Positions 1-64,000 of a DNA stretch of 64,000 nucleotides are shown one piece after another. The notes below the pieces were generated by a model. The model did not search any database, was not told the origin of the DNA, and saw only the letters and a program-made list of their open reading frames with translations. A program made the position numbers and the translations under genes. The number at the start of each line of letters is the position of its first letter. The stretch's first letter is position 1. Location: the NCBI RefSeq assembly GCF_000211835.1, contig NZ_AEGR01000056.1, forward strand, positions 62,001 to 126,000, written 5' to 3'. This DNA is from Hylemonella gracilis ATCC 19624 (GTDB lineage Bacteria; Pseudomonadota; Gammaproteobacteria; Burkholderiales; Burkholderiaceae_C).

Positions 1-315
1 CGACGCTGGCTCGGGGAGCACGCGCCCGCGACGCAACCGCGCCAATGGACCCGGCTGGACCACGCCAAGCCACAGATCGAGGCGGCCACAGCCGGTGAAG
101 GCATCGCGCTGGCGCGCATGGCCCTGGTCAGCGAGGCACTGGCGCATGGCGAACTGGTGGAGCCGTTCGGCCCCGCCAAGCGCCTGGCCGCGCCCCAGGC
201 CTACTGGCTGGTGCGCGGCCAGGAACAGACGGCAGCAACGCGGCCCGAGGTGCAAAATTTCATCGACTGGCTGCTGGCCCAGGCCGCGCAGACCCGCGCA
301 CAGCTCGAAGCCTGA
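1..315 (+). CDS. LysR-type transcriptional regulator, C-terminal part (cut by window edge)
   Basis: The frame is open from the first base and ends at a stop at 313-315, giving the last 104 residues of a longer protein. The residues A-G-E-G-I-A-L-A followed by L-V-x-x-x-L-x-x-G-x-L-V-x-P-F match the end of the LysR substrate-binding domain (GcvA-like subgroup), where a loop and helix precede the strand carrying the PF motif. The DNA-binding half lies outside the window, so the target genes cannot be inferred. It converges on the MFS gene. A codon-level start is not present here. Confidence 0.7.
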   Translation, partial: RRWLGEHAPATQPRQWTRLDHAKPQIEAATAGEGIALARMALVSEALAHGELVEPFGPAKRLAAPQAYWLVRGQEQTAATRPEVQNFIDWLLAQAAQTRAQLEA

Positions 316-345
316 ATCCGCCCTTTGCCGCAGTCGACCTGCGGG

Positions 346-1590
346 TCAGGCGGCCAAGGCCTTGCGGCGTACCCCTGCCATCCGCAGCAAGGCCAGCAGC
401 ACCGTGGCGACGAGGACGATGCCGTAGCCAATGCTGGTGGACTCGAGCCCGAACAGGCCCACCGACAAACCCGCGGCGATGGCCGGCAGGCTGAAGGCCA
501 GGTAACTCAGCACGAAGAAGCCCGACATCAGCGCGGCGCGCTCCTGCGGCGACACCAGAGGCACCAGGCTGCGCACCGAGCCATTGAACCCGGCGCCGAA
601 CCCCAGGCCCGCGATCAAGGTGCCCACGAAGAACAACGTGGTCGAGTGCCGGTGCATGCCCACCAGCGTCAGCAGCAGACCGGCGGCCAGCACGACCGCG
701 CCCCCGGCCAGCACCGCCATGGGCGGGCGATGGCGCACCCACAGAATCGCCACCGCGCCGCTGAGCACCAAGGTCGCGATCAGGCCGCCGCCGATCATGG
801 GCGCGTCGATGCCGGTGACGTAGCGCGCCAACGTCGGCCCAAGTGACAGGTAAAAACCGCCCAGCGCCCATTGCGCGGTGTTGACCGGCAGCACTTTGCC
901 CAGGGTGGCACGGGCCGCGGCGGGCACCGCGACCTTCGGGCGCATGGACGCCCAGGCCCCAGGCCGGCGTTCCACCGTCTCGGGCAGGAAGTACGCCAGC
1001 ACGCCTTGCACGGCGAACAGCACCAGCAGCACATCGAACACCAAGCGCGTCGGTGCTGGCGCGAATTGCACCAGCGCGCTGGTGCCCAGCGCCCCAAGCG
1101 CCATGCCGAACATCGGCGCCACGCTGTTGATCAGCGGGCCGCGCACGCGGTCCAGGTCCAGCAGGCTGGCGCTGAGCACGCTGGTGGCGATGCCCGTGGC
1201 CAGGCCTTGCATCACGCGCGCGGCGATCAGCCAGGCCAGGGAATCCGCCTGCCAGAACATCAGGGTGGAAACGAACTCGATGCCCAGCGCCAGCAGGATC
1301 ACCTCGCGCCGCCCCCGATGGTCAGACAGCGCGCCAAACATCAGCAAGGACAACAGCAGCGCGAAGGCGTAACTGGCGAAGGCCACGGTCAGCATCAGGG
1401 CCGAGAAGCCCCAGGCTTCACGGTACAGCGCGTACAGGGGCGACGGCGCACTGGACGCCGCCAGGAAGCTGGCGATCATGGACGCCACCAGCCAAAGCGA
1501 CTGCGTGGGGCTGAGCAGCGCCCGCCCGGAATGCATGACGGACGCGCTGGCGGCAGGCAGGGCGGCGGGGGGTTGCGGTGTGGACGGCAT
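346..1590 (-). CDS. MFS transporter, probable drug/metabolite efflux
   Basis: A 414-residue integral membrane protein with about 12 hydrophobic helices. The loop between helices 2 and 3 carries G-A-L-S-D-H-R-G-R-R (about residues 82-91), the signature of major facilitator transporters. Usual MFS length is about 400 residues. A longer frame continues upstream, but the ATG at 1590 is preferred because AAGGGA lies 6-7 bases before it and the hydrophobic region starts soon after. It is divergent from the TetR gene at 1690, with one operator between them, which is the classical arrangement for an efflux pump repressed by its neighbour. The substrate cannot be read from the sequence. Confidence 0.85.
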   Translation of the reverse strand: MPSTPQPPAALPAASASVMHSGRALLSPTQSLWLVASMIASFLAASSAPSPLYALYREAWGFSALMLTVAFASYAFALLLSLLMFGALSDHRGRREVILLALGIEFVSTLMFWQADSLAWLIAARVMQGLATGIATSVLSASLLDLDRVRGPLINSVAPMFGMALGALGTSALVQFAPAPTRLVFDVLLVLFAVQGVLAYFLPETVERRPGAWASMRPKVAVPAAARATLGKVLPVNTAQWALGGFYLSLGPTLARYVTGIDAPMIGGGLIATLVLSGAVAILWVRHRPPMAVLAGGAVVLAAGLLLTLVGMHRHSTTLFFVGTLIAGLGFGAGFNGSVRSLVPLVSPQERAALMSGFFVLSYLAFSLPAIAAGLSVGLFGLESTSIGYGIVLVATVLLALLRMAGVRRKALAA

Positions 1591-1637
1591 GGAAGATCCC
1601 TTGGGCGCTGTTAAAGCAAATTTTTTGCGTTTACAGG

Positions 1638-1666
1638 ATTGTCGCCCTGTTCTGACACTAACGCAA
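1638..1666 (-). promoter_or_regulatory. sigma-70 promoter of the MFS gene
   Basis: Read on the minus strand, TTGCGT (1666-1661) is followed after exactly 17 bases by GACAAT (1643-1638). The -35 hexamer lies inside the left arm of the palindrome at 1658-1680, so a bound repressor would block RNA polymerase. This is a match by eye to the consensus; no start site is known. Confidence 0.5.
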
Positions 1667-1680
1667 GTTCTTTGCGTTAG
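1658..1680. promoter_or_regulatory. Probable TetR operator (9-bp inverted repeat)
   Basis: CTAACGCAA (1658-1666), a 5-base spacer and TTGCGTTAG (1672-1680) form a perfect inverted repeat 10 bases before the TetR start codon. A second, shorter inverted repeat with the same GCAAA/TTTGC half-site core is at 1616-1628. The position between divergent regulator and transporter genes and the overlap with the MFS -35 box support an autoregulated TetR operator. Confidence 0.6.
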
Positions 1681-1689
1681 CATGACCGC

Positions 1690-2301
1690 ATGAATGTCCG
1701 ATCCCTGCCCCGTCCTGGTGGTCGCAGCGCCCGCGTGCAGGCCGCCGTGCACCAGGCCACGCGCGAGTTGCTGGACCAGCGCGGCCGCGCCGCGCTCACC
1801 GTGCCCCTGATCGCCGCGCGGGCGGGCGTCACGCCTTCGACCGTCTACCGCCGCTGGGGCGACCTGAACGAGCTGCTGGCCGACGTCGCCCTGGAACAGC
1901 TGCGGCCCGAGACCCCGCCCGCCGACACCGGCAGCGTCGAAGGCGATCTGCAAGCCTGGGCCGAGCAGTATTTCGAGGAAATGTCCTCGGTGGGCATGGC
2001 CATGGTGCAGGACGTGCTCTCGGCCCGCATGGGCAGCGAGACCGCGCCCGGCTGCGCCTGCGCGGGCATCACCGCCGGGCAGATCGCGGCCATCGTCGAG
2101 CGCGGCATCGCGCGGGGCCAGGCCGTGCCCTCGGTCGAGGCGGTGATGGACGGCGTGGTGGCGCCCGTCGTCTACCGCCTGCTCTTCGGGCCGGCGCCGG
2201 CCACGCCGGGCCTGGTGCGAGCATGGGTGGCCGCCTGCATGGCGCGCGCCACGGTCCAGCCGCCAGCCCAGGCCACGCCCGCGCAGCCGGCCGAGGCTTG
2301 A
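1690..2301 (+). CDS. TetR-family transcriptional regulator
   Basis: A 203-residue protein. Residues about 14-60 form a TetR helix-turn-helix: a helix ending L-L-D-Q-R-G, then A-A-R-A-G-V-T-P-S-T-V-Y-R-R-W-G, the recognition helix. The C-terminal ligand-binding part is alanine-rich and belongs to the TetR_C class whose ligands vary widely. Divergent from the MFS gene with a shared operator, so it most likely represses that transporter and itself. An earlier ATG at 1682 runs into a stop after three codons, so 1690 is the first usable start. Confidence 0.85.
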   Translation: MNVRSLPRPGGRSARVQAAVHQATRELLDQRGRAALTVPLIAARAGVTPSTVYRRWGDLNELLADVALEQLRPETPPADTGSVEGDLQAWAEQYFEEMSSVGMAMVQDVLSARMGSETAPGCACAGITAGQIAAIVERGIARGQAVPSVEAVMDGVVAPVVYRLLFGPAPATPGLVRAWVAACMARATVQPPAQATPAQPAEA

Positions 2302-2437
2302 AAGCCGGCGGCACCGCCCATAATTCAAGGCTTTGCCCGCCCCGGCCGGCGGCCCTTGCGTGCCCTGCGCGGAACCACCGCGCGCAGCCCAGCCCCGGCC
2401 AGGCATTTCACGTGTTCCACGAGCCATCACGACCATC

Positions 2438-4381
<1,944 letters not shown>

Positions 4382-4402
4382 TCGACGCAGCGCGCCCCAA
4401 GC

Positions 4403-4427
4403 AAAAACCGCCTTCGGGCGGTTTTTT
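4403..4427 (+). terminator. Rho-independent terminator of htpG
   Basis: AAAAACCGCC, loop TTCG, GGCGGTTTTT(T) make a perfect 10-bp stem with a U-run, 21 bases after the htpG stop. The A-run on the left arm means it can also work for the convergent gene on the minus strand. Confidence 0.88.
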
Positions 4428-4457
4428 CATGCTCCCCACCCGCGACGGCTCATGCCG

Positions 4458-4844
4458 TCAATTCGCTGGTGCTCGGGCGGCGGGCTGGAACACGCGCAGG
4501 CGGTGGCCATCCGGGTCGGCCACCACGGCGGTGTAGCCGAAATCCATCGCCGTGGGCGCCTGCAGCACGGGCCAGCCCTGCGCCTTACCCTGGGCGACCC
4601 AAGCGTCCACGTCGGCCGCTTGGTCCACGGCCATGCAGAGTTCACTGCCGCCCCTCTCGGCCGTGGCGGGCGGCAGCACCGCAGGCCGCAGCCACAGGCC
4701 CAGCTTGAAACCCGAGGGCAGGACAAAAAGAGCAAAGCCGGGCGACGACTCCACCGGCTGCAGCGCGAGCAGGCGCGCATAAAACGCAGCGCTGCGCGGC
4801 ACGTCGGCCACGTACAGCAGCACATAACTGGGATAAGGGTTCAT
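4458..4844 (-). CDS. VOC-family (glyoxalase/bleomycin-resistance fold) protein
   Basis: 128 residues, the normal size for a one-module vicinal oxygen chelate protein. The N terminus has the beta-strand-helix pattern V-A-D-V-P-R-S-A-A-F-Y-A, and the C terminus has the typical D-P-D-G-H-R-L-R-V-F-Q strand. Such proteins act as dimers in metal-dependent chemistry or ligand sequestration; no substrate is suggested by the sequence. It sits 104 bases downstream of a YafY/WYL regulator on the same strand, a pairing often seen for VOC proteins, so it may be controlled by that regulator. Confidence 0.85.
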   Translation of the reverse strand: MNPYPSYVLLYVADVPRSAAFYARLLALQPVESSPGFALFVLPSGFKLGLWLRPAVLPPATAERGGSELCMAVDQAADVDAWVAQGKAQGWPVLQAPTAMDFGYTAVVADPDGHRLRVFQPAARAPAN

Positions 4845-4948
4845 GAAAGCTCCGTGAAAAAGAATCAGACAAACAGGCCATGGCTTGGGTCTGGATTCTT
4901 GGCGGACGCACTGTCAGTTTCTGTCAGCAGTGCGAGGCGCCGGGGCTT

Positions 4949-5644
4949 TCACAGGCTGGGCGGGGCGATGCCTTCGCTCTGCCGCCAATCACGCAGCAGG
5001 TCCAGGCGGCGGCGCGGGTAACGGGCTTCCAGCACGCGCGGCGCGCTGATGCGGTCGGTGCGGAAATGGCGGAAATCGTTGCGCGTCTCGCACCAGGCGA
5101 TGAGCACGCTGACCTGTTCGAAGAAGCCCAGCGCGCACGGCCACACGGTGCGCAGCGACGCGCGCTGCTGCGCGTCCAGGTAGTGGAACTCCAGCTTGCG
5201 TTCCTCGCGCAGGGCCTGGCGCGTGAGGGCCAGCACCTCGTCGGAACACGCCACCGTCTGGCGCGGGCCGACCAGCAGCGCGCTGTGCTCCAGCGTGTAG
5301 CGCAACTCCGGCGGCAACACCGCCGATACCTTGGCCAGGGCCTGACCCGCGGCATCGGCCAGGCGCGCATCCACCCGGTCCGCCACCCAGCGCACCCCAA
5401 GCACCAAGGCCTCGATCTCCTCGGGCGTCAGCATCAACGGCGGCAAGGTGAAGCCTGGGCGCAACACATAACCCAGACCGGCCTCGCCCTCGATCTGCGC
5501 ACCTTGGGACTGCAAGGTGGCAATGTCGCGGTACAGCGTGCGCAGACTCACCCCCAGCTGCTGCGCCAGCGCCGCGCCGCTGACAGGCCGACGGTGGCGA
5601 CGCAATTGCTCCATCAGGTTCAGCAGGCGTTCGGCGCGGGACAT
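4949..5644 (-). CDS. YafY/WYL-type transcriptional regulator
   Basis: 231 residues. Residues 1-55 are a DeoR/HTH_11-like winged helix with Q-Q-L-G-V-S-L-R-T-L-Y-R-D-I, the recognition helix. From about residue 130 the WYL domain is visible: the family W-Y-L is here F-H-Y-L-D-A, and a C-terminal F-R-T-D-R-I segment matches the conserved F-R-x-D-R-I motif. WYL domains bind small ligands or nucleic acid. The VOC gene follows on the same strand. The start is the first ATG of the frame and gives a complete HTH. Confidence 0.88.
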   Translation of the reverse strand: MSRAERLLNLMEQLRRHRRPVSGAALAQQLGVSLRTLYRDIATLQSQGAQIEGEAGLGYVLRPGFTLPPLMLTPEEIEALVLGVRWVADRVDARLADAAGQALAKVSAVLPPELRYTLEHSALLVGPRQTVACSDEVLALTRQALREERKLEFHYLDAQQRASLRTVWPCALGFFEQVSVLIAWCETRNDFRHFRTDRISAPRVLEARYPRRRLDLLRDWRQSEGIAPPSL

Positions 5645-5680
5645 GGTGGGGCGGTTTTTTGACTAGGCACCTTCTGCTTC

Positions 5681-5699
5681 CGACCCGTAGCGGACGCTC
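5681..5699 (+). repeat. Copy 1 of a 19-bp imperfect direct repeat
   Basis: The 19 bases CGACCCGTAGCGGACGCTC match 6139-6157 at 16 of 19 positions and in the same orientation. The two copies bracket the 73-residue gene and its flanks, in a patch whose base composition differs from the surrounding DNA. Confidence 0.5.
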
Positions 5700-5717
5700 G
5701 CTGGTTAAAAACCATAC

Positions 5718-5806
5718 ACACAACGGTTGAACTGAGCGGCACGCACATCGACGTTTGAGCTTGGAACTTTATCTCTCACGCGCCTCACTCCAGTGAGGTG
5801 TTAGGA
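5718..5806 (-). other. Possible degenerate integron attC site
   Basis: Read on the minus strand, 12 bp or so beyond the end of the 73-residue gene region, the sequence runs from TCCTAAC (5806-5800) through a CCTCACT/AGTGAGG inverted repeat (5783-5798) to GCTCAGTTCAACCGTTGTGT (5737-5718). An attC site runs from RYYYAAC to GTTRRRY and often ends in a GCTTAACTCAAGCGTTA-like arm. Both core boxes here have a mismatch, so this is a weak resemblance, kept because of the gene it follows. Confidence 0.25.
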
Positions 5807-5830
5807 CACACGCTCAAGCAAGTGCCTCCC

Positions 5831-6052
5831 TCACTTCGTGAGCCCCAGTCTCGTGTTGACTGCACCAGACAGCGCCGCGTGAATCGCAGCATGCCAGTCT
5901 TCCTCTACAGCTGGGTCGGCAGGCCTTCCGTCCTGCAGCATCGACATCGAGCCAAGAAGAGCGCCGATGTCATCTGCCTTTGACCGCAGGTAGTGCGCTG
6001 CAAGGAACGAATACATCGCCAAGTAGGCTTGATTCTGTGTGAGTGCGTTCAT
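5831..6052 (-). CDS. Hypothetical 73-residue protein, possible integron-cassette gene
   Basis: The protein begins M-N-A-L-T-Q-N-Q-A-Y-L-A-M-Y-S-F-L-A-A and continues with a helix and an acidic D-P-A-V-E-E-D-W segment; it is soluble and has no signal peptide or cysteine. I recognise this as the type of short conserved hypothetical protein often found in chromosomal integron cassettes, but I cannot name a function. It is flanked on both sides by CTAAC/GTTAG-containing motifs and lies between two direct repeats. The start ATG at 6052 is preceded by AGGTAGC, an acceptable ribosome-binding site. GC content is lower than in the flanking genes. Confidence 0.68.
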   Translation of the reverse strand: MNALTQNQAYLAMYSFLAAHYLRSKADDIGALLGSMSMLQDGRPADPAVEEDWHAAIHAALSGAVNTRLGLTK

Positions 6053-6099
6053 GATTGCTACCTTGACCTGTGCGATCCATGGTCCGTCTGAAGCCCGCG

Positions 6100-6133
6100 G
6101 CCTAACACCTGAATCGCGCTGAGTTTGTTAGTT
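6100..6133 (-). other. attC-like core upstream of the 73-residue gene
   Basis: On the minus strand CTAAC (6131-6127) and GTTAGGC (6106-6100) face each other across about 20 bases ending in TTCAGGT. GTTAGGC is a perfect GTTRRRY box and lies 48 bases before the gene start, where the attachment site of a preceding cassette would be. At 34 bp it is shorter than known attC sites (about 57-141 bp), so it may be a truncated remnant or chance. Confidence 0.25.
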
Positions 6134-6138
6134 ACTTT

Positions 6139-6157
6139 CGACCCGTTGCTGACGGTC
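6139..6157 (+). repeat. Copy 2 of the 19-bp imperfect direct repeat
   Basis: CGACCCGTTGCTGACGGTC, the partner of 5681-5699 (16 of 19 identical). The 106 bases between this copy and the next gene end show no other clear signal. Confidence 0.5.
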
Positions 6158-6264
6158 AATGATTGGAAAAGCGGTCGCTCTAAGCCAGGATGCAATGGCA
6201 GCAGGGTCTAGTGAATGCACCAAGAAGACGTCGCGGGGGCAATCTGCGAACTAGCCTCGGTCGT

Positions 6265-6570
6265 CTACATCCTCTTATAGCAACCAGGCTCGGACGAATT
6301 CAATGCACCGCCCTGGGTAGGTGGGCAGACCTTGCCGTCGTAGGTAAAGCCCCTAGCCTTCATGCATAGAAGCATCCAGTTTCGGTAAGCTTGATCACGA
6401 TCAGTCGGAGACCTGTTCTGTTCGAGAAAACGTGCTCCAGCGTCACCATACGCATCGATCGTGCATTGGGCTAGGTGTGCCTCAATGTGCATCTCGGCCG
6501 ATGCAGTCTGTGCGCACAAGAAAACCTGAACGCCTAGAACAAGCGGCCTCCAAGACGTTATCGATTTCAT
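6265..6570 (-). CDS. Hypothetical small secreted protein
   Basis: Starting at 6570 the protein has 101 residues. Residues 1-25 look like a signal peptide: a lysine, the hydrophobic stretch P-L-V-L-G-V-Q-V-F-L, then A-Q-T-A-S-A before the likely cut. The mature part has four cysteines (in A-Q-C-T, L-L-C-M, K-V-C-P and P-G-C-Y), suggesting one or two disulfides in the periplasm. The ATG at 6570 is chosen because GGAG lies 6 bases before it; in-frame ATGs at 6582 and 6666 have no such site. The family is not recognised. Codon use is less GC-rich than in neighbours, in line with an acquired patch. Confidence 0.55.
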   Translation of the reverse strand: MKSITSWRPLVLGVQVFLCAQTASAEMHIEAHLAQCTIDAYGDAGARFLEQNRSPTDRDQAYRNWMLLCMKARGFTYDGKVCPPTQGGALNSSEPGCYKRM

Positions 6571-6826
6571 CCATTGCTCCATATGCGATTTTTTGCGACC
6601 CTCAGGTTCAGGCAAACCAATACTGAAGTCAGTCCGCACTTGATGGCAAAGTCCGAACGATTTCATAGAGTCACCTGAACAGAACCTCGCTCTCCAATTT
6701 GGGGATGTATGGCCGCTTTCGCTGCGATCCTACCAACATCCGCTCCTGGCCGAACACGGTCTATTTGCCAGCTATGGGCAGCCCGTCTAGCATCGCCCCA
6801 CCCGATAACAACAACGGAGACAAAAC

Positions 6827-8179
6827 ATGAGTTCCCTGATTCGGCAGCGCATCACGCTGCCCCTGCTGCTGGCCGCCGCACTCGTCGGCTGCGCACAAAC
6901 CCACACCCCACCCACCAGCACCAGCGAAGCCGCACCCCAAGCCAGCCCCTGCCCCAAGGGCACGCCCGAAGGCGCGCGCTGCCTGCGCGGCCAGGACTCG
7001 GCCGGGTCGTTCTACCTGATCGTGGTCCCCGCGCAGTGGAACCAGATGTTGGTGGTGCATGCCCACGGCGGCCCGAGCCTGGGCGAGCCCAAGGCCAGCC
7101 GCGCAGATGAAGACATCGAGCGCTGGGCCATCACCGTGCGCGCGGGTTACGCCTGGGCGGGCTCCGTGTTCCGCCAGGGTGGCGTGGCGGTGCGCAGCGC
7201 GGCGGAGGACACGGAGCGCGTGCGGCGCATCTTCGTGCAGCACGTGGGCCAGCCCTCGCGCACGCTGCTGCACGGTCAATCCTGGGGCGCCAGCGTGGCG
7301 GCCAAGACGGCCGAGCTGTACGCGGGCCCGGGCATGCGCTCGCCTTATGACGCGGTGCTACTGAGCAGCGGTGTGCTGGCGGGCGGCACGCGGTCCTACG
7401 ACTTCCGGCTGGACTTGCGCGTGGTCTATCAATACCTGTGCAACAACCACCCGCGCAGCGACGAGCCCCAATACCCGCTGTGGATGGGTCTGCCGGTGGA
7501 CAGCAAGCTCACCCCCGCCGAACTGAACGCCCGCGTGGAAGACTGCCTGGCTACGCGCAAGTCCGCCGCGCAGCGCACGCCCGAGCAGGCGCGCAAGCTC
7601 AAGATGATCGTGGACGTGCTGAAGATTCCCGAGTCCTCGGTGGCGGGGCACCTGGCCTGGGCGACCTGGCATTTCCAGGACATCGTGCAGAACCGCACCC
7701 AGGGCCGCAACCCGTTCCGCAATGACCAGGTGCGCTATCAAGGCTCGGCCGATGATGCGGCGCTCAACGCCGCCGTGCTGCGCTACGCGGCGGACCCAGC
7801 CGCCGCGGCCCGCTTCTCCGAGGACGCGGACCTGACCGGCCGCATCGCCATTCCCGTGCTGACGGTGCACGGCATCGACGACCCGACCGCCTTCGTGGAG
7901 TTGGAAAGTGCCTTTCGCCAGACCATGGAACGCGCGGGCAACGGCGCGCGCCTGGTGCAGGTGTTCAGCGACCACAACACCCACAGCTACCTGAGCGACC
8001 CAACCTATGTGGCCCTGTTCGACGCCCTGAACCAGTGGGTGGAACGCGGCGTGAAGCCCACGCCAGCCAGCGTGGCCGAAGGCTGCAAACGCGCGGAAGC
8101 GACGTATGGCGCGGGCTGCAAGATTCGCGCGGACTACCAGCCCGCGCCGCTGGAAGCGCGCATGGCACCGCGCCAGTGA
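6827..8179 (+). CDS. Alpha/beta hydrolase lipoprotein
   Basis: 450 residues. The N terminus is a lipoprotein signal with lipobox L-V-G-C, so Cys22 should be lipidated and the enzyme held in the envelope. The nucleophile elbow is G-Q-S-W-G with Ser152. A late H-G-I-D-D-P and a D-H-N-T-H segment supply candidate acid and histidine of the triad. The fold resembles alpha/beta hydrolases with a large insertion (lid) between the nucleophile and the acid; the substrate is unknown. GGAG lies 8 bases before the ATG. The 255 bases upstream to the previous gene hold no recognised gene. It converges with the SDR gene. Confidence 0.85.
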   Translation: MSSLIRQRITLPLLLAAALVGCAQTHTPPTSTSEAAPQASPCPKGTPEGARCLRGQDSAGSFYLIVVPAQWNQMLVVHAHGGPSLGEPKASRADEDIERWAITVRAGYAWAGSVFRQGGVAVRSAAEDTERVRRIFVQHVGQPSRTLLHGQSWGASVAAKTAELYAGPGMRSPYDAVLLSSGVLAGGTRSYDFRLDLRVVYQYLCNNHPRSDEPQYPLWMGLPVDSKLTPAELNARVEDCLATRKSAAQRTPEQARKLKMIVDVLKIPESSVAGHLAWATWHFQDIVQNRTQGRNPFRNDQVRYQGSADDAALNAAVLRYAADPAAAARFSEDADLTGRIAIPVLTVHGIDDPTAFVELESAFRQTMERAGNGARLVQVFSDHNTHSYLSDPTYVALFDALNQWVERGVKPTPASVAEGCKRAEATYGAGCKIRADYQPAPLEARMAPRQ

Positions 8180-8192
8180 GCCCCACCGCATT

Positions 8193-8243
8193 GGAGGGTG
8201 CAGCGTTTCCGGGGCCTGGGCCCTGGGGGCGCTGCACCTCCGA
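8193..8243. terminator. Hairpin between convergent genes, possible two-way terminator
   Basis: GGTGCAGCG (8197-8205, allowing one bulged G) pairs with CGCTGCACC (8230-8238) around a GGGCC-rich interior. There is no U-run, so termination by this hairpin alone is uncertain, but it sits between the stops of the hydrolase (8179) and the SDR gene (8246). Confidence 0.35.
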
Positions 8244-8245
8244 CA

Positions 8246-8995
8246 TCACATCTGGCTCATGCCGCCATCGGCAATGATCTCCGTGCCGACGATGAAACCC
8301 GACTCCGGGGACGTCAGGTGCAGCACGGTGGCCGCGATTTCTTCCGGGGTACCAAAGCGGCCCAGCGGGATTTGCGTCTGGATACCGGCGGCCATGGCCT
8401 GCACTTGGTCGGGCGCCAGGCCCAGCTTGCCGTAGAGCGGCGTGCTCACCGGGCCAGGGCTGACCACGTTGACGCGCACGCCCTGGGGCAGCAACTCGGC
8501 CGACAAGGTCTTGGCCAGGGAAATCAGCGCGGCCTTACTGGCGGCGTAGACGCTGGAGTTCGGCATGCCGATGTGGGCGTTGATCGAACCATTGAGCACG
8601 ATGGCACCGCCACGTGTCATGAGCGTGGACAGGCGCTGGATCAGGAAGAACGGGCCTTTGACGTTGGTGTCAAAGCTGCTGTCCCACAGCGCTTCGTCGA
8701 TCTGCGCCAGGGGGCCGAACTTGGCCACGCCGGCGTTGATGAAGACGCCGTCGATAACGCCCATCTGCGCCTTCAACTCGGCCACCAGCGCGGCTTGGGC
8801 CGACACGTCGCCGGCTTCGCTGACCAGCGCGAGCGCGTTCGGGCCCAGTTCGGCCTTGACCCGGGCCAGGCCAGTGGCGTCGCGGCCGGTGATGGCCACG
8901 CGGGCGCCCTCGCGGGCAAAGGCGATGGCGGCGGCGGCGCCGATGCCGCTGCTGCCACCGGTGACGAGGATGTTCTTGCCTTCAAAGCGGTTCAT
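8246..8995 (-). CDS. SDR-family NAD(P)-dependent oxidoreductase
   Basis: 249 residues, the classical short-chain dehydrogenase length. T-G-G-S-S-G-I-G (12-19) binds the dinucleotide, N-A-G is at 87-89, and the catalytic Ser137, Tyr150 and Lys154 (Y-A-A-S-K) are all present. The C terminus I-I-A-D-G-G-M is typical. A basic residue follows the first strand region (G-R-D), which suggests NADP(H) preference, by inference only. It is divergent from the LysR gene at 9131, so that regulator most likely controls it. The substrate cannot be told. Confidence 0.9.
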   Translation of the reverse strand: MNRFEGKNILVTGGSSGIGAAAAIAFAREGARVAITGRDATGLARVKAELGPNALALVSEAGDVSAQAALVAELKAQMGVIDGVFINAGVAKFGPLAQIDEALWDSSFDTNVKGPFFLIQRLSTLMTRGGAIVLNGSINAHIGMPNSSVYAASKAALISLAKTLSAELLPQGVRVNVVSPGPVSTPLYGKLGLAPDQVQAMAAGIQTQIPLGRFGTPEEIAATVLHLTSPESGFIVGTEIIADGGMSQM

Positions 8996-9130
8996 GGTGT
9001 TTCCTTCGGTTGTTTCGTCGATGTCTGACGGGGTTTTCAGCCCAACTGCAGAGCTGATGGATGAAGTTTCTGCCGATCAATAGGTTCACAGACGCCATAA
9101 TCCCGACGAACTCATGCGATTCCATCGAAT
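8996..9130. promoter_or_regulatory. Divergent control region of the SDR and LysR genes
   Basis: Only 135 bases separate the two divergent starts. CATAAT (9096-9101) is a candidate -10 box for the LysR gene, without a convincing -35. ATTC-CATC-GAAT (9119-9130) is a short inverted repeat touching the LysR start codon and could be an autoregulatory site. LysR proteins usually bind such T-N11-A-type palindromes between themselves and their target. Confidence 0.35.
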
Positions 9131-10033
9131 ATGTTGAGCTTGGACGATCTGCAACTGCTGGAAGCGGTACGCGCCACCGGCAGCCTGTCGCGCGCGGCCG
9201 ACCGCCTGGGCAAGGCCGCGTCCACCGTCTCGCATGCGGCGCGTCAGCTCGAAGAGCGGCTGGACGCGCTGCTGTTCGACCGGGCGGGCTACCGCATCGC
9301 GTTGACGCCGGCCGGCCTGCTGCTGGTGGAGCAAGGCGCGCAGTTGCACGCGCAGGCACAGCGCCTCACCGAGCGCGTGAAGCAGGTGGCCAGCGGCTGG
9401 GAGTCCGAGTTGCGCATCTCCACCGACGAGTTGGCGAACATCGACGCGCTGCTGCCGCTCATAGCTGACTTTGATGCCCTGAACAGCGGCGTGCGCCTAC
9501 GCTTCGGCCACGAGGTGCTGGGCGGCACCTGGGAGGCGCTGCTGGACCAGCGCGCCGACCTGGTGGTGGCCGCCACCAACGAGCCGCCCGCGATGGCTCA
9601 CCTGCAATGGTTTGAGCTGACGCAACTGGCATGGGTGTTCGCCGTGTCACCGCGGCACCCGCTGACGCGGGAGAAGCAACCGCTGTCCACCGAGGCCATC
9701 GCGGCGCACCGCGCGGTGGTGGTGGCCGACACCTCGCGCCTGGGCTTGGCCCGCAACTACGGCGTGCAAACCCACCAGGAACGGCTGGCCATGCCCAGCA
9801 TGCAAGGAAAGATCGCCGCCCAGGTGGCGGGCCTGGGCGTCGGCTGGCTGCCGCTGGAGAAGGTGCGCCCACACCTGGCGCAAGGCACGCTGGTGGCGCT
9901 AGAAACGCAGGACCCGCGCGAGCCGAACCAGCTCTTCGTGGGCTGGCACTCGCACCGCGCCGGCCCAGCGCTGAAGTGGTGGGTGGAGAAACTGCGCGAC
10001 CCCCGGCTGGTGCCGCCCTTGCTACACCACTGA
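9131..10033 (+). CDS. LysR-type transcriptional regulator of the SDR gene
   Basis: 300 residues. Residues 1-60 form the winged helix-turn-helix: L-Q-L-L-E-A-V-R-A-T-G-S-L-S-R-A-A-D-R-L-type helix pair, then S-T-V-S-H-A-A-R-Q-L-E recognition helix and a linker helix. The rest is the periplasmic-binding-like effector domain (about 90-290). It is divergent from the SDR gene. The start has no strong ribosome-binding site, but it is the first ATG and the HTH begins at once. The inducer is unknown. Confidence 0.9.
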   Translation: MLSLDDLQLLEAVRATGSLSRAADRLGKAASTVSHAARQLEERLDALLFDRAGYRIALTPAGLLLVEQGAQLHAQAQRLTERVKQVASGWESELRISTDELANIDALLPLIADFDALNSGVRLRFGHEVLGGTWEALLDQRADLVVAATNEPPAMAHLQWFELTQLAWVFAVSPRHPLTREKQPLSTEAIAAHRAVVVADTSRLGLARNYGVQTHQERLAMPSMQGKIAAQVAGLGVGWLPLEKVRPHLAQGTLVALETQDPREPNQLFVGWHSHRAGPALKWWVEKLRDPRLVPPLLHH

Positions 10034-10097
10034 AACGCCGAGCAGACGACGCGGGTGCAGGCCCGTGGGCGTGCACCGCCCTTCGCGCGCGAGGCAC

Positions 10098-10388
10098 TTA
10101 CCTCAGCACATCCCGTATCGACGCGTCCTTCTCAAACTGCGCCTTGGCATAGGGACACAGCGGCACGATCTTGGTGTTGGTCTCGCGCGCCCAGACCACC
10201 AGCGCATCCAACAGCTTGCGCCCGATGCCTTGGCCCGCCAGGGAGGCATCGACTTCGGTGTGATCAATGATGATCAGCGAGGGGTTGGCCCGGCTGTAGG
10301 TCATTTCGGCGAGGTGGCCGCCCTCGGGGCGAGCGATGAAGAAGGCGCCCTTGGAGTCGGTTTCCTGGTGTTGGACGGTGTAGGTCAT
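10098..10388 (-). CDS. Small GNAT N-acetyltransferase (YjdJ/NATD1 type)
   Basis: 96 residues, the length of the minimal one-domain GNAT family. The acetyl-CoA-binding pattern is G-Q-G-I-G-R-K-L-L (about 52-60), with the preceding strand I-I-I-D-H-T-E-V and the C-terminal I-V-P-L-C-P-Y-A-K that is diagnostic for this subfamily. The ATG at 10388 fits the family; the frame is open upstream as an artefact of high GC. Its stop-to-start distance to the beta-lactamase gene (41 bases) allows co-transcription. The acceptor is unknown. Confidence 0.85.
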   Translation of the reverse strand: MTYTVQHQETDSKGAFFIARPEGGHLAEMTYSRANPSLIIIDHTEVDASLAGQGIGRKLLDALVVWARETNTKIVPLCPYAKAQFEKDASIRDVLR

Positions 10389-10429
10389 GGGCCCATTGTG
10401 CATGGCACGACACCGTCCACACCGATGCT

Positions 10430-11230
10430 TCACAAGGTTTGCGGCCAGGCCTTCAAGGTCTGCAGCGCGGCGCGCACCATCGCCTGGCGCTGCGGCAGAT
10501 CTTGCAGTCGGTTGGGGGTGTCCATGTTCATCGCGAAGAACACCGGCCCCTCGGGCCATTCGACCCAGCCCACCCACCAGCCGATGCGCCCGGTCCAGCC
10601 GGTCTTGGCGCGCAATATCCAATCAGGCCCAGCCGCGCTGACCATCACGTCCTTGACCAAGCGCTGGTGCGCGACTTGGAAAGGCAACTCGTTCAAGTAC
10701 AGCCGCTTCAAGAAAGCGAACTGTTCGACGGCCGAAATCGCCAGGTCGCCCTCCACCCAGAAAGGCTGGGCACCGCTGACCGCTGCGTTGCCGTAGTCCA
10801 GACGGCGCAGGTACTCAATCTCCTTCGCGGCGCCGAGTTCACGGGCGAAACGCTCGTAGACCCAGACGGTGGAGCTGCGCATGGCCGAGCGCAAGGTCTG
10901 GTCTTGGTTCCAGGCGGGCACGCTGCGCTGCACGCCGTCCCAGGGAATGACCTGGAACTCGTCACGCAACAGCCCGGCGTCCAAGGCGAACAGACTGTGC
11001 GGAATCTTGAAAGTCGACGCGGGCGAAAAACGCCGCTGGGTGCGCGCCCCATCGGCCACCCGCAGCGTCTGCGCGCCGCCGCGGGCATCGAGCACCGCGA
11101 TGCAGCCCGACACACCGGCCTCCTTGAACTGGGCGGCCCAAGCGGGCATGTCTTGCGTGGTGGTTTGGGATTGCGCCAGCGGCAGCGTGCCGAGGGCGAG
11201 AGAAGCAAGGATGAAGTTACGGCGACGCAT
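10430..11230 (-). CDS. Class D (OXA-type) beta-lactamase
   Basis: 266 residues with all class D active-site motifs: S72-T-F-K75 (nucleophile and the lysine that is carboxylated), S120-T-V122, Y146-G-N148, W158 in the omega-loop region (F-W-V-E-G) and K209-T-G211. Residues 1-21 form a signal peptide (R-R-R then F-I-L-A-S-L-A-L-G, ending near A-Q-S), so it acts in the periplasm. The double arginine region is not a Tat motif. ATG at 11230 is chosen over upstream in-frame ATGs because the signal peptide starts there. No insertion sequence or cassette site is adjacent, so it looks like an intrinsic chromosomal enzyme. Hydrolysis spectrum cannot be read from sequence. Confidence 0.9.
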   Translation of the reverse strand: MRRRNFILASLALGTLPLAQSQTTTQDMPAWAAQFKEAGVSGCIAVLDARGGAQTLRVADGARTQRRFSPASTFKIPHSLFALDAGLLRDEFQVIPWDGVQRSVPAWNQDQTLRSAMRSSTVWVYERFARELGAAKEIEYLRRLDYGNAAVSGAQPFWVEGDLAISAVEQFAFLKRLYLNELPFQVAHQRLVKDVMVSAAGPDWILRAKTGWTGRIGWWVGWVEWPEGPVFFAMNMDTPNRLQDLPQRQAMVRAALQTLKAWPQTL

Positions 11231-11276
11231 GCCGGAATTTTTACTTAGAAATGTGCTGAAGCTGTGTATGTTCTCG

Positions 11277-11609
11277 TCATTCACTCGTGCGCTGTAGATC
11301 GACGAGCAGCTCCAGCTTCTGCACTTCGCTCCAAGTCTCGCGTTTGAAGCTCTTGTGGAACGCGTCGATGGCAGCCGTTGATTCGAGGGCGGCGGTTGTT
11401 GCGCGGTCGAGAGAATCGGCACGCATGTAGTAGATCAGGTAATCCCCCAAGGGATTGGCATCCAGAAATACGGACTCAATCCAGACGGACTCCCTGGCAA
11501 GGGTCTCCAATGCTTCAGGTCGGCGAGCATTGATTTCGCAAGCCCAGGCACGAACTCTTTCAAGGCTGTTCGGCTTGAGTTTGACTTTGACGCAGATCAC
11601 TTCCTTCAT
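11277..11609 (-). CDS. DUF6176-like small protein
   Basis: 110 residues, soluble, starting M-K-E-V-I-C-V-K-V-K-L-K-P-N-S-L-E-R-V. The alternating strand at the N terminus, followed by amphipathic helices and a central Y-L-I-Y-Y-M strand, fits a dimeric alpha/beta-barrel (ABM-like) fold. I recognise it as of the DUF6176 type, with no known function. It lies 46 bases upstream of the beta-lactamase gene on the same strand, so the two may share a transcript. It is divergent from the cytochrome gene. Confidence 0.7.
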   Translation of the reverse strand: MKEVICVKVKLKPNSLERVRAWACEINARRPEALETLARESVWIESVFLDANPLGDYLIYYMRADSLDRATTAALESTAAIDAFHKSFKRETWSEVQKLELLVDLQRTSE

Positions 11610-11681
11610 CAGCTATTCCCATTGCATGGCGGTCATGCGATCTTATGGCGACCCCCGCGGACTCGCTGAGCGATAACTTTC

Positions 11682-11695
11682 TTGCTCCAGATCAA
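11682..11695 (+). promoter_or_regulatory. FNR/Anr-like box upstream of cytochrome c
   Basis: TTGCTCCAGATCAA differs from the FNR consensus TTGAT-N4-ATCAA at one position. It lies about 68 bases before the cytochrome start codon, in the 153-base divergent space. A 14-base perfect palindrome, GGCGCTGCAGCGCC (11737-11750), sits just before the ribosome-binding site and may form a small hairpin in the leader. Confidence 0.35.
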
Positions 11696-11762
11696 CACGA
11701 CAGTGCAGGCGGCGAGCACAATGGCCTCGCCACCATGGCGCTGCAGCGCCGTAAAGGACCCC

Positions 11763-12269
11763 ATGCGTCAATCAACGACTTCCCGGCTTGGCCTCGCACC
11801 GACATTTGCCGCTGCGCTGGCCTTATGCGTCGCAGCCACGCTGACCGGCTGTGCCGTTGAATGGCAGAACCCTGAGGCGGCGCGCCAACTGGCGCGGGAA
11901 CAGCAGCCCCCGGGCTCGACTTACCTGGGCTGGCGGGTTTACCAGGATCGCTGCGCCAGTTGTCATGGCGCCGACGCCCGAGGCACGGCCAACGCACCCA
12001 ATCTGCTGACGCGCCTGCAAACCCTGGGGCCGCGCCAGTTCGTGAGCCTGGTGCTCTACCGCTACGACAGCACGCTGCAAGGCCGACCCGCCATGGCACG
12101 CGATGCACGCGAAGCCCAGGTGGACAGCCTGATGACACGCCAAGGCCAGCCCCTGGCCATGCCAGCCTGGCAGGACGAGCCACGGGTGAACGCGCACATC
12201 CTCGATCTGCACGCCTACCTGGCCGCGCGCTCCGAAGGGCGGCTGGGTGCTGGCAAACCCGCCCCCTGA
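11763..12269 (+). CDS. Lipoprotein c-type cytochrome
   Basis: 168 residues. A lipoprotein signal with L-T-G-C gives Cys at about residue 28-29. The single haem site is C-A-S-C-H, with G-A-D-A-R-G after it, and a distal methionine is likely in L-A-M-P-A-W, the usual M-P ligand of class I cytochromes. It is therefore an envelope-anchored electron carrier. AAGGA lies before ATG 11763; the frame extends upstream but without signal features. No oxidase or dehydrogenase partner is adjacent, so the electron donor and acceptor are unknown. Confidence 0.85.
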   Translation: MRQSTTSRLGLAPTFAAALALCVAATLTGCAVEWQNPEAARQLAREQQPPGSTYLGWRVYQDRCASCHGADARGTANAPNLLTRLQTLGPRQFVSLVLYRYDSTLQGRPAMARDAREAQVDSLMTRQGQPLAMPAWQDEPRVNAHILDLHAYLAARSEGRLGAGKPAP

Positions 12270-12361
12270 AAGGGGCTACGAGGACTCGCGGCGGGGCTTG
12301 CCGCGACTGGAAACCGCCTGAATCCAGTCCATGAAGGGGCTGGTTTCGCGATACCAGCCCC
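12261..12361 (+). repeat. Chain of four hairpins between cytochrome and diguanylate cyclase genes
   Basis: Perfect stems: GCCCC/GGGGC (12261-12276, across the stop codon), CGCGGC/GCCGCG (12287-12305), GACTGGA/TCCAGTC (12305-12329) and GGGGCTGGT/ACCAGCCCC (12336-12361). None has a U-run. They could be a termination region or a structured leader of the diguanylate cyclase mRNA. The sequence does not match the GEMM c-di-GMP riboswitch as I know it. Confidence 0.4.
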
Positions 12362-12421
12362 GGTAGACTGGGTCGCCGACGCTGCATCAGCATCGGCTGG
12401 TCCACCAAGGGAGCCCAGGGA

Positions 12422-14374
12422 ATGCGCTTGTCAAGGCCTACTGACGCGGCCCCCACCGCGTCGCGCCACAGCGAATTGCCGCCGCTGAGCCTGGCCATCG
12501 GCGTGGCCTGCGCGCTGGGCTTGACGCTCATCTGGGCCATGACCTTGCAACGCATCGCCGACGAGCGTGAGCAGGCCGTCGCCGCGGCGATGGAGTCCAA
12601 CGCCAACCTCGCCATCGCCTTTGAACAGCAGGTCTACCGCACCCTCAAAGCCGCGGAGCAAGTCGCCAGTTTCGCGCGGGAGCAATACCTCAACCACGGC
12701 GACACGCTGGACTTGCGGCGCTGGGAAACGCGCGGCGTGATCCGCGAGGCGATGTTCAACATCATCAGCATAGTCGATGCACGGGGCAGCATCGTGCGCA
12801 GCAGCCGCCTGCCGCTGAACGTCAACTACGCCGACCGTGAGTTCTTCATCGCGCAACGCGACATCACGCCCGACCTCGCGCACGATGTGCTCCATGTCAG
12901 CCAGCCGGTGCTGGGCCGGGTCACGAACCGCTGGCAGATTCCCATGTCACTGGGCATGTGGCGCGAGGATGGCCGCTTCGCCGGGGTCGTGGTCGTGTCG
13001 GTGGACCCGGCCAAGTTCACGGACTTCCATCGTCAGGCCAACCTGGGAGCGGGCGGCCTGCTGGAGCTGACCGGTCTGGACGGCACGGTGCGCGGGCGCA
13101 AGATCGACGAAGACCGCGGCTTTGGCATGGACGCCCACGATCTGCCCTGGTTCCAGCGGCGCGCCGTCGCGCAAGCCGGCAGCTTCGTGGACAACGGAAG
13201 CCTCGACGGCGTGCCCCGCGTCATCAGCTTTCGCACCATGGCGGACTACCCACTGATGGTGACCGTGGGCACGGCGTTCAAGAGCGAGTTGGCGCCCTCG
13301 CAAGCAAGACGCCATGGTTATTTGTGGCTGGCTGGCGGCGTCAGCGCGGGACTGATGCTGTTCACGGTGCTGCTGATGCTGGCCCTGTCGCGCCAGCGCG
13401 CCGCCGCCGAGGCCTTGCAGACCAGCGAGGCCTTGTTCCGCGCGACCTTCCACCAAGCGGCCATGGGCATCGTGCACCTCTCGCCCGAGGGCCGCATCCT
13501 GCTGGCCAACGAAAAGTTCCGCGCCATGCTCGGGTACGACATGGCCGAGTTGCGTGAACGCACGATCTTTGAAATCGGCGATCCGCAACGGCAGTTGGAG
13601 GCACGGCTGTACCTGCGCAAGCGCCTCTCGCTGGACAGCGCCGACGCCTTGCCCGAGATGGAGAAAACCTACCTGCGCAAGGATGGCGCCGTGCTGTGGG
13701 TCTGCGAAGCCTTGGGCGTGGTGCAGGACCGGCAAGGCCGGCCGGAGCGCGTGGTGGCGGTGGTGCAGGACATCACGGCGCGCAAGGCACTGGAAGCCCG
13801 GCTGTCACACGACGCCTTGCATGACACGCTGACCGGCCTGCCCAACCGCATGATGTTCCACGACCGCTTGTGTCAGGTGCTGGAATCGGCGCGGCGGCGC
13901 CAAGGCCTCGCGGCCGTGCTGTTCCTGGACCTGGATGGCTTCAAGGAGGTGAACGACACGCTGGGGCATGCGGCGGGTGACGAGTTGCTGAAGCAGGTGG
14001 CTCTACGCCTGGAAGAATGCATGCGCGCCGAAGACACGGTCGCGCGCATCGGCGGCGACGAATTCGGGGTGGTGCTGGCCAGCGTGGCGCAGGAGGGCGA
14101 CTGCGAGCAGGTGGCCACCAAGATCCTGGACGCGCTGAGCCAGCCCTTCATGCTGGGGCAGCAGGAGGTGCGCATCTCGGCCAGCGTGGGCGGCGCCTTG
14201 TTCCCCCTGCATGGGCAGAGCATGGACAGCCTGCTGGCCCGCGCCGACACGGGGATGTACGCCGCCAAGCACGAGGGCAAGGGGCGCTTTTGCTGGGAGG
14301 ACAAGGAAAGCCCGATCCAGCAGACGACTCACCCGACCAGACCAGTCCCGACCGGACCGGCTGACCCGGCTTAA
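12422..14374 (+). CDS. Membrane diguanylate cyclase, dCache-PAS-GGDEF
   Basis: 650 residues. TM1 at about 24-44, a periplasmic double-Cache-like sensor at about 45-298 (with D-A-R-G-S-I-V and N-Y-A-D-R-E-F-F, the typical Cache segment), TM2 at about 299-321, a PAS domain at about 335-455 ending D-I-T-A-R-K-A-L-E, and a GGDEF domain from about 461. The active site is R-I-G-G-D-E-F (motif near 543), intact, so it should make c-di-GMP from two GTP. R-A-E-D before it is the RxxD inhibitory site, so product inhibition is likely. ATG 12422 is preceded by GGGAGCCCAGGGA. A second GGDEF gene follows 110 bases later. Confidence 0.92.
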   Translation: MRLSRPTDAAPTASRHSELPPLSLAIGVACALGLTLIWAMTLQRIADEREQAVAAAMESNANLAIAFEQQVYRTLKAAEQVASFAREQYLNHGDTLDLRRWETRGVIREAMFNIISIVDARGSIVRSSRLPLNVNYADREFFIAQRDITPDLAHDVLHVSQPVLGRVTNRWQIPMSLGMWREDGRFAGVVVVSVDPAKFTDFHRQANLGAGGLLELTGLDGTVRGRKIDEDRGFGMDAHDLPWFQRRAVAQAGSFVDNGSLDGVPRVISFRTMADYPLMVTVGTAFKSELAPSQARRHGYLWLAGGVSAGLMLFTVLLMLALSRQRAAAEALQTSEALFRATFHQAAMGIVHLSPEGRILLANEKFRAMLGYDMAELRERTIFEIGDPQRQLEARLYLRKRLSLDSADALPEMEKTYLRKDGAVLWVCEALGVVQDRQGRPERVVAVVQDITARKALEARLSHDALHDTLTGLPNRMMFHDRLCQVLESARRRQGLAAVLFLDLDGFKEVNDTLGHAAGDELLKQVALRLEECMRAEDTVARIGGDEFGVVLASVAQEGDCEQVATKILDALSQPFMLGQQEVRISASVGGALFPLHGQSMDSLLARADTGMYAAKHEGKGRFCWEDKESPIQQTTHPTRPVPTGPADPA

Positions 14375-14484
14375 GCGGAACCGACCCCGCCGCGCCCAAT
14401 TTGACCCTTGGCGAGCAGCGGAAGACAACGAACTTTAAGATCGCCGACTTTCCCGGGATTTGCCGCGTTGGCGCGGCCGGCACC

Positions 14485-16218
14485 ATGCGTCTTCGCCACC
14501 TGTTCCTGCTCATCAGCGCCTTGATGGCAGCGATCCTCATCACGCTGACGGTCAGCATCGTGCGCGGCGCCTGGTCTGATCTGCGTCAGGCGGAGTTGGG
14601 CTTGGAAGCCATGCGGCAAATGCGCACGCTGCTGATCGCCGCGGAATTGGCATCAGCGGAGCGCGGGCCGTCCAACGCCGTGATGGGCAGCCCCATCCCG
14701 AACGACCCCGAGGAAATGCCCTCGCTGCAAGCGGCGCGCGACCTCACCGACGAGGCGTACACCACGCTGCTCTCGGCGTTGGACACGCGAGACACGCCGG
14801 CCACGCGGGACATCAACATCATCGTGCGCAGAAGCCAGGCGCAGCTCAAACGCGCGCGGCAGGCCGTGGACCAGCGCGCCAGCCGACGCGGTCCGGCGCG
14901 TGATGGCGCGACGATGCGGGCGGCGATCCGTGAGATGTTCCTCGTGGTCGAACTGTTGTCCCCCGGCGCCGTGGCGCTGAACCGAACCGCCGAGCAGCAC
15001 CTGCCGACCACGACCGATGCGCTGATCGCGGCGCATCAGTCCGCCTTGCTGCGTGAACTCGCGGGGCAACTTGGCTCCCACCTGATCGTTCCACTGGCCA
15101 CCCAGCAGCGGATGACACGCGAGGAGAGCGTCACCATCGAACGCCTGCGCGGCCGCATCGAACAATTGCGTCTGCAGCTGTCGCTTAGCGGGTCGTCCAT
15201 GCAGCCACGGCCCGAGGTGCGCGCGGCCGTCCAGGCCATGCTGGGAGATTACTTCGCCGTGGCCCTGCCCTTCGTCGACACTTTGACCCACGCCGAGCAA
15301 GAAAGCGGTCGTTACCCCGTGACACCGGCCGAATTCGCGCAGCGCTACGTGCCCAGCATGGGCGTCATCGCCACGCTGCGTGACACCCTGATGGAAGAAG
15401 CGATCGACGAGGCTGGGCGGGTCGTGCAACACGCGGGCGATGTGACCCTGTGGATCACCAGCAGCAGCGTGCTCATGCTCGTGCTGCTGGCCTTGATCTG
15501 GCGGCTGCTGCACCGCAGGGTGGTGCTGGCGCTGACCCAAACGACCGAGCTGATCGTGAAAATCGCCAGCGGGCAATTGGATGTGCAGGTACCGCCCACG
15601 CGCTGCCGGGACGAAGTCGGCGACATGCTGGGCGCCATCAGCGTGTTGCGCGACAACAGCGTGGCCCGCAAGGCCGCCGAGGACGCGATACGCGAAATGG
15701 CCTATTACGACCGCTTGACCGGCCTGCCCAATCGCCGCCTGCTCGAGGACCGCATGCAGCAGGTGCTGGCCAGCGCGCAACGGCGCCAGACTCGGGTCGC
15801 GGTGATGTTCATCGACCTGGACAAGTTCAAGCAGGTGAACGACCGGCACGGGCACGAGGCGGGCGACTGGCTGCTCAGCGAGGTGGCGAAGCGCATGCGC
15901 GGCGTGTTGCGTGAATCGGATACCGCCGCGCGCGTGGGCGGCGATGAGTTCGTGGTGCTGCTGCCAGACACCAACAGCCCCCAGGAAGCGACCTTGGTGG
16001 CAGAGAAAATCCGCCAGCAACTGGAACAGCCCTTCGTGAACCGCGAGGGGCGGGTGCTGGAAATTTCCTCCAGCATCGGCGTGGCGATGTACCCCGACCA
16101 GGCGGACAACCCACGCGACCTGCTGCACTGCGGCGACGAGGCGATGTACTGGGTGAAGAAGCACGGCCGCAACGCCGTCGCGGTGTTCGACACGGACGGC
16201 CCGCCCCACGCCCCCTGA
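14485..16218 (+). CDS. Membrane diguanylate cyclase with unnamed helical sensor domain
   Basis: 577 residues. TM1 at 6-27, a helix-rich periplasmic domain at about 28-317, TM2 at about 318-341, a HAMP-like linker to about 395, then GGDEF from about 402 with intact R-V-G-G-D-E-F (near 485) and an R-E-S-D inhibitory site. The periplasmic domain carries E59-R-G-P-S-N-A-V-M-G-S69 and L221-R-G-R-I-E-Q-L-R-L-Q-L-S-L234; the hybrid kinase at 26301-30263 has close copies at the same residue numbers, so the sensor is shared. ATG 14485 is chosen because the first helix begins there; the frame is open from 14401. Probably co-transcribed with the upstream cyclase. Confidence 0.9.
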   Translation: MRLRHLFLLISALMAAILITLTVSIVRGAWSDLRQAELGLEAMRQMRTLLIAAELASAERGPSNAVMGSPIPNDPEEMPSLQAARDLTDEAYTTLLSALDTRDTPATRDINIIVRRSQAQLKRARQAVDQRASRRGPARDGATMRAAIREMFLVVELLSPGAVALNRTAEQHLPTTTDALIAAHQSALLRELAGQLGSHLIVPLATQQRMTREESVTIERLRGRIEQLRLQLSLSGSSMQPRPEVRAAVQAMLGDYFAVALPFVDTLTHAEQESGRYPVTPAEFAQRYVPSMGVIATLRDTLMEEAIDEAGRVVQHAGDVTLWITSSSVLMLVLLALIWRLLHRRVVLALTQTTELIVKIASGQLDVQVPPTRCRDEVGDMLGAISVLRDNSVARKAAEDAIREMAYYDRLTGLPNRRLLEDRMQQVLASAQRRQTRVAVMFIDLDKFKQVNDRHGHEAGDWLLSEVAKRMRGVLRESDTAARVGGDEFVVLLPDTNSPQEATLVAEKIRQQLEQPFVNREGRVLEISSSIGVAMYPDQADNPRDLLHCGDEAMYWVKKHGRNAVAVFDTDGPPHAP

Positions 16219-16250
16219 CACCGCGCCAGCCCCGAGCCTGGGGCACGCGC

Positions 16251-17276
16251 TCAGGCGGCGGCCAGCTGCCGCAGCGTGGTGAGCAAGGCCTCGGGGATCT
16301 TCAGCCCCTCGGCAAGCGCCCGCTCGGCTTTCCGCTCGCGTTGGTCGCCAGGCACGCGCACGCCTTCGTCGGCGCGCATGGCGGCGATCAGGGCTTCGAT
16401 GCGCTCCGCGTAGGCCGTCGTGCCGGCCATGCTGCCGAGGTCGAAGACCAGGAAGAGCTGGCCCATGCGCAGGCGGTTGCCCTGCGGCTCGAAGAAGGTG
16501 TCCATCTCAGCACCGAAGCGCGAGCCCGTCAGCGTGACCACCAGCACCTCGATGATCAAGGCCAGGAGCGCCCCCTTGATGCCGCCGTTGGAGGAACCAA
16601 AGGGCAGCATGGAACCGCGCAGGCCGGCCTGCGCGTCGGTGGTCGGTTGACCGTGTTCGTCCAGCGCCCAGCCCAGCGGAATGGGCTCGCCTTTTTGCGC
16701 GGCCACCATGAGCTTGCCGCGCGCCACCTCGGACATGGCGAAGTCCATGACCATGGGCGGCTGGCGACGCCCGTCCTGGTCAGGGCGCGGAAACACCGCC
16801 GCCAGCGGGTTGGTGCCCATCAAGGGTCGCTTGCCGCCCACCACGGGCATGGCGGCCGGTGAATTGCTCATGGCAATGCCGATCAGGCCGGCGCGCGCCA
16901 CGGGCTCCAGGTGCCAGGCCGCGGCGCCGAAGTGGTAGCTGTTGCAGATGCCGGCCACGGCCAAGCCTTGGGCACGGGCGCGGGTCATGGCTTCTTGCAC
17001 GGCCAGCTCGCAAGCGGGAAACGACAAGCCGTCGGCCGCATCCACCAGCACGGTGGCGGGCTTGGACGCGAGCACACGGGGCTGTGCCTGACCATCGACG
17101 CGGCCGCTGCGCAGATGGGCGGCGTAAAAGGGGATGCGTGAGACCCCGTGCGTGGCCAGGCCCTGGGCGTCGGCGGCGACGAGGGCACGGGCGGTGGAAC
17201 GGGCTTGTTGGGCGTTGGCGCCTGCCGCGCGCAGGGCTGATTCAGCCAGGGATTCGAGTTCGGCGTAAGAGATCAC
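16251..17276 (-). CDS. Ldh2/malate-type NAD(P)-dependent oxidoreductase
   Basis: With a GTG start at 17276 the protein has 341 residues, the usual length of the malate/L-lactate/L-sulfolactate dehydrogenase family. Diagnostic segments are N-S-Y-H-F-G-A-A (catalytic histidine), G-T-N-P-L-A-A-V-F-P and G-G-I-K-G-A-L-L-A-L-I-I-E-V-L. The family reduces 2-oxo acids to 2-hydroxy acids, or the reverse, with NAD(P)H in the cytosol; related enzymes act on ureidoglycolate, delta-1-piperideine-2-carboxylate or sulfolactate, so the substrate is open. The upstream ATG at 17381 would add 35 residues with no family match. It lies 85 bases downstream of the ModA-like gene. Confidence 0.88.
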   Translation of the reverse strand: MISYAELESLAESALRAAGANAQQARSTARALVAADAQGLATHGVSRIPFYAAHLRSGRVDGQAQPRVLASKPATVLVDAADGLSFPACELAVQEAMTRARAQGLAVAGICNSYHFGAAAWHLEPVARAGLIGIAMSNSPAAMPVVGGKRPLMGTNPLAAVFPRPDQDGRRQPPMVMDFAMSEVARGKLMVAAQKGEPIPLGWALDEHGQPTTDAQAGLRGSMLPFGSSNGGIKGALLALIIEVLVVTLTGSRFGAEMDTFFEPQGNRLRMGQLFLVFDLGSMAGTTAYAERIEALIAAMRADEGVRVPGDQRERKAERALAEGLKIPEALLTTLRQLAAA

Positions 17277-17361
17277 ACCGCATCTTAACCAGGCGACATG
17301 GCGCCGAGTCAGGCGGCAGCGCGGGCTCAAGAACTGAAGGGCAGGCAGGGCGCATGAGGGG

Positions 17362-18066
17362 TCACTCGAAGCCGTCGGCACGGCGCTGCGCCGCCGCCTC
17401 GGGCGTGGCCAGCATCTCGATGAGCACGCGCGCGGCCAAGGCTTGCTCGGAACGCGAGGTGATGGCGGCGATGTAGACGGTCGCGAGCTCGAAGCTCTTG
17501 GGCAACACGCCCGCGCAGTGCACGCCGGGCGTGGCCAGGATCTCAGTCATGTGGGTGCAGACCAGCACGCCTCGGGCGTCGGCTGGCTCAGCCTCACACA
17601 GGGTCTGCAAGGCGGCACTGCCGTTGGCGAAGAAGCGCAGCTTGGACGCCAGCTCCGGCATCAAACCGAGGCGTTGGACCACCTGCATCAGGTGCGTGCC
17701 GGCACGGGTCTTGGCCGGATCGGCGAAATAGACGGCCCGCGCGGCAAGCAGCGCGGCCTTGAGCGCCTGCGGCGTCTCCACGCAGGGCACGGGCTCACCG
17801 GACCGCACGGCCACGCCCGTGCGCACCAGCCCCAGGGCTCGCGCGCTGTCGGGCAGGACACGGCCAGCGACGACGAGTTCCTCGATCAGCGCCTGGGTGA
17901 GGATGAGCACGTCACAGGCTTCGCCCGCGAGCAGGCGATCACGCATCAGGCCCACCGCGCCGAAACGGGCCTCGATCGTGCGTCCGGTCTGCCGTTGAAA
18001 ATCCTCGCGCAGCTTTGCAATCAACCCCCTGGCCGCGCCGCCGCTCAGGACATGGAGTGCACCCAT
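17362..18066 (-). CDS. ModA-like substrate-binding-fold protein without signal peptide
   Basis: 234 residues. The start M-G-A-L-H-V-L-S-G-G-A-A and the segment C-D-V-L-I-L-T-Q-A-L-I-E-E-L match the molybdate-binding-protein type (SBP_bac_11), as does the A-D-P-A-K-T-R-A-G segment. The N terminus is directly the first beta strand: no signal peptide or lipobox is present, and GGAG 7 bases before ATG 18066 supports that start. No ABC permease or ATPase is next to it. It may be a cytosolic sensor or binding protein rather than a transport component; that is inference. Confidence 0.75.
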   Translation of the reverse strand: MGALHVLSGGAARGLIAKLREDFQRQTGRTIEARFGAVGLMRDRLLAGEACDVLILTQALIEELVVAGRVLPDSARALGLVRTGVAVRSGEPVPCVETPQALKAALLAARAVYFADPAKTRAGTHLMQVVQRLGLMPELASKLRFFANGSAALQTLCEAEPADARGVLVCTHMTEILATPGVHCAGVLPKSFELATVYIAAITSRSEQALAARVLIEMLATPEAAAQRRADGFE

Positions 18067-18192
18067 CGCGGGTCTCCTTCTGGGCTTGTTTGTTGTCGGT
18101 CGCAGCCATGCTAGTGCGGCTGCGCACGCGCCTCTCCGAGGACTATCCCTGAAAGGCCGCCTAGGGAAAGCGTGGGCCAGCGTTTCCCCGGG

Positions 18193-19389
18193 TTAAACCA
18201 TCAGCGGTTCTTCCTGCATCGCCTCGATCTGCTCATGCAACACACGGGCCTGGCCTTGCCAGTAGTCCGAGCTACCGAACCAGGGAAAGTTGCGCGGGAA
18301 GGTGGGGTCGGCCCAGCGGCGCGCGAGCCAGGCACTGTAGTGAATGAGGCGCAAGGTGCGCAGGGGCTCGACCAAGGCCAGCTCGCGCCGGTCGAAGGGA
18401 CGCATCTGTTCGTAGCCGTCGAGCAGGCAGGAGAGTTGACCGGAACGCTGCGCGCGGTCCCCCGAGAGCAGCATCCACAGGTCTTGCACGGCGGGCCCCA
18501 TGCAGGCGTCGTCCAGGTCCACGAAGTGAGGACCGGGGGCCGTGGCCGTGGCCGTGACCGTGGTCGCCGTGGCGGATGAGGAGGCAGCGACGGCTTGTGC
18601 CGCGGGCTTGCGGCCCGATGACTCGGCGGACTCCAGCGGCGTCCAAAGCACATTGCCCGCGTGGCAATCACCATGCAGGCGGATCGGCGCGAGGTCGCGC
18701 AGGGGCTCGGTGTAGCGGGCTTGCACCAAGGCCAGAGCCTCTTCGCAAGCGCCTTGCCAGGCGGATTGCGCGTCCAGCGGGATCATGTCGCTGTCCAACA
18801 GCCAGCGCAGGGGCTCGAAGCCAAAGCGCTGCGCGTCGAGCACGGGACGGTGGGCGAAGGGTCTGCGCGCGCCCACCTCGTGCAGGCGCGCGAGGAAGCG
18901 GCCGATCCATTCCAGCACTTCGGCATCGTCCAGTTCAGGTGCGCGCCCGCCACGGCGCGGACTGACCGAGAAGAAAAAACGCGCCGCCGCGCCCCCATCG
19001 GCGACGGCATCCTTGCCGCCGTATTGGGCGCCATCCACTGCCGCGGCCGCCTCGCAGACATGCAGGCTGCGGCCCTGCAACAGCAGGGGCGCGACCACCG
19101 GCACCTCCGCCTCCGTCAGCTCGGCGGCGAAGGCGTGCTCTTCCAGGATTTGCGCCTCGCTCCAGCGGCCAGGCCGGTAGAACTTGGCGACGACGCTGCC
19201 CCCATCGTCCAGTCCCGCCAGATAGACGCGGTTTTCGTAAGAGCTGAGCGCCTGCAGTCGCCCATCGCAAGGCAGGCCCAGGCCGAGCAGCGCGTCCTGC
19301 ACCACATCGGGGGTCAAGGCATCGTAGGGATGCGCGGAGGACAGAGAGACGCGGGCGGCATGGGACATGAGGCGACGATTGTCCGTCAT
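18193..19389 (-). CDS. srkA: SrkA/YihE/RdoA-type protein kinase
   Basis: 398 residues from ATG 19389 (AGG at 6 bases upstream) or 391 from ATG 19368. The family is an aminoglycoside-phosphotransferase-like Ser/Thr kinase: H-G-D-C-H-A-G-N (Brenner motif, catalytic Asp and Asn) and F-V-D-L-D-D-A (metal-binding Asp) are intact, as is A-K-F-Y-R-P-G-R-W near the N-terminal lobe. E. coli SrkA has 328 residues and counters envelope-stress death. Two insertions explain the extra length: one before F-F-F-S-V, and an Ala/Thr-rich stretch between the two catalytic motifs coded by a hexanucleotide repeat. The usual dsbA partner is not adjacent. Confidence 0.8.
   Translation of the reverse strand: MTDNRRLMSHAARVSLSSAHPYDALTPDVVQDALLGLGLPCDGRLQALSSYENRVYLAGLDDGGSVVAKFYRPGRWSEAQILEEHAFAAELTEAEVPVVAPLLLQGRSLHVCEAAAAVDGAQYGGKDAVADGGAAARFFFSVSPRRGGRAPELDDAEVLEWIGRFLARLHEVGARRPFAHRPVLDAQRFGFEPLRWLLDSDMIPLDAQSAWQGACEEALALVQARYTEPLRDLAPIRLHGDCHAGNVLWTPLESAESSGRKPAAQAVAASSSATATTVTATATAPGPHFVDLDDACMGPAVQDLWMLLSGDRAQRSGQLSCLLDGYEQMRPFDRRELALVEPLRTLRLIHYSAWLARRWADPTFPRNFPWFGSSDYWQGQARVLHEQIEAMQEEPLMV
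18539..18562 (-). repeat. Hexanucleotide repeat inside the srkA-like gene
   Basis: GCCGTG occurs three times in a row on the plus strand, followed by ACCGTG and then degenerate copies. On the coding strand it encodes alternating Thr-Ala (T-A-T-A type) residues between the kinase motifs. Units of 6 bp keep the frame, so slippage would only change linker length. Confidence 0.6.
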
Positions 19390-19575
19390 CGCCTGCGCGG
19401 CGCGACGGTGCGGCCCTCCGACGTGGCCTTGCCCGCGGCCATGCGGGAACCTGCCGCCGCTGCATGACCGACGCCACTTGAAACACGGGGCGTGCACATA
19501 TCCAGTGGCGCAAAGGGCGGAAAAGCAGGACCAAAGGCCCGCAGAGCCGGTGGTCTGGCGGGTTTCACCGAGGGT

Positions 19576-19596
19576 TTGTCAGGCTTTTTCTGACAA
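19576..19596. repeat. 7-bp inverted repeat in a 314-base intergenic region
   Basis: TTGTCAG, a 7-base T-rich spacer and CTGACAA form a perfect inverted repeat. It lies between the divergent srkA-like and 79-residue-protein genes (space 19390-19703) and could be an operator. The rest of that space shows no further gene or clear promoter; bases 19676-19686 are a run of T. Confidence 0.35.
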
Positions 19597-19703
19597 GAGA
19601 AACCGATGTACGCCGATTCAAGATCTTGGAGGCGGCCCCTAAAGTTCGCGCACGCAATCACAAAACCGAGATTCCTCTTTTTTTTGCGTCACAAGGAACC
19701 GCC

Positions 19704-19943
19704 ATGCAAAGCAACCCGACCGCCCTCAATCCCTTCAGTCTGATGATGGAGCCCGAGGCCGTGATCCAGGCCATGGAACGCTCCACCGCCCTGCGCTCGC
19801 TGCGCCGCCACCAGCTGCGTCCCCTGGACAAGCCGCTGATTCCCTATTCCAGCACCCGCATCAACCCGATGCGCGACGTGCAGGACGAAGAACAAGCCGC
19901 CGTGCGCCAGGTGCGCCCGGACGCGATGGGCCTGGGCCACTGA
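19704..19943 (+). CDS. Small hypothetical protein, 79 residues
   Basis: The protein has proline-rich N and C parts around a basic helix: E-A-V-I-Q-A-M-E-R-S, then L-R-S-L-R-R-H-Q-L-R-P-L-D-K-P, and an acidic segment D-V-Q-D-E-E-Q. AAGGA lies 7 bases before the ATG, which makes translation likely. It has no signal peptide, membrane segment or cysteine. The family is not recognised. GC skew of third codon positions is normal for the region. A 6-bp hairpin (20005-20020) follows after the stop. Confidence 0.65.
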   Translation: MQSNPTALNPFSLMMEPEAVIQAMERSTALRSLRRHQLRPLDKPLIPYSSTRINPMRDVQDEEQAAVRQVRPDAMGLGH

Positions 19944-20111
19944 TCTTTCCCGCGCATCGGAACGGCTGAGCACGCGCCGCGTGGCTCGTTGACGCTGGCC
20001 GTGACCTGGCCTTTGCCAGGCTTCCGATCGATTCTTGCGTCACCGACACGGGAAGTCGGCATTTGCGTTTATCCTAGGCGGGCTTCGCTGCACTGACTTG
20101 CCCCGCCTGCC

Positions 20112-20537
20112 ATGTCGCATTTTCCCGCCCGTCCCCCCGTCGAAGGTTATGCCGGCGATGTCTCGCCCGAACAGGCCTGGGCCTGGGTTCAGGGCGGCGA
20201 AGCCGTGCTGATCGACGTGCGCAGCGATGCTGAGCGCGAGTGGGTGGGGTATGTGCCGGGCGCCATCGGCCTGGCTTGGAAACAATGGCCTGGCATGGCC
20301 CTGAACCCCGCTTTTGACACAGAGCTGCAAGCCGCGGCGGCGTCCGCGCCGGGCAAGAAGCTGGTGCTGCTGTGCCGCAGCGGCGTGCGTTCCGTCGCGG
20401 CCGCGCGGCGTGCCACTGAACTCGGCCTGGCGGCTTACAACATCCTGGAAGGCTTCGAAGGCGATGCCGATGCCCAGGGACACCGAGGCCGCGTGGGCGG
20501 CTGGCGCTACCGGGGTCTGCCCTGGAAGCAGTACTGA
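20112..20537 (+). CDS. Rhodanese-like sulfurtransferase
   Basis: 141 residues, one rhodanese domain. V-L-I-D-V-R-S-D-A-E-R-E-W-V-G-Y is the family's first signature, and the active-site loop is C-R-S-G-V-R-S-V-A-A-A, with the persulfide-forming cysteine in the expected place after V-L-L. No signal peptide, so cytosolic. Such single-domain proteins move sulfane sulfur to acceptors such as thiols. coaX follows 33 bases later on the same strand and is probably co-transcribed. Confidence 0.88.
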   Translation: MSHFPARPPVEGYAGDVSPEQAWAWVQGGEAVLIDVRSDAEREWVGYVPGAIGLAWKQWPGMALNPAFDTELQAAAASAPGKKLVLLCRSGVRSVAAARRATELGLAAYNILEGFEGDADAQGHRGRVGGWRYRGLPWKQY

Positions 20538-20570
20538 CGACCACGCCCCGGCATCACCTCACGGCCCGCC

Positions 20571-21401
20571 ATGTCTTTTCTCGCCATCGACGTCGGCAAC
20601 ACGCGCCTCAAGTGGGCGCTGTTTGAGTCCGCTCAGCCTGGCGCGCGCGCGCTGGCCCAGGGCGCTGAGTTCCTCGATCACATCGACAAACTGGCCGAGA
20701 CATCCTGGAGCCGCCTGCCCCCGCCCCAGACCATGCTGGGCTGCGTGGTCGCCAGCGACGCGGTCAAGCACCGCGTCGAGGCCCAGATGGAAGAGCTGTG
20801 GGACGTCTCGCCGCAGTGGGTGATCGCCAGCGCGCAGGAAGCGGGCCTGGTCAACGGTTACGACCACCCGGCCCGGCTCGGCCCCGACCGCTGGGTCGCG
20901 ATGATCGGCGCCTGGCACCGCATGCGCGCCCTGCCTGGTGCCTCGACACAGTCCCGCCCCATCGTGCTGTCCATGGTGGGCACGGCGGTGACGGTGGAAG
21001 CCATCGACGCGAGCGGCAAGTTCCTGGGCGGCTACATCCTGCCGGGCCACGGCATCATGCTGCGCGCGCTGGAGTCGGGCACGGCCGGCCTGCATGTGCC
21101 CACCGGCGAGGTGCGCCCCTTCCCCACCAACACCAGCGACGCGCTGACCAGCGGCGGCACCTTCGCCATCGCGGGCGCGATGGACCGCATGGTGCAGCAC
21201 GTGCGCGCGCATTGCGGCGTGGACCCCTGGTGCGTGATGACGGGCGGCGCGGGCTGGAAGATGGCGCCCAGCCTGGCCTCGCGCTTTGAGTTGATCGACA
21301 GCCTGATCTTCGATGGCCTACTGCAGATCGCGACCCACCGCGGCCTGGACCAGAAGACAGCGGCCGATGCGCCCCTGATCCAGCCGCGCTTCGCGCTGTG
21401 A
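20571..21401 (+). CDS. coaX: Type III pantothenate kinase
   Basis: 276 residues. The N terminus [14 protein letters not shown] is the phosphate-binding ASKHA motif of CoaX, and [17 protein letters not shown] and T-G-G-A-G-W are further family signatures. It phosphorylates pantothenate, the first step to coenzyme A; type III enzymes need a monovalent cation and resist feedback by CoA. birA, often next to coaX in beta-proteobacteria, is not in this window. It converges with the M20 gene. Confidence 0.93.
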
Positions 21402-21428
21402 GTCGTTGACGCTCTGAGGCGTTGATCT

Positions 21429-21444
21429 GGGGCGCCCGCGCCCC
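21429..21444. terminator. GC-rich hairpin between convergent genes
   Basis: GGGGCG, loop CCCG, CGCCCC wait-shaped 6-bp perfect stem between the coaX stop (21401) and the amidohydrolase stop (21471). No U-run follows on either strand, so the terminator role is only suggested by position. Confidence 0.3.
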
Positions 21445-21470
21445 GTGACCGGTGCGGACGACTTCTGCCC

Positions 21471-22661
21471 TCAAGCCTTCTTCAGGAATTCCTCGACCAG
21501 GCGCACCCAGAAGGTCGCGCCCAAGGGGATCAGGTCGTCGTTGAAGTCGTAGCTCGGGTTGTGCAGGGTGCACGGCCCTTCGCCATGGCCGTGACCGCGG
21601 TGCGCGCCTTCGCCATTGCCGATGAAGGCATAGGCACCGGGCTTGGCCCGCAGCATGTAGGCGAAATCTTCCGCGCCCATGGTGGGCTCCTGCCGCAGCA
21701 CGTTCGCCTCGCCCACGATGCTGGCCATCACTCGCCGGGCGAAGGCGACCTCGGCCTCGCTGTTGATGGTGGCGGGGTAGTTGCGCACGAACTCGAATTC
21801 ACAGCTCGCGCCGAAGGCGGCGCAGGTGTGGTCCGCGCAGACTTTCATGCGGGCCTCGATCAGGTCCAGCACTTCGGGCCGGAAGGTGCGCACCGTGCCC
21901 TGCAGCTCGCAGCTGTCAGCGATCACGTTGGTGGCGTGGCCCGCGTGGATCATGGTCACCGAGATCACGCCCGCCTCGATGGGTTTGACGTTGCGGCTGA
22001 TGATGGTCTGGAAGGCCTGCACCAGCTGCGCGGCCACGACCACCGGGTCCACCGTGTTGTAGGCCATGGCCGCGTGACCGCCCTTGCCCTTGACCACGAT
22101 CTTGAATTCATTGGTGGAGGCCATCACCGGACCTGGACTGAGCGCGAAGCTGCCCGCCGGCAGGCCGGGCCAGTTGTGCATGCCAAACACCGCGTCTACC
22201 GGGAACTGATCGAACAAGCCGTCGCGGATCATGCGGTCGGCGCCAGCGCCCCCCTCTTCCGCGGGCTGGAAGATCAGGTGGACCGTGCCATCGAAGTTGC
22301 GGTTGAGCGCCAGGTGCTGGGCCGCCGCCAACAGCATGGCGGTGTGGCCATCGTGTCCGCAGGCGTGCATCTTGCCCGCGTGGCGGCTGGCGTGGGGGAA
22401 AGCGTTGATCTCCTGCACAGGCAGGGCGTCCATGTCGGCGCGCAGGCCGATGGCGCGCGAGGACGTGCCGTTGCGCACCGTGCCCACCACGCCCGTGCCG
22501 CCCAAGCCCCGGTGCACGGGGATGCCCCACTCGGCGAGCTTGGCCGCCACCAGGTCCGAGGTACGGAACTCTTCGTAGCTCAGCTCGGGATGGGCGTGAA
22601 TGTCACGCCGGATGCCAGCGATGCCGGCGGCCTGCACGGCGATGGAGTCAATGAGTTTCAT
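21471..22661 (-). CDS. M20-family amidohydrolase (hippurate-hydrolase-like)
   Basis: 396 residues, the normal length of the M20D aminoacylase/amidohydrolase family. Metal ligands are in M-H-A-C-G-H-D-G-H-T (Cys and His), E-E-G-G-A-G-A-D (Glu pair), and M-H-N-W-P-G-L-P; the C-terminal M-G-A-E-D-F-A-Y-M is also typical. These cytosolic two-metal enzymes cleave N-acyl amino acids such as hippurate. H-P-E-L-S-Y-E-E near residue 26 is the family start signature and fixes the first ATG. It is divergent from the YeeE/YedE gene. Confidence 0.9.
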   Translation of the reverse strand: MKLIDSIAVQAAGIAGIRRDIHAHPELSYEEFRTSDLVAAKLAEWGIPVHRGLGGTGVVGTVRNGTSSRAIGLRADMDALPVQEINAFPHASRHAGKMHACGHDGHTAMLLAAAQHLALNRNFDGTVHLIFQPAEEGGAGADRMIRDGLFDQFPVDAVFGMHNWPGLPAGSFALSPGPVMASTNEFKIVVKGKGGHAAMAYNTVDPVVVAAQLVQAFQTIISRNVKPIEAGVISVTMIHAGHATNVIADSCELQGTVRTFRPEVLDLIEARMKVCADHTCAAFGASCEFEFVRNYPATINSEAEVAFARRVMASIVGEANVLRQEPTMGAEDFAYMLRAKPGAYAFIGNGEGAHRGHGHGEGPCTLHNPSYDFNDDLIPLGATFWVRLVEEFLKKA

Positions 22662-22706
22662 GGTGATCGGACCTCAGGGTGAGAGTCTAGTTCAGCGCCT
22701 GGGGGC

Positions 22707-22777
22707 TGTCACCCCAAGGGGCACACCTCAAGGGCGCGGGGTCTCAGGGCATGCCCTGGGGTCGGGCGGGGGTGACA
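22707..22777. repeat. Nested inverted repeats in a divergent promoter region
   Basis: TGTCACCCC (22707-22715) and GGGGTGACA (22769-22777) are a perfect 9-bp pair; between them CAGGGCATGCCCTG (22745-22758) is a 14-base perfect palindrome. They lie between the amidohydrolase and YeeE/YedE starts and could be control sites or a cruciform-forming element. Confidence 0.4.
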
Positions 22778-22806
22778 ACCCGCTGAATCCGCGAAAATCA
22801 CCGCCC

Positions 22807-23922
22807 ATGACTGACACGGACATCGGCGCGCTCAACAGCCAGGTGCTTTGGACCGTTCTGGCCCTGGCCCTGGTCTTCGGCGTCATCGCGCGACGCACCC
22901 GTTTCTGCACGCTGGGCGCCATTTCGGATGTCGTGGCGATGGGCGACTGGCAGCGGGCCCGGATGTGGGCCCTGGCCGTCGCGACCGCGATGGTGGGCTT
23001 CAACGCCATGGTGGCGCTGGGCTGGGTCGAGGCCCGCAACTCCCTCTATGCCGCACCTCGGCTGCTTTGGCTCTCCGCCCTGGTGGGTGGAGCCTTGTTT
23101 GGGCTGGGCATGAGCTTGGCCTCGGGCTGCGGCAGCCGCAACCTGGTGCGTCTGGGCGGCGGCAATCTCAAATCCCTGGTCGTGCTGTTGGTCTTGGCCA
23201 TCAGCGCCTCGGCGACCTTGCGAGGCCTGACCGCGGTGCTGCGCGTTGAAACCGTCGACCGCGTGCGCATCGAGCTGCCCACGGGGCAAGACCTGCCCTC
23301 GCTGCTGGCCCTGCCGACAGGGTTGCCTGTGACGACGCTGGCGGCGGTGATCGGTGGCTTGCTCGCCTGCGCCCTGCTGGCCTGGGTGCTGCGCCAGCCG
23401 GAAGGACGCAGCGGCGAAACCTGGCTCGGCGGTCTGGGCATCGGGGCGGTGATCGCCGCCGTGTGGTGGGTGTCGGGACGGCTGGGCTATGTGCCCGAGG
23501 ACCCGAACACGCTGGAGCCTGCCTTCCTGGCCACCAACTCGCGCCGCATGGAGTCCTTGTCGATGGTGGCGCCCGTGGCCTACGCGTTTGAATGGATTCA
23601 GTTCTTCAGCGACAAGTCCCGCGTGCTGACCGTGGGCATCGTGGCGGCCTTCGGCGTCGCGGCTGGCGCGCTGGCCGACGCGCTGGTGACGCGCGAATTC
23701 CGTTGGGAAGGCTTCCAGGGCGTCGAAGATTTGGGGCATCACCTGGTCGGCGCCACGCTGATGGGCGTGGGCGGGGTGACCGCGTTGGGTTGCACGGTAG
23801 GGCAAGGCATCAGCGGGGTGTCCACCCTGTCGCTGGGAAGTTTCCTGGCCGTGGGCGGCATCATCGCGGGCACCCTGCTGGGCTTGCGCTGGCAGCGCTG
23901 GCGCATTGAGCGCGGCGGATGA
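22807..23922 (+). CDS. YeeE/YedE-family transporter (thiosulfate/sulfur-compound uptake type)
   Basis: 371 residues with about nine to ten membrane helices. The two family motifs are G-M-S-L-A-S-G-C-G-S-R-N-L-V-R and A-L-G-C-T-V-G-Q-G-I-S-G, each with a conserved cysteine in the pore, as in the thiosulfate transporter TsuA/YeeE. R-R-T-R-F-C-T-L-G-A near residue 33 carries a third conserved cysteine. The frame opens earlier, but ATG 22807 gives the family N terminus. The rhodanese at 20112 is 2.3 kb away, so a joint role in sulfur metabolism is possible but unproven. Confidence 0.86.
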   Translation: MTDTDIGALNSQVLWTVLALALVFGVIARRTRFCTLGAISDVVAMGDWQRARMWALAVATAMVGFNAMVALGWVEARNSLYAAPRLLWLSALVGGALFGLGMSLASGCGSRNLVRLGGGNLKSLVVLLVLAISASATLRGLTAVLRVETVDRVRIELPTGQDLPSLLALPTGLPVTTLAAVIGGLLACALLAWVLRQPEGRSGETWLGGLGIGAVIAAVWWVSGRLGYVPEDPNTLEPAFLATNSRRMESLSMVAPVAYAFEWIQFFSDKSRVLTVGIVAAFGVAAGALADALVTREFRWEGFQGVEDLGHHLVGATLMGVGGVTALGCTVGQGISGVSTLSLGSFLAVGGIIAGTLLGLRWQRWRIERGG

Positions 23923-23980
23923 ACTCCTCAATTGCACGCGTCCGCTGAGGGGCAGCTTGAGCGCGCACTGAGCGCGCCAG

Positions 23981-24020
23981 CTCAGCTCAGCTCAGCTCAG
24001 CTCAGCTCAGCTCAGCTCAG
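23981..24020. repeat. Pentanucleotide tandem repeat (CTCAG) x 8
   Basis: Eight perfect copies of CTCAG, followed by CTCGG. They sit between the converging stops of the YeeE/YedE gene (23922) and the HD-GYP gene (24055). A run this long is prone to slippage; being outside coding sequence it would not change a frame. Confidence 0.95.
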
Positions 24021-24054
24021 CTCGGGGCGGCGACGCAACGCCACGCGGGTTTGC

Positions 24055-26304
24055 TCAGCCCAGGTACTTGCTGATCTCGACCGTGTCGATCTGGGCCGGG
24101 TCCATGTAGCGGCGCGCGTAAGCCAGATAGACGCCCGAACTCAGGAACAGATCGAACAGCACGGGATCGATGTGTCCCTTGGTTTTGAACTGGTGCAAGA
24201 TTTCGACCGCCGTCGACAGCGACTTGGCCTTCTGGTAAGGCCGGTCCCGCGCGGTCAGGGCTTCGAAGATGTCGGCGATGGCCATGATGCGCGCGGGGAT
24301 CGACAGCTGCGCCCCCGTCAGCCCGCGCGGGTAGCCTGAACCCGTCAAGGTCTCGTGGTGCGTGCCCGCGTATTCGGGCACGCGCTTGAGGTCATCGGGC
24401 AAGGGCATGCTCTCCAGCATGCGGATGGTCTGAATGATGTGCTCGTTGATCTTGAAGCGCTCTTCCGCGTTCAGGGTGCCGCGCTGGATGCAGAGGTTGT
24501 AGAGCTCACCCCGGTTGTAGAGATAGCGCGGCGGCTTGAGCTTGAAATCGCCTCCGTCGTCGCTCTTGTGTCGTTCGATCAGGTGGTAAGGCTGGTCGGC
24601 CAGCAAGTTCTCCCGCGCGGGCAGGCCGGCGCGCGGTGTCTTTTCATGAAGCCGCAGCTCTTCATGCGACAGGCCGAGGCGGTCGTCGAAATGGCGCAGC
24701 CAGGTTTCCTGGGCGATGGCGCGCAAGCGGGTGACATGTGCCTCGTCCATGCTCTCGCCCCCAAGATTGCATTCGGCCACGAAGGCAAAGTCCTCGTGCA
24801 GCTGGGTCTCGCGGCGCTCGAATTCCGCGCGGGCCTGCGCGGCCGAGCCTCCGGCGAGCACGGCCTCCAGTTCGCGCACCTTGGCGTCGCGCAGCAGCAC
24901 CTCAAAACGAGTGCGGATTTCGTGGATCCGGTTGACGATGGTCTCCAGCTTGGTCGCCTTGTCCACCACGTACTCGGGTGTGGTGACCTTGCCGCAGTCG
25001 TGCAACCAAGCACCAATGCGGAACTCGCGCCACTCCTGCTCAGTCTTGAAAGCGAAGTCGGCCAGAGGCCCCTCGCGCACGCGCTCCGCCTCTTCGGCCA
25101 GCATGAAGGCCAGTTCGGGCACGCGGGCGCAGTGGCCTCCGGTGTAGGGGCTCTTGGTGTCGATGGCGCCCGCCAGCATGCGGATCATCGAATCGGTGAG
25201 GTTCCTCTGAGCGTCCAGCAATTCATGGTTCTCGAGCGCCATGGCGGTTTCCGCGGCCAGCGCCTCGGTGAATCCGATGATCTCCGGGTCGAAGGGGCAG
25301 ATCGCTCCCGTGCGGGAGTCTTGGGCATTGATCATCAGGACGACGCCAATCACCTTGCCGTCGCGCGGCTTGAGCGGCACACCGAGCACGGACAGGGGCG
25401 AGATGCCAGCGGCTTCGGCCAGACGCCGCAGGGGATCCAGATCGAGGCCATTCGCGCTTGCAACGCGGGCGTCATTGATGACCACGGTGGCGCCCGTGCG
25501 GGCGACCCGCTGCGCGACGCGGTCACGCGCGTCGGCCCCCTCGCCCGCCCTGGGCATTTCCATGGGCAATTCCTTGCTGCCGGCGGCCATGTGTTCGTGC
25601 GTGCTGTAGGCCATGCGCAGCGTGTTCTCCGGCGTGCGCGTGAAAAGAGCCACCGCCTCGCAGTTGGCGATGTCGCGCGCGCCCAGCAGGGCGCGCTTCA
25701 TCAAGGCCTGGCGGTCCGTGTCGCGGCCGAGCGCGATGCCGATCTCAACCAGTTTGGCCAACTTGGCGCGCGCCTCCCCCAGCGCCAGGCCCGTGCGACG
25801 CACTTGGTCGCCCAGCTGGATGTTTTGCGCCTCCAGCAAGCCCAAGGCGTCACGCACCAGCAACTGGGTCTGCACGCGCGCCAACAGGATGGGCGGGCTG
25901 ACCGGCTTGGCGATGTAGTCCGCCGCCCCCAGCGCCAGGCCCTTGCTTTCATCGTCCTCGCTGCTCATGCCGGTGAGGAAAATGACGGGAATCGCCTGGG
26001 TCCTTTCGTTGGCCTTGAGGCGTTCGCAGACCTCATAGCCCGACAGACCCGGCATCACCACGTCCAGCAGGATCAGGTCAGGCAGTTCATCCCCGCTGGC
26101 CAGCGCTGCCAAGGCCTTCTCACCGCTGTTGGCCAATCTCACCCGGTAGAAGTCCTTGAGCAGACCGGCGAGCAAGGACAGGTTGTCTGCCGTGTCATCC
26201 ACGACCAGGATGGTTCTCTTGTGCATCGCCTGATCAACATGGTTAGCCGATGCGGCGCTTGTTTTGGAGCCGCCGGGTGTCGCTCTCAACGTGGTCGATG
26301 TCAT
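24055..26304 (-). CDS. Response regulator, REC-GAF-HD-GYP (c-di-GMP phosphodiesterase)
   Basis: 749 residues. REC domain at about 28-145 (I-L-V-V-D-D, phospho-acceptor in L-I-L-L-D-V-V-M-P-G), a coiled-coil-like linker, GAF at about 190-355, then a HD-GYP domain: W-L-H-D-C-G-K near 434 and H-E-T-L-T-G-S-G-Y-P-R-G near 654. Metal ligands are present, so it should hydrolyse c-di-GMP to pGpG or GMP. About 170 residues are inserted between the HD and GYP halves, more than in a minimal HD-GYP. ATG 26304 has GGGGGAG 6 bases before it and overlaps the kinase stop by 4 bases (ATGA), so the pair is translationally coupled. Confidence 0.93.
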   Translation of the reverse strand: MTSTTLRATPGGSKTSAASANHVDQAMHKRTILVVDDTADNLSLLAGLLKDFYRVRLANSGEKALAALASGDELPDLILLDVVMPGLSGYEVCERLKANERTQAIPVIFLTGMSSEDDESKGLALGAADYIAKPVSPPILLARVQTQLLVRDALGLLEAQNIQLGDQVRRTGLALGEARAKLAKLVEIGIALGRDTDRQALMKRALLGARDIANCEAVALFTRTPENTLRMAYSTHEHMAAGSKELPMEMPRAGEGADARDRVAQRVARTGATVVINDARVASANGLDLDPLRRLAEAAGISPLSVLGVPLKPRDGKVIGVVLMINAQDSRTGAICPFDPEIIGFTEALAAETAMALENHELLDAQRNLTDSMIRMLAGAIDTKSPYTGGHCARVPELAFMLAEEAERVREGPLADFAFKTEQEWREFRIGAWLHDCGKVTTPEYVVDKATKLETIVNRIHEIRTRFEVLLRDAKVRELEAVLAGGSAAQARAEFERRETQLHEDFAFVAECNLGGESMDEAHVTRLRAIAQETWLRHFDDRLGLSHEELRLHEKTPRAGLPARENLLADQPYHLIERHKSDDGGDFKLKPPRYLYNRGELYNLCIQRGTLNAEERFKINEHIIQTIRMLESMPLPDDLKRVPEYAGTHHETLTGSGYPRGLTGAQLSIPARIMAIADIFEALTARDRPYQKAKSLSTAVEILHQFKTKGHIDPVLFDLFLSSGVYLAYARRYMDPAQIDTVEISKYLG

Positions 26305-29300
26305 GTCGTCTCCCCCTTGATCGCCATGGTCTGGTCCAATTGCCGCAAGGCTGCGTCGAAGTCAAATGACTTCAGTGCGGCTTCCCAGGTGTTGAAGTGG
26401 CTCCCCAGCGCAGCAGCCAGCAAGTCCGCTTCACGCTCTGCGAGGTCCATCGCCTCCGCGTCCATCGCGCCCAGCAACTCGCGCAGCTGGGCCACGACTT
26501 CGCGCAAACGGGCTGCATCCACCGTCGTTTCTGACCTCGAGACAGCGGCTTCCATCGGAAGGTGCGCGCGCAGGCCCTGCAGCACGGGGAGCAGGGCCGC
26601 CTCCAGCCCTGCCAAGTGAGCTTGAAGCTCAGCCTCCGAGTGTTGCTCGCGCAAGGCCCGCTCAAGATTCGCCGCCGCTGCTTGCACTCGGACCGCACCC
26701 ACGTTGCCGGACACCCCTTTCAGCGTGTGCGCAATGCGCATCGCGGTGTCTCGGTCCTGGGCTTCGAGTGCTTGCTTCAAGGTTTCGGCCTGTTCGCTTT
26801 GTCCCTCCAGGAACTTGCGCAGCAATGCGATGTAGCGGTCCGCCTTGTGCATCATGCGCCGCATTCCCGTCACCGTGTCCAGGCCGTCGATGCTTGCAAT
26901 CCCTTGCAGGGCCGTGGCCTGCTGGCCTGCCCCACCGTCGCTGCGCTGTTGCGCCAGCGCCGCTTGCTCGGTCGGGATGCGGTCTGAAGAAAGAGAATGC
27001 AATGTCGGCGCGGTGTCCCCGGCCTCTGCCGGCGCCTGGGCCTCGTTCGCCGAGACGTCTGCCGTGGAACGTTTCGGAATCCACTGCAGCAAGGCGCGCC
27101 AAAGTTCGTCGGGCTCGATGGGCTTGGCGACAAAATCCTGCATGCCAGAGGCGATGCACAGTTCCCGGTCGTGCTGCATGGCATTGGCTGTCATGGCCAC
27201 GATGGGCAGGTCCGCGGGAGAGAGGGTCTTGCGCAATTCCCGGGTGGCGGTGACGCCATCCATCACGGGCATCTGCATGTCCATCAGCACCAGGTCAAAG
27301 CGCGGCTTCGCCCGGGCAATCTTCTCGATCGCGATCTGGCCGTTGTCGGCGATCTCCACCAAGAAACCCGCGCCCGTGAGCAACTCTTGCGCGACTTGTT
27401 GGTTGATTTCATTGTCTTCCACGACCAGCAAGCGCGCGCCTCGTAAGGAGGCCAGGCTTTGCTCCAGCGCGGACGGCGTGTTCTCCAGAAGGGGAATGAC
27501 AGGTTCGCGCACGGCCGAGTCGTCCAAGAGGCGTACCGCCGTGTCAAACAGCAACGACGGACTGACGGGTTTGATCAACACGTCTCCCACCCCCGAGTCC
27601 TGGATCTGGTGCAACACTTCCTCCCGGCCAAAGGCCGTGACCATGGCGATCTTGGGCTCGTCTGGTAGTTCCAAGGCATGGATGCGACGGGCGGTTTCCG
27701 CCCCGTCCATGCCGGGCATCTTCCAATCCAGGAACACCACAGCGTAGGCATCAGGCTGCCCGCTGCGCTTGCGCACGGCCTCGATCGCGTCGGCGCCGTT
27801 GGACACCGTCGTCACCGCGAAACTCATGCTCTCCAGCATCTCCTTGAGCACCAGGCAAGCCGCCTTGTTGTCATCCACCACGAGCACGGTGCGCCCGCGC
27901 AGATCTCCACGAGGCCGCAGCTCGCGCGTCCCGCCTTGCCCTATGCCCAGTCTGGCGGTGAACCAGAAGGTGCTGCCCCGCCCGAGTTGACTGCTGACCC
28001 CGACCGTGCCCCCCATGCGCTCGGCCAGTTCAAGGGAGATGGACAAACCCAGGCCGGTTCCTCCATATTCGCGTGTGGTGGAGTTGTCCGCTTGCTGAAA
28101 GCTCTGGAAGAGACGCTTTTGCTGTTCGACGCTCAATCCGATGCCCGTGTCATGCACGGCGCAGTACAGGAGCACGTCATGGTCCGTGCGCTCACGCACG
28201 CGTATCTGCACGGTGACCTCGCCCCGCTCGGTGAATTTGACGGCGTTGTTCGCGTAATTGATCAGAATTTGGCCCAGGCGCAGCGAATCGCCCACCAAAC
28301 GCTGGGGTACATCGGGCGCGATGTCGAAGATCAACTCCAGCCCCTTGGCATGGGCCTTCTCGGCGATCAAATTGGCCACGTTGCTGAGTGCTTTTTCCAG
28401 CTGGAATTCGGTGTGCTCGATCACGAGCTTGCCCGCTTCGATCTTCGACAGGTCCAGGATGTCGTTGATGACGCCCAGCAGGTGCTGTCCCGCCTGCTGG
28501 ATCTTGCGCAGGTAATCGTGCTGGCGCTGGCTGAGTTCGGTCTTGAGCAAGAGATGGCTCAATCCGATGATGGCGTTCATGGGGGTGCGAATCTCGTGCG
28601 ACATGTTCGCGAGGAAATCGCTCTTGGCCTGGGCGGCCTCCTGCGCGCGGTCCCGCGCGACGCGCAGTTCGCCTTCCATGCGCTTGCGCTCGGTGATGTC
28701 CGCGATCACCCAAACACTGCCTCGTCCAAGATCGTTCGGATCGATCGCCCGCCCGCGCAACACCGCCTCGAAATGCGTCCCATCGCGGCGGCGCAGGGTC
28801 AACTCGCGGCGGTTCTGGCGATCCTCCGCCAACTCGGCATACAGGACTTCCCCGACTTCGCGATAGTCCTCCTCGTTGACGTACCACTCTCGGGTCGCGT
28901 GCCCCAGCATGCTTCCGGGCTCCACCCTGAACATGCGTTCGAAACCCGCGCTGCAGCGCACCACGGTGCGATTCTTCAGCAGCACAATGCCGATGTCCGC
29001 CGCGTTGAGAATCGCGTCTTGCTCATCCTTGGCGTTCTTGATTTCCTGCTCGGCGGCCAGACGGGCCTGGGTTGCCTCCTGCAGGGAGCCGAGCGCGCCA
29101 AGCACCTGGCCAATTTCATCTCGCCAACGAGCACGCGGCAGATGCACCCGCTGATCGCCTCGGGCAATCTGCTCGAGGGCTTGCGTCACTTGGTCCAGCG
29201 GAATGGACAGGCGCATGCGCATGAGCACGTACATGCCCAGCAGCAGCAGGAGCGCGAAAGCCGCCAAGACGACCGTCAGCAGCAACTCACGGCGATTACG

Positions 29301-30263
29301 GGCATCCAGGGCGTCAATGCGACCATGCACACCCTGGATGGCGATGTTTCCGAGCTCGGCGATCGCATCGAGACGCGGGCCGTACTCGCTGGCGAGCGTG
29401 ACCGCGTTCATCCCGTAGTTGCCACTGGTGCGTCCGGTGGTTTCCAGCTCGCGCAACAAGTTCATGCCTTCCTGCATGAACAGTTCATCCACCTTGCGCA
29501 CGGCAGTCTGAAAGCTTTCCGCTTCGACTCCGCCTTGGTCCATCACGCGATCCCGTTGCAAGCTCAGTTCACGCCGCAACGATTCGATCGCGCCCCGCAG
29601 GTAGTGAATGCGAGCCATTTCCTGGGGCAAGAGCGGACGATTGCCCACGAACGCGGCCGTGAACACCGAAGCCATCTGCCCTGCGTAATCATGCAGCGCA
29701 GTGGCCAAGCGAGCGATGGCCGTCCATTGGAAGAGCAAGGGATCGGAGACACTGACCAGCATCTCGACCTCGGCGATGCCTGGCTCCAGATTGTCTGGCA
29801 CCTCGACCAAGCTGGTCACTGCGCGCCGGACTTCGGCGTCGCCGCGCGCGGCGCGCTGGTGGACAAGCAAGGCATCGACGTTTTCCCGCGCCTGGGTCAG
29901 CATGCCCCTTGCATTGCGCAGAGCCTGGGTGAGGCGAGCCGCCTCGTCTGCGGTGATGAGCCGAACATCGGCCACCGCAGTCTGCGCGATCAATAGGGTT
30001 GCATCGGTCTCCTCGCGCGCCTGGCGCAGCGCGTCGCGCGTCGCCGCCGACCGATCACTGCCCAACAGCGCGTTGCTGGGGCTGCGTTCCTGCGAGATAT
30101 AGACTGACGTGCGCAGTGCGAGGTCCATGAGGTGAGCAACCTCGCGAGCCTTGAGCGCATGCTCATGCTGCTGCAGTTGAGGAATGACCGCACGCCCGAC
30201 CAGCACGGCACTGGTGGCGATCACCAAGCTCATGCTCAAGCTGACGAGTACCGACACGCGCAT
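26301..30263 (-). CDS. Hybrid histidine kinase: sensor-HAMP-PAS-HisKA-HATPase-REC-REC-HPt
   Basis: 1320 residues. TM1 at about 2-28, helix-rich periplasmic sensor at about 29-325, TM2 at about 327-350, HAMP to about 402, PAS at about 410-525 (ends D-I-T-E-R-K-R-M-E), HisKA with [14 protein letters not shown] (near 551-564), HATPase with N-box and two G boxes, REC1 (D-W-K-M-P-G-M-D-G), REC2 (D-M-Q-M-P-V-M-D-G) and an HPt domain with [10 protein letters not shown] near 1175. All phosphorelay residues are present. Upstream in-frame ATGs exist, but GGGGA before 30263 and the TM helix favour that start. Its output is likely the HD-GYP regulator overlapping its stop. Confidence 0.93.
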
Positions 30264-30484
30264 GGATGTTCCCCATGACGATTCCGAGTGCATGCGCCAG
30301 GACCTGGCCGCACCGCCCCCAATCAATGCGGGATGGAATGGATGCGCGCGCTCCGTTCTGTCAGCCTTTTCACCTTTGATGCGCTTGCCGCTCCCCCAGC
30401 ATTGCCCCAAGACCGATTGAAACCATTATGAACCGGGCAGGCAAGGCGCGCGAAAATCACAAACTGTGCACTTAATCCGGAAAC

Positions 30485-30518
30485 AAAAAAGGCCACGGCG
30501 AATGCCGTGGCCTTTTTT
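30485..30518 (-). terminator. Strong terminator after tRNA-fMet
   Basis: AAAAAAGGCCACGGC, loop GAAT, GCCGTGGCCTTTTTT is a perfect 15-bp stem with a U-run on both strands. It ends the ribosomal/tRNA transcription unit 9 bases after the CCA end. The hybrid kinase gene starts 222 bases further on. Confidence 0.92.
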
Positions 30519-30526
30519 GAGTGACT

Positions 30527-30603
<77 letters not shown>

Positions 30604-30613
30604 GTAGCCTTAG

Positions 30614-30619
30614 ATTATA
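30614..30619 (-). promoter_or_regulatory. Candidate -10 box for tRNA-fMet
   Basis: On the minus strand a perfect TATAAT follows the rplQ stop codon, 10 bases before the mature tRNA 5' end, which would place the transcript start within a few bases of it. No good -35 hexamer is seen at 16-18 bases, so the promoter is uncertain; read-through from rplQ is the alternative. Confidence 0.42.
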
Positions 30620-30621
30620 GC

Positions 30622-31008
30622 TTATTCCGACTTACCTTGGTCGGCTTCGGCGGGACGATCCACCAATTCCACCAGGGCCATGGGGGCGTTGTCACCCACG
30701 CGGAAACCCATCTTGAGGATGCGCGTGTAGCCGCCCGGACGCGCCTTGAAACGCGGGCCCAGTTCGTCGAACAGCTTGACCACGCTGTCGCGGCTGCGCA
30801 GGCGGTCGAAAGCCAAACGGCGATTGGCCACGGTGGCTTCCTTGGCCAGGGTGATCATGGGTTCGACGACGCGGCGCAGTTCCTTGGCCTTGGGGACCGT
30901 GGTCTTGATGACTTCGTGCTCGATGAGCGAGTTCATCATGTTGCGCAGCATGGCGAGGCGGTGCTCGCTGGTGCGGTTGAGTTTGCGGAGTCCGTGTCCG
31001 TGACGCAT
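30622..31008 (-). CDS. rplQ: 50S ribosomal protein L17
   Basis: 128 residues. The N terminus [17 protein letters not shown] is the L17 signature and the length is normal for the family. It is the last protein gene of the alpha operon, 117 bases after rpoA, and is followed directly by the initiator tRNA. It binds the large subunit near the exit tunnel. Confidence 0.97.
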
Positions 31009-31125
31009 GGTGCTTTCCTTTCCTTATATAAAACGGGCAGCCGTGTCAGGTACTGCCCGGTGCACCCAGCCCCTGGGGGCCGGTTTCGGTTCGCCTCTCA
31101 CCGAGGTGAGGGGCAACATTCTAGA

Positions 31126-32112
31126 TCAACGCTTCTCGAGCGCGGCCGGCGGCCAGTTCTCGAGCTTCATGCCCAGCGTCAAGCCGCGCGAAGCCAGCAC
31201 TTCCTTGATCTCGTTGAGCGACTTGCGCCCCAGGTTGGGGGTCTTGAGCAATTCGTTCTCGGAACGCTGAATCAGATCGCCGATGTAGTAGATGTTCTCG
31301 GCCTTGAGGCAGTTGGCCGAGCGCACCGTGAGCTCGAGCTCGTCAACCGGGCGCAGCAGGATGGGGTCGAACTGACCAGCGCTGCGCTGCGAGGGCGTGT
31401 CGAAAATCTTCTCGCTGCCATCGAGCTGAGCGAACACGGCGAGCTGTTCGACCAAGATCTTGGCGGAGGCGCGCACGGCATCCTCGGCCGTGATGGTGCC
31501 GTTGGTCTCAATCTCAATGACGAGCTTGTCCAGGTCGGTGCGCTGCTCCACGCGGGCGCTTTCGACCGCGTAGCTCACACGCTTGACGGGCGAATAGGAG
31601 GCATCCAGCACGATGCGGCCGATGGACTTGCTCTGTTCGTCCGTGTGGCGGCGCATGGTACCGGGCACATAACCGCGGCCCTTCTCGACCTTGATCTGCA
31701 TGTCGAGCTTGCCACCAGCCGACAACGTGGCGATGACGTGTTCGGGATTGATGATTTCGACGTCGTGCGGGGTCTGGATGTCGCCCGCGGTAACGACGCC
31801 TTCGCCGTCCTTGCGCAGGGACAGCGTGACTTCATCGCGGTTGTGCAGCTTGAAGACCACACCCTTGAGGTTCAGCAGGATGTTGACCACATCCTCTTGC
31901 ACGCCGTCAATCGACGAGTACTCGTGCAGAACGCCGGCGATGGTGACTTCGGTGGCCGCGTAACCCGGCATCGAGGACAGCAGAACGCGACGCAGCGCGT
32001 TGCCCAGCGTGTGCCCGTAGCCACGCTCAAAAGGCTCCAGCGCGACCTTCGCGCGATTCGGACCGAGTTGCTCGACGTTGATGGTTTTGGGTTTCAGCAG
32101 ACTGGTTTGCAT
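31126..32112 (-). CDS. rpoA: RNA polymerase alpha subunit
   Basis: 328 residues. The N-terminal assembly domain has [14 protein letters not shown]; the C-terminal domain, which contacts UP elements and activators, has [11 protein letters not shown]. Length and both domains are as in other beta-proteobacteria. It lies between rpsD and rplQ, the standard alpha-operon order. The 101-base gap before it has no clear promoter. Confidence 0.98.
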
Positions 32113-32213
32113 GAAAACTTCCTGTCAATACCCCCGGCTCGTTACACCGGTAAGGCTGGTGAAGCACCCGCAGGGCGTGGGCCCGGCGGGAACGTTGCTC
32201 AATGCTCGGCTGA

Positions 32214-32837
32214 TTAACGCGAATACAACTCAACGATCAGCGATTCGTTGATGTCGGACCCAAATTCATCACGATCGGGAGCCTTCTTGAAGGCACCCTC
32301 GGCCTTGTCCACGTTCACTTCCACCCAAGCAGGGAAACCCACTTGCTGCGCGAGTTGAAGGGCTTCAACAACCCGGTTCTGCTTCTTGGACTTTTCACGA
32401 ACGGCGATCACATCACCGGCCTGAACCATGTAGGACGGAATGTTGACGGCCTGGCCGTTCACGGTGATCGCCTTGTGCGACACCAGCTGACGCGCTTCGG
32501 CGCGGGTGGAGCCGAACCCCATGCGATAGACAACGTTGTCCAGGCGGGATTCCAACAGGCTCAGCAGGTTGGCGCCGGAGTTGCCCTTGCGCTGGGAGGC
32601 CTGCTCAAAGTAGCGGCGGAACTGACGTTCCAGCACGCCGTACATGCGCTTGACCTTCTGCTTTTCACGCAGTTGCAGACCGAAGTCTGACGTGCGGGCG
32701 CCGGAAATGCGACCGTGCTGACCCGGCTTGGAGTCAAATTTGGCCTTGTCGCTGATGGAACGGCGTGCGCTCTTCAGGAACAGGTCTGTGCCTTCACGGC
32801 GGGAGAGTTTTGCCTTGGGGCCGAGATAACGTGCCAC
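32214..32837 (-). CDS. rpsD: 30S ribosomal protein S4
   Basis: 207 residues, starting [14 protein letters not shown]. The S4 RNA-binding domain is visible from about 95 ([12 protein letters not shown]). The N-terminal part has no cysteine cluster, so it is the zinc-free form. In E. coli S4 represses its operon by binding a pseudoknot near rpsM; whether that holds here cannot be seen. A 118-base gap separates it from rpsK. Confidence 0.97.
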
Positions 32838-32955
32838 TTGAGTTTCCTTTTCTTCAACTTCCGCAGCCTTGAACTACGGGAGCCACCAGCGCATGACGCG
32901 GGTGGCGGTGGGCTTGGTTAAAAGATGGACAGGACCCTGCGGACCTGTGAACCCA

Positions 32956-33360
32956 TCAGATGCGACGACGCTTTTGCGGACGGCAGCCGTTGTGCGGCAT
33001 GGGGGTGACGTCCGAAATCAAGTTGATGCGGATGCCCAACGCGGCGAGAGCACGCACCGAGGACTCACGACCAGGACCAGGACCCTTGATTTCCACGTCC
33101 AGGTTCTTGATGCCTTGCTCGATCGCTGCGCGGCCAGCCACTTCAGACGCCACCTGGGCGGCGAACGGCGTGGACTTGCGGGAACCCTTGAAACCTTGAC
33201 CACCGGAGGAGGCCCAGGACAAGGCGTTGCCCTGACGATCCGTGATCGTGATGATGGTGTTGTTGAAGGAGGCGTGCACGTGGGCGATACCGTCAGCCAC
33301 GTTCTTGCGAACCTTCTTGCGCACGCGTTGCGCAGCGGTATTGGCGGGAGCTTTAGCCAT
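32956..33360 (-). CDS. rpsK: 30S ribosomal protein S11
   Basis: 134 residues. [13 protein letters not shown] and the C terminus [12 protein letters not shown] are family signatures. Part of the small-subunit platform near the E site. It follows rpsM by 20 bases. Confidence 0.97.
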
Positions 33361-33380
33361 GGTGTTCTTTCAATGCCGGT

Positions 33381-33746
33381 TTATTTCTTCAGTGCAGCGG
33401 CGCCCTTGCGCGGACCCTTGCGAGTGCGGGCGTTGGTGCGCGTGCGCTGACCGCGCATGGGCAGGCCACGGCGATGGCGCATGCCACGGTAGCAACCGAT
33501 GTCCATCAAACGCTTGATGTTCATCGTGGTTTCGCGGCGCAGGTCACCTTCGATCGTGAACTGGGCAATCTGGTCGCGGATTTTTTCCTGATCGGCGTCG
33601 GTCAGGTCCTTCACCTTCTTGGAGAAAGGAATGCCGCAAGCCACGCAGATCTTGCGGGCGCGGGTGCGACCGATGCCGAAGATGGCGGTCAGGCCAATCT
33701 CGGTATGCTGATGCGGCGGAATGTTGATGCCAGCGATACGTGCCAT
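33381..33746 (-). CDS. rpsM: 30S ribosomal protein S13
   Basis: 121 residues. [10 protein letters not shown], the helix-hairpin-helix region F-G-I-G-R-T-R-A and the basic tail [14 protein letters not shown] define S13, which contacts tRNA and the large subunit in the head of 30S. It is the first gene of the classical alpha operon, 24 bases after rpmJ. Confidence 0.97.
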
Positions 33747-33770
33747 TTTCGTCCTCTTAAACTCTTGCGA

Positions 33771-33884
33771 TCAGCCTTGGCGCTGCTTGTGGCGCGGATC
33801 CGTGCAGATCACGCGCACCACGCCATTGCGGCGGATGATTTTGCAGTTGCGGCAAATTTTCTTGACCGAAGCCGAAACTCTCAT
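33771..33884 (-). CDS. rpmJ: 50S ribosomal protein L36
   Basis: A 37-residue gene found by reading the gap between infA and rps[11 protein letters not shown] then C11-R-N-C14, C27 and H32, ending K-Q-R-Q-G. The C-x2-C...C-x4-H set is the zinc-binding (C+) form of L36. Its place between infA and rpsM is the conserved one. GGAGAG lies before the ATG. Confidence 0.96.
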
Positions 33885-33927
33885 GATGCTCTCCTAAAAC
33901 TACTGTGCCTACGCCTTGCGATTCACG

Positions 33928-34146
33928 TCATTTGGCGCGGAACACGATCCGCGCGCGCGTCAAGTCGTAAGGCGTCAACTCGACCGTTACCTTGTCACCG
34001 GGAAGAATTCGGATGTAGTGCATCCGCATCTTTCCAGAGATATGTCCCAACACGATGTGGCCGTTTTCCAGCTTGACGCGAAACGTCGCGTTCGGCAGGT
34101 TTTCCACCACCTCGCCCTGCATCTGAATTACATCGTCCTTCGCCAT
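33928..34146 (-). CDS. infA: Translation initiation factor IF-1
   Basis: 72 residues, an S1-like OB fold: [16 protein letters not shown] and H-I-S-G-K-M-R are diagnostic. IF-1 binds the A site during initiation. It sits 9 bases after secY, and initiator tRNA lies at the far end of the same cluster. Confidence 0.97.
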
Positions 34147-34155
34147 GTCGCATTC

Positions 34156-35475
34156 TCATGCACCCAGCGTGGGCTTGAAATTAGCTTTCTTCAACAGAGA
34201 CTCGTACTGCTGACTCATCAGATAGTTCTGAACCTGAGCCATGAAATCCATCGTCACCACCACCAGGATCAACAGAGAGGTGCCGCCGAAGTAGAACGGC
34301 ACGTTGTATTCCAAGATCAGGAATTCAGGCAGCAGACAGACGAAAGTGATGTAGATCGCACCCGCCAGGGTAAGGCGCAACAGAATCTTGTCGATGTACT
34401 TGGCGGTCTGATCACCAGGGCGGATGCCCGGAATGAAGGCACCGCCCTTTTTCAGGTTGTCCGCCGTCTCACGGCTGTTGAACACCAGCGCCGTGTAGAA
34501 GAAGCAGAAGAAAATGATTGCGGCTGCGTACAGCGCAACGTACACCGGCTGCCCCGGGGCCAAACTGGCCGCAATGTCCTTGAGCCACAGCATGGAATTG
34601 CCACTGCTGAACCAGCTCACCACGGTCGCGGGCAGCAGGATGATGCTGGACGCGAAGATGGGAGGAATCACGCCGGCCATGTTCAGCTTCAAGGGCAAAT
34701 GCGACGATTGACCGCCATAGACCTTGTTGCCAACCTGGCGGCGGGCATAGTTCACCAAGATCTTGCGCTGGCCACGCTCCACGAACACAACGAACCAGGT
34801 CACCAAAATGACCAGCGCCACGATGAAGAGCGCCGCAATGATGCTCATCGAGCCGGTACGAACCAGTTCCAGCAGGCCGCCAATGGCGCCGGGCAGACCG
34901 GCGGCGATACCGCCGAAGATCAGAATCGAGATACCGTTGCCCAGACCGCGCTCGGTGATCTGTTCACCGAGCCACATCAGGAACATGGTGCCTGCCGTCA
35001 GGGTGACGACCGCGGTGAAACGGAAACCCATGCCAGGATCGATCACCAAGCCTGGGGAACTTTCCAGGGCGATCGCGATGCCCAGCGACTGGAAAACCGC
35101 CAGACCCAAGGTCGCGTAGCGCGTGTACTGGGTGATCTTGCGACGGCCCGCCTCGCCTTCCTTCTTCAATTGCTCGAAGGTGGGCAACACGTAGGTCAGC
35201 AACTGCATGATGATGGACGCGGAGATGTAGGGCATGATGCCCAGCGCGAACACCGTGAAGCGCGACAACGCACCACCCGAGAACATGTTGAACAGGCTCA
35301 GGATGCCGCCCTGCTGCCCTTTAAAGAGCTGAGCCAGCTGATCGGGATTGATGCCGGGCACCGGGATGTGCGCGCCAATGCGGTACACCACCAGAGCGAG
35401 CAGCAAGAAAACCAGCCGGCGACGCAGGTCGCCGAACTTGCCGGTTTTTGCCAACTGAGCCGCGTTCGTAGCCAC
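34156..35475 (-). CDS. secY: Protein translocase subunit SecY
   Basis: 439 residues with ten membrane helices, the normal size. Recognised by [11 protein letters not shown] near the N terminus (plug region), [13 protein letters not shown] and the cytosolic loop with [10 protein letters not shown]. It forms the SecYEG channel in the inner membrane. It lies in the spc operon between rplO and infA, 45 bases after rplO. Confidence 0.98.
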
Positions 35476-35520
35476 TGTTGCTTACTTTCTTCCGTCGATC
35501 CGTTGAGTCAGCGCGTCCGT

Positions 35521-35952
35521 TCAGGCCACACTGCCGCCAGCAGCCTCGATGGCCGCCTTGGCGCCAGCCGTCGCACCGATGCCGTTCAGCTTGACCGCCT
35601 TCTTGATTTCACCGGACTTGATCACCTTGACGACCTTGGCGAGTTCACCCACCAGGCCGGCTTGCTTCAGAGCGAGCAGATCGACGCTGGCGGCGCCGAG
35701 CTTGTCCAAGGCGCTCAGCGTGATCTCGGCGTTGTACTTCAGCAGGGCCGACTTGAAGCCGCGCTTGGGCAGACGGCGATGCATGGGCATCTGGCCACCT
35801 TCGAAGCCCACCTTGTGGTAGCCGCCCGAACGCGACTTCTGACCCTTGTGGCCACGACCGGCGGTCTTGCCCAGGCCGGAGCCAATGCCACGGCCAACGC
35901 GACGCTTGGCGTGCTTGGCGCCTGCCGCGGGTTTGATGCTGTTGAGTTCCAT
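35521..35952 (-). CDS. rplO: 50S ribosomal protein L15
   Basis: 143 residues from the second of two adjacent ATGs; AGAGG lies 6 bases before 35952, and M-E-L-N is the family start. The glycine/arginine-rich N part [20 protein letters not shown] is diagnostic. L15 is a late-assembling large-subunit protein. It overlaps nothing and is 22 bases after rpmD. Confidence 0.97.
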
Positions 35953-35974
35953 CATCGGCCTCTAGAAATTTCGA

Positions 35975-36157
35975 TTAAAGAACCTTGACCAGATAGCTGA
36001 TCTTGTTGATCATGCCGCGCACGGCGGGCGTGTCCTGCAGCTCGCTCACGCTGTTGAGCTTGCGCAGGCCCAGGCCACGCACGGTCGCACGGTGCGATTC
36101 CTTGGTGCCGATGGGGCTGCGGACCAATTGAACCTTGACGGTTTGTTGAGTTGCCAT
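35975..36157 (-). CDS. rpmD: 50S ribosomal protein L30
   Basis: 60 residues. [11 protein letters not shown] and [10 protein letters not shown] are the family signature, and the size is typical for bacteria. Lies between rpsE and rplO, as in E. coli. Confidence 0.97.
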
Positions 36158-36175
36158 GTCAGACTCCTAGTGCGC

Positions 36176-36706
36176 TCAGGCGGTGAACAGTTCTTCAACC
36201 GTCTTGCCGCGCTTGGCCGCCACTTCGGCGGGCGTGCTGCTGTTGTTCAGGGCGTCGAGCGTGGCGCGCACCATGTTGTACGGGTTGGTCGAACCATGGC
36301 TCTTGGCCACGATGTCGGTGATGCCCATCACTTCGAAGATGGCGCGCATCGGACCACCGGCAATGATGCCGGTACCCTTGGGGGCGGGAGCCATCATGAC
36401 GGAAGCAGCACCGTGGCGCCCCATCACTTTGTGATGCAGGGTGCCGTTCTTGAGCGACACCTTGAGCATGTTGCGACGGGCTTCTTCCATCGCCTTCTGC
36501 ACAGCAGCAGGCACTTCCTTGGACTTGCCCTTGCCCATGCCGACGCGGCCATCGCCATCACCCACCACGGTCAGCGCGGCGAAACCCAGGATACGGCCAC
36601 CCTTGACCACCTTGGTCACGCGGTTGACCGCGATCATCTTCTCGCGCAGACCGTCCTCGGGACCCTCGGCCCCTTTGCCCTGCATTTTTGCTTGAACCTT
36701 AGCCAT
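36176..36706 (-). CDS. rpsE: 30S ribosomal protein S5
   Basis: 176 residues. The double-stranded RNA-binding part starts [19 protein letters not shown], and [15 protein letters not shown] is the S5 signature loop, where ram and spectinomycin-resistance changes occur in E. coli. A normal sequence is seen there. Confidence 0.97.
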
Positions 36707-36723
36707 GTTTGCTTCCGATCTGC

Positions 36724-37089
36724 TTAGAACTGCAAGCCCGCTTCACGCGCGGCATCTGCCAGCGCCTTGACGCGACCGTGGTATGCGAAGCCCGAACGGT
36801 CAAAGGCGACTTTCTCGACGCCCGCCTTCTTGGCTTTCTCGGCGATGCGCTTGCCGATCAGTTGCGCGGCGGCGGCATTGCCACCCTTGCCCGCGCCACC
36901 CAGGGACTTGCGCACCTCGGCCTCGGCCGTGGAAGCGGAGGCCAACACCTTGGCACCGTCTTCCGAAATCACGCTGGCGTAGATGTGCAAGTTGGTGCGG
37001 TTCACAGTCAGACGCGCCACGCCTTGCTGGGCGATGCGGATGCGGGTCTGGCGTGCCCGACGAAGACGCTGCTCTTTTTTGGTCATCAT
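36724..37089 (-). CDS. rplR: 50S ribosomal protein L18
   Basis: 121 residues. [15 protein letters not shown] and [12 protein letters not shown] are the 5S-rRNA-binding signatures. Two ATGs are adjacent; the first is preferred because AAGGA lies 8 bases upstream. Order rplF-rplR-rpsE is standard. Confidence 0.97.
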
Positions 37090-37109
37090 GATGAGTATCC
37101 TTTTGAGCC

Positions 37110-37643
37110 TTACTTCTTCTTGGTTTCCTTGATCACAACCTTCTCATCCGCATAGCGGATGCCCTTGCCCTTGTAGGGCTCGGGAGGACGGATCGCGCGG
37201 ATCTCGGCGGCAATCTGGCCCACGCGCTGACGATCGGCACCCTTGATGACGATTTCGGTCGGAGCGGGGGTGGCCACGGTGATGCCTTGCGGCATCTGGA
37301 CATCCACGGGGTGGGAGTAACCCACCGACAGGTTCAGCTTGGCGCCCTGGGCCTGGGCTTTGTAGCCCACGCCGATCAAGGTCAGTTTCTTTTCGAAACC
37401 CTTGCTCACACCAAGCACCATGTTGTTCACCAGCTGACGCAAGGTGCCGCTCATGGCGTTGGCTTCACGGCTGTCGTCAACGGGCGTGAAGCTCAGCTTA
37501 CCGCCTTCGTTGCTCACCTTCACCAGCGTGGATGGCGCCAGCGACAACGTGCCGCCGGAACCCTTGACGCTGATCTGGTCGGCCTTGATGGAGACTTCCA
37601 CGCCGTTGGGAACGGCAATGGGCATTTTTCCGATACGCGACAT
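37110..37643 (-). CDS. rplF: 50S ribosomal protein L6
   Basis: 177 residues, two similar alpha/beta domains. M-S-R-I-G-K-M-P-I at the N terminus and [13 protein letters not shown] near the C terminus identify it. L6 lies at the base of the factor-binding stalk. Confidence 0.97.
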
Positions 37644-37661
37644 TTCAGTGACTCCTCGACA

Positions 37662-38057
37662 TCAGGCCACGTAGCACAGCACTTCGCCGCCGACACCGGT
37701 GGCGCGCGCCTTGCGATCCGTCATGACACCCTTGGGGGTGGTCACGATGGCCACACCCAGGCCGTTCTGGACCTGAGGAATGGCGTCACGGCCCTTGTAG
37801 ACGCGCAGGCCAGGACGGCTCACGCGCTCGATGCGCTCGATCACCGGACGGCCGGCGTAATACTTCAGCGCAATTTCCAGTTCGGACTTGCCATCGACAG
37901 TCTTCACTTGGAAGCCGTCGATGTAACCTTCGTCCTTCAACACCTGGGCGATGGCCACCTTCACCTTGGAAGAGGGCACCGACACGGTGGTCTTGGCGAC
38001 CATCTGCGCATTGCGGATGCGCGTCAGCAGGTCGGCGATGGGATCACTCATGCTCAT
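37662..38057 (-). CDS. rpsH: 30S ribosomal protein S8
   Basis: 131 residues. [17 protein letters not shown] and the C-terminal S[10 protein letters not shown] type segment (here [10 protein letters not shown]) are S8 features. In E. coli S8 is the translational repressor of the spc operon; a target structure was not identified here. Confidence 0.97.
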
Positions 38058-38071
38058 CTTGAATCTCCTGC

Positions 38072-38377
38072 TTACCAGCTCGCCTTGGTCACGCCAGGGA
38101 TTTCACCGGCGAAGGCCATTTCACGGATCTTGGCGCGGGCCAAGCCAAACTGGCGGAACGTGCCACGCGGACGACCGGTGATTTCGCAACGGTTGCGCTG
38201 GCGCGTCGGGTTGGCGTTGCGCGGCAGCTTCTGCAGATCCAGGCGGGCAGCAGCGCGCTCTTCATCGCTCTTCTTGGAATCACCAGCGATGGCCTTGAGT
38301 TCCGCGTACTTCTTGGCGTACTTGGCGACCAGTTTTTCGCGCTTGATTTCGCGCTCGATCAAAGCTGTTTTAGCCAC
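38072..38377 (-). CDS. rpsN: 30S ribosomal protein S14, zinc-free form
   Basis: 101 residues, the long C-minus form: only one cysteine, in [10 protein letters not shown], so no zinc ribbon. [11 protein letters not shown] is typical. By contrast L36 in this cluster keeps its zinc site. Confidence 0.97.
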
Positions 38378-38385
38378 GGGTCACC

Positions 38386-38925
38386 TCAGTTCTTGAAGGG
38401 GAATTTGAAACCGGCGAGCAGTGCCTTGCACTCCTCGTCAGTCTTGGCCGTCGTCGTGATGCTGATGTTCAGACCACGCAGGGCATCCACCTTGTCGTAT
38501 TCGATCTCGGGGAAGATGATCTGCTCTTTGACGCCGATGTTGTAATTGCCGCGACCATCGAAGGCGCGACCCGAAATACCACGGAAGTCACGCACGCGCG
38601 GCAGGGCCACGGTGACAAAACGATCCAGGAATTCGTACATCTGCACACCGCGCAGGGTGACCATGCAGCCGATGGCCTGACCTTCGCGAATCTTGAAGCC
38701 GGCAATGGCCTTCTTGGCCTTGGTCACGACGGGCTTCTGGCCAGCGATCTTGGTCAGATCACCGACGGCGTTGTCCATCACCTTCTTGTCAGCAACAGCC
38801 TCGGACACACCCATGTTCAGGGTGATCTTCGTCAGGCGCGGCACCTCCATGGGCGACTTGTAGCCGAACTTCTTGGTCAGTTCGGGAACAACCTTCTCGC
38901 GGTAGATTTCTTGGAAACGAGCCAT
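38386..38925 (-). CDS. rplE: 50S ribosomal protein L5
   Basis: 179 residues, as in E. coli. [13 protein letters not shown] and the C-terminal [10 protein letters not shown] segment identify it. L5 binds 5S rRNA with L18 and L25 and touches the P-site tRNA. Confidence 0.97.
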
Positions 38926-38936
38926 GATGGGTACCT

Positions 38937-39257
38937 TTAGGCGGCCTTGATTTCTTCGCCGCTGGACTTGTAGACACGCACGCGCTTGCCATCAGCCAGC
39001 AACTTGATGCCCACGCGGTCAGCCTTGCCCGTCGCGGCATTGAAGATCGCCACGTTGGATTGATGGATCGGCATGGACTTCTCCACGATGCCGCCGGTCG
39101 TACCCTTGACGGGATTGGGCTTGGTGTGCTTTTTCACCAGGTTCACACCCTCGACCACGACATGGCTGTCGTCCTTGCGCAGCGCGACCTTGCCGCGCTT
39201 GCCCTTGTCACGCCCGGCGAGGACGATGACTTCGTCGCCTTTGCGAATCTTGTTCAT
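38937..39257 (-). CDS. rplX: 50S ribosomal protein L24
   Basis: 106 residues. The KOW motif is [19 protein letters not shown] near the N terminus; [10 protein letters not shown] follows. L24 starts large-subunit assembly. It is 10 bases after rplN. Confidence 0.97.
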
Positions 39258-39267
39258 GACGAGTCCT

Positions 39268-39636
39268 TCAGAGAACTTCGGGCGCCAGGGACACGATCTT
39301 CATGAAGCGCTCGGTGCGCAGTTCGCGCGTGACCGGGCCGAAGATGCGGGTGCCAATGGGCTCCAGCTTGTTGTTGAGCAGCACGGCGGCATTGCCGTCG
39401 AACTTCACGAGCGAGCCATCGCCACGGCGAATGCCCTTGGCTGTGCGAACCACAACCGCGCTGTAAACCTCGCCCTTCTTGACGCGGCCACGCGGAGCAG
39501 CTTCCTTGATGCTCACCTTGATGATGTCGCCAACACTGGCGTAGCGACGCTTGGAACCGCCGAGCACCTTGATGCACAAAACGGACTTCGCGCCGGTGTT
39601 GTCGGCAACTTCCAACCGAGATTCTGTCTGGATCAT
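39268..39636 (-). CDS. rplN: 50S ribosomal protein L14
   Basis: 122 residues from [16 protein letters not shown], the exact family start and length; the frame extends 9 codons upstream without family match. It is the first gene of the spc operon. Upstream there is no rpsQ or rest of the S10 operon but a 357-base gap with a promoter and then glpD, so this cluster is separate from S10. Confidence 0.97.
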
Positions 39637-39853
39637 TTCAATATTCCCAACTTGCACCAGCACCGAGCCGCGCGAAATGCGTCAGCCCTTGCCGGACAGT
39701 CTTGGGCCCGTCGTCAGCACCGCGCACCACGCGCAACGCCTCAGTTTGGGCAGATGCCAGACCCCTTCGACACCCGAACTGAACTTGAAAGCACATTCGG
39801 AATTTCTGAGGGCCTAGCGGGAAATCCACCTGAAAATTCAGGCAGAGCCGGCG

Positions 39854-39882
39854 ATTATGCACGAGATTTGAGGCAGCGTCAA
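39854..39882 (-). promoter_or_regulatory. Sigma-70 promoter of the spc/alpha ribosomal operon
   Basis: On the minus strand TTGACG (39882-39877), exactly 17 bases, then CATAAT (39859-39854). It lies about 215 bases before rplN in a gene-free stretch (39637-39993), giving a leader of roughly 210 nucleotides. No other gene or clear attenuator was seen in that stretch. The near-consensus match fits strong, growth-linked expression. Confidence 0.72.
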
Positions 39883-39993
39883 ACGCCTACGAACCCCCAC
39901 TACAAAGCAGCCGCCAAAAGCCGGGCGCGGCGAGAAGCCAGGGTGACGAACACGAGCGCGGCCCACAGGCGCTTATTGGTATAGCGCCCTCAC

Positions 39994-41589
39994 TCAAACT
40001 GGCCAGTCGCGGTAACTGCGAGCCAAGGCCTCGAACGCCCCCAACTGCGGATCGCCGCCGGTTTCTTCTGTGAGAATGCGGCCCACGCGAGGCGCCACGC
40101 GACCTGCCAACTCCGCGTCCAGGAACAGCAGGCGAGACCGCCTGGCCAAGACGTCCTCGACAGTCAGCGCATACTCATATCGCGCTGCGAACCGCACCAT
40201 GGCTTCGGTCAAGCCCGGCGCAAGCACCTCCCCCGCGCCTGGCAAGGCGGCAAGCGCTGTCGCCTCCTCGCCATAGAGGTGCGGACCCGGCGCGACTGTA
40301 AGCCCCGGTCCTTGCGCAGCCCGCGAAGATGGCGCCCCCACCAAACGCAGCGCTGCACTCACCCCCGCAGGGCGGCTCGGCAGCAGGCCAGACGCCACGC
40401 ACCGCGCCAACACATCCTCGGCCATCGCCCGGTAGGTGGTCCACTTGCCACCGGTCACGGTCACCAGACCGCTGCTGGCTTGCAGCACCGTGTGTTCCCG
40501 ACTCAGGCTACCCGTGTTCGAATCATCCCCAACCGGGCGTACCAGAGGCCGCAACCCCACCCAAATGCTCAGCACGTCGGCCGGTTTGGGCGGACGCACG
40601 AGGTAACGCGCCGCCTCGCCCAGGATGAAATCAAGCTCGGAGCGCAGCGGCCGAGGTTCCCGGGGCAGATCCCGCCGAGGCGTGTCTGTGGTGCCGAGCA
40701 CCAATTTTCCCTGCCATGGCACCGCGAACAGCACGCGGCCGTCGGCCGTCTTGGGCACCAGCAGGGCATGCTCCCCCGGCAGGAAGGACTGGTCAACCAC
40801 CACATGCACCCCTTGGCTGGGCGACACCATGGGCGTCACTGCCTTGCCTTGACCGCCGCCATCCATCTGACGCAGGTCGTCGACCCACACGCCGGTGGCG
40901 TTGACCACGCAACGCGCCTTCACCTCGTAGGACGCTCCCCCGATGGCGTCACGGCAGCGCAAACCCGTCACGCGGCCGGCTTCGTGCCGCAACTCGGTGA
41001 CCGGACAATAGTTGAGCAGCAAGGCGCCCTCGCGCGCCGCCGTGCGCGCCAGAGCGAGCGCGAGGCGCGCGTCGTCAAACTGACCATCCCAGTACTGCAC
41101 CCCACCGCTCAGACCAGCCGGTTGCAGGCGAGGCAAGGCGGCCAAGGTGTCGCTCCGACCCAGAAAACGCGTCGGCCCGAGGCCCGCTTGACCCGCCAGC
41201 AGGTCATAGAGCTTCAGGCCGATGCCATAAAACGGCGTCTGCCACCAAGCGTAGGACGGCATGATGAACGACAAGCGCGACGCCAAATGCGGCGCGTTGG
41301 CCAGCACGGTGCTGCGTTCATGCAAGGCCTCGCGCACCAGGGCGACATTGCCCTGGGCGAGGTAACGCACCCCCCCGTGCAAGAGCTTCGTGGAACGCGA
41401 CGATGTGCCGCCGGCGAAGTCGTGCGACTCCAGCAACACGACCGAATAACCCCGCGCCGCGGCGTCAAGCGCCACGCCCAGACCGGTGGCGCCACCGCCG
41501 ACCACGGCCAGATCCCAAGTGGAGGACTGGGCCAAACGGTCGAACAACTGGGCGCGCGATGTGGAATTCGGAAGTACAGACTCACTCAT
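39994..41589 (-). CDS. glpD: Aerobic glycerol-3-phosphate dehydrogenase
   Basis: 531 residues (E. coli GlpD 501). FAD-binding V-V-G-G-G-A-T-G-L-G near 29-38, then L-L-E-S-H-D-F-A-G-G-T-S-S-R-S-T-K and L-L-H-G-G-V-R-Y-L, the GlpD signatures; G-G-K-W-T-T-Y-R lies in the C-terminal part. It is a membrane-bound flavoprotein that oxidises glycerol 3-phosphate to dihydroxyacetone phosphate and feeds electrons to quinone. It is the last gene of the glp run on the minus strand, 121 bases after glpV, with a hairpin between. Confidence 0.95.
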   Translation of the reverse strand: MSESVLPNSTSRAQLFDRLAQSSTWDLAVVGGGATGLGVALDAAARGYSVVLLESHDFAGGTSSRSTKLLHGGVRYLAQGNVALVREALHERSTVLANAPHLASRLSFIMPSYAWWQTPFYGIGLKLYDLLAGQAGLGPTRFLGRSDTLAALPRLQPAGLSGGVQYWDGQFDDARLALALARTAAREGALLLNYCPVTELRHEAGRVTGLRCRDAIGGASYEVKARCVVNATGVWVDDLRQMDGGGQGKAVTPMVSPSQGVHVVVDQSFLPGEHALLVPKTADGRVLFAVPWQGKLVLGTTDTPRRDLPREPRPLRSELDFILGEAARYLVRPPKPADVLSIWVGLRPLVRPVGDDSNTGSLSREHTVLQASSGLVTVTGGKWTTYRAMAEDVLARCVASGLLPSRPAGVSAALRLVGAPSSRAAQGPGLTVAPGPHLYGEEATALAALPGAGEVLAPGLTEAMVRFAARYEYALTVEDVLARRSRLLFLDAELAGRVAPRVGRILTEETGGDPQLGAFEALARSYRDWPV

Positions 41590-41672
41590 AGCTTTACAAC
41601 AATACTGAGAACAAAGATACCCGGATCATCCCTCAATCCGCAGCCCTTGGTTCCCGCCAACCCGCGGCAAGG

Positions 41673-41702
41673 GTCTGGCGCCCCGGGGTGCGTGCGCCAG
41701 AC
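41673..41702 (-). repeat. Hairpin between glpV and glpD
   Basis: GTCTGGCGC and GCGCCAGAC form a perfect 9-bp stem around a 12-base loop, 8 bases after the glpV stop. There is no U-run. Such stems often protect the mRNA of the abundant binding protein or reduce read-through to the next gene. Confidence 0.5.
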
Positions 41703-41710
41703 CTGGTGCA

Positions 41711-43441
41711 TCAACGCACTTTGCCGTCCTTCCAAGCCTGGAGCAGCTTGTCGTAATTGATGGTCTTGCCCGTGGGCTTTTCATTCGCCAGCTTGGCCCA
41801 AGGCGCGGCGTTGGTGCTGAGCCACTTGGCCGGATCGCTCTTGGGATTGAGCTTGGGCGCGCAGCGCGCCATGCCAGCGCGTTCCAAGCGGGCCATGACT
41901 TGGTCCATTTCCTCGGCCAGGGTGTCCATGGCGGCCTGCGGCGTCTTCTCGCCCGTCACGGCCTGCGCCACGTTCTTCCACCAGAGCTGGGCCAGCTTCG
42001 GATAGTCCGGCACGTTGGTGCCAGTGGGCGACCAGGCCACGCGCGCCGGGCTGCGGTAGAACTCAACCAGGCCCCCGAGCTTGGGTGCGGCCTGGGTCAT
42101 GGCCGCGGACTGGATGTCGCTCTCACGGATCGGCGTGAGCCCCACCATGGTCTTCTTGAGCGACACGGTCTTGGCCGTGACGAATTGGGCGTAGAGCCAG
42201 GCCGCCGCGGTGCGGTTGGCATCGTGGCCCGAGAAGAAGGTCCACGAGCCGACGTCTTGGTAGCCGTTCTGCATGCCTTCCTTCCAGTACGGCCCATTGG
42301 GCCCAGGGGCCATGCGCCACTTGGGCGTGCCGTCGGCATTCACCACGGGCAAGCCGGGCTTGGTCATGTCGGCGGTGAAGGCCGTGTACCAGAAGATCTG
42401 CTGCGCGATCTGGCCTTGCGCGGGCACCGGGCCAGCTTCGCCGAAGGTCATGCCGGTGGCTTCCTTGGGCGCGTACTTCTTCATCCAGTCCACGTACTTG
42501 GTCAGCGCGTAGACGGCGGCCGGTGAGTTGGTGGCGCCACCGCGCGACACCGAGGCGCCCACGGGCGTGCACTTGTCCGCCGCGACGCGGATGCCCCACT
42601 CGTCGATGGGCAGGCCGTTGGGTGTGCCGATGTCCGCGGTGCCGGCCATCGAGAGCCACGCATCGGTGAAGCGCCACCCCAGGCTGGGGTCCTTCTTGCC
42701 GTAATCCATGTGCCCGTAGACGGGCTTGCCGTCGATGGTCTTCACGTCGTTGGTGAAGAACTCGGCAATGTCTTCATAGGCGCTCCAGTTCAGCGGCACG
42801 CCCAGGTCGTAGCCGTACTTGGCCTTGAACTTGTCCTGCAGGTCCTTGCGTGCGAACAGATCGGCGCGGAACCAGTACAGATTGGCGAACTGCTGGTCAG
42901 GCAACTGGTACAGCTTGCCGTCCGGTGCCGTCGTGAACTTGGTGCCGATGAAATCCTTGAGGTCCAGGCCGGGGTTGGTGTATTCCTTGCCCGCGCCGGC
43001 CATGTAGTCGGTGAGGTTCATCACCTTGCCGTAGCGGTAGTGCGTGCCGATCAGGTCGGAGTCGCTGATCCAGCCGTCGTAGATGGACTTGCCGGACTGC
43101 ATCGAGGTCTGCAGCTTCTCGACCACGTCGCCTTCCTGAATCAGGTCATGCTTGACCTTGATGCCCGTGATCTCCTCGAAGGCCTTGGCCAGCGTCTTCG
43201 ATTCGTACTCGTGGGTGGTGATGGTTTCCGACACCACGGAGATTTCCTTCACGCCCTTGGCTTGCAGCTTCTTGGCCGCCTCGATGAACCACTTCATCTC
43301 GGCCATCTGTCGCTCCTTGTTGAGCGTCGAGGGCTGGAACTCCGTGTCCACCCATTTCTTGGCTTCGGTCTCGCCCGCCATGGCCGGACCGGCCAGGAGG
43401 GCGATGGCCAAGGCCACCGCGGTGTATCCCGTCTTCATCAT
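41711..43441 (-). CDS. glpV: Glycerol ABC transporter, periplasmic binding protein GlpV
   Basis: 576 residues, large for a binding protein, as known for GlpV of the rhizobial glycerol importer. Residues 1-22 are a signal peptide (A-L-A-I-A-L-L-A-G-P-A-M-A then G-E). The segment K-L-Y-Q-L-P-D-Q-Q-F-A-N-L-Y-W-F-R and many aromatic residues fit a carbohydrate-uptake type 1 binding fold. It captures glycerol in the periplasm and hands it to GlpPQ. Assignment rests on the neighbours glpSTPQU and glpD/R/K. Confidence 0.88.
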   Translation of the reverse strand: MMKTGYTAVALAIALLAGPAMAGETEAKKWVDTEFQPSTLNKERQMAEMKWFIEAAKKLQAKGVKEISVVSETITTHEYESKTLAKAFEEITGIKVKHDLIQEGDVVEKLQTSMQSGKSIYDGWISDSDLIGTHYRYGKVMNLTDYMAGAGKEYTNPGLDLKDFIGTKFTTAPDGKLYQLPDQQFANLYWFRADLFARKDLQDKFKAKYGYDLGVPLNWSAYEDIAEFFTNDVKTIDGKPVYGHMDYGKKDPSLGWRFTDAWLSMAGTADIGTPNGLPIDEWGIRVAADKCTPVGASVSRGGATNSPAAVYALTKYVDWMKKYAPKEATGMTFGEAGPVPAQGQIAQQIFWYTAFTADMTKPGLPVVNADGTPKWRMAPGPNGPYWKEGMQNGYQDVGSWTFFSGHDANRTAAAWLYAQFVTAKTVSLKKTMVGLTPIRESDIQSAAMTQAAPKLGGLVEFYRSPARVAWSPTGTNVPDYPKLAQLWWKNVAQAVTGEKTPQAAMDTLAEEMDQVMARLERAGMARCAPKLNPKSDPAKWLSTNAAPWAKLANEKPTGKTINYDKLLQAWKDGKVR

Positions 43442-43525
43442 GTCTGTCTCCTCGTTGTCACTTCCCCTGGAGGTTCACGATCACGTCCGACGCAGGGGAA
43501 GCTGGGCGCCAGACGAAAGCAACAA

Positions 43526-43834
43526 TCAACCCTTGCGCATCACCAGCAGCAACAGCAGCATGGACAGCACGAAGCTGATCCACACCGAGGGCTCGGACGG
43601 CAGATCTAGCCACGCGGCCAGCTTGCCGCTCAACCCCACGAAGGCCAAGTTCACATAGGCCGCCAGCAGCAGGCCGATGAACAGGCGGTCGCCGCGCGTG
43701 GTCGCCAGCGGAAGGAAACCCCGGCGCCGGGTCGTCGGCGAGCGGATTTCCCACACCGTCATGCCCACCAGCAACAGGACGATGGCGATGAAAAAAACCG
43801 CCACGGGCAGGGTCCAGGCCATCCAGTCAAACAT
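43526..43834 (-). CDS. glpU: DUF2160 membrane protein GlpU
   Basis: 102 residues with about three membrane helices: W-T-L-P-V-A-V-F-F-I-A-I-V, then a basic loop R-S-P-T-T-R-R-R-G-F-L-P, and two further hydrophobic stretches. The size and M-F-D-W-M-A-W start match the small DUF2160 protein found in glpSTPQUV loci. Its role in transport is not established. ATG 43834 has a G-run 6 bases upstream. The 169-base space before it contains a palindromic repeat. Confidence 0.85.
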   Translation of the reverse strand: MFDWMAWTLPVAVFFIAIVLLLVGMTVWEIRSPTTRRRGFLPLATTRGDRLFIGLLLAAYVNLAFVGLSGKLAAWLDLPSEPSVWISFVLSMLLLLLVMRKG

Positions 43835-43838
43835 AAGC

Positions 43839-43885
43839 ACCCCCCTGTGCGCCTGCGGCGCTTCCCCCCAGGGGGACATCGCCGG
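43839..43885 (-). repeat. Palindromic GC-rich repeat, copy 1 (intergenic)
   Basis: On the minus strand it reads GTCCCCCTGGGGGGAAGCG then CCGCAGGCGC and a closing G-run. The order CCCCCT / GGGGGG / AGCG / CGCAG / GGGG is the same as in the element at 57255-57304 inside recG, which is in the other orientation. Both the CCCCC/GGGGG and the GCGCC/GGCGC parts can form hairpins. Nothing else recognisable lies in the 169 bases between glpQ and glpU. Confidence 0.6.
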
Positions 43886-44003
43886 TGGCCTGGCAAAGCC
43901 AGTTCCACGGCGATCGCTGGGTTTTGCCGTGGCACGCGACCGCAGGCTGTTGAACGCGGGTCGAAGCTGTCGGATTGAGCGTCATGTTTTTTTCCTCTTC
44001 TGC

Positions 44004-44808
44004 TCACACCCGTCCCATCGCGAAACCTTTCGCGATGTAGTGGCGCACGAACCAGATCACGATGGCGCCGGGCACGATGGTCAGCACGCCAGCCGCCGCC
44101 AGCACGGCCCAGTCCATGCCCGAGGCAGAGACCGTGCGCGTCATCGTGGCCACGATGGGCTTGGCGTTGACGCTGGTCAGCGTGCGCGCCAGCAGCAGTT
44201 CCACCCAGCTGAACATGAAGCAGAAAAAGGCCGCCACCCCGACCCCGGCCTTGATCAGCGGCAGGAAGATGGTCAGGAAGAAGCGCGGGAAGCTGTAGCC
44301 ATCGATGTAGGCCGTCTCGTCGATCTCGCGCGGGATGCCGCTCATGAAGCCTTCCAGAATCCAGACCGCCAGGGGCACGTTGAACAGCAAGTGCGCCAAG
44401 GCCACCGCGATGTGCGTGTCCATCAACCCCACGGTGGTGTACAGCTGGAAGAACGGCAGCAGGAACACCGCTGGTGGGGTCATGCGATTGGTCAGCAGCC
44501 AGAAAAATACATGCCGATCGCCCAGGAACTGGTAGCGCGAGAAGGCATAGGCCGCGGGCAGGGCCACGGTGACGGAAATCACCGTGTTGATGAAGACGTA
44601 GATCAGGCTGTTGATGTAGCCCGAATACCAGGACGGGTCGGTGAAGATCGTCTTGTAGTTCGCCAGGGTGAAGTCGCGCGGGAAGAACGAGAAGCTCGAC
44701 AGAATCTCCTCGTTGGTCTTGAAACTCATGTTGACCATCCAGTAGATGGGCAACACCGCGAACACCAGGTAGGCGATCAGCAGCAGCGTGCGCTTGCGCA
44801 AGCGGGGT

Positions 44809-44816
<8 letters not shown>
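44004..44816 (-). CDS. glpQ: Glycerol ABC transporter permease GlpQ
   Basis: 270 residues with six membrane helices. The cytosolic EAA loop, E-I-D-E-T-A-Y-I-D-G-Y-S-F-P-R-F-F, docks to the ATPase and is typical of the MalG-like half of sugar-type permeases. Its start overlaps the glpP stop by 8 bases, showing tight coupling. With GlpP it forms the membrane channel. Confidence 0.92.
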
Positions 44817-45701
<885 letters not shown>

Positions 45702-45705
<4 letters not shown>

Positions 45706-46784
45706 GGCAACAGTTCCTCCCCAGCATAAAAACAGGTATGCGCGCCCAGCAGCTGCACCCACAGGCTGCCGCCGGGCGGAGGCGGAGGCGGCGAATCGAT
45801 GGCCAGCCGCGCCTTGAGCGCCTGGCCCCCACTCAACTCGACGGTGAGCATCAGGTGCGTGCCCACATCCTGCACCTGGCGCAACTTGGCCGGCAATGCG
45901 CCCGGCGAGCCGGGGGCGACGACCGTCAGGTATTCCGGCCGAATGCCCAGCTTGAGCGGCCCCTGCGGCAGAGACTGTTCGGCGGGCAGCGGCAGCGTCT
46001 GCCCCGCAAGCAGCAAATTGCCGCCTCGCACCTCGGCAAGCACGAAGTTCATGCCGGGCGAGCCGATGAAATGTCCGACGAAGGTGTGCTGGGGCCGCTC
46101 GAACAAGGCATCGGCCGGTCCGACCTGCACCGCCTTGCCGCGCGTCATCACCACCACCTGGTCGGCGAAGGTCAAGGCCTCCACCTGGTCGTGCGTGACG
46201 TAGATCAGCGTCAGCTTCAGCTCGTGATGGATCTGCTTGAGCTTGCGCCGCAGCTGCCACTTCAGGTGCGGGTCGATCACCGTCAGTGGCTCGTCGAACA
46301 GGACGGCCGACACATCGGGGCGCACCAGCCCCCGACCCAGCGAGATCTTTTGCTTGGCGTCCGCGGACAGGCCCGCGGCGCGGCAGTTGAGCTGGCCGCT
46401 CAGGTCCAGCATTTCGGCGATCACGCCGACGCGCTGGCGGATTTGCTCGCGCGGCACCCCACGGTTGCGCAAGGGAAACGCCAGGTTTTCGGCCACGGTC
46501 ATCGTGTCGTAGATCACCGGGAACTGGAACACCTGAGCGATGTTGCGTTCCTGCGGGCTGGCCCGGGTGACGTCACGGCCATCGAAAAGCACCCGGCCCT
46601 GCGAGGGCACGAGCAGCCCCGACATGATGTTGAGCATGGTGGTCTTGCCGCAACCCGAAGGGCCCAGCAAGGCGTAGGCGCCGCCATCCTCGAAGGCCAT
46701 GGTCAAGGGCAGCAAGGCGTAGTCACTGTCCTGCTGGGGGTTGGGCCGGTAGGCATGCGCCAAGTCGAGTTCGATGCGTGCCAT
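45702..46784 (-). CDS. glpT: Glycerol ABC transporter ATPase GlpT
   Basis: 360 residues. Walker A G-P-S-G-C-G-K-T-T near 44-52, Walker B V-L-F-D-E-P-L-T and the switch histidine in Y-V-T-H-D-Q. The C-loop is degenerate: G-L-S-A-D-A-K-Q-K in place of L-S-G-G-Q, as expected if this is one half of an asymmetric ATPase pair with GlpS. A C-terminal TOBE/OB region follows. GGGGGAC 6 bases before ATG 46784 fixes the start. Not the E. coli glpT antiporter; the name follows the rhizobial glpSTPQUV system. Confidence 0.88.
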
Positions 46785-46785
46785 G

Positions 46786-47871
46786 TCAATGTCCCCCGGC
46801 TCGCTGCGGCGCGACGCACAGTTCACCCGCTGCGTCAAAAAGATAGGCTTGCGCCGGGCTGAAGTACACGGTCAGCGTTGCTCCCAGCTCGAAGTAATGC
46901 ACGCCGGTGAGCTGCATCACCAGTTCCCCGACCTGGGTGGCCACGTGCACATAGGTGTCGGAACCCGAGATCTCGGCCAGCTCCAGCCGTCCGGGCACGG
47001 AGACATCGCCCGCGCGCGGTACCACCCGCAAGGCGCTGGCCCGCAGCCCCAGCGTGACGGGCGCTCCCGGCCGATCCAGCCGGTCCGCCGGGAAGGCGAA
47101 CGCGAAGTCCGGTCCGCCGCGCAGACGCAGGCCTTGGGCCGTCACGTCCGCCGTCAACAGGTTCATGGGAGGGTCACTGAATGCACGAGCAACTCGCAAG
47201 GAAGAAGGCCGGTGAAAAACGTCCACCGTGGGCCCGTACTGCAGCAGTTCGCCCTGGTCCAGCACCGCCGTGTAGCCGCCCAGCAGCAGGGCCTCGGCAG
47301 GCTCGGTGGTGGCATAGACCACGGTCGAACCCTCCGAGGCGAAGAGCTGGCTCAGTTCTTCGCGCAACTCCTCGCGCAGCTTGTAATCCAGATTGACCAG
47401 GGGTTCATCGAGCAGCATCAAGGGCGCTTGCTTGGCGAGGGCGCGGGCCAGGGCCACGCGCTGCTGTTGCCCTCCCGACAGCTCGGCGGGGAGGCGGTCC
47501 AGAAAGGGTTCGATGTGCAGCTTGGTGGCCAGCTCGCGCACCCGCGCGTCCACACCCGTCTGCTTGCGCAGCCGCATGGGCGAGGCGATGTTGCGCGCCA
47601 CGGTCATGGACGGGTAGTTGATGAACTGCTGGTACACCATGGACACATCTCGCTTGCGCACCGGCACGCCCGTCACGTCCTGGCCGTCCACCAACACGCG
47701 CCCCGAGGTCGGCGCATCCAGACCGGCCATCAGCCGCATCAGGCTGGTCTTGCCCGCCTGCGTCGCGCCCAGCAAGACGGTGACCGCCCCGCTGCGCAGG
47801 TCCAAGCTCATCGGCTTGAGCCAGGTCTCGGCGCCCACGTTCTTGCCGACGCCCTCCAGTACCAGCCGCAT
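46786..47871 (-). CDS. glpS: Glycerol ABC transporter ATPase GlpS
   Basis: 361 residues. The Walker A is altered, G-A-T-Q-A-G-K-T-S, but keeps the G-K-T core; the C-loop L-S-G-G-Q-Q-Q-R is canonical and Walker B is L-M-L-L-D-E-P-L-V. In place of the switch histidine region it reads Y-A-T-T-E-P, lacking the His. Together with GlpT (good His, poor C-loop) it suggests one competent and one degenerate nucleotide site. First gene of the operon; AAAGGGGG lies before ATG 47871. Confidence 0.88.
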   Translation of the reverse strand: MRLVLEGVGKNVGAETWLKPMSLDLRSGAVTVLLGATQAGKTSLMRLMAGLDAPTSGRVLVDGQDVTGVPVRKRDVSMVYQQFINYPSMTVARNIASPMRLRKQTGVDARVRELATKLHIEPFLDRLPAELSGGQQQRVALARALAKQAPLMLLDEPLVNLDYKLREELREELSQLFASEGSTVVYATTEPAEALLLGGYTAVLDQGELLQYGPTVDVFHRPSSLRVARAFSDPPMNLLTADVTAQGLRLRGGPDFAFAFPADRLDRPGAPVTLGLRASALRVVPRAGDVSVPGRLELAEISGSDTYVHVATQVGELVMQLTGVHYFELGATLTVYFSPAQAYLFDAAGELCVAPQRAGGH

Positions 47872-48064
47872 CCCGCCCCCTTTCATGAACGAAGTCCGTG
47901 CCGGCACGGCGATGCGGAGCAACGCGGCGGGCCACTGTTCAACTGTTCAACAGTTCGCAATTTTTCGATTGTTATTCTTTTGCTTTCGTTTGCTGTACAG
48001 GTTTTCCCTGGAGCCATTCCTTTTCGCTCGTTTATAGTGACCCGCTCGAAATTGAACGACCCGC
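47872..48064. promoter_or_regulatory. Divergent glpSTPQUV-glpD / glpR-glpK control region
   Basis: 193 bases, clearly AT-richer than its surroundings. AACTGTT-C-AACAGTT (47941-47955) is a perfect inverted repeat within a run of CTGTTCAA units. Three TTTCG-containing, T-rich motifs lie at about 47963, 47983 and 48022, spaced about 20-39 bases, on one face; DeoR-type GlpR proteins commonly bind TTTCG-like repeats. TATAGT (48033-48038) is a candidate -10 box for glpR without a clear -35. Confidence 0.5.
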
Positions 48065-48832
48065 ATGGAGAACCACACCCCCCGTCAGCTGCGACTGATC
48101 GAGTTCGTGCGCGCGCGCGGTTCGGCCACGGTGGAACAGCTCGCCGAGGAGTTGGGCGTGACCTTGCAGACCGTGCGGCGCGACATCCAGCGGCTGGCGG
48201 ACACGGGCGCGCTGGCGCGCTTCCACGGTGGCGCCCGCGTGCCCAGCTCGACGACCGAAAACATTGCTCACCAGCAGCGCCAGCAACTGCATGCACAGGG
48301 CAAGGCGCGCATCGCGCGTGCCATCGCGCGGCAGGTGCCCAATGACTGCTCGCTGATCCTGAACATCGGCACCACGACCGAGGCCATCGCGCAGGCGCTG
48401 CTGCAACACACGGGTTTGCGCGTGATCACCAACAACCTCAACGTGGCCAACATCCTGTGCGGCAACCCCAGCTGCGAAATCATCGTGGCCGGCGGCATGG
48501 TGCGTCCCCGGGACCGCGGCATCGTGGGCGAGGCGGCCGTGGACTTCATCCGCCAGTTCAAGGTCGACATCGCGCTGATCGGGATTTCGGCCATCGAGTC
48601 CGATGGCTCGCTGCGCGACTACGATTACCGCGAAGTCAAGGTGGCCCAGACCATCATCGCGCAGTCGCGTGAAGTCTGGCTGGCCGCCGACACCAGCAAG
48701 TTCAACCGCCCGGCCATGGTCCAGGTCGCGACCCTGTCACAGATCGACCGGCTGTTCACCGACGCCGAGCCTCCTGCTCCTTTTCCATCCCTGCTGAACG
48801 ACGCTGACATCCGCCTGGAAGTCTGCACCTGA
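48065..48832 (+). CDS. glpR: DeoR-family glycerol regulon repressor
   Basis: 255 residues. N-terminal [23 protein letters not shown], then [12 protein letters not shown], the recognition helix. The C-terminal DeoR sensor domain (about 75-235) has [12 protein letters not shown] and a late D-x-S-K-F motif (A-D-T-S-K-F-N-R). The usual effector is glycerol 3-phosphate. Divergent from the importer operon and 26 bases before glpK. Confidence 0.93.
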
Positions 48833-48858
48833 TCCACCCCGACACGACCCGAGCCCCC

Positions 48859-50352
<1,494 letters not shown>

Positions 50353-50430
50353 CGCCGCGCCGCTGCGGCGACAATCCTTCTTTTTGAACCGGCCTGCGCG
50401 CGCCAGGCCCTGCCCAGAAGGAAGCACCGG

Positions 50431-51255
50431 ATGATCGACCCCCGCACCGCCATCGCATTCATCGGCGGCGGCAACATGGCCAGCGCCATCATCGGCGGCC
50501 TGCTCAAGCAAGGCCTGCCGGCCAGCCGCATCACCGTCGTGGACACCAACGCCGAAGCCCGCCAGCGCCTGAGCGACAGCCACGGCGTCGTGGCGCACGC
50601 AGCGGTCGGCCCCTTCCTGCGGGACTTTCCCATCGTGGTGTGGGCCATCAAGCCCCAGACTTTCAAGGACGCCGCCCAGTCGGCCGCGCCCTTCGTCAAC
50701 GGCGCGCTGCACCTGAGCGTGGCGGCCGGCATCTCGACCGACAGCCTGCAGCGCTGGCTGGGCAGTGAACGCATCGTGCGTAGCATGCCCAACACCCCGG
50801 CGCTGATCGGCAAGGGCGTCACCGGGCTGTACGCCCGCGCTGGCGTGAGCGCGCAGGACCGCGCGCAAGTCGCGCACATCGCCTCGGTCATGGGTGAGTT
50901 CGTCTGGGTCGAGCAAGAACACCTGCTCGACGCCGTGACGGCGCTTTCCGGTTCGGGCCCCGCCTATGTGTTCTACCTGCTGGAGGCCATGACGGCCACG
51001 GGGGTGGAACTGGGCCTCACGGCCGAGCAGGCCCATCAACTCGCGGTCGAGACCTTCCTGGGCGCGGGCGCGTTGGCCAAGGCCTCGCAAGAACCGCCCG
51101 AGGTGCTGCGCCAGCGCGTCACCTCCAAGGGCGGCACGACGCACGCGGCGATCACGGTCATGGAAGAAGGCGGGCTCAAGGCCTTGTTCGACCAAGCCCT
51201 GAAGGCCGCCGCGCGGCGCTCCGCCGAACTGGGCGCCGAATTCGGCAAGGACTGA
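50431..51255 (+). CDS. proC: Pyrroline-5-carboxylate reductase
   Basis: 274 residues. N-terminal NADPH fold with I-A-F-I-G-G-G-N-M-A-S-A-I-I, and the P5CR signature A-L-S-G-S-G-P-A-Y-V-F-Y in the C-terminal half. It performs the last step of proline synthesis. The ATG at 50431 has GAAGGAAG upstream. It converges with ubiA. Between them (51256-51369) an 11-base unit GGGTGCAGTGC is present twice in a row. Confidence 0.94.
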   Translation: MIDPRTAIAFIGGGNMASAIIGGLLKQGLPASRITVVDTNAEARQRLSDSHGVVAHAAVGPFLRDFPIVVWAIKPQTFKDAAQSAAPFVNGALHLSVAAGISTDSLQRWLGSERIVRSMPNTPALIGKGVTGLYARAGVSAQDRAQVAHIASVMGEFVWVEQEHLLDAVTALSGSGPAYVFYLLEAMTATGVELGLTAEQAHQLAVETFLGAGALAKASQEPPEVLRQRVTSKGGTTHAAITVMEEGGLKALFDQALKAAARRSAELGAEFGKD

Positions 51256-51369
51256 CGGCGGCGGTTCATTGCGGCGCCGCGGTGCAACGACCGGCGGCGA
51301 GTCTGCCGTCGCGCAAACGGGTGCAGTGCGGGTGCAGTGCGCTGGCGGAGGCGGAGGCGCGACGCTGCT

Positions 51370-52320
51370 TCAGCGAAGGGCGTGGCCGATCACCACGCCC
51401 GCGAACACCGTGAAACCCAGCCAATGGTTCAGGCGAAAGGCGCGGAAACAGCCTTCGCGTGTGCGCTCGCGGATCAGGCGGTGGTGCCAGACCACTTGCG
51501 CGGCGGCCACCAGCAGCGTCGCGCCCCAGACCCAGGGATGGAGCCGGTCGATCAGCAGCACCGTCCAGATCAGCAGGTGCAGCACGTAGAAAGCCGTGAT
51601 CGCCACCACGTCGAAACGGCCCAGCGTGATGGCCGAGGTCTTCATGCCGATCTTCAGGTCGTCGTCGCGATCGACCATGGCGTACTCGGTGTCGTAGGCC
51701 AAGACCCAGAACAAGTTGCCGATGAGCAGGGCCCAGGCCAGCCAGGGAACCGCCCCCAGCACGGAGGACACGCTGAGCCCATCGCCGCCTTGCACGGCGG
51801 AAAAACCGAACGCATCGCCGCCTTGCACGGCGGCGAAGGCCATGGGAATGCCGAAGCTGAACGCCACGCCCAGCACGGCCTGCGGCATGGCCACGTAGCG
51901 CTTGGCGTAGGGATAGATCAAGGTCACGGCCAGCGCCGCGAACGACCAGGCGATGGTGACGGCATTGGTGGTGAGCACCAGGCCGAAAGCCAGCAGTGCC
52001 AGCACCGCGCCCAGCGCCAGGGCTTCCTTCACCGACACTTTGCCGCTCGTCACCGGGCGTTGCGCGGTGCGCTTGACGTGCCGGTCGAAATCACGGTCGG
52101 CCACATCGTTCACGCAACAGCCCGCGCTGCGCATGAGGATGGTGCCCAGCACGAACACCGCCAGCAAATGCCACCCCGGCCAGCCCCCCGCCGCGACCCA
52201 CAGCGCCGACAGCGAGGGCCAGAGCAACAACAGCCAACCCGCCGGACGGTTCCAGCGGATGAGGTCGAGGTAAAGAGACCAGCGCGAGGGCTGGGTGGAT
52301 GGGGTGGTGACTGAGGACAT
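51370..52320 (-). CDS. ubiA: 4-hydroxybenzoate polyprenyltransferase
   Basis: 316 residues, about 25 longer than E. coli UbiA. Two Asp-rich Mg-diphosphate motifs are N-D-V-A-D-R-D-F-D and [12 protein letters not shown]. Eight to nine membrane helices. It attaches the polyprenyl tail in ubiquinone synthesis at the inner membrane. The extra length includes a tandem 11-residue duplication ([11 protein letters not shown] and then A-V-Q-G-G-D-G). The preferred start is ATG 52320; 19 more codons are open upstream. Confidence 0.93.
51780..51833 (-). repeat. In-frame 21-bp direct repeat in ubiA
   Basis: CATCGCCGCCTTGCACGGCGG occurs at 51780-51800 and 51813-51833, a period of 33 bases (11 codons). 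The unit itself is partly palindromic (CCGCC/GGCGG). It adds a duplicated A-V-Q-G-G-D loop to UbiA between two membrane helices. Confidence 0.85.
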
Positions 52321-52440
52321 GTCAGGAATTGGAAGGCTGAGAAACCGTAGCGAGCGGTCCCAGCTTGCGCCGAGCATCGCAGCCGTACTGTACGTACGGC
52401 GAGAAGCACAGGCGCGAGATGGGATCGCGCAGTAGGTTGA

Positions 52441-52932
52441 TCAGTCTTCCAAAAGGGAGCGCAGCATCCAGGCGCTCTGCTCATGCACCGTCAGGCGCTG
52501 CGTCAGCAGATCGGCCGTGGGCTCGTCGTTGGCCTTCTCGGCCAGGGGGAAGATGGCACGCGCCGTGCGCGCCACCGCCTCGTGGCCTTGAACGAGGATG
52601 CGCACCATCTCCAGCGCCTTGGGCGGCGTGGCTGGCACATCCGGCACCGAGGCCAGCTTGCCGAACTGCGCGTAAGAGCCCGGCGCCGCGTGGCCCAGCG
52701 AGCGGATGCGCTCGGCCACCGGGTCCACCGCGTTCCACAGCTCGGTGTACTGCGTCATGAACATGGTGTGCAGGGTGTTGAACATCGGCCCCGTCACGTT
52801 CCAGTGGAAGTTGTGCGTGGTCAGGTACAGGGTGTAGGTGTCGGCCAGCAGCCGGGACAGGCCCTCGGCGATGGCCGCGCGGTCTTGTTCGCTGATGCCG
52901 ATGTTGATGGCGGGGGCAGTGGTCTTGGCCAT
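52441..52932 (-). CDS. dps: Dps-family ferritin-like DNA-protection protein
   Basis: 163 residues. [12 protein letters not shown] carries the ferroxidase histidines, and [11 protein letters not shown] the acidic partners, matching the family. Dps forms a 12-mer that stores iron using hydrogen peroxide. It lies 86 bases after oxyR on the same strand, and OxyR commonly activates dps. No basic N-terminal tail is seen, so DNA binding is uncertain. Downstream, the 120-base gap to ubiA holds the palindrome CCGTAC-TGTAC-GTACGG near 52383. Confidence 0.93.
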
Positions 52933-53018
52933 GAAAAAACTCCTGGTGGTCGGTGAAGAAGCGTCGGGGGAGCCGGAACGATGCAGGTGATGGTTCAGGC
53001 GGCGGATTCAAGTGAAGT

Positions 53019-54008
53019 TCAGGCCGCCTGGGCCTCGACCTGGCGCAGGTCGGACAGGCGCGTGACACCCGGCAGAGCGCAGGCGTAGATGGCGTTGCGC
53101 AAGGCGGCGATGGCCTCATAGCGCGTGAAGCTGCGGCGCCAGACCAGCACCACGCGGCGCAGGGGCGCATCCCCGTCGAAGGGCAGGTAACGGATCAGGC
53201 TTTCGTCGGCGCCGATCCGGTTCTTGGCCCGCCCCTCTTCCAGCGCCCCCTCGGGCACCGACAGGCGCGGCACCAGGGTCACGCCCATGCCAGCGGCCAC
53301 CATGTGCTTGATGGTCTCCAGCGAGGAGCCCTCGAAGCTTTTCTGAATGCCTTCGGTGTTGCTCGAGAAACGGGCGAACTCGGGGCAGACCTCCAGCACA
53401 TGGTCTCGGAAGCAATGCCCCGTGCCCAGCAGCAGCATGGTTTCGGACTTGAGCTCCTGCGAGGTGACACGCTCACGCTGGGCCAGCGGATGGCCCACCG
53501 GCACGGCCGCGAAAAAGGGCTCGTCGTACAGCGGCGCGACGGCCAGGCCGGTGTCGGGAAAGGGCTCGGCCAGGATGGCGCAATCGATCTCGCCGGTGCG
53601 CAGCATCTCCAGCAGCCTGCCCGTGAAATTCTCCTGCAGCATCAACGGCATCTGCGGTGACAGGCGGATGTTCTGCCGCACCAGGTCAGGCAGCAGGTAG
53701 GGGCCGATGGTGTAGATCACGCCCATGCGCAGAGGCCCGGCCAGCGGGTCCTTGCCGCGCTTGGCGATCTCCTTGATGTTGGCGGCCTGCTCCAGCACGG
53801 ACTGCGCCTGGCGCACGATGTCCTCGCCCAGGGGCGTGACGGTGACTTCGTTGGCGCTGCGCTCGAAGAGCTTGACGTCCAGCTCTTCCTCGATTTTCTT
53901 GACCGCGACCGACAGGGTGGGCTGGGACACGAAGCAGGCCTCGGCCGCGCGACCGAAGTGCTTTTCTCGGGCCACCGCCACGATGTATTTGAGTTCGGTC
54001 AAGGTCAT
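53019..54008 (-). CDS. oxyR: Hydrogen-peroxide-sensing LysR regulator OxyR
   Basis: 329 residues. N-terminal LysR HTH (A-A-E-A-C-F-V-S-Q-P-T-L-S). The redox loop is G-T-G-H-C199-F-R-D-H-V-L-E-V-C208; both cysteines fall on the same residue numbers as the peroxide-reactive pair of E. coli OxyR, which is strong evidence. It senses H2O2 by forming the 199-208 disulfide and activates defence genes; dps is next to it. ATG 54008 gives the family start M-T-L-T-E-L-K-Y. Confidence 0.96.
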   Translation of the reverse strand: MTLTELKYIVAVAREKHFGRAAEACFVSQPTLSVAVKKIEEELDVKLFERSANEVTVTPLGEDIVRQAQSVLEQAANIKEIAKRGKDPLAGPLRMGVIYTIGPYLLPDLVRQNIRLSPQMPLMLQENFTGRLLEMLRTGEIDCAILAEPFPDTGLAVAPLYDEPFFAAVPVGHPLAQRERVTSQELKSETMLLLGTGHCFRDHVLEVCPEFARFSSNTEGIQKSFEGSSLETIKHMVAAGMGVTLVPRLSVPEGALEEGRAKNRIGADESLIRYLPFDGDAPLRRVVLVWRRSFTRYEAIAALRNAIYACALPGVTRLSDLRQVEAQAA

Positions 54009-54125
54009 GATCTAGCCATTCCATCCATCCAATAGACCGATACTATCAAGCGGGAGGGAACAAGGCGTGGCGATGCCCGTCACACGGCATCGCGCGCCGG
54101 ACTGGACCCGTCGCGCGGTGCGGTG

Positions 54126-54728
54126 TCAGGGCAGCACGGTCACGCGCAGTTGCAGCAGGCGCGCCGGCTGGCCCGCGACGTCGCTGCGGTAGGTACCGCG
54201 CTCGGGTTCGGTGCCGCTCTTGGCCAGGGTCACCCACTGGCCCAGCGGCGCCAGCACGGTGGTGCGCAATTGGCCAGTCTGCTGCGCGGGCAGCTCCTTG
54301 CCGGGCTGCTGGCTGACGTTCTCGCCCAACCATTGCACTTCGACCTCGGCCTGGCGGCCGCCGGTCCAGACGGGGCGCATCTGCAAGGTCTGGCCGCTCT
54401 GGAACCAGATCAGCTCCTGCTTCACGCCAGCGCCGTTGTTCTGGCCTTCGGCCTGCACTTCCTTGATCCAGGTCTGCGGCTGGGCCGAGGTCTGGCCAAC
54501 ACGGGTCACGTCCCCATTGCGCACCTGCACCTGCTGAGCAGGCTGCAGGGGCACGGTGGGCTGGGTGCCCACGCTGTAGCCCGCGGCGACCGCGTCGATC
54601 TGGCGCAGCTCCAGCAGCACGTTGCGCGCGGGCAAAGACTGCGCCGCGGCCAGGCCCACGGCCCCGAACAGCGCCCAGCCCAGGGCGCTGACCACCATGA
54701 GAAAACTTTTACGCGTACCGATAGCCAT
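54126..54728 (-). CDS. Secreted or membrane-anchored protein of unknown function
   Basis: 200 residues from ATG 54728, which has GGGAGG 5 bases upstream. Residues 8-34 are a signal peptide or anchor (F-L-M-V-V-S-A-L-G-W-A-L-F-G-A-V-G-L-A-A-A). The mature part starts S-L-P-A-R-N-V-L-L-E-L-R-Q-I-D and is rich in beta-strand patterns, Gln and Val, with no cysteine. I do not recognise the family. It is 38 bases after the DUF2628-SPOR gene, so the two are likely one operon and may act together in the envelope. Confidence 0.72.
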   Translation of the reverse strand: MAIGTRKSFLMVVSALGWALFGAVGLAAAQSLPARNVLLELRQIDAVAAGYSVGTQPTVPLQPAQQVQVRNGDVTRVGQTSAQPQTWIKEVQAEGQNNGAGVKQELIWFQSGQTLQMRPVWTGGRQAEVEVQWLGENVSQQPGKELPAQQTGQLRTTVLAPLGQWVTLAKSGTEPERGTYRSDVAGQPARLLQLRVTVLP

Positions 54729-54766
54729 CACGACCTCCCATCTCGACCTCTTTACTTCAAATTCCA

Positions 54767-56458
54767 TCACCGCGCCTCGCGCATCACCACCGCAGGCAGG
54801 CTGCGCGCCTGGATGCGCTGGGCGGTCTGCTGGGCCTGTGCCTGCTGGGTGTAAGGCCCCGCCACCACACGCTGCAGGGACTCACCCCGGTTGTTGGACA
54901 CGGTCTCCAAGCCAGCCTCGATGCCCATGGTCCGCAGCTGCGCAAGCACGCGGTTGGCGTTGTCGGCTTGGCGGAACACGCCCGCCTGCACCACCCAGGT
55001 GGATGCCGTCGCCGCCGAGCGGACGGACGGTGATGCAGTCGCGACCGCCGACTGAGGCGCCACGCTGGCGCTCACGCCGCCCTCCTGCGACTGCGCGGCC
55101 CGCTTGGCCTGCGCCGCCTGCGAAGCGGCGCGCAAACGGGCCGAAGCTTGCGGCTTTTCGCCTTCGGTGGGTTCCGCCGCCGAGGCCCGCCGGGGCGTCG
55201 AGGGCATGACCGGCGCCACAGGGCGAGCGGGCGAAGGCGCTGACACCGCCGGGGCCGGGCTGGCGCTGGCCGGCGCCGTCGCGGCGGGCCGGGTCACCAC
55301 GCCGCTGGCGACATTGCCGGAACGGTTGCCCATGGGCGCGGTCGTGGTGTCGGCCTGAGCCAACTGGCGCACACGCGGTGCCGTCGGCGGCGGCGACTGG
55401 AGCCGAGAGGAAGGCAGGGTCACCGACTGCAAAGGCACCAGGTCGGTCGAAGCGGTCGCGGAACCCGTACTCGGGGCAGAGCTGGAACCAGAACCGGGAC
55501 CAGAGCCCGCAGCGGGCCCCGAAAACGGTGCCGGCAGCGGCGCATTCAAAGGCGCGGGGGTCAGCGGATTGGCCGCAAAGGACGTCACGGGCACGAGGTC
55601 GGCCCCAGAGCGGCCGGGGCGGGTCGTGGCATCGAAGGCCGGCTCAAAGGCCACCACGGGCCGGGTGGCGGCATCGTCCGCAAGCGGAGCCGGGCGGGCC
55701 GACACCGCGGAAGCAGCTTGCGGGGTCGCGGTGGGCGCAGGTGCGGGTGCGATGGCGGGTGCCGTGGGCGCCAAGCCTGCCACGCGGCCCGAGGCACTTT
55801 GCGCGCCCGAGGCCGCGGGGGCGGAGGGCGACAGGGGCAAGAGCGTGCCACCGTCTGGCTGCGAGGGGTGTCGGCTCACCGCCGAGGCCAGCTTGGCCCA
55901 GGCCTGCCCGCCCATGCGCTGCCAGTCTTGCATGGCCGCCACAGGGGCCAGCACGGCCCCGACCACCAGCAGATTGGCCAACACTTGCCACCCGAAACGA
56001 CGGGGGCCAGGTGCAACGGCCGTGAGCCGACCCACGGTGTCGACCACGCCGGAACTCTTGCGCAGCACCTCGGAAATCTTGTCGTTGTAGTGCCCGTACA
56101 GCCAGACGTTGGCATAGAGTCCGGGCACGATGTAGGCCGCCGAGAGGAACCACAGGCCCAGCATCCAGGCCAAGGCGCTGGAGTAGTCGAACACCAGCTT
56201 GCCCACGCCAAAGACCAGCAGCCCGGCGGTGGCCATCACGCCCACATAGGCCAGCGCCCAGTTCCACATCTTGCGGTAGACCAGCCAGTTGAAGGTGAAC
56301 AGGCTGGCGGCCCAGTTCCAGCTCAGCCCCGTCTGCCCCGCTTCATCGAAACGCAGGAAGCGCGGCAGGTGATAGCCCTGCCCGCGCACGCCGATGGCGG
56401 CGCGGTAGAACAGGGCGGTGTCACCCGCGGCGAGGGGATGGAAGGGGTCGGCGCTCAT
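54767..56458 (-). CDS. DUF2628-SPOR membrane protein
   Basis: 563 residues. Residues about 20-130 are a DUF2628-like part with several membrane helices (W-A-A-S-L-F-T-F-N-W-L-V-Y, then V-F-G-V-G-K-L-V-F-D-Y and G-L-W-F-L-S-A-A-Y-I-V-P). Another helix follows near 165-180. Residues about 190-475 are a long Ala/Pro/Thr/Ser-rich linker. Residues about 485-560 are a SPOR domain (T-W-V-V-Q-A-G-V-F-R-Q-A-D-N-A and V-V-A-G-P-Y), which binds denuded peptidoglycan at division sites. The linker is long enough to cross the periplasm. The link between a DUF2628 part and SPOR is unusual. Confidence 0.8.
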   Translation of the reverse strand: MSADPFHPLAAGDTALFYRAAIGVRGQGYHLPRFLRFDEAGQTGLSWNWAASLFTFNWLVYRKMWNWALAYVGVMATAGLLVFGVGKLVFDYSSALAWMLGLWFLSAAYIVPGLYANVWLYGHYNDKISEVLRKSSGVVDTVGRLTAVAPGPRRFGWQVLANLLVVGAVLAPVAAMQDWQRMGGQAWAKLASAVSRHPSQPDGGTLLPLSPSAPAASGAQSASGRVAGLAPTAPAIAPAPAPTATPQAASAVSARPAPLADDAATRPVVAFEPAFDATTRPGRSGADLVPVTSFAANPLTPAPLNAPLPAPFSGPAAGSGPGSGSSSAPSTGSATASTDLVPLQSVTLPSSRLQSPPPTAPRVRQLAQADTTTAPMGNRSGNVASGVVTRPAATAPASASPAPAVSAPSPARPVAPVMPSTPRRASAAEPTEGEKPQASARLRAASQAAQAKRAAQSQEGGVSASVAPQSAVATASPSVRSAATASTWVVQAGVFRQADNANRVLAQLRTMGIEAGLETVSNNRGESLQRVVAGPYTQQAQAQQTAQRIQARSLPAVVMREAR

Positions 56459-56691
56459 GGGGGCTAGGGGCGATCAAACGGCGCCGCCGCACCGGGCGAC
56501 AGACCGGGCTCGGCGGCGCTGGGCAAGTCTAAATCAGCGGGCGGCGCTCAGGTATCTTTTTGCCCGGGGCGCGCGGGGCAACTCCAGGCCTTCTTACGGA
56601 CTCTCTTGCGGGCCTTCACCCAAGCGGCCGGACAAGCGTGGTTCCCACCGTTCTGTCGATCGTCCACCCAGGCGCCCCGGGAACCCTGCAC

Positions 56692-58950
56692 TCACGCCTT
56701 GAGGTAATCCACCCGCCCGCCCAGCCAGCGCGCCACATGGCGCTCGGCCAGGACCGGATGCTGGGCGAGCATCAAGGCGGCCGTCTGCCGCGCCCAGTCC
56801 AGCAGCTCACCATCGGTGGCGAGGTCGGCGAAGCGCAGCAAGGCCGCGCCGGACTGGCGGGCGCCCAGGAATTCACCGGGGCCGCGGATTTCCAGGTCGC
56901 GCCGCGCGATCTCGAAGCCGTCGTTGGTCTCGGCCATGGCCTTGAGGCGCTCGCGCGCCGTCTGGCCGAGGCGCGGCGCGTCCCCGGTCGAGTACAGCAG
57001 CACGCAGGCCGAGGCCTGGGCCCCACGCCCCACCCGCCCGCGCAGCTGGTGCAATTGCGACAGACCAAAGCGCTCCGCGTGCTCGATCACCATCAAGGTG
57101 GCATTGGGCACGTCCACGCCCACCTCGATCACCGTGGTGCTGACCAGCAAGCCCATGCGGCCCGCCACGAACTCGGCCATCACGGCCTGCTTCTCGGCGG
57201 CGGGCAGGCGCGAGTGCAGCAGGCCGATCTGGATGCCCCCCCCGCCGCCGGGCCGCCCCAAGGCGGGGGACGCCCCCTCGGGGGGCAGCGGCGCAGCGTG
57301 GGGAGCATCGTTCAAGGCGGCGGTCAGCTCGGCGTGCGTGGCCGTGGCGTTGGTGAGGTCTACCGCCTCGCTCTCCTCGATCAGCGGGCAAACCCAGTAA
57401 ACCTGCCGGCCCTCGGCCAGCTGGGCGCGGATGCGCGCGATCAGCTCGGGACGGCGCTGCTCCGAAATCACGCGGGTCACGATGGGGCTGCGCCCCGGCG
57501 GCAGCTCATCCAGCGTGGACACGTCCAAGTCCGCGTAGTAGCTCATGGCCAAGGTGCGCGGAATGGGCGTGGCGCTCATCATGAGCATGTGCGGTTCAAC
57601 AGGCTGCTTCGCGCCGCCTTCAACCGCATCGCCACCTTCCATCACCTTCTCGCGCAGGGCTAGGCGCTGCGCCACGCCGAAGCGGTGCTGTTCGTCCACG
57701 ATGGCCAGGCCCAGTTTGTGGAAACGCACCTTGTCCTGGATCACCGCGTGTGTGCCGACGATGAGCTGGGCCCCGCCTTCCTGGGGCGCGCGGTCGATGG
57801 CCTCCAAGGTTTCGCGCCGCTCCTTGGTCTTCTGCCCGCCCGCGAGCCAGGCCACCCGCACGCCCAGGGGCGTCAGCCAATCCACCAGCTTCTTGACGTG
57901 CTGGCTGGCCAGGATCTCGGTGGGGGCCATCAGCACGCATTGGTAACCAGCATCGATGCACACCGCGGCGGCCAGCGCGGCCACCACGGTCTTGCCGCTG
58001 CCCACATCGCCCTGCAGCAGGCGGTGCATGGGTGAAGGGCGGGCCAGATCGCGTGCGATTTCCTCGCTCACACGGCGCTGCGCCCCCGTGAGCGCGAAAG
58101 GCAGCACGGCCAACAGTTGTTCATGCAGCCCCTTGGCCTCGCCACCGCGCTGCCCCAAGGCAAGGGTCGGCGCGCGCCGCAGCGCCTGCGCCTGGCGGGC
58201 TTGCAGCTGCGACAACTGCTGGGCGAGCAACTCCTCGGCCTTGAGGCGCAGCCAGGCCGGATGGCTGCGGTCCTGCAAGGCCGCCAGCGAGACCTCGGGC
58301 CGAGGATGGTGCAGGTAGTCCAGCGCGGCGTGCAGCGGCCAGTCGGCCAGCACCCGGGGCCCGCCCGGCCAGATTTGCAGGGCCTGCGGCGGCAGGGTTT
58401 CGTCCAGCACCAGCTTGTCCAGCGCACGGCCCACGGCCTTGCGCAGATAGGCCTGCGGCAGGCCCGCCGTGGTCGGGTAGACCGGCGTCAGCGCCTGGGC
58501 CAGCGGCGCGCCAGCCTGCACGGCCTTGCATTCGGGGTGCACCATCTCGCGGCCCAGAAAGCCACCGCGCACTTCGCCGCGCACCCGCACGCGCTGGCCC
58601 ACGCTCAGCAGCTTTTGCTGAGAAGGGTAGAAGTTCAGAAAGCGCAGCAGCAGCGTGTGGCCGGCGTCGTCCTCGATGCGCGCGATCAACTGGCGGCGCG
58701 CGCGCACCTCGACCCGGCTCTCGCGCACCACCCCCTCGGCCTGGGCCATGTCACCGTCGCGCAACTCGGCGATCGGCGTCAGCGTCGTCTCGTCCTCGTA
58801 GCGCAGGGGCAGGTGCAAGGCCAGCTCCATGTCACTGTTCAGACCCAGGCGGCGCATCGCCTTCTGCGGCGCGCTCATGGGCTTGTCGGCCTTGTCCTGT
58901 CGGGTCTGCATCTTGTCGACATGTTCGCGTACGGCGGGCATGGGCGGCAT
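56692..58950 (-). CDS. recG: ATP-dependent DNA helicase RecG
   Basis: 752 residues from ATG 58950; ATGs at 58911 and 58878 are also possible and give 739 or 728, against 693 in E. coli. The wedge domain (OB fold) is at about 75-190. Helicase motifs: G-D-V-G-S-G-K-T (I), D-E-Q-H-R-F-G (II), M-S-A-T-P-I-P-R-T (III), T-T-V-I-E-V-G-V-D-V-P (V), Q-L-R-G-R-V-G-R-G (VI). It remodels stalled forks and branched DNA. About 20 residues between E-L-T-A-A-L and I-G-L-L-H-S-R-L are encoded by an in-frame palindromic repeat (57255-57304). Confidence 0.95.
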   Translation of the reverse strand: MPPMPAVREHVDKMQTRQDKADKPMSAPQKAMRRLGLNSDMELALHLPLRYEDETTLTPIAELRDGDMAQAEGVVRESRVEVRARRQLIARIEDDAGHTLLLRFLNFYPSQQKLLSVGQRVRVRGEVRGGFLGREMVHPECKAVQAGAPLAQALTPVYPTTAGLPQAYLRKAVGRALDKLVLDETLPPQALQIWPGGPRVLADWPLHAALDYLHHPRPEVSLAALQDRSHPAWLRLKAEELLAQQLSQLQARQAQALRRAPTLALGQRGGEAKGLHEQLLAVLPFALTGAQRRVSEEIARDLARPSPMHRLLQGDVGSGKTVVAALAAAVCIDAGYQCVLMAPTEILASQHVKKLVDWLTPLGVRVAWLAGGQKTKERRETLEAIDRAPQEGGAQLIVGTHAVIQDKVRFHKLGLAIVDEQHRFGVAQRLALREKVMEGGDAVEGGAKQPVEPHMLMMSATPIPRTLAMSYYADLDVSTLDELPPGRSPIVTRVISEQRRPELIARIRAQLAEGRQVYWVCPLIEESEAVDLTNATATHAELTAALNDAPHAAPLPPEGASPALGRPGGGGGIQIGLLHSRLPAAEKQAVMAEFVAGRMGLLVSTTVIEVGVDVPNATLMVIEHAERFGLSQLHQLRGRVGRGAQASACVLLYSTGDAPRLGQTARERLKAMAETNDGFEIARRDLEIRGPGEFLGARQSGAALLRFADLATDGELLDWARQTAALMLAQHPVLAERHVARWLGGRVDYLKA
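57255..57304 (+). repeat. Palindromic GC-rich repeat, copy 2, inside recG
   Basis: CCCCAAGGCGGGGGACG, then CCCCCTCGGGGGGCAGCG and GCGCAGCGTGGGG. It shares the order of blocks with the intergenic copy at 43839-43885. Read on the recG strand it codes for a Pro/Gly/Ala-rich loop (A-A-P-L-P-P-E-G-A-S-P-A-L-G-R) without a stop. Confidence 0.65.
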
Positions 58951-59102
58951 TGTGGCCCAGGCTCAACGGGCGCAGCACGGGCAAGGCATCAGGGCTCGAT
59001 ATGTAACCGGCACATCTTTTGCGTGATGCCCGACGTGGAGCCCAGCCCCACACGCAGACTCCATGAATAAAAGCGTTACCCTCCGCAGGGGGGAACGAAC
59101 CC

Positions 59103-59120
59103 ATGAAGAAAACACAATGA
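59103..59120 (+). other. Possible five-codon leader ORF coupled to the Cache-CheW gene
   Basis: ATG AAG AAA ACA CAA TGA, preceded at 9 bases by the strong ribosome-binding site AGGGGGG (59087-59093). Its TGA overlaps the ATG of the next frame at 59117 (ATGA). It could be chance, but it offers a way for ribosomes to reach a start that otherwise lacks its own site. Confidence 0.25.
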
Positions 59121-61924
59121 ACAAAGAGAAGACGAAGCTGCAAACCGACATCTACCTGCCCTACATGCGTGACGTCGCGCGCTGCGAGCAATCGCTGCGC
59201 GAACTCAACCAGATGTGGCGCATGATCGAATCCTCCGCCAAGATGAATTGCCCCCGCGAGGCACAGACCATCCTGCCCATCATGGCCGCCACGCGGGCCG
59301 GCTTCGGCAGGCTTGAGCAGGAACTGGTGGACAGCCTGGCGGGCGAGAAGGTGGCCAACGTGCTGGCCGCCATCGGGGCCAAGGCGCACTACGTGATCGA
59401 CATCATGGTGCGCAACCTCTACGAGCGCACCGCCGACGTGGGCTTCCTCGCGACCGACCGCGAACTGTGCGCCTTCGTCGCGTCGGCCCAGCAGTCCACG
59501 CAGGGACCCGACGAAGACGCCATCGACGCCATCCGCGCGCGCCTCTTCGCCTACCGCAGCAAGTACACCGTCTACGACGAAATCATGTTGCTTGACCTGC
59601 AAGGCAATGTGCTGGTGCAGCTGGACCCGGAGTCTCCCGTCGAGGGCAGCAGCGACGCGCTGATCGCCCGCACGCTGGAGAGCGACACCTTCGTCGAAAC
59701 CTTCCGCGCCAGCGAATTGCGCCCGGGCAAGGCGCAGGCCCTGATCTACTCGCGCCGCATGCACCACCCCGACACGGGCGCCGTGGTCGGACTGCTCTGT
59801 CTGTGCTTCGATTTCGAGAACGAGATGCGCCGCATCTTCCGCTCGCACCGCGACCCGGAAGGCCGCTCCAACATGCTGCTGCTCGATGGCGAGGCCCGCG
59901 TGATCGCCAGCGCGGACGAGCACTGGATCGCGCCCGGCACCACCGTGCCGGTCAACCTCGATGGCACGCCGCACCTGCAGATCCATCAAGGCCGCGAGTA
60001 CCTGATCCGCACCTTCCACGCCGAGGGCTACCAGGGCTACATGGGCCCGCAGGGCTGGCGCGGTCAGTTGATGATCCCGGTGGACCTGGCCTTCTCTGGC
60101 GGCACGCGCAGCACCTTGTCCTCGCTGGCCCCGGCGCAAGCGGCGGGCCTGCTGCAGCACGCGCGCAACTTCAGCCCGCCGCTGCACGAAATCATCACCG
60201 CCACCGAAACCATCCGCCGCGTGGTCTGGAACGGTCAGGTCATCACCGCCGACCAGCAAGACATCTTCGTGGACGATGGCCTGCCCAAGCGCAGGCGCTC
60301 GGATGCCAACGGCGGCGAGCAGAAGGAAAAGCTCAAGACCATCCTGGACCAGATCAGCGAAACCGGTTCGCGCAGCAACGCGCTCTTCTCGCAGTCCATC
60401 CGCGATCTCTACGAGACCGTGCTCGAAACCAAGCAGCAAGACGGTGAATTCCTGTCCCAGCTGCTGGTGGACCTGCTGGATCGCAACCTCTACGAACGCG
60501 CGGACGACTGCCGCTGGTGGGCGCTGACCGCCGAGCTGCGCACCGCCCTGGCCCAGCCGGTGGTCGCCCCAGAAGAAGCGCGCAAGCTGCATGACCTGCT
60601 GAGTTACATCCACGGCCTGTACACGGTCTACACCCAGCTCTTCGTCTACGACCGCCAAGGCAAGGTGATCGCGCGTTCACGCCGCGCGGGGGACCAAGCC
60701 CACGCGGGCGACGAATCCGTGGACGCCGCCACGCTGGCACGCGTGCGCGCCCTCAAAGACGATCAGGCCTACCACGTCAGCGCCTTCGAGCCCACGCCCT
60801 TCTACGGCGGCAAGCCCACTTACATCTACCACGCGGCCGTGAGGGCGCCCGCGCCAACGGGACAGAACGGCGCTGAAGTGGCCGGGGAGGTGGTGGGGGG
60901 CATCGGCATCGTCTTCGACGCCGCCACCGAGTTCGAGGCCATGCTGCGCAGCGGCTTGGCACAGCGCCAAGGCCAGGGCTACTTCACCAGCCGCGCCGGG
61001 CGCATCATCGCCAGCACCGACCCCGCGCATCCGGTGGGTGAGCGCCTGGACGACCCCGCCCTGCTCGCCTTGCTGCGTGAACTGGCCAAAGGCAAGAGCA
61101 TCTCGCGCATCGTCGAGCACGACGGGCACTACGCCGTGCTGGGCTGCGCCGCCGGCCAGGGTTACCGCGAGTTCAAGGTGAGCGACGGTTACGAGGAAGA
61201 CGTGCTGTCCGTGGTCTTCCAGCCCCTGGGCGCGGTGCAAAGCCATGGGCGCTCGCAACGCGCGGACCAAACCATCGAAGGCAGCGGCTACGGCGGGGAC
61301 GGACGCCAGCGCAAGACCTACGCCACCTTCCACTGCGGCGGTGACCTGCTGGCCCTGCCCGCCCTGCATGTGGTGGAGGCCCTGCCCGCCAGCGCGCTTT
61401 CAGCCCGCATGGGCAACGGCGGCCCCGCCATGGGTTCGGGCTCGGGTTCGGGCAACGTCACGGGTTCAGGCGCAGCCAGCCGAGGCAAGAGTGGCACAAA
61501 TGGCACAAGTGGCCCGAAGTACCAAGGCCGCATCGGCATGCTGGCGCCGCAGGGCAATGACCGCATCGGCCACTTCGTCTGGGTGTTCGACCTGTCCTGG
61601 GTGCTGCACCAGCGCCCCGGCACGCTGGACGACAACAGCCAAATCATCATCGTGCGCCACGGCCTGCACACGGCTGGTTTGCTGGTCGACGGCCTGCACG
61701 CCGTGCCGGAGTTCGGTGACGAGCAGCTGATGCCCTCGCCCTTTGGCGCGGAGCAGAAGCTGATGAGCCACTTCATCCGCGCCAACGGCGGCAACCTGCT
61801 GATCCAGTTGCTGGACCCGGCGGCCCTGCTGGCGCGCGTCACCAGCGGCGCCACGGAACCGGCCACGAACCGCACGGATGCGGCCAACATCGGCACCGGC
61901 AAGGACCTGGCGCGCGCGGCTTGA
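59117..61924 (+). CDS. Soluble tandem-Cache protein with C-terminal CheW domain
   Basis: 935 residues from ATG 59117, or 953 from 59063. No signal peptide or membrane helix is seen, so it should be cytosolic. Two related sensor units are present: N100-L-Y-E-R-T-A-D-V-G-F with Y150-T-V-Y-D-E-I-M-L-L-D, and N457-L-Y-E-R-A-D-D with Y502-T-V-Y-T-Q-L-F-V-Y-D; the rest of each looks like a Cache/PAS-type fold. From about 733 the sequence is CheW-like, with V-F-D-L-S-W-V-L and H-T-A-G-L-L-V-D-G-L-H-A-V-P; a Gly/Ser/Thr-rich insert is at about 765-798. It probably links a small-molecule signal to a CheA complex. No other che gene is in the window. Confidence 0.8.
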   Translation: MNKEKTKLQTDIYLPYMRDVARCEQSLRELNQMWRMIESSAKMNCPREAQTILPIMAATRAGFGRLEQELVDSLAGEKVANVLAAIGAKAHYVIDIMVRNLYERTADVGFLATDRELCAFVASAQQSTQGPDEDAIDAIRARLFAYRSKYTVYDEIMLLDLQGNVLVQLDPESPVEGSSDALIARTLESDTFVETFRASELRPGKAQALIYSRRMHHPDTGAVVGLLCLCFDFENEMRRIFRSHRDPEGRSNMLLLDGEARVIASADEHWIAPGTTVPVNLDGTPHLQIHQGREYLIRTFHAEGYQGYMGPQGWRGQLMIPVDLAFSGGTRSTLSSLAPAQAAGLLQHARNFSPPLHEIITATETIRRVVWNGQVITADQQDIFVDDGLPKRRRSDANGGEQKEKLKTILDQISETGSRSNALFSQSIRDLYETVLETKQQDGEFLSQLLVDLLDRNLYERADDCRWWALTAELRTALAQPVVAPEEARKLHDLLSYIHGLYTVYTQLFVYDRQGKVIARSRRAGDQAHAGDESVDAATLARVRALKDDQAYHVSAFEPTPFYGGKPTYIYHAAVRAPAPTGQNGAEVAGEVVGGIGIVFDAATEFEAMLRSGLAQRQGQGYFTSRAGRIIASTDPAHPVGERLDDPALLALLRELAKGKSISRIVEHDGHYAVLGCAAGQGYREFKVSDGYEEDVLSVVFQPLGAVQSHGRSQRADQTIEGSGYGGDGRQRKTYATFHCGGDLLALPALHVVEALPASALSARMGNGGPAMGSGSGSGNVTGSGAASRGKSGTNGTSGPKYQGRIGMLAPQGNDRIGHFVWVFDLSWVLHQRPGTLDDNSQIIIVRHGLHTAGLLVDGLHAVPEFGDEQLMPSPFGAEQKLMSHFIRANGGNLLIQLLDPAALLARVTSGATEPATNRTDAANIGTGKDLARAA

Positions 61925-61958
61925 ACACCCGCAGTAAGGAGGCCGGGCGGCAGCCCAG

Positions 61959-62002
61959 GCGAGAGGCCGGATGAGAGAATCACGGCCTCTCGCTTCTTTT
62001 TC
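61959..62002 (+). terminator. Rho-independent terminator after the Cache-CheW gene
   Basis: GCGAGAGGCCG (61959-61969) pairs perfectly with CGGCCTCTCGC (61983-61993) around a 13-base loop and is followed by TTCTTTTTC. queA therefore needs its own promoter or read-through. Confidence 0.87.
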
Positions 62003-62040
62003 TTGAACCCTTGGAACGGGCCCGTCCGGCCCTCAAGCCC

Positions 62041-63180
62041 ATGCCGCATTCCCCCGCCTCCGGCGCTTCGCTGCCCTCGTCCGCGCCTCATCCCCGCGCC
62101 CACACCCTGAGCGACTTCGACTTCGCTCTGCCCCCCGAACTCATCGCCCAGCACCCCGCGCCCGAGCGCAGCGCCTCGCGCCTGCTCGATGGCCGCGATG
62201 CCCGACCCGGCGCGTTGCCGGTGGACCGCATCTTCCGCGAGCTACCTGGGCTGCTGCAGCCCGGCGACCTGCTGGTCTTCAACGACACCAAGGTGGTCAA
62301 GGCACGTTTGTTTGGCAACAAGCCTGCTCCGGCCCGAGGCGCCACCTCACCCATCGGCGGCAAGCTGGAACTGCTGATCGAGCGCGTGCTGACGGGCCAC
62401 GAAGTCGTGGCCCACATGAAGGTCAGCAAGAAACCCGCCGTGGGCACGGTGCTGCAGATGGCGGGCGGCTACACCGCCGAGCTTCTGGGCCGCTGGCCCG
62501 ATGAAGACGGGCAACTGTTCCGCCTGCGTTTCAGCGACGAACCACACAAGCTGATGGAACAGCACGGCCATGTGCCGCTGCCTCCGTACATAAACCACAG
62601 CGACAACGACGACGACGTGGCGCGCTACCAGACCGTCTTCGCCGCCAAACCCGGCGCCGCCGCCGCGCCCACCGCCGCCCTGCACTTCGACGAAGCCGTG
62701 CTGGCCGCGCTGGACGCACGCGGCGTGAAGCGCGCCAACGTCACCCTGCACGTGGGCGCGGGAACCTTCTCACCCGTGAAGACCGAGAACCTGGCCGAAC
62801 ACCGCATGCACCGCGAGTGGTACGACGTGCCCGCCGCCACGCAACAAGCCATTCGCGACACCCAGGCGAACGGTGGCCGCATCGTCGCCGTGGGCACCAC
62901 CACCATCCGCACGCTGGAATCCTGGGCAAGGTCCGCAGGCCCAGGCTTGTCCGGGGGACAAACCAGCGGCGACACCGACATCTTCATCACCCCAGGTTTT
63001 GAATTCAAAGTGGCGGACCTGCTGATCACCAACTTCCATCTGCCCAAGTCCACCCTGATGATGTTGGTCAGCGCCTTCGCGGGCTACGAGCACATCATGG
63101 CGCTGTACCGCCATGCGATCGCGCAGCGGTATCGGTTTTTCAGTTATGGGGATGCGATGGTGTTGGAGCGGGTGCGGTAG
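62041..63180 (+). CDS. queA: tRNA preQ1(34) S-adenosylmethionine ribosyltransferase-isomerase
   Basis: 379 residues from ATG 62041; an upstream ATG at 62011 adds 10. Signatures: [14 protein letters not shown] near the N terminus, V-F-N-D-T-K-V, H-V-G-A-G-T-F-x-P-V-K, H-x-M-H-x-E and the C-terminal F-S-Y-G-D-A-M. It builds epoxyqueuosine in the wobble base of certain tRNAs using SAM. Length is a little above the 356 of E. coli, the extra residues being an N-terminal Ser/Pro-rich tail and a small loop. tgt, a frequent neighbour, is not in the window. Confidence 0.95.
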
Positions 63181-63474
63181 TGGGTAAACCTCCTTGTGCT
63201 CCGCTTCCGGACAAAATCGGAGCGACTCTGGCATCCGAAAGTGATTGTTCCAACCGGGCATGATGAGCAACTGAGACTGAAAGCCGTAACGGAAATGCCA
63301 TGCTGTACTTTCGCGGGGTTTCACGGCTTGTCATGCAATCGAATGCACGCCATATTCATCTGATTTTTTCAAAAAGGCCTTCCACTTAGCTTGCAGTTCG
63401 GGAGGGGCAAGGATGAACATCAGTTCATGTTATTCCGCGCTTTTTCGGTCGATATCACATTAGATTGCTCAGAC
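63181..63474. other. Gene-poor stretch of lower GC before the edge gene
   Basis: 294 bases, visibly lower in GC than queA. On the minus strand 63420-63331 there is a 29-codon frame reading M-F-I-L-A-P-P-E-L-Q-A-K-W-K-A-F-L-K, which looks protein-like but has a stop just upstream and no good ribosome-binding site, so it may be a gene remnant. GATTTTTTCAAAAAGG near 63362 is an A/T-rich hairpin-like motif. No tRNA or attachment site was recognised. Confidence 0.4.
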
Positions 63475-64000
63475 ATGGACCCCCACGTCCTCCTCACCCA
63501 ACTGAAGGCACACATTGGCCGCGCTCCAAGCTTCGCGGACTTCTCGGCCACGTCAGCAGTTCACCAGGAGTGGCTTGGGCGGTCGTACGCATTGGTCAAG
63601 CGATGGAACTCCCTCGAAGCAAGTTCGCTGAAGGTTGCCGCTGATTCGCTTGCTTCCCTTACCTTCATGCGCGAAGGCAATCTTGGCAGCATCTTTGGCG
63701 TTCTAAATCGAGCAATTTCGGACCTGGAACTCCAACTCCCTGTGACGGCGGCACAGGCATTCGGACCCGGCGCCGTCTACGACTTCTTCAAGGCCCTCAA
63801 CTCGGTTGTCTCGTCAGCCCAGTCTTCGCTGTTCATCATTGACCCATACCTCGACGACACAGTGTTCGACGCCTATCTGTCAGGTGTACCCAAGCAGGTT
63901 TCGGTGCGGCTCCTCGTAGAGGGATACGCGGCGAAAGTCACCTCTGCCATTCAGCGGTTCGTGGCGCAGTTCGGCATTGCGGTTGAGGCTAGACGTAGTC
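63475..64000 (+). CDS. Phospholipase-D-like protein, N-terminal part (cut by window edge)
   Basis: The frame is open from ATG 63475 to the window end, at least 175 residues. After a helical N-terminal region (about 1-95), the segment S-S-L-F-I-I-D-P-Y-L-D-D-T-V-F-D-A-Y-L and V-R-L-L-V-E-G resembles the first strands of PLD-like (nuclease/lipase fold) domains; the H-x-K or H-D catalytic motif would lie beyond the edge. Codon use is less GC-rich than in neighbours. Such proteins occur in mobile and defence regions, but the function here is open. The ribosome-binding site is weak. Confidence 0.6.
   Translation, partial: MDPHVLLTQLKAHIGRAPSFADFSATSAVHQEWLGRSYALVKRWNSLEASSLKVAADSLASLTFMREGNLGSIFGVLNRAISDLELQLPVTAAQAFGPGAVYDFFKALNSVVSSAQSSLFIIDPYLDDTVFDAYLSGVPKQVSVRLLVEGYAAKVTSAIQRFVAQFGIAVEARRS

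Follow-up and report, generated by a model that had tools for sequence, protein, structure and literature searches.

Cache domains are mainly known as sensors of the cell exterior, CheW is mainly known as a passive adaptor, and CheV carries a receiver domain; a survey of CheW architectures is reportedly due to Vass et al. In one study, 78% of Cache domains were confidently predicted to be extracellular (PMC4822843). The nearest characterized case to the gene described here is CheWS of Treponema denticola, in which CheW is likewise fused to a cytosolic small-molecule sensor and which its authors present as the first reported characterized CheW-fused chemotaxis sensor (PMC10653840). The sensor of CheWS is C-terminal, CheR-like, and SAM binding, whereas the protein encoded in our window (the whole 64-kb stretch of DNA that was analyzed) has two N-terminal double Cache (dCache) domains, shows no CheR match, and belongs to a family in which CheW mostly lacks the Arg62 motif. 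With its dCache-dCache-CheW arrangement, the protein would add a second kind of CheW-fused sensor to the one known from CheWS. Our literature search on cytosolic or cytoplasmic Cache domains and Cache-CheW fusions returned nothing of apparent relevance except CheWS; it lay outside the supplement of PMC10653840, which holds 30 undescribed CheW architectures, and dCache-dCache-CheW may be among them.

The CheW coupling protein (PF01584; 2ch4_W and 2qdl) has the same fold, domain length, and Glu38 equivalent, but here the domain is the end of a 935-amino-acid sensor, the Arg62/N-x-R-G turn is not kept, and a disordered loop is inserted. In histidine kinases and chemoreceptors, dCache_1 sensors (DctB, rpHK1S, PctA, and Tlp3) have the same double-lobed fold, with Z scores of approximately 14 to 18, whereas those of the window protein are cytosolic and duplicated in tandem. 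Soluble short MCPs from Methylobacterium, Caballeronia, and Paraburkholderia plasmids and from genomes of the phylum carry a related dCache with the motifs DRNLYER, RWWA, and YTVY; in these, a single C-terminal dCache is linked to chemotaxis by an N-terminal short MCP hairpin in place of the C-terminal CheW. CheV likewise combines a CheW domain with an input domain, but a receiver match is absent from the window protein.

The locus and the predicted architecture

The features of the gene outside its CheW domain are as follows.

59117..61924, plus strand: dCache-dCache-CheW gene, 935 amino acids (open reading frame list, start match to relatives, and full-length AlphaFold2 model)
59273..60091, plus strand: dCache domain 1, residues 53 to 325, a long first helix and two PAS-like lobes (AlphaFold2)
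59411..59437, plus strand: family motif RNLYERTAD of dCache 1, residues 99 to 107 (alignment A3 of 64 sequences, with 8 of 9 positions invariant)
60092..60310, plus strand: largely helical connector, residues 326 to 398 (AlphaFold2 secondary structure)
60311..61234, plus strand: dCache domain 2, residues 399 to 706 (AlphaFold2; Pfam dCache_1 at 482 to 647)
60479..60508, plus strand: family motif DRNLYERADD of dCache 2, residues 455 to 464 (alignment A3)
61957..62005, plus strand: terminator-like hairpin (61957 to 61995) and T-rich tail (RNA fold)

The frame is open on the plus strand from 59063 or 59117 to 61924, and the start at 59117 agrees with that of two relatives (L007 and L008). The gene is flanked by recG upstream, in divergent orientation, and by queA downstream, and no further CheW or MCPsignal match (E of 0.001) was found within the 64-kb window, which bears out the original prediction of a gene standing alone beside queA and far from che genes. 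As to its own terminator, also predicted, the 81 bases 3' of the stop codon (61925 to 62005) folded with −39 kcal/mol (z of −3.6) into a terminator-like hairpin with a T-rich tail, but a consensus scan with loops of up to 8 bases found no terminator on the strand of the gene.

The AlphaFold2 model of the full-length protein had a mean pLDDT of 84.4 and a pTM of 0.78, with a drop in pLDDT to approximately 60 at residues 381 to 400, and the layout in this model is dCache (53 to 325), helices, dCache (399 to 706), and CheW (731 to 910). Local alignment of residues 1 to 395 with residues 396 to 720, which hold the two divergent repeats, scored 108, compared with a mean of 36 (standard deviation, 5.7; maximum, 64) in 500 shuffles; the expectation of two repeats before a C-terminal CheW was thus upheld by the repeat score, the modeled layout, and the CheW fold match. 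In Pfam searches at an E value of 1 or better, only dCache_1 and CheW were found in the protein, and there was no receiver, Hpt, or HATPase domain.

The description of the repeats as Cache-like was right about their identity but fell short of their extent, as each repeat is a complete double Cache with a long first helix and not a simple Cache domain. The first, dCache 1, matched the DctB sensor 3by9_A with a VIA-align Z of 17.8 (222 residues aligned at 2.9 Å; model range, 75 to 323), while dCache 2 matched 3lif_B with a Z of 16.2 (235 residues, 3.4 Å) and also 3e4o_A, again DctB (216 residues, 2.7 Å). A ligand type (dicarboxylate or amino acid) was not adopted from these fold neighbors, since the Z values of the nearest dCache structures tied within about 1. 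Both sensor halves hit the same stretch of the dCache_1 profile, which had an E value of 0.001 or better in 20 of 20 family members; against the Pfam cutoff of 45 bits, the window protein scored 39.2, the paralog in its own genome 32.7, and relative L173 64.2. Within the dCache 2 motif, R456, L458, E460, R461, and D464 were invariant in alignment A3 and D455, N457, and Y459 nearly so, and a motif of this DRNLYERADD type is common to dCache 2 and the MCP-tip proteins.

The usual setting of dCache_1, extracellular and between two membrane helices, was not found. The highest 19-residue Kyte-Doolittle mean of the window protein was 1.51, compared with 2.77 to 2.85 in three receptor loci of its own genome; a membrane or periplasmic location was rejected for the window protein on this basis, in agreement with the predicted lack of a membrane helix. 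Six long family members had maxima of 1.48 to 2.04, with the highest in L212. A receptor hairpin inside the protein, the absence of which had been anticipated, was also rejected, as MCPsignal was found in 0 of 20 members at an E value of 0.001.

The CheW domain

The C-terminal part contains three features.

61307..61846, plus strand: CheW domain, residues 731 to 910 (PF01584, fold match, and family profile)
61376..61378, plus strand: codon of Glu754, the equivalent of Escherichia coli CheW Glu38 (Glu in 94 of 104 members)
61418..61516, plus strand: Gly/Ser-rich disordered loop inserted in CheW, residues 768 to 800 (pLDDT below 50)

That the C terminus aligns to CheW, as claimed at the outset, was confirmed by a PF01584 score of 44.7 bits (curated cutoff, 23.5) and by a match to Thermotoga maritima CheW 2ch4_W over 138 of 139 residues (Z of 16.4, 2.5 Å), which gives the two-lobed CheW fold. 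A profile of the family CheW domains matched CheW 2qdl in the PDB with an E value of 2.4e-19 and CheA with 1.3e-3, and the NCBIfam full-length CheW model NF007903 gave 14.1 bits against a cutoff of 260. Of 104 family C termini (108 distinct proteins minus three without CheW and L074, which is cut by a contig end), 103 matched PF01584 with an E value of at most 0.01; when whole proteins were searched at 0.001, CheW was found in 18 of 20.

Canonical CheW is a stand-alone domain with an Arg62-Glu38 pair and an N-x-R-G turn. The window protein instead has 935 amino acids with two N-terminal dCache domains, and the family mostly lacks the complete pair and the turn: the equivalent of Arg62 was Arg in 16 of 104 CheW domains and an N-x-R-G-like turn was present in 8 of 104, with some uncertainty in the alignment of this loop, compared with Glu, Arg, and Gly in 25 of 25 CheW-type loci picked independently of the motif. 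In the R62A mutant of CheW, chemotaxis was impaired and binding was near normal (PMC3828127). The Gly/Ser-rich loop was confined to the window protein and, in shorter form, L007 and L008 among 20 aligned rows. The dN/dS values of the CheW part were 0.155 and 0.110 versus two close relatives, indicating purifying selection, and in the closest relatives CheW was as conserved as dCache 2.

Relatives and distribution of the family

The genome of the window holds a diverged second copy of the gene, the CheW domain of which scored 20.8 bits, under the Pfam cutoff of 23.5. It also has CheA, CheW, and 44 MCPsignal matches (42 above the cutoff) and, on contig C87, a further CheW-domain protein with an adjacent MCP. 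Three relatives outside the order of the window end without CheW; in the tree, they nest among rows that carry the domain (branch support, 85). All 27 shorter proteins examined, out of a larger set of matches, have a related soluble dCache behind the tip of an MCP hairpin; three of them were scanned with Pfam, and in 6 the tip was judged by eye. A cytosolic receptor for formaldehyde in Methylobacterium, MtpA, was judged by its description only and not adopted as a relative; its authors detected an MCP domain only (PMC10613068).

Near-full-length sensor matches were found in 49 of the 399 genomes searched in the order of the window, a count made with a sensor-only profile that leaves CheW aside; 56 genomes matched, and the 7 with a partial match to one sensor were scored negative. 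The positive genomes had frames of at least 838 amino acids in 48 of 49 cases, the other (G620) having a 633-amino-acid frame only. The family occurs in culturable genera (Herbaspirillum, Comamonas, Methylotenera, and Acidovorax). The copy in G028 is split across several frames with an internal stop, and row L017 was left out of alignment A7 because of a wrong frame. Of the 49 family genomes, 48 had a CheA-type H-kinase_dim match, versus 238 of the 350 others (Fisher P of 8e-7, uncorrected for kinship). This match was strong (E below 1e-15) in 43 of the 49, middling in G620, G650, G710, and G802, and weak and ChpA-like in G093, and there was none in G500 (94% complete). Flagellin was found in 48 of 49, including G093, and not in G620. 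Among 100 relatives, with the genome of the window included, flagellin occurred in 16 of 16 family genomes versus 59 of 84 others and H-kinase_dim in 16 of 16 versus 67 of 84.

No recurring che operon was detected near family genes among the gene clusters shared by at least 4 of 80 named loci. One flank cluster (8 loci) looked receptor-like by eye and adjoins the family gene in L086, L090, L093, and L113.

Proposed function and alternatives

We favor, with a probability of about 0.6, the reading of a soluble sensor in the cytosol that is docked in chemosensory arrays as a modulator and not as a standard scaffold; the protein probably lets the internal state of the cell adjust swimming direction. 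The long helices would mediate dimerization, one or both dCache domains may bind a small cytosolic metabolite, and the CheW domain would dock on CheA P5, neighboring CheW, or receptor tips. The sensor would then lie at the cytoplasmic face of the array, where ligand binding would alter the output of the kinase. Since the family retains the Glu38 equivalent and has mostly lost the Arg62/N-x-R-G turn, the docked protein is expected not to provide ordinary receptor-kinase locking but to modulate CheW or compete with it in part. The original prediction of a protein wired to chemotaxis is supported indirectly by the CheW fold, dN/dS, the co-occurrence with CheA-type matches and flagellin, and the MCP-tip fusions, but its direct feeding of the signal may mean modulation and not ordinary coupling, because CheW mostly lacks the Arg62 motif. 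Counted against the array-sensor reading were the lack of che linkage in the window, the low frequency of Arg62 (16/104), the subthreshold CheW of the paralog, the three CheW-less relatives, the genomes without a CheA-type match (G500) or flagellin (G620) or with a weak (G093) or middling (G620, G650, G710, and G802) CheA-type match, the GGDEF-EAL neighbors described below, and the tied Z values of the dCache structures.

Service in a type IV pilus (Pil-Chp) or other nonflagellar array, in place of the flagellar one, seems rather unlikely. It would suit the gene-bearing G093 and G004, where the only H-kinase_dim matches are weak and lie in very long frames (2,098 and 1,945 amino acids) that we take to be ChpA-like, as well as the CheW/MCP pair on C87, presumably a Pil-Chp-type cluster. 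However, flagellin accompanies the family almost throughout, G093 included, strong H-kinase_dim matches prevail, and G004 also has flagellin and is only 93% complete.

We regard as improbable a link to c-di-GMP turnover, in which the protein would sense a metabolite and CheW would be a module for protein-protein docking outside arrays. By BLAST linkage, the nearest gene was a member of a GGDEF-EAL cluster in 13 of 73 loci, which could hint at another pathway; both domains were confirmed by domain scan in four of these neighbors (L049, L059, L076, and L079), and in five loci (L049, L053, L076, L079, and L087) the neighbor is codirectional and either extends into the start of the family gene or stops at most about 12 bases from it. 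The frequent loss of the Arg62 motif and the relatives without CheW point the same way, but another gene is nearest in 60 of 73 loci (recG and queA in the window), GGDEF-EAL genes are common, CheA-type co-occurrence is strong, and related dCache domains are found behind MCP hairpin tips.

A decaying CheW remnant on a protein that works through its dCache domains alone is very unlikely, since the domain is recognized in nearly all family C termini, has a complete predicted fold, and in the closest relatives matches dCache 2 in conservation with low dN/dS, even though CheW diverges faster than dCache in distant orthologs (in L010, 48% versus 72% and 60%), the CheW of the paralog is subthreshold, and the CheW-less relatives are nested in the tree.

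If the modulating array sensor is accepted, a widespread protein with two intracellular Cache domains and CheW suggests that array-bound adaptors, besides receptors, read internal metabolism, and the missing Arg62 gives a clear prediction on how the sensor acts on the kinase. More tentatively, there might be a (D/V)RNLYER-marked class of cytosolic double Cache domains devoted to intracellular input to arrays and coupled in two ways: through a short MCP hairpin, chiefly in organisms outside the class of the window, or through a divergent CheW without Arg62, mainly in the order of the window, the latter gating output as a nonlocking CheW. Carriage as phage or plasmid cargo was rejected, as the protein had no phage match and its 8 plasmid matches span at most 52% of the query; the three of these that were examined are short MCP-type relatives.

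The window gene and its domains

59063-61924 (+), open frame in the ORF list of the window
59117-61924 (+), 935-aa dCache-dCache-CheW protein, from the likely start
61957-61995, hairpin followed by a T-rich tail

The two internal repeats of the original prediction are real, since residues 1 to 395 and 396 to 720 align with a score of 108, compared with a mean of 36 and a maximum of 64 in 500 shuffles. The C-terminal CheW domain was likewise recovered (Pfam CheW at residues 818 to 907, 44.7 bits versus a cut-off of 23.5), and, as proposed, there is no membrane helix, with a highest 19-residue hydropathy of 1.51 versus 2.77 to 2.85 in three receptor loci of the same genome. Pfam dCache_1 matched both halves of the protein, with 39.2 bits as a whole, below the cut-off of 45; it reached 64.2 bits in one relative without CheW, and 20/20 members of a family alignment matched it at E 0.001. 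The protein falls short of the NCBIfam full-length CheW model.

An AlphaFold2 model built with 63 relatives (mean pLDDT, 84.4; pTM, 0.78) showed, in order, N-terminal helices, a dCache domain (53-325), a connector, a second dCache domain (399-706), and CheW (731-910); residues 768-800 form a disordered loop. In VIA-align comparisons, the CheW domain superimposed on Thermotoga maritima CheW (Z 16.4, 138/139 residues), and the second dCache matched 3lif and DctB (Z 16.2). The first dCache, from the first 390 residues folded alone, matched the DctB sensor (Z 17.8 over 222 residues). Given these fold matches of both sensor domains, each repeat is a full double Cache, which corrects the "Cache-like" label. 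Since the closest dCache structures tie in score, they do not point to a ligand. A Gly/Ser/Thr-rich disordered insertion was observed inside the CheW domain (window 61418-61516); among 20 aligned relatives, only the window protein and, in shorter form, L007 and L008 carry it.

The gene is isolated as described, with recG divergent on the upstream side and queA downstream, and none of the genome's other CheW or MCPsignal matches falls in the window, which agrees with the claimed distance from other che genes. The hairpin and its tail, missed by a short-loop scan, support the predicted terminator after 61924.

The protein, in which both CheW and dCache folds are present, does not qualify as a canonical CheW, nor as CheV, CheA, MCP, or CheWS. 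The last, from Treponema denticola, joins CheW to a CheR-like, SAM-binding domain; its authors call it the first reported characterized CheW-fused chemotaxis sensor and mention 30 undescribed CheW architectures, 12 of them with signal-input domains (PMC10653840). The window protein shares the build of a CheW-fused sensor. Cache domains are mostly extracellular (78% confidently predicted so; PMC4822843). Apart from CheWS, nothing relevant to cytosolic Cache or Cache-CheW was found in a literature covering few subscription journals.

Family distribution and the CheW domain

1471-4320 of L023 (contig C92 of the same genome), 949-aa second copy

Whole-protein matches occurred in 16/100 relatives, own genome included, and near-full-length matches to the sensor part in 49/399 genomes of the order, which we take from its named members to be Burkholderiales (7 genomes with partial matches were dropped). 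Carriers named among the best 80 matches listed include Herbaspirillum, Noviherbaspirillum, Herminiimonas, Rhodoferax, Hydrogenophaga, Curvibacter, Acidovorax, Comamonas testosteroni, Methylotenera, Azospira, and a Methylococcaceae bacterium. By eye, the CheW form was also recognized in G1156, a genome from outside the class. The second copy, between aspS and a dihydroneopterin triphosphate diphosphatase gene, is 31% identical over the whole alignment, and its CheW is strongly diverged (20.8 bits, below the Pfam threshold). At G028:C1:903930-906473, a family gene is split among several frames and contains an internal stop, reflecting a broken gene or sequencing errors.

A CheA-type H-kinase_dim match was present in 48/49 family genomes of the order versus 238/350 others (Fisher p 8e-7, kinship not corrected), and the match was strong in 43 of the 49. 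Four had middling matches (G620, G650, G710, and G802), G093 had only a weak ChpA-like one, and none was found in G500. Flagellin was found in 48/49 (all except G620) and, among the 100 relatives, in 16/16 family genomes versus 59/84 others. The own genome encodes CheA and CheW on contig C24 and a further CheW protein on C87, as well as a CheW-matching protein of 321 aa that looks by eye like CheV. Its MCPsignal matches number 44, of which 42 pass the cut-off. Purifying selection acts on the CheW part (dN/dS 0.155 and 0.110 versus two close relatives).

Pfam CheW matched 103/104 family C termini at E 0.01, and a profile built from the 104 retrieved CheW proteins from the PDB with E values from 2.4e-19 upward, and CheA only near 1e-3. 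At the position of Glu38, 94/104 family members have Glu, as do 25/25 CheW-type loci picked with no motif filter. At the Arg62 position, Arg occurs in 16/104 members versus 25/25 of those loci, the family count being approximate because the loop is hard to align; loss of the N-x-R-G-like turn, present in 8/104, is clear. According to PMC3828127, CheW R62A keeps near-normal binding and impairs chemotaxis. We infer that the family CheW may dock but not lock the kinase and receptor into their usual geometry, behavior that would fit a modulator role.

Neighbors of family genes

GGDEF-EAL cluster genes directly upstream of a family gene, same direction:
L049 3695-6004
L053 3657-6002
L076 3638-5974
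L079 3674-5965
L087 3728-5962

No recurring che operon was seen around the named loci, and a receptor-like gene adjoins the family gene in 4/73. The nearest gene came from a GGDEF-EAL cluster in 13/73 loci; GGDEF and EAL were present in all six cluster members scanned, including four of the 13. In the five loci listed, this gene overlaps (L049 and L053) or nearly touches the start of the family gene, which suggests an operon tying the sensor to c-di-GMP. In six others, mostly named Methylotenera or Methylophilaceae (L054, L057, L059, L060, L062, and L077), a divergent cluster gene is the nearest upstream neighbor, and the one scanned (L059) encodes PAS-GGDEF-EAL. These neighbors offer a lead toward c-di-GMP; in the window, the gene is not beside such an enzyme. 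Separately, a protein of about 250 to 285 aa lies upstream in ten mostly Oxalobacteraceae loci (L043, L047, L048, L050, L055, L056, L058, L061, L063, and L101); the one scanned, from L050, had no Pfam match at E 0.01.

Related proteins with other architectures

L173 5007-7031, L174 2-2005, L175 5240-7366, CheW-less double-dCache proteins (from three genomes that belong to the class and not to the order)
L206 3025-4050, L207 2830-3864, L208 2797-3903, soluble, chemoreceptor-like MCP-tip-dCache proteins
L214-L221 and L223-L238, shorter ORFs of the same kind

Three of 108 distinct proteins (G178, G348, and G390) end directly after the second dCache. They form one group in the tree (support, 98). 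Because this group falls among rows that have CheW, at a branch of lower certainty (support, 85), CheW was more likely lost in the three than ancestrally absent.

A protein search of plasmids yielded 341- to 344-aa proteins, annotated as methyl-accepting chemotaxis proteins, whose N terminus is an MCP hairpin tip and whose single C-terminal dCache carries the DRNLYER, RWWA, and YTVY motifs common to the window-protein family. A phylum survey gave a match in 38/398 genomes. The hairpin tip was present in 27/27 shorter proteins read (3 from plasmids and 24 from the survey; 21 by a simple pattern and 6 by eye), and the hydropathy maximum across the 24 was 1.59. Thus, there are two ways in which a related cytosolic dCache is linked to chemotaxis proteins. 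When the tree is rooted on the MCP-type rows, a branch supported at 100 separates them from the rest. By longest frame, these soluble proteins are about 300 to 440 aa, with a domain order the reverse of the usual receptor.
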